Below are positions 1 through 8,670 of a stretch of 8,670 bases of DNA, piece by piece (position 1 is the stretch's first letter; the number at the start of each line of letters is the position of its first letter). The stretch spans positions 1 to 8,670 of the forward strand of contig DYJV01000081.1 in NCBI GenBank assembly GCA_020722945.1, read 5' to 3'. The position numbers and the translations under genes were made by a program. This DNA is from Candidatus Methylomirabilis sp. (GTDB lineage Bacteria; DYJV01). The notes beneath the pieces were generated by a model. It was not told where the DNA came from, ran no database searches, and saw only the letters and a list, made by a program, of their open reading frames with translations.

Positions 1-300
1 CTATCCTGAGTGGGTGCCGCAAAGTGTGGGGGATTCCCCTCTACTCAAGGGGTGGACAGCGAAGCTGGACGGGGTGGTCTTTTCTTTTTATTCCCTCTCT
101 TTTGATGTGAATTTTTTAAAAAAACTATACCATCGGCGGGGTGATCAACTCTTTTCTTTTTTCTTTTTGTTTTTTTATTTCTTTTTCTATTTTTAATTTT
201 TATTTTCATTTTTATTTTTCCATCAGCCTTTAATCCTTTGGCTATAGTTCCATCGAAGCCCATCCCTCTGTTTTACTCATTTTCATTCCCCTATAAATAA
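1..300. repeat. Left intergenic repeat cluster (REP-like hairpin plus T-rich linker), no gene
   Basis: No credible gene is present. Read on the minus strand, the stretch holds the same ordered parts as the right end of the window: a degenerate dispersed-repeat remnant (about 240-272), a long A-rich linker (about 150-236), a degraded CACCCCGCCG box (134-143), a second A-rich stretch and a GC-rich hairpin element (33-78). Positions 181-206 are an exact reverse complement of 8022-8047, and 33-55 an exact reverse complement of 8628-8650. The GC-rich blocks stand out against the AT-rich background. I infer dispersed non-coding repeats, inverted relative to those at the far end. Confidence 0.75.
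33..78 (-). repeat. REP-like palindromic element, copy L1
   Basis: Read on the minus strand the element runs from ACCACCCCGTCC to GGGGAAT, with a GC-rich stem CCCCT/AGGGG around a TGAGTAG-like loop. Its CCACCCC...AGGGGAAT half matches the copy at 8628-8650 exactly over 23 bases, in opposite orientation. Short GC-rich palindromes ending in GGGGTGG resemble the REP/MITE class mobilised in trans by REP-associated tyrosine (Y1) transposases. No transposase lies in the window, so that link is inference. Confidence 0.7.
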
Positions 301-309
301 AAAATTTTG

Positions 310-337
310 TTGACAAAATACATTATTTGTATAAATA
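310..337 (+). promoter_or_regulatory. Candidate sigma-70-type promoter of folD-fchA
   Basis: A perfect TTGACA lies at 310-315. An AT-rich -10 region follows, either TAAATA at 332-337 (16-bp spacer) or TATAAA at 330-335 (14-bp spacer, short). It sits about 50-75 bases upstream of the folD start and just inside the left repeat cluster. The -35 box is convincing; the -10 choice is uncertain. No operator or riboswitch is evident between it and the gene. Confidence 0.55.
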
Positions 338-388
338 AATTTAAATTTAGAAAGTAATACTTAAAAATAAAAATAGAAGGAGTTTAAA

Positions 389-1261
389 ATGGCTGCACAG
401 ATAATTAAAGGAATGCCAATTGCAGAGAATATCAGAAAAGAGATTACCGCTGATGCTGAAAAGCTCAAAGCTAAAGGGATACAGCCAAAGCTTGCTGTTG
501 TCCTTGTTGGGGGAAACCCTGCAAGTGTTTGGTATGCCAAATCCAAAATCAAAGTTGGTGAAAAAATTGGCGTTATTGTTGAGCTTACAGAGTTACCAGC
601 TGACACAAAAGAGACAGATCTTATCGCTTTTATACAAAAGCTCAACCAAGACTCATCCGTTCACGGAATTTTAGTAGAGCTCCCATTACCAAAGCATATC
701 GCAAAAGAGAAAGTTATGAATGCTATCCTGCCACTCAAAGATGTTGACGGAGTTACTGCTGTAAATAGAGGGTATGTTTTCGGTGGTCAGGATGACCTTG
801 CTCTTGTTCCTGCAACTCCTATGAGTTGTATAGAGCTTATCGTAAGAAGTGGTATCGATCTAAAAGGGAAAAGAGTCGCACTTGTTGGAAGAGGTGATAC
901 AGTAGGTAGACCCCTTGCTTCTCTCCTTATTACAAGACATGCTACTGTTACTGTTTGCCATACAAGGACAACCGATATCCCTTCAGTTACCAAAAATGCA
1001 GAAATTATAGTTGCAGCAGCAGGCAAGAGGGGTCTTGTTACAAAAGATATGGTATCACCAGGGACAGTAGTTATTGACGCTGGGATTAACGAAATAACAA
1101 AAGAGGACGGCACCACTACTATTGTAGGGGATGTTGATTTTGACAAAGTTCAGGAAGTAGCTTCACTTATTACCCCCGTTCCTGGAGGAGTTGGCTCACT
1201 CACTACATCTATAATTATGGCTAATGTTTTAAAAGCTATCAAACTACAAGGTCTTGCATAA
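389..1261 (+). CDS. folD: FolD, methylenetetrahydrofolate dehydrogenase (cyclohydrolase activity doubtful)
   Basis: This cytosolic enzyme of one-carbon metabolism oxidises 5,10-methylene-THF to 5,10-methenyl-THF and normally also hydrolyses the product to 10-formyl-THF. At 290 residues it has full family length. Visible signatures are VGGNPAS (40-46), the Y49-xxx-K53 catalytic pair, GILVELPLP (93-101), KDVDG (117-121), the dinucleotide-binding loop VGRGDTVGRP (166-175) and TPVPGGVGS (262-270). Several positions depart from consensus: Q to E at 97 in the QLPLP box, GRS to GRG at 167-169, FHP to VTA after DVDG, PxTPxG to PATPMS, and GPMT to GSLT near the C-terminus. E97 aligns with the glutamine needed for cyclohydrolase chemistry. 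AAGGAG at 377-382, six bases upstream, fixes the ATG. The gene is 15 bp from fchA, which suggests a shared transcript and a division of labour. Family assignment is secure; exact activities are inferred. Confidence 0.93.
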   Translation: MAAQIIKGMPIAENIRKEITADAEKLKAKGIQPKLAVVLVGGNPASVWYAKSKIKVGEKIGVIVELTELPADTKETDLIAFIQKLNQDSSVHGILVELPLPKHIAKEKVMNAILPLKDVDGVTAVNRGYVFGGQDDLALVPATPMSCIELIVRSGIDLKGKRVALVGRGDTVGRPLASLLITRHATVTVCHTRTTDIPSVTKNAEIIVAAAGKRGLVTKDMVSPGTVVIDAGINEITKEDGTTTIVGDVDFDKVQEVASLITPVPGGVGSLTTSIIMANVLKAIKLQGLA

Positions 1262-1276
1262 AAATAGGAGGATAAG

Positions 1277-1909
1277 ATGAATCTTTATCAGAAGACCATT
1301 AACGAATATCTTGAAGTAGCATCTTCAAGCTCACCAACACCGGGTGGAGGGAATGTTTCTGCTGTTGCTGCTACTAATGCAGCAGCTATGGTATGTATGG
1401 TTGCCAATCTTACAATAGGTAAAAAAGGTTACGAAGATCACCAAGATTCTGCAAAATCTGTATTAGCAAATGCGACATCATTAAGGGAAAAACTAAAAGA
1501 TCTCACACAGAAAGACATTGATGAGTTTAATGCTTATATGGCTGTATTGAAAATGCCTAAAAATACAGAAGAGGAGAAAGCAAAAAGAAAAGAAGCAATG
1601 CAAGTTGCTGCCAAAAATGCAACTATTGTTCCACTTGAAATCTCCAAAACATGTCTGGGAATACTTGTAGAAGCAGAAAAGCTTTCCAAATTTGGAAATA
1701 AGATGGCAATAAGCGATGTAGGTGTTGCAGCTTATATTGCAGAGGCTTGTGTAAAAGCTGCAATGTATAGTGTTGATATCAATTTATCATCAATAAAAGA
1801 TGACAAATTTGTTCAAGAAATTCTTGCTGAAAGAGCCAAAACTTTCACAAAAGCAGAAGAGCTCAAAGTTCTCACTCTCGCCAATGTCAACTATTGTATG
1901 GCAGGATAA
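1277..1909 (+). CDS. fchA: FchA-type methenyltetrahydrofolate cyclohydrolase / formiminotransferase-cyclodeaminase family
   Basis: This 210-residue protein has the size and signatures of the stand-alone cyclodeaminase/cyclohydrolase family (FTCD C-terminal domain): SPTPGGGNVSA at 19-29, an acidic IDEFNAYM segment (81-88) and GNKMAISDVG (140-149). Members are soluble, largely helical enzymes. They act either as formimino-THF cyclodeaminase or as 5,10-methenyl-THF cyclohydrolase. No histidine- or glycine-degradation gene is nearby, whereas a folD with an altered cyclohydrolase motif lies 15 bp upstream. I therefore favour methenyl-THF cyclohydrolase, producing 10-formyl-THF. AGGAGG at 1266-1271, five bases before the ATG, supports the start. 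Its last codon and stop lie inside a direct repeat (1904-1931) copied 64 bases downstream with a terminator. Confidence 0.85.
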   Translation: MNLYQKTINEYLEVASSSSPTPGGGNVSAVAATNAAAMVCMVANLTIGKKGYEDHQDSAKSVLANATSLREKLKDLTQKDIDEFNAYMAVLKMPKNTEEEKAKRKEAMQVAAKNATIVPLEISKTCLGILVEAEKLSKFGNKMAISDVGVAAYIAEACVKAAMYSVDINLSSIKDDKFVQEILAERAKTFTKAEELKVLTLANVNYCMAG

Positions 1910-1997
1910 TCTTCAAAAAATGGAGTTTATCAGCCAAACATATTAAAATGGAGTTGTTGAAGCTGAAGGATAATCTTCAAAAAGGTGGGAGTTTATC
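1904..1997 (+). repeat. Direct repeat of the fchA 3' end and terminator leader
   Basis: GGATAATCTTCAAAAA starts at 1904 and again at 1968. Both copies continue through a TGGxAGTTTATC segment, giving 28 bases (1904-1931) and 30 bases (1968-1997). The first copy includes the last sense codon and stop of fchA. The second has an intact GGTGGGA...TCCCACC stem; in the first that stem is ruined (ATGGAGTTTATCAG). It looks like a tandem duplication of a gene end with its terminator, after which the proximal copy decayed. Confidence 0.8.
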
Positions 1998-2008
1998 CCA
2001 CCTTTTTT
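1979..2008 (+). terminator. Rho-independent terminator after fchA
   Basis: AAAAAGGTGGGA (1979-1990) pairs with TCCCACCTTTTT around a GTTTA loop, and a run of six T ends at 2008. It lies 70 bp after the fchA stop and only 25 bp before the aminotransferase ATG, so it either ends the folD-fchA transcript or attenuates expression of the next gene. Confidence 0.85.
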
Positions 2009-2033
2009 ATTATTAAAATAATGGGAGTCAAAG

Positions 2034-3212
2034 ATGGCTGTATCTAAAAAAATTATAGGATTCATGGAGAGAGGTTCATGGATAAGGAAGATGTTTGAAG
2101 AGGGTATAGAGTTAAAGAAAAAATTTGGCAGTGATAATGTATTTGATTTTTCACTTGGGAATCCCAATCTCGAACCACCTTCTCATTTTAAAACCTTGAT
2201 TAACAACCTCCTCAACAATGAAAAACCGGGTATGCATCAATATATGCCGAATAGTGGTTTTGATTTTGTAAGGGATAAAATTGCAGGTTTTATAAATAAA
2301 CGGGAGGGGACAAATTTAGATGCAACCTCTATCATAATGACATGTGGAGCTGGTGCAGGGTTAAATGTTGCATTTAAAGCCCTACTTGATGAAGGTGATG
2401 AAATTCTTACAATTGCTCCATACTTTGTTGAATACAATTTTTATGCAAACAACAGTGGTGGAATCCTTACATTAGCTCAAAGTAACGATGATTTCAGTAT
2501 CAATTTTGAAGAACTCGAAAAGAGTATCACCACCAAAACCAAAATCCTCCTTATCAACTCACCCAACAATCCTACAGGCAGAATCTACTATCAAGATGAG
2601 ATAGACAAGTTGGCTCTACTACTTGAAAAGAAAAGTAAGGAGTTTGGACACACTATATATTTACTCTCTGATGAACCATACAGAAAACTTGTATTTGAAA
2701 ATATTACACTACCATCAATATTAAATGCTTATAAAAATTCTATAATAATCTACTCTTTCTCAAAAGGATTATCCCTTGCCGGTGAAAGAATAGGTTACAT
2801 TGCTATTAATAAAAATATTGATGACTACAAGGTAACAGTCGATGCAATGGTGCTTTGTAACAGAATTCTCGGCTTTGTCAATGCTCCAGCACTTATGCAG
2901 AGAGTTGTATCTGAGCTCTTTGAAGAATCAGTTGATCTCAATTTTTATAAAAATAATAGAGACACTCTTTACAGTATAATGACTGAAGCTGGGTTTAAAT
3001 TTAAAAAACCTGAAGGTGCTTTTTACTTCTTCGTGAAAGCTCCAATTGATGATGATGTTGAATTTTGTAAAATTGCCAACAAACATAAGATATTAGTAGT
3101 TCCGGGTAGTGGTTTTGGAAGAAAGGGTTACTTCAGAGTTGCATACTGTGTATCACATGATACAATCAACAGATCAAAAGAGGCTTGGATTGCTCTTGGA
3201 AGAGAGTTTTAA
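2034..3212 (+). CDS. Class I/II PLP-dependent aminotransferase
   Basis: This 392-residue fold-type I aminotransferase would be cytosolic and transfer an amino group between an amino acid and a 2-oxo acid. Landmarks in order are the N-terminal DFSLGNPNLEPP (38-49), the ATP-independent PLP phosphate-binding region TCGAGAGLN (103-111), SPNNPTG (176-182, cofactor-ring Asn), SDEPYR (212-217, Asp against the pyridine nitrogen), SFSKGLSLAGERIGY (241-255, Schiff-base Lys244), and GYFRVAYC (365-372) with the carboxylate-binding Arg368. It is close to the aspartate/tyrosine/aromatic or alanine aminotransferase group, but I cannot name the substrate. GGGAG at 2023-2027, six bases upstream, supports the start. 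There is little room for a private promoter between the terminator at 1979-2008 and the RBS, so read-through from fchA or a promoter inside 1910-1975 is expected. Confidence 0.92.
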   Translation: MAVSKKIIGFMERGSWIRKMFEEGIELKKKFGSDNVFDFSLGNPNLEPPSHFKTLINNLLNNEKPGMHQYMPNSGFDFVRDKIAGFINKREGTNLDATSIIMTCGAGAGLNVAFKALLDEGDEILTIAPYFVEYNFYANNSGGILTLAQSNDDFSINFEELEKSITTKTKILLINSPNNPTGRIYYQDEIDKLALLLEKKSKEFGHTIYLLSDEPYRKLVFENITLPSILNAYKNSIIIYSFSKGLSLAGERIGYIAINKNIDDYKVTVDAMVLCNRILGFVNAPALMQRVVSELFEESVDLNFYKNNRDTLYSIMTEAGFKFKKPEGAFYFFVKAPIDDDVEFCKIANKHKILVVPGSGFGRKGYFRVAYCVSHDTINRSKEAWIALGREF

Positions 3213-3228
3213 ATAATTTCCACTCAAT

Positions 3229-3265
3229 CATTAAAAAGGATGGGTGAATCCCATCCTTTTTAATG
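3229..3265. terminator. Bidirectional rho-independent terminator between convergent genes
   Basis: A perfect 16-bp stem, CATTAAAAAGGATGGG (3229-3244) with CCCATCCTTTTTAATG (3250-3265), surrounds a five-base loop. A-runs on one arm and T-runs on the other let it serve both strands. It ends the aminotransferase on the plus strand and the 246-residue gene on the minus strand; the latter's TAA stop (3262-3260) lies inside the stem. Confidence 0.9.
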
Positions 3266-4000
3266 GTGTAAACAGCAGCTTAATGCTGCACCATTTTCAG
3301 TTTGGTAATGGGCAAGCTCATGCCATTTGTGTATGCAGTTTGTATCATCCACTATCTGCAGAGAGCTTTCGGGAATGTTAAAAATCTTTTTAAATGTCTC
3401 AAAGCCGTCCACTTTGTAAACAACTACATCAGATTCAGAATCTTCATAGATAAGTTTTAAAATATTTACTGCTGCTCTTTTCTGATAAAATGAGTAAACA
3501 GAATTAATCATATCAAAAAATATATCTGAAACCACTGAGTCTCCATATCGGTTATTTTCACTCTTAAGTAACATCAAAATATCCATAGATGAATCAACCA
3601 TAATACCAATCTCTCCAAGTTGGAATAGGTAAAGACTTTCCTCTAAAAAATCAAAATTGGGAGTAGATGTAGCAGCATCAAATTTGGCTCTATCATTTAT
3701 AAAGACGAGCTCCTCAGGGAGTAACTTGCCGAAATATTTTGAACTATTTTTTGGATAGTAGTAGAGCGTATAATTGAGGTAGAGATAATCCCCACTCTCT
3801 ATATATTGCGAGAAGTAAAGCATATATGCTCCTGAAATGTTATGACTCCAGAAATACCATGCAGGGGTATCTCCCCATATCTGGCTTATCCCTTTAAAAT
3901 TAATTTTGGAGCATACTTCTTCATAACATACAAGATGCCTGAAAGGATTCTCTACTGCACTTCTCTGATTTTGAAATATGTTAAAGTGATTTTTGCTCAT
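3260..4000 (-). CDS. Unrecognised soluble protein with Cys/His-rich C-terminal tail
   Basis: I do not recognise this 246-residue protein. It has no signal peptide and no membrane segment. The first half is rich in aromatics: a tryptophan cluster IWGDTPAWYFW (41-51) and a tyrosine-dense stretch at 72-90. The C-terminus carries closely spaced potential ligands: C222, H224, H227 and H231, then the final residues SCCLHH (C242, C243, H245, H246). That arrangement suggests binding of a metal or of a thiol-reactive cofactor, but this is inference. Its ATG overlaps the stop of the upstream 94-residue gene as ATGA (4000-3997), with only a weak AAGG-like ribosome site, so translation is probably coupled. 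It is the last gene of the minus-strand block. The tight coupling implies work with the membrane protein and the 94-residue protein. Confidence 0.8.
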   Translation of the reverse strand: MSKNHFNIFQNQRSAVENPFRHLVCYEEVCSKINFKGISQIWGDTPAWYFWSHNISGAYMLYFSQYIESGDYLYLNYTLYYYPKNSSKYFGKLLPEELVFINDRAKFDAATSTPNFDFLEESLYLFQLGEIGIMVDSSMDILMLLKSENNRYGDSVVSDIFFDMINSVYSFYQKRAAVNILKLIYEDSESDVVVYKVDGFETFKKIFNIPESSLQIVDDTNCIHKWHELAHYQTENGAALSCCLHH

Positions 4001-4281
4001 ATAAAACCTTTGTTGTGTAACTCTTTTGCAATATCAAGGGTATCTCTATCTTGAAAATCAATCCCCTCTTTTTTGGCTATCTGTTCAAAAAATTCTCTCG
4101 GATAAGCCAAAGTAAGGGAGTAGCTATTTTCATAATTTTCAAAAAAATCAAAGTTGTCCTCAAAAGACTCATTGATAGTTTCAATCAGATCATCAGATAT
4201 AGATTTTAACTCTTTGCTACTCTTATTTAAAGAGGTTACAAGCTCTTTTGCCCCTTTAATAAAAAAACATCTCCTATCCAT
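3997..4281 (-). CDS. Small soluble hypothetical protein with twin-arginine-like N-terminus
   Basis: This 94-residue protein of unknown family starts MDRRCFFIKGAKEL. That resembles a twin-arginine motif (RRxFF), but the hydrophobic segment of a Tat signal is missing: residues 15-45 are polar and charged (TSLNKSSKELKSISDDL and onward), more like a helix or coiled coil. The C-terminal part has YPREFFEQIAKKEGIDF (60-76) and a charged final helix. The ATG overlaps the 3' end of the membrane-protein gene by eight bases (ATGGATAG), and the stop overlaps the next start, so it is translationally coupled on both sides. Reality as a gene is supported by this double overlap and by the lack of any other frame filling the gap. 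A subunit or accessory role for the membrane protein is inference. Confidence 0.75.
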   Translation of the reverse strand: MDRRCFFIKGAKELVTSLNKSSKELKSISDDLIETINESFEDNFDFFENYENSYSLTLAYPREFFEQIAKKEGIDFQDRDTLDIAKELHNKGFI

Positions 4282-5467
4282 TTTTACACTTCAAAGGGAA
4301 AGTATTAAAAAATTTCTCATGAATCATAATAAGAGTTATCGACATAATTGACCAGCATAGAGATGTATCATCAACATTACCAACCCCGGGAACCCTGTCA
4401 ATATATTTTGCACCTATATTGCTATAATAAAAAAAGTATACTATCATCCCAAGCACAACAACTGCAATAAATCTCAAAAGTAAATTAAGGAATTTATTTC
4501 GAGAGGTAATAAAATTATTAAAATAAACCTTGATTATATTATGTGCAAAAAGCATAAAAGCAGCTATTTCAGCAACATGCAAATGTCTGAAGCGTGGATC
4601 ATCTGTATAATTCCCACCAGTAAATGGTTCATCCCATGCCAAATTTAAAATTGTCTCAACAATATACATAAAGAGAAATCCTGATACAACAGCAATAAAT
4701 AATATTATTATAAAATTGATAACCGAACCTCTCTCAAAATTAGGGAGGATTGTTTTGAGAAAATCTTTACCTGAATCAGATAAGAATGTTATAAAAAAAA
4801 CTCCTGCAATCATCCATCCAAGATGATAAAAAGAGCTTGACGTCATAGCTAATTCCTCCCACCATGGGATAACTCCTGCAAATAGCTGGGTTGGAACAAA
4901 AAGTGATGTAACATGTGGATGATATAGGACAGAATAGATAATTATAGCAAAAAATGATATAGCAAATGTTTTGCTTATACCTATAACAAAGTTGGATAAC
5001 ATTTCCCATGGCTGATTTTTAAAACCTATATTCCACAATGTTGCTACAAAGATAAATGATGTTACAAAGTATAAAATTGCAAGAGATGAATTTTCCCTTG
5101 CATTCCATATCTCTGCACCTACACCACCTGCTGCTATAATTGATTTGGGGCTAAAATAAGCAATTCCAAATTTACCAATAAAATTCCAGAAAAAGAGGTA
5201 ATAACCAAGAAAAAAGAGAATCAAAGAAATTATAAAGGGTAAAATACCATTTGAAGATTTGTTTGAAGAAGAGAAAGAGTTAAAAATATCAGTTACTAAG
5301 ATAATTGAACACATCAAAAATGTTATTAAAGATAGACCATACATAGGGGTAAAAAGTTTAAATATCCCATTAGTCGGAGCAAAAAAAACTCTCCAGATAA
5401 TAAAATTTAGTATAATGATAAGTATAAAACTGATAATACCTTTTTTAATATTATAGGATTCACTCAT
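4274..5467 (-). CDS. Polytopic membrane protein, about 10 helices, unknown family
   Basis: The 397-residue integral membrane protein is not one I recognise. Hydrophobic segments lie near residues 11-29, 44-62, 75-98, 128-146, 157-182, 213-230, 249-270, 297-316, 329-348 and 368-384. Histidines fall at or near membrane edges: HPH (183-185), H215, the RFRHLHVAE motif (292-300), H309 and H383. This recalls haem- or metal-binding membrane proteins, though no known cytochrome pattern fits. A conserved-looking polar loop WDEPFTGGNYTDD (278-290) precedes RFRHLH. I chose the ATG at 5467 because GGAGGG (5478-5473) lies five bases upstream. A longer frame beginning at 5506 would start inside a terminator hairpin. 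The gene is followed with an eight-base overlap by the 94-residue gene. Upstream the exported hydrolase is separated by an intrinsic terminator. Confidence 0.85.
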   Translation of the reverse strand: MSESYNIKKGIISFILIIILNFIIWRVFFAPTNGIFKLFTPMYGLSLITFLMCSIILVTDIFNSFSSSNKSSNGILPFIISLILFFLGYYLFFWNFIGKFGIAYFSPKSIIAAGGVGAEIWNARENSSLAILYFVTSFIFVATLWNIGFKNQPWEMLSNFVIGISKTFAISFFAIIIYSVLYHPHVTSLFVPTQLFAGVIPWWEELAMTSSSFYHLGWMIAGVFFITFLSDSGKDFLKTILPNFERGSVINFIIILFIAVVSGFLFMYIVETILNLAWDEPFTGGNYTDDPRFRHLHVAEIAAFMLFAHNIIKVYFNNFITSRNKFLNLLLRFIAVVVLGMIVYFFYYSNIGAKYIDRVPGVGNVDDTSLCWSIMSITLIMIHEKFFNTFPLKCKNG

Positions 5468-5490
5468 GACCACCCTCCATATCACAATAT

Positions 5491-5524
5491 AAAAAAGGAG
5501 CAGCATTTTAAAGACTGCTCCTTT
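5491..5524 (-). terminator. Rho-independent terminator/attenuator between hydrolase and membrane-protein genes
   Basis: On the minus strand AAAGGAGCAG (5524-5515) pairs with CTGCTCCTTT (5503-5494) around an 11-base loop and runs into six T (5496-5491). It lies 17 bases after the hydrolase stop and ends just 13 bases before the membrane gene's ribosome site. There is no space for a promoter after it, so downstream genes need read-through or a promoter inside the hydrolase gene. Confidence 0.82.
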
Positions 5525-5541
5525 ACTAAAACTTTATATGG

Positions 5542-6600
5542 TTAGAAAACTATTACATCCCCATTTGTGAGAAAAGCGTGTGTATCCCTTGCAACTGATG
5601 ACTTTTTGGGGTAACTTTTGTAGGTATCTGTCCCCTTTACAATTGGTAGACCACTCTCAGCAGCTTTTTCTGCCCAAATCCAGCCTGTGCAGTGATTACA
5701 CGCCATCTTCACAGGCTTGAATGATTTACAACCTTTTATTATATCATCAAATTTTGGATCCCAATTCTCAAAGAGAGATATATGTAACCCACCATAACAG
5801 CCGTATATATTTTTGCCACCTTCAATATTCTTCCTTGCAAAACTGTAAAGAGTGAGTATCCCTGGATGACAACAACCTGTAACTGTAACAATACCTTTAT
5901 CTTTTACATTGAAATAGAGGACATTCTCACCTCTAACCCTGAGAAGTATAGGAACATCAAACATTTTAATAGCAACTCCATCACCAAGTTTGTAAATCTG
6001 CTCAGGAACAGTCTTTATCAATTTCCCTTTAAAAGGTATGCTATTTTTACAGCCAGCAACTTTGTGGTCATATCCATTGAGTAACTGCTCATCTTCAGGA
6101 TACATGGTGCTTGGTCCATAAATAGTAAGTTTCTCATTGACATGCTTTAAGGTTGATTCTATACCCCAATAGTGATCCAAATGCCAATGGCTTATAATAA
6201 GAGTGTCAATTTCACCACTTTGAAGCATCTTGTCTATCCCATGTCTTTTGTAAACATAATCCATCCACTCATTATTCCACCCACTATCGAGGAGTATCTT
6301 CTTCTTTTTGCCATCAAGAAATTCAACTTCAAGGAGGGCTGAATATCCTCCAGAGTTGTTTTTGTCCCAAGGGATAATGTATTGGTTGGTATTTGCACCA
6401 CCATGGTCAACAATATCCTTTTTAAATTGGTCATTATTAAACCAGCTTGTCTCTGTAAGAACAGTCACCTTTAAACTCTTGCACTCACCAATATTCTCTT
6501 TTTTGCCAGCTGCAAGCTTTGAAGGAATTCCTAAATTTGTGATAGCTCCTGCAGCAACTGCTGCACCACCAACTGTTTTTAAAAATGTTCTTCTTTTCAT
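5542..6600 (-). CDS. Tat-exported metallo-beta-lactamase-fold hydrolase (COG1237-like)
   Basis: The 352-residue protein begins with a twin-arginine signal, MKRRTFLKTVGG followed by an Ala/Gly-rich hydrophobic stretch to about residue 31, so it should be folded with metal in the cytoplasm and exported to the periplasm. The mature part has a metallo-beta-lactamase core: LLDSGW (103-108), SHWHLDH (137-143, binuclear metal site), TGCCHPGI (241-248), GGLHIS (270-275) and CNHCTGW (301-307). This set (HxHxDH, GCxHPG, GGxH, HCTG) matches the COG1237 group, whose archaeal member is linked to dihydropterin-ribofuranosylaminobenzene phosphate synthesis. Most bacterial members have no proven substrate. 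A very strong purine-rich ribosome site (6610-6601) precedes the ATG. It is the first gene of the minus-strand block, with a terminator directly after it. Substrate unknown; fold and export well supported. Confidence 0.9.
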   Translation of the reverse strand: MKRRTFLKTVGGAAVAAGAITNLGIPSKLAAGKKENIGECKSLKVTVLTETSWFNNDQFKKDIVDHGGANTNQYIIPWDKNNSGGYSALLEVEFLDGKKKKILLDSGWNNEWMDYVYKRHGIDKMLQSGEIDTLIISHWHLDHYWGIESTLKHVNEKLTIYGPSTMYPEDEQLLNGYDHKVAGCKNSIPFKGKLIKTVPEQIYKLGDGVAIKMFDVPILLRVRGENVLYFNVKDKGIVTVTGCCHPGILTLYSFARKNIEGGKNIYGCYGGLHISLFENWDPKFDDIIKGCKSFKPVKMACNHCTGWIWAEKAAESGLPIVKGTDTYKSYPKKSSVARDTHAFLTNGDVIVF

Positions 6601-7089
6601 CTCTCCCCTCCCCCTATAAATATTAATTTGTTAGAAAATAAAAACATTAAATTTATTCTATAAAAAAAGTAAAAGTGTGAAAAAGATTGTATGAAAAAAT
6701 TTAGATAAGACAAAGTCAAGCTCCTATGGATAGGAAACTATTTATTTATTAGTTCATTAAAAATAATAACAAAATAATGTTTTATAGTCAAGATTTATTT
6801 TTAGAGAATAACTTTTGGGAAATATTTTAAAATTACAAATCTGGCAATTTATACCTTCAATTTAAAGATATTGAGTAATTATATTTTATTTTTAATATTA
6901 AAACAGTAAATGATTATATTTCTGGATGTGAGGGGGTTAAATACGGTTTAAGGAAAACCATATTTCAATAAGTGGAGAATCAATGATAAAAATGTTACCT
7001 GTCTTTCTGCATGGAATCTGATAGAGTATCAAGTAATACGGAAAGTATTTTTTAACACAATTTTTCACTAAAAAAGGGGATTTATGAGT
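6601..7089. other. Long AT-rich intergenic stretch, no gene found
   Basis: No frame of credible length or composition occurs on either strand. Apart from the candidate hydrolase promoter and the dyad at 6722-6735, the section 6925-7052 is less AT-rich than its surroundings. It holds small stems: GGTTT/AAACC near 6945-6959, and AATAC-GGAAA-GTATT followed by T (about 7035-7053). I cannot match it to a known riboswitch or RNA family. It could hold a small RNA or the leftovers of a decayed gene. Confidence 0.5.
6686..6713 (-). promoter_or_regulatory. Candidate promoter of the exported hydrolase
   Basis: On the minus strand TTGTCT (6713-6708), a 16-base spacer and TACAAT (6691-6686) make a plausible sigma-70-type promoter about 85 bases upstream of the ATG. 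Nine bases upstream of its -35 lies a small dyad, TCCTAT-GG-ATAGGA (6722-6735), which could be an operator. Both are weak predictions in very AT-rich DNA. Confidence 0.35.
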
Positions 7090-7125
7090 AAAAAAAGAGC
7101 CCTCTTTTTAAAAGAGAGCTCTTTT
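7089..7125 (-). terminator. Rho-independent terminator of the LPP20-type gene
   Basis: On the minus strand AAAAGAGC (7125-7118) pairs with GCTCTTTT (7100-7093), with further pairing inside (AAGAG/CTCTT), and the stem runs into an unbroken T-run. It begins five bases after the TAG stop of the secreted protein gene, so that gene is probably a single-gene transcript. Confidence 0.85.
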
Positions 7126-7129
7126 ACTT

Positions 7130-7738
7130 CTATGAAGATTTGTCTCTGTTTCCTTCATCTTTACAATTATCAGTATTGCATTTAATTTGGTTAACTATAG
7201 GTTTAGGGAAGTGATTGCAAAGCTGGTGATTTCTTATAGCAATTTTCATTTCAACCTGACACACTCCATTATCTTTATGTTTTATGTCAAGAATTTCAAC
7301 TCCTCTAATAAAAGAGTTAGTCGCTATATTTATCCTATCGTAATCAACAATATAATTACCAGCACGTGTGTAAGCATCTAAAAATATTCCTCTGAGCTTT
7401 TCAGATATAAGCCTATAACCATCAGCAATACCTGCTCTTTCAGCCAGAAGATATTTTTGAACATCAGTAAGTTCTTTATCAGCTGGTGGGGCACCTCTAC
7501 CTGTTGAGTATAGGTTTATAATACAGCAGTTGCCACTATTTACCTCTCCACCAAAAGAGTTTGTCCCTTTTACACTTCCTGCAAAAGTGTTGATACAGTT
7601 ATCAGCACAGGCTCCACTATGCATTGCAGGGGGATTTCCAGCAGATAAATGTTCAGCTGATACAAAATCAACAGATACAAAGAAAACCATTAAAAACAAA
7701 AAAAGAAAAGGAACAGACATAAAAAATTTCATTCTCAT
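7130..7738 (-). CDS. Secreted LPP20-type protein with Cys-rich N-terminal region
   Basis: This 202-residue protein starts with a classic Sec signal peptide: hydrophobic FLFLFLMVFFVSVDF, then VSA-EH with likely cleavage after residue 28. No lipobox cysteine is seen, so it is a soluble periplasmic or secreted protein rather than a lipoprotein. Residues about 92-170 (QKYLLAERAGIADGYRLI, then the IRGVEILD area and a strand QVEMKIAI) fit the LPP20/FlgT-N-like domain. Such domains occur in envelope and flagellum-associated proteins of unclear function. The mature protein has eight cysteines (44, 48, 71, 72, 160, 174, 187, 192), enough for several disulfides, which is unusual for this domain. GGAGGG (7748-7743) is four bases from the ATG at 7738; a second in-frame ATG at 7732 is also possible. 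It has its own candidate promoter and terminator. Confidence 0.78.
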   Translation of the reverse strand: MRMKFFMSVPFLFLFLMVFFVSVDFVSAEHLSAGNPPAMHSGACADNCINTFAGSVKGTNSFGGEVNSGNCCIINLYSTGRGAPPADKELTDVQKYLLAERAGIADGYRLISEKLRGIFLDAYTRAGNYIVDYDRINIATNSFIRGVEILDIKHKDNGVCQVEMKIAIRNHQLCNHFPKPIVNQIKCNTDNCKDEGNRDKSS

Positions 7739-7780
7739 TTAACCCTCCTCATAGTTAAATATTTTTTATTCTAAATAACT

Positions 7781-7809
7781 TTTATACTGAATCGGAAAAA
7801 ATATGAAAA
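7781..7809 (-). promoter_or_regulatory. Candidate promoter of the LPP20-type gene
   Basis: On the minus strand TTTTCA (7809-7804), a 17-base spacer and TATAAA (7786-7781) give a plausible sigma-70-type promoter. The expected leader is about 35 bases and contains the GAGGAGGG ribosome site. The spacing is right, but the -35 is weak. Confidence 0.4.
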
Positions 7810-7905
7810 ACTTAAACAAAGTTTATCTTATTTTTAAATCTTAATTTCAAAATAGTCAAGAATATTAAAGTTAACAAGAGTAAACAGTAGTATAAATAAT
7901 AAATT

Positions 7906-8150
7906 TTCAAGGTTCAAAATTTAAATTATCCCACCAAATTTATATTATTGTCATTTTAACAAACAGAGTGAAGGGCTTCGAAATTCCTATAGTCACCATA
8001 CTGAAGTCTGGAGAAAAGATAAAAATAAAAATTAAAAATAGAAAAAGAGGAAAGAGAAAAACAAAAATACAAAAGAAATACCACCCCGTCACCTGACGGT
8101 GCCACCCCTCCAAAGAGGGGAATTCCCCTCTACTTTGCTACACCCCCCAT
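7906..8150 (+). repeat. Composite intergenic repeat module, copy A
   Basis: In order the module holds a 24-base leader (7906-7929), a degenerate GTCATTT-type repeat (7950-7998), an A-rich linker (8011-8080) and a GC-rich REP-like hairpin element (8081-8134). The same order recurs at 8200-8405, starting with an identical 24-base leader. The section 7962-8047 is also related, in inverted orientation, to 181-272 at the left end. No gene is present. Confidence 0.75.
8081..8134 (+). repeat. REP-like palindromic element, copy R2
   Basis: The element starts CCACCCCG. It contains a dyad CCGTCA-CC-TGACGG (8086-8099), then a stem CCCCTC/GAGGGG, and a perfect 18-base palindrome at 8114-8131 centred on AATT. 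CACCTGACGGTGCCACCCCT (8090-8109) is identical at 8616-8635. The two possible hairpins share the GAGGGG arm and exclude one another. Confidence 0.75.
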
Positions 8151-8241
8151 AAGAACAGGCGTAAGGCTGAAGTGTTGAAGGCTGAAGGGAAAGATAAAAT
8201 TCAAGGTTCAAAATTTAAATTATAGTGACAAACTATATTTT

Positions 8242-8280
8242 TTGTCATTTCGACGAGCGTAGCAAGGAAAAATCTCAAGG
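8242..8280 (+). repeat. GTCATTTCGACGAGCG-type dispersed repeat
   Basis: GTCATTTCGACGAGCGTAGC followed by AAGGAAAAATCTC matches a short dispersed repeat that I know from intergenic DNA of many bacteria, where GTCATTTCGA...GAAATCTC recurs. It is GC-richer than the flanks. A degraded relative lies at 7950-7990. Its function is not known to me. Confidence 0.6.
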
Positions 8281-8330
8281 GCAGTCTTGAAGTGTGAGGA
8301 AAAAACAAAAACAAAATACAAAAGAAAAAA

Positions 8331-8405
8331 CCACCCCGCCGCTGTTATTATTTTTTTAAAATTCCCCTCCTTCGGAGGGGTGGCAGGCAGAGCCTGACGG
8401 GGTGG
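8331..8405 (+). repeat. REP/MITE-like element with inverted ends, copy R3
   Basis: The 75-base unit has perfect 8-base inverted ends, CCACCCCG (8331-8338) and CGGGGTGG (8398-8405). Inside is a strong hairpin, CCCCTCC (8364-8370), loop TTC, GGAGGGG (8374-8380). It is the most complete copy in the window. It encodes nothing and would need a transposase in trans. Confidence 0.75.
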
Positions 8406-8484
8406 TCAAAAGAGTGTCTGATATCTCAAAATAGTTTACCCCATAAATCGAAAAGATATGGGTGGGAAAAAATAGTTGTTAGTT

Positions 8485-8505
8485 TTTAGTGTTTAGTGTT
8501 TAGTG
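8485..8505 (+). repeat. Heptamer tandem repeat (TTTAGTG)x3
   Basis: Three perfect tandem copies of TTTAGTG are followed by a partial TTTA. At 8581-8603 another heptameric run, TTCTCAA-TTCACCA-TTCATAA-TT, is imperfect. Such short heptamer arrays are slippage-prone and occur intergenically in several phyla. Confidence 0.7.
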
Positions 8506-8606
8506 TTTATAACAGAAAAAAGATAAAAGCAAAGAGGGTTTATTTTTGTCTTGAGTGTTATAGTTTTTTTAAAAAAATAATTCTCAATTCACCATTCATA
8601 ATTAAA

Positions 8607-8651
8607 CCACCTCTACACCTGACGGTGCCACCCCTTGAGTAGAGGGGAATT
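8607..8651 (+). repeat. REP-like palindromic element, copy R4
   Basis: CCACCTCTACACCTGACGGTG leads into CCACCCCTTGAGTAGAGGGGAAT. The latter (8628-8650) is the exact reverse complement of 33-55, and 8616-8635 equals 8090-8109. R4 therefore combines the left half of R2 with the loop version of L1. The T at 8612, where R2 has C, breaks the canonical CCACCCC end. Confidence 0.72.
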
Positions 8652-8670
8652 GAAGCGAGATAAAAACAGA

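Follow-up and report, generated by a model that had tools for sequence, protein, structure and literature searches.

A conserved four-gene unit pairing an unnamed membrane protein with a predicted exported metallohydrolase looks like an undescribed cell-envelope system

Metallochaperones of the COG0523/CobW group (e.g., Nha3, ZigA, CobW and YjiA) mostly have, to our knowledge, no known client. For Nha3 one has been described: it matures the metalloenzyme nitrile hydratase, and CxCC is the defining metal motif of COG0523 (PMC9164220). Metal loading ahead of export is illustrated by MncA, a manganese protein and Tat cargo that folds in the cytosol, trapping the right metal (PMC4192464). At the locus described here, a helper protein, C, connects with the first of these systems through its homologues. 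In one of two layouts its homologues end in a full COG0523 GTPase preceded by an N-terminal domain of ~300 aa without a Pfam family, and in the present case C consists of that N-terminal domain alone with a Cys/His tail. A hydrolase, D, may follow the same logic of metal loading before Tat export as MncA, but the latter is a cupin, whereas D has a predicted metallo-beta-lactamase (MBL) fold, and no dedicated adaptor or membrane partner of MncA is reported in the source passage (PMC4192464). D has the metal motif set of COG1237-type hydrolases (PDB 2p4z) in common, with a profile alignment of ~210 residues, and differs from them by its Tat signal and its tie to an unnamed membrane protein, A. 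NrfD/PSR-type membrane subunits are like A in length and helix number, but A has no profile similarity to them.

The window is the whole 8.67-kb stretch of DNA that was analysed, a complete contig of a MAG. Its features are as follows.

5542-6600, minus strand: D, putative Tat-signal MBL-fold protein of 352 aa and of the COG1237 type, heading the conserved unit
5490-5524, minus strand: hairpin with a T-run, between the D stop and the A start (MFE z -3.3)
4274-5467, minus strand: A, 10-TM membrane protein of 397 aa
3997-4281, minus strand: B, soluble protein of 94 aa, starting MDRRCFF
3260-4000, minus strand: C, soluble protein of 246 aa, ending SCCLHH
3229-3262, no strand assigned: convergent terminator-like hairpin in the gap between the aminotransferase gene and C, AAAAGGATGGG...CCCATCCTTTTT, in part by direct reading
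7130-7738, minus strand: E, Cys-rich protein of 202 aa with a signal-peptide-like start
389-1909, plus strand: folD-fchA pair, 80-82% identity in a genome of the same order

The first-pass annotation had described A, B and C as a translationally coupled trio of proteins without nameable families. The overlaps are real: the frames of A and B share 8 bases (end of A at 4274, start of B at 4281), and those of B and C share 4, ATGA (end of B at 3997, start of C at 4000). For A, the start at 5467 is preferred over 5506 because of a GGAGG-type site just upstream and the alignment with relatives. D lies upstream on the same strand, 74 bp from A; folD, fchA and the aminotransferase gene are read from the plus strand and run towards C. 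Hairpins between D and A, alike in position and unlike in sequence, are found in the window and in L002-L006, L028 and L031 (z -3.2 to -6.2) and are not convincing in L029, L030, L032 and L033. The one in the window is likely to be a partial terminator or processing site, and the T-run that follows it means that more D than A may be made.

When named genomes were searched with the protein, A had five relatives at 53-58% identity (53-57% when aligned), which carry the labels Desulfuromonadales, Desulfobacterales, Desulfuromusa and Deltaproteobacteria. D, A and B follow one another in this order in all five, with C present wherever the contig extends that far; in four relatives B is 39-41% and C 29-30% identical. 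A profile of A was positive in 20 of 297 genomes of the relatives' phylum, while 386 genomes searched across the domain yielded only the window's own genome and one marginal fragment. The window's phylum is represented by two genomes, and the other one lacks A and retains folD-fchA at 80-82% identity. This distribution of A across phyla suggests that the unit may have come by horizontal transfer from an organism related to those bacteria.

The comparison covered 22 loci: the window, the five named Desulfuromonadales/Desulfobacterales MAGs and 16 further genomes, with three orphan A excluded. D adjoins A in every one of them. Two layouts occur. In type 1 (the window, L002-L006 and L028-L033) the order is usually D-A-B-C with a standalone C; L033 has B after C, and L032 has B beyond C. 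In type 2 (L034-L043) the order is A-D, and the C domain forms the N-terminal half of a protein of 607-682 aa that ends in a COG0523/CobW GTPase. This fusion lies near D without adjoining it in L036 and L043, and is missing from L038, where the contig ends early. Altogether the C domain is present in 20/22 loci, 11 times standalone and 9 times fused to a CobW-type GTPase. Homologues of A, B and C thus stand in the same order in independent genomes, so the trio is not a chance arrangement. The possibility that these are loosely linked genes with unrelated functions, to which the occurrence of D-like proteins alone in many genomes could point, is highly improbable. It is already disfavoured by the conserved linkage, namely the invariable A-D adjacency, the A-B-C overlaps and the co-location of the C-GTPase fusion with A and D.

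Neighbouring genes recur as well. A GntR-type regulator of the GntR/FCD class stands beside the unit in nine loci and a PAS/GAF-type sensor-like gene in eight, each in both types; L002, L005 and L006 have the GntR gene and all four genes of the unit closely spaced on one strand. The combination of an unnamed membrane protein, a putatively exported metallohydrolase and two helpers, one of them fused elsewhere to a metal-delivery GTPase, suggests a cell-envelope system that has not been described so far and occurs for the most part in sulfate- and metal-reducing bacteria. The open-access papers searched, which leave out most subscription journals, contain no account of the operon.

D, which the first-pass annotation left out, appears from its sequence to be the most recognisable catalytic subunit. 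It matches Pfam PF00753 (E 7e-8), and its profile matches the COG1237-type hydrolase of PDB 2p4z (E 3.3e-12, query 99-308). Its motifs are an RR-x-F-L signal, HxHxDH, TGCCHPG, GGLH and CNHCTG; HxHxDH, CNHCTG and GGLH are present in 22/22 D proteins, the first in the form HWHLDH in the window. These features identify D as a probable metal-dependent, COG1237-type MBL-fold hydrolase. The N-terminus carries a twin-arginine signal followed by a hydrophobic region (MKRRTFLKTVGGAAVAAGAITNLG), and a Tat motif is detectable by regular expression in 21/22 D proteins, the exception being L038, where the start of the frame is unclear. D is therefore predicted to be exported by the Tat pathway.

At a threshold of E 1e-20, D-like proteins occur in 34 of 297 genomes, 17 of which have no detected A. 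This argues that D can act alone and that its family is broader than the four-gene system. Several of the D-like proteins without A also lack a signal peptide and, by eye, lie beside selD-like genes; in L062-L064 and L068 such signal-less MBL proteins directly adjoin them. This suggests a selenium-linked paralogue. A role in anti-phage defence was considered and rejected, the PADLOC matches of D being weak and of a generic MBL kind.

The best functional clue lies in C: in one layout its domain is a protein by itself, with a metal-binding-like tail, and in the other it is fused to a metallochaperone GTPase. The Cys/His tail highlighted by the first-pass annotation is a family feature, since 10/11 standalone C homologues (all except L031) end in CxC or CC plus a His tail. 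The type-2 fusions contain bona fide COG0523 GTPases, with a P-loop and CxCC in 9/9, an NKxD motif in 8/9, and PF02492 and PF07683 above the cut-off in the three that were scanned. The fusion match in L043 is strong (E 4e-30), and those in L039-L042 are weaker (5e-8 to 3e-6). The P-loop, CxCC and GTPase domain are absent from C of the window itself and occur only in these fused homologues; CobW-type genes elsewhere in type-1 genomes do not adjoin the unit. C has no match in Pfam or NCBIfam. An AF2 model (pLDDT 84) gave no clear fold match with Foldseek + VIA, and a START/helix-grip comparison revealed a weak helix-grip resemblance whose best Z of 5.7 lies below the level of unrelated matches. 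Because of the fusion to a COG0523 GTPase with a P-loop and CxCC, C is probably a metal-delivery adaptor. Its client could also be A.

The same GTPase domain, together with the Cys/His tail of C, could point instead to acquisition of a metal or metallophore, in which A would transport a metal complex, D would open the ligand and C, or its GTPase fusion, would take up the metal in the cytosol. Genes for ExbB, an ExbD-sized protein and a TonB-like protein do lie by the C-GTPase gene in L039-L042. However, these are four apparently related loci and the only ones with TonB genes, no siderophore or outer-membrane receptor gene was recognised, and the regulator is of the GntR/FCD rather than the Fur/Zur type. 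Furthermore, a search of 18 loci for riboswitches, including metal and cobalamin classes, found none. Uptake of this kind is quite unlikely.

The start of B, RRxFF, is like a twin-arginine motif, but direct reading finds no h-region after MDRRCFF, only charged or amphipathic sequence, which speaks against B as a Tat substrate. The B profile was positive in 13 loci. Short proteins with an RR/KR-x-F start precede A in 7/10 type-2 loci, and the one in L043 is also among those 13; all of these short proteins are likely to be B homologues.

A had no match in Pfam, NCBIfam or the PDB sequences, the last even when a 20-homologue profile was used, and A, B and C had no meaningful match in PHROGs. A Pfam scan of 20 A members gave scattered weak DUF matches, the best being DUF1129 (E 5e-5) in 4/20 members, not including A of the window. 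A therefore appears to found an unnamed superfamily that none of the curated libraries searched contains. For the trio as a whole, the first-pass statement that no family could be named holds for A and C in Pfam and NCBIfam and for B with one sub-threshold Pfam match; clear matches to unrelated families did not emerge, and the gene order proved to be conserved.

The estimate of about ten helices agrees with ten hydrophobic segments in A, and charge bias supports a cytosolic N-terminus. Across the unit, E125, H183, W203, R294, H297, Y347 and Y348 show little or no variation. The edge histidines singled out at first fared unevenly: H183 (19/20) and H297 (20/20), at predicted periplasmic ends, are kept, whereas H295 and the second H of HPH are not, the latter being replaced by N in close relatives. 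With helix limits set by the analyst, 22 non-TM columns that are at least 90% conserved are predicted to be periplasmic versus 7 cytosolic, a marginal difference (Fisher p 0.065). Comparison of internal segments (R1-R5 score 28.9 and R1-R2 25.6, against a reversed maximum of 16.0, in short alignments) suggests that A may be built from two-helix repeats. The AF2 model of A from six sequences is unreliable (pLDDT 52), and its Foldseek/PDB matches are meaningless. Some motifs of A presumably recall PmoA/PmoC, a resemblance without Pfam support; among 20 A members there was no AMO/AmoC Pfam match indicative of a copper membrane monooxygenase. An origin from NrfD was rejected (hhalign probability 0.2%; no NrfD Pfam match in 20 members).

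These results bear on the idea of a membrane redox complex, in which A would hold haem or quinone at a conserved periplasmic His/Arg/Glu cluster and exchange electrons with the neighbouring small c-type cytochrome while D modifies a substrate. The retention of H183 and H297 would fit such a complex, as would a mono-CxxCH (c-type cytochrome) protein, weakly similar to QHNDH haem-binding or CBB3 cytochrome domains, that is clustered by the unit in six loci. However, no CxxCH gene was found beside most type-2 loci or recognised in the window, and neither the NrfD comparison nor the structural matches of the poor model lend A a redox relative. A complex of this type is decidedly unlikely.

A further branch of A-like proteins, found in 15/395 genomes, occurs without D, B and C. 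This orphan A is related to A over 401 columns (hhalign 99.8%). In 11/14 loci (L044, L046, L118-L129) genes of acyl-CoA metabolism, encoding an acyl-CoA synthetase, thiolase, acyl-CoA dehydrogenase or methylmalonyl-CoA mutase, lie at most four genes away, some of these neighbours having been identified by eye. Carboxylate uptake could account for this neighbourhood: D would be a periplasmic esterase or lactonase that frees an organic acid, A a permease importing it for acyl-CoA metabolism, and the GntR/FCD regulator a sensor of the acid. The presence of such regulators by both types of unit, weak lactonase-model matches among D family members and the two-helix repeat signal in A are consistent with this proposal. 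Nevertheless, A resembles no transporter family, the unit in the window is not adjoined by acyl-CoA genes, and H183, well conserved in A of the unit, is missing from the orphan branch. The COG0523 fusion would also be unexplained except as maturation of D. Carboxylate uptake is thus unlikely.

The reading we favour, with a confidence close to but short of even, is a four-protein cell-envelope system in which D is loaded via C, then passes through Tat and acts alongside A at the periplasmic face. D, a metal-dependent hydrolase, would fold in the cytosol before export. C would be an adaptor in the cytosol, recognising the apo-client and assisting in metal delivery, using its own C-terminal CxC/His tail in type 1 and metal supplied by the COG0523 GTPase of its fusion in type 2. 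B may be a small cytosolic helper that mimics the twin-arginine motif and possibly coordinates maturation of D with export. Most of the conserved loop residues of A are predicted to be periplasmic, and A would join exported D there, either as a membrane enzyme or as a channel or permease for the product of D. Beyond the linkage, the family motifs and Tat signal of D and the fusion, we infer metal delivery to D, the periplasmic partnership of D with A and the role of B. The original proposal, either a complex or a membrane enzyme along with maturation factors, agrees with the conserved linkage and the fusion of the C domain to a COG0523 GTPase and is supported in part; it needs correction in that the unit has four genes, and as maturation factors, C is supported and B weakly so. 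More tentatively, and on balance doubtfully, A may be a new membrane class of five two-helix repeats that forms with the Tat-exported MBL hydrolase an undescribed periplasmic enzyme or uptake complex of anaerobes, matured by a new type of adaptor with either its own Cys/His tail or a fused COG0523 GTPase. A COG0523 GTPase fused to a C equivalent and linked to D and A offers a specific, testable client pair, and solving the A superfamily could account for an envelope function that sulfate- and metal-reducing bacteria have conserved.

Several features lie around the unit. E has no above-threshold family in Pfam or NCBIfam and was not found in the five named relative loci. A one-carbon/B12 theme (folD, fchA, metH, metF and cobT neighbours) was set aside as probable neighbourhood noise, because folD and fchA of the window are on the opposite strand and are present without the unit in the genome of the same order. 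Upstream of the regulator genes of the unit, L002, L004, L005 and L006 carry a split MetH-like gene pair, and L031 has a Group II intron fragment (Rfam RF02003) near its C gene (325-465, minus strand). The contig fits its lineage in that folD is 82% and fchA 80% identical in the sole other genome of the order; contamination of the MAG (5.8%) leaves some doubt on this point. The ends of the window (7740-8670 and 1-260) are AT-rich and non-coding and carry repeats of the ACCCCGTC/CCTGACGG type and of TTAGTG, which are perhaps the reason that the assembly broke there.
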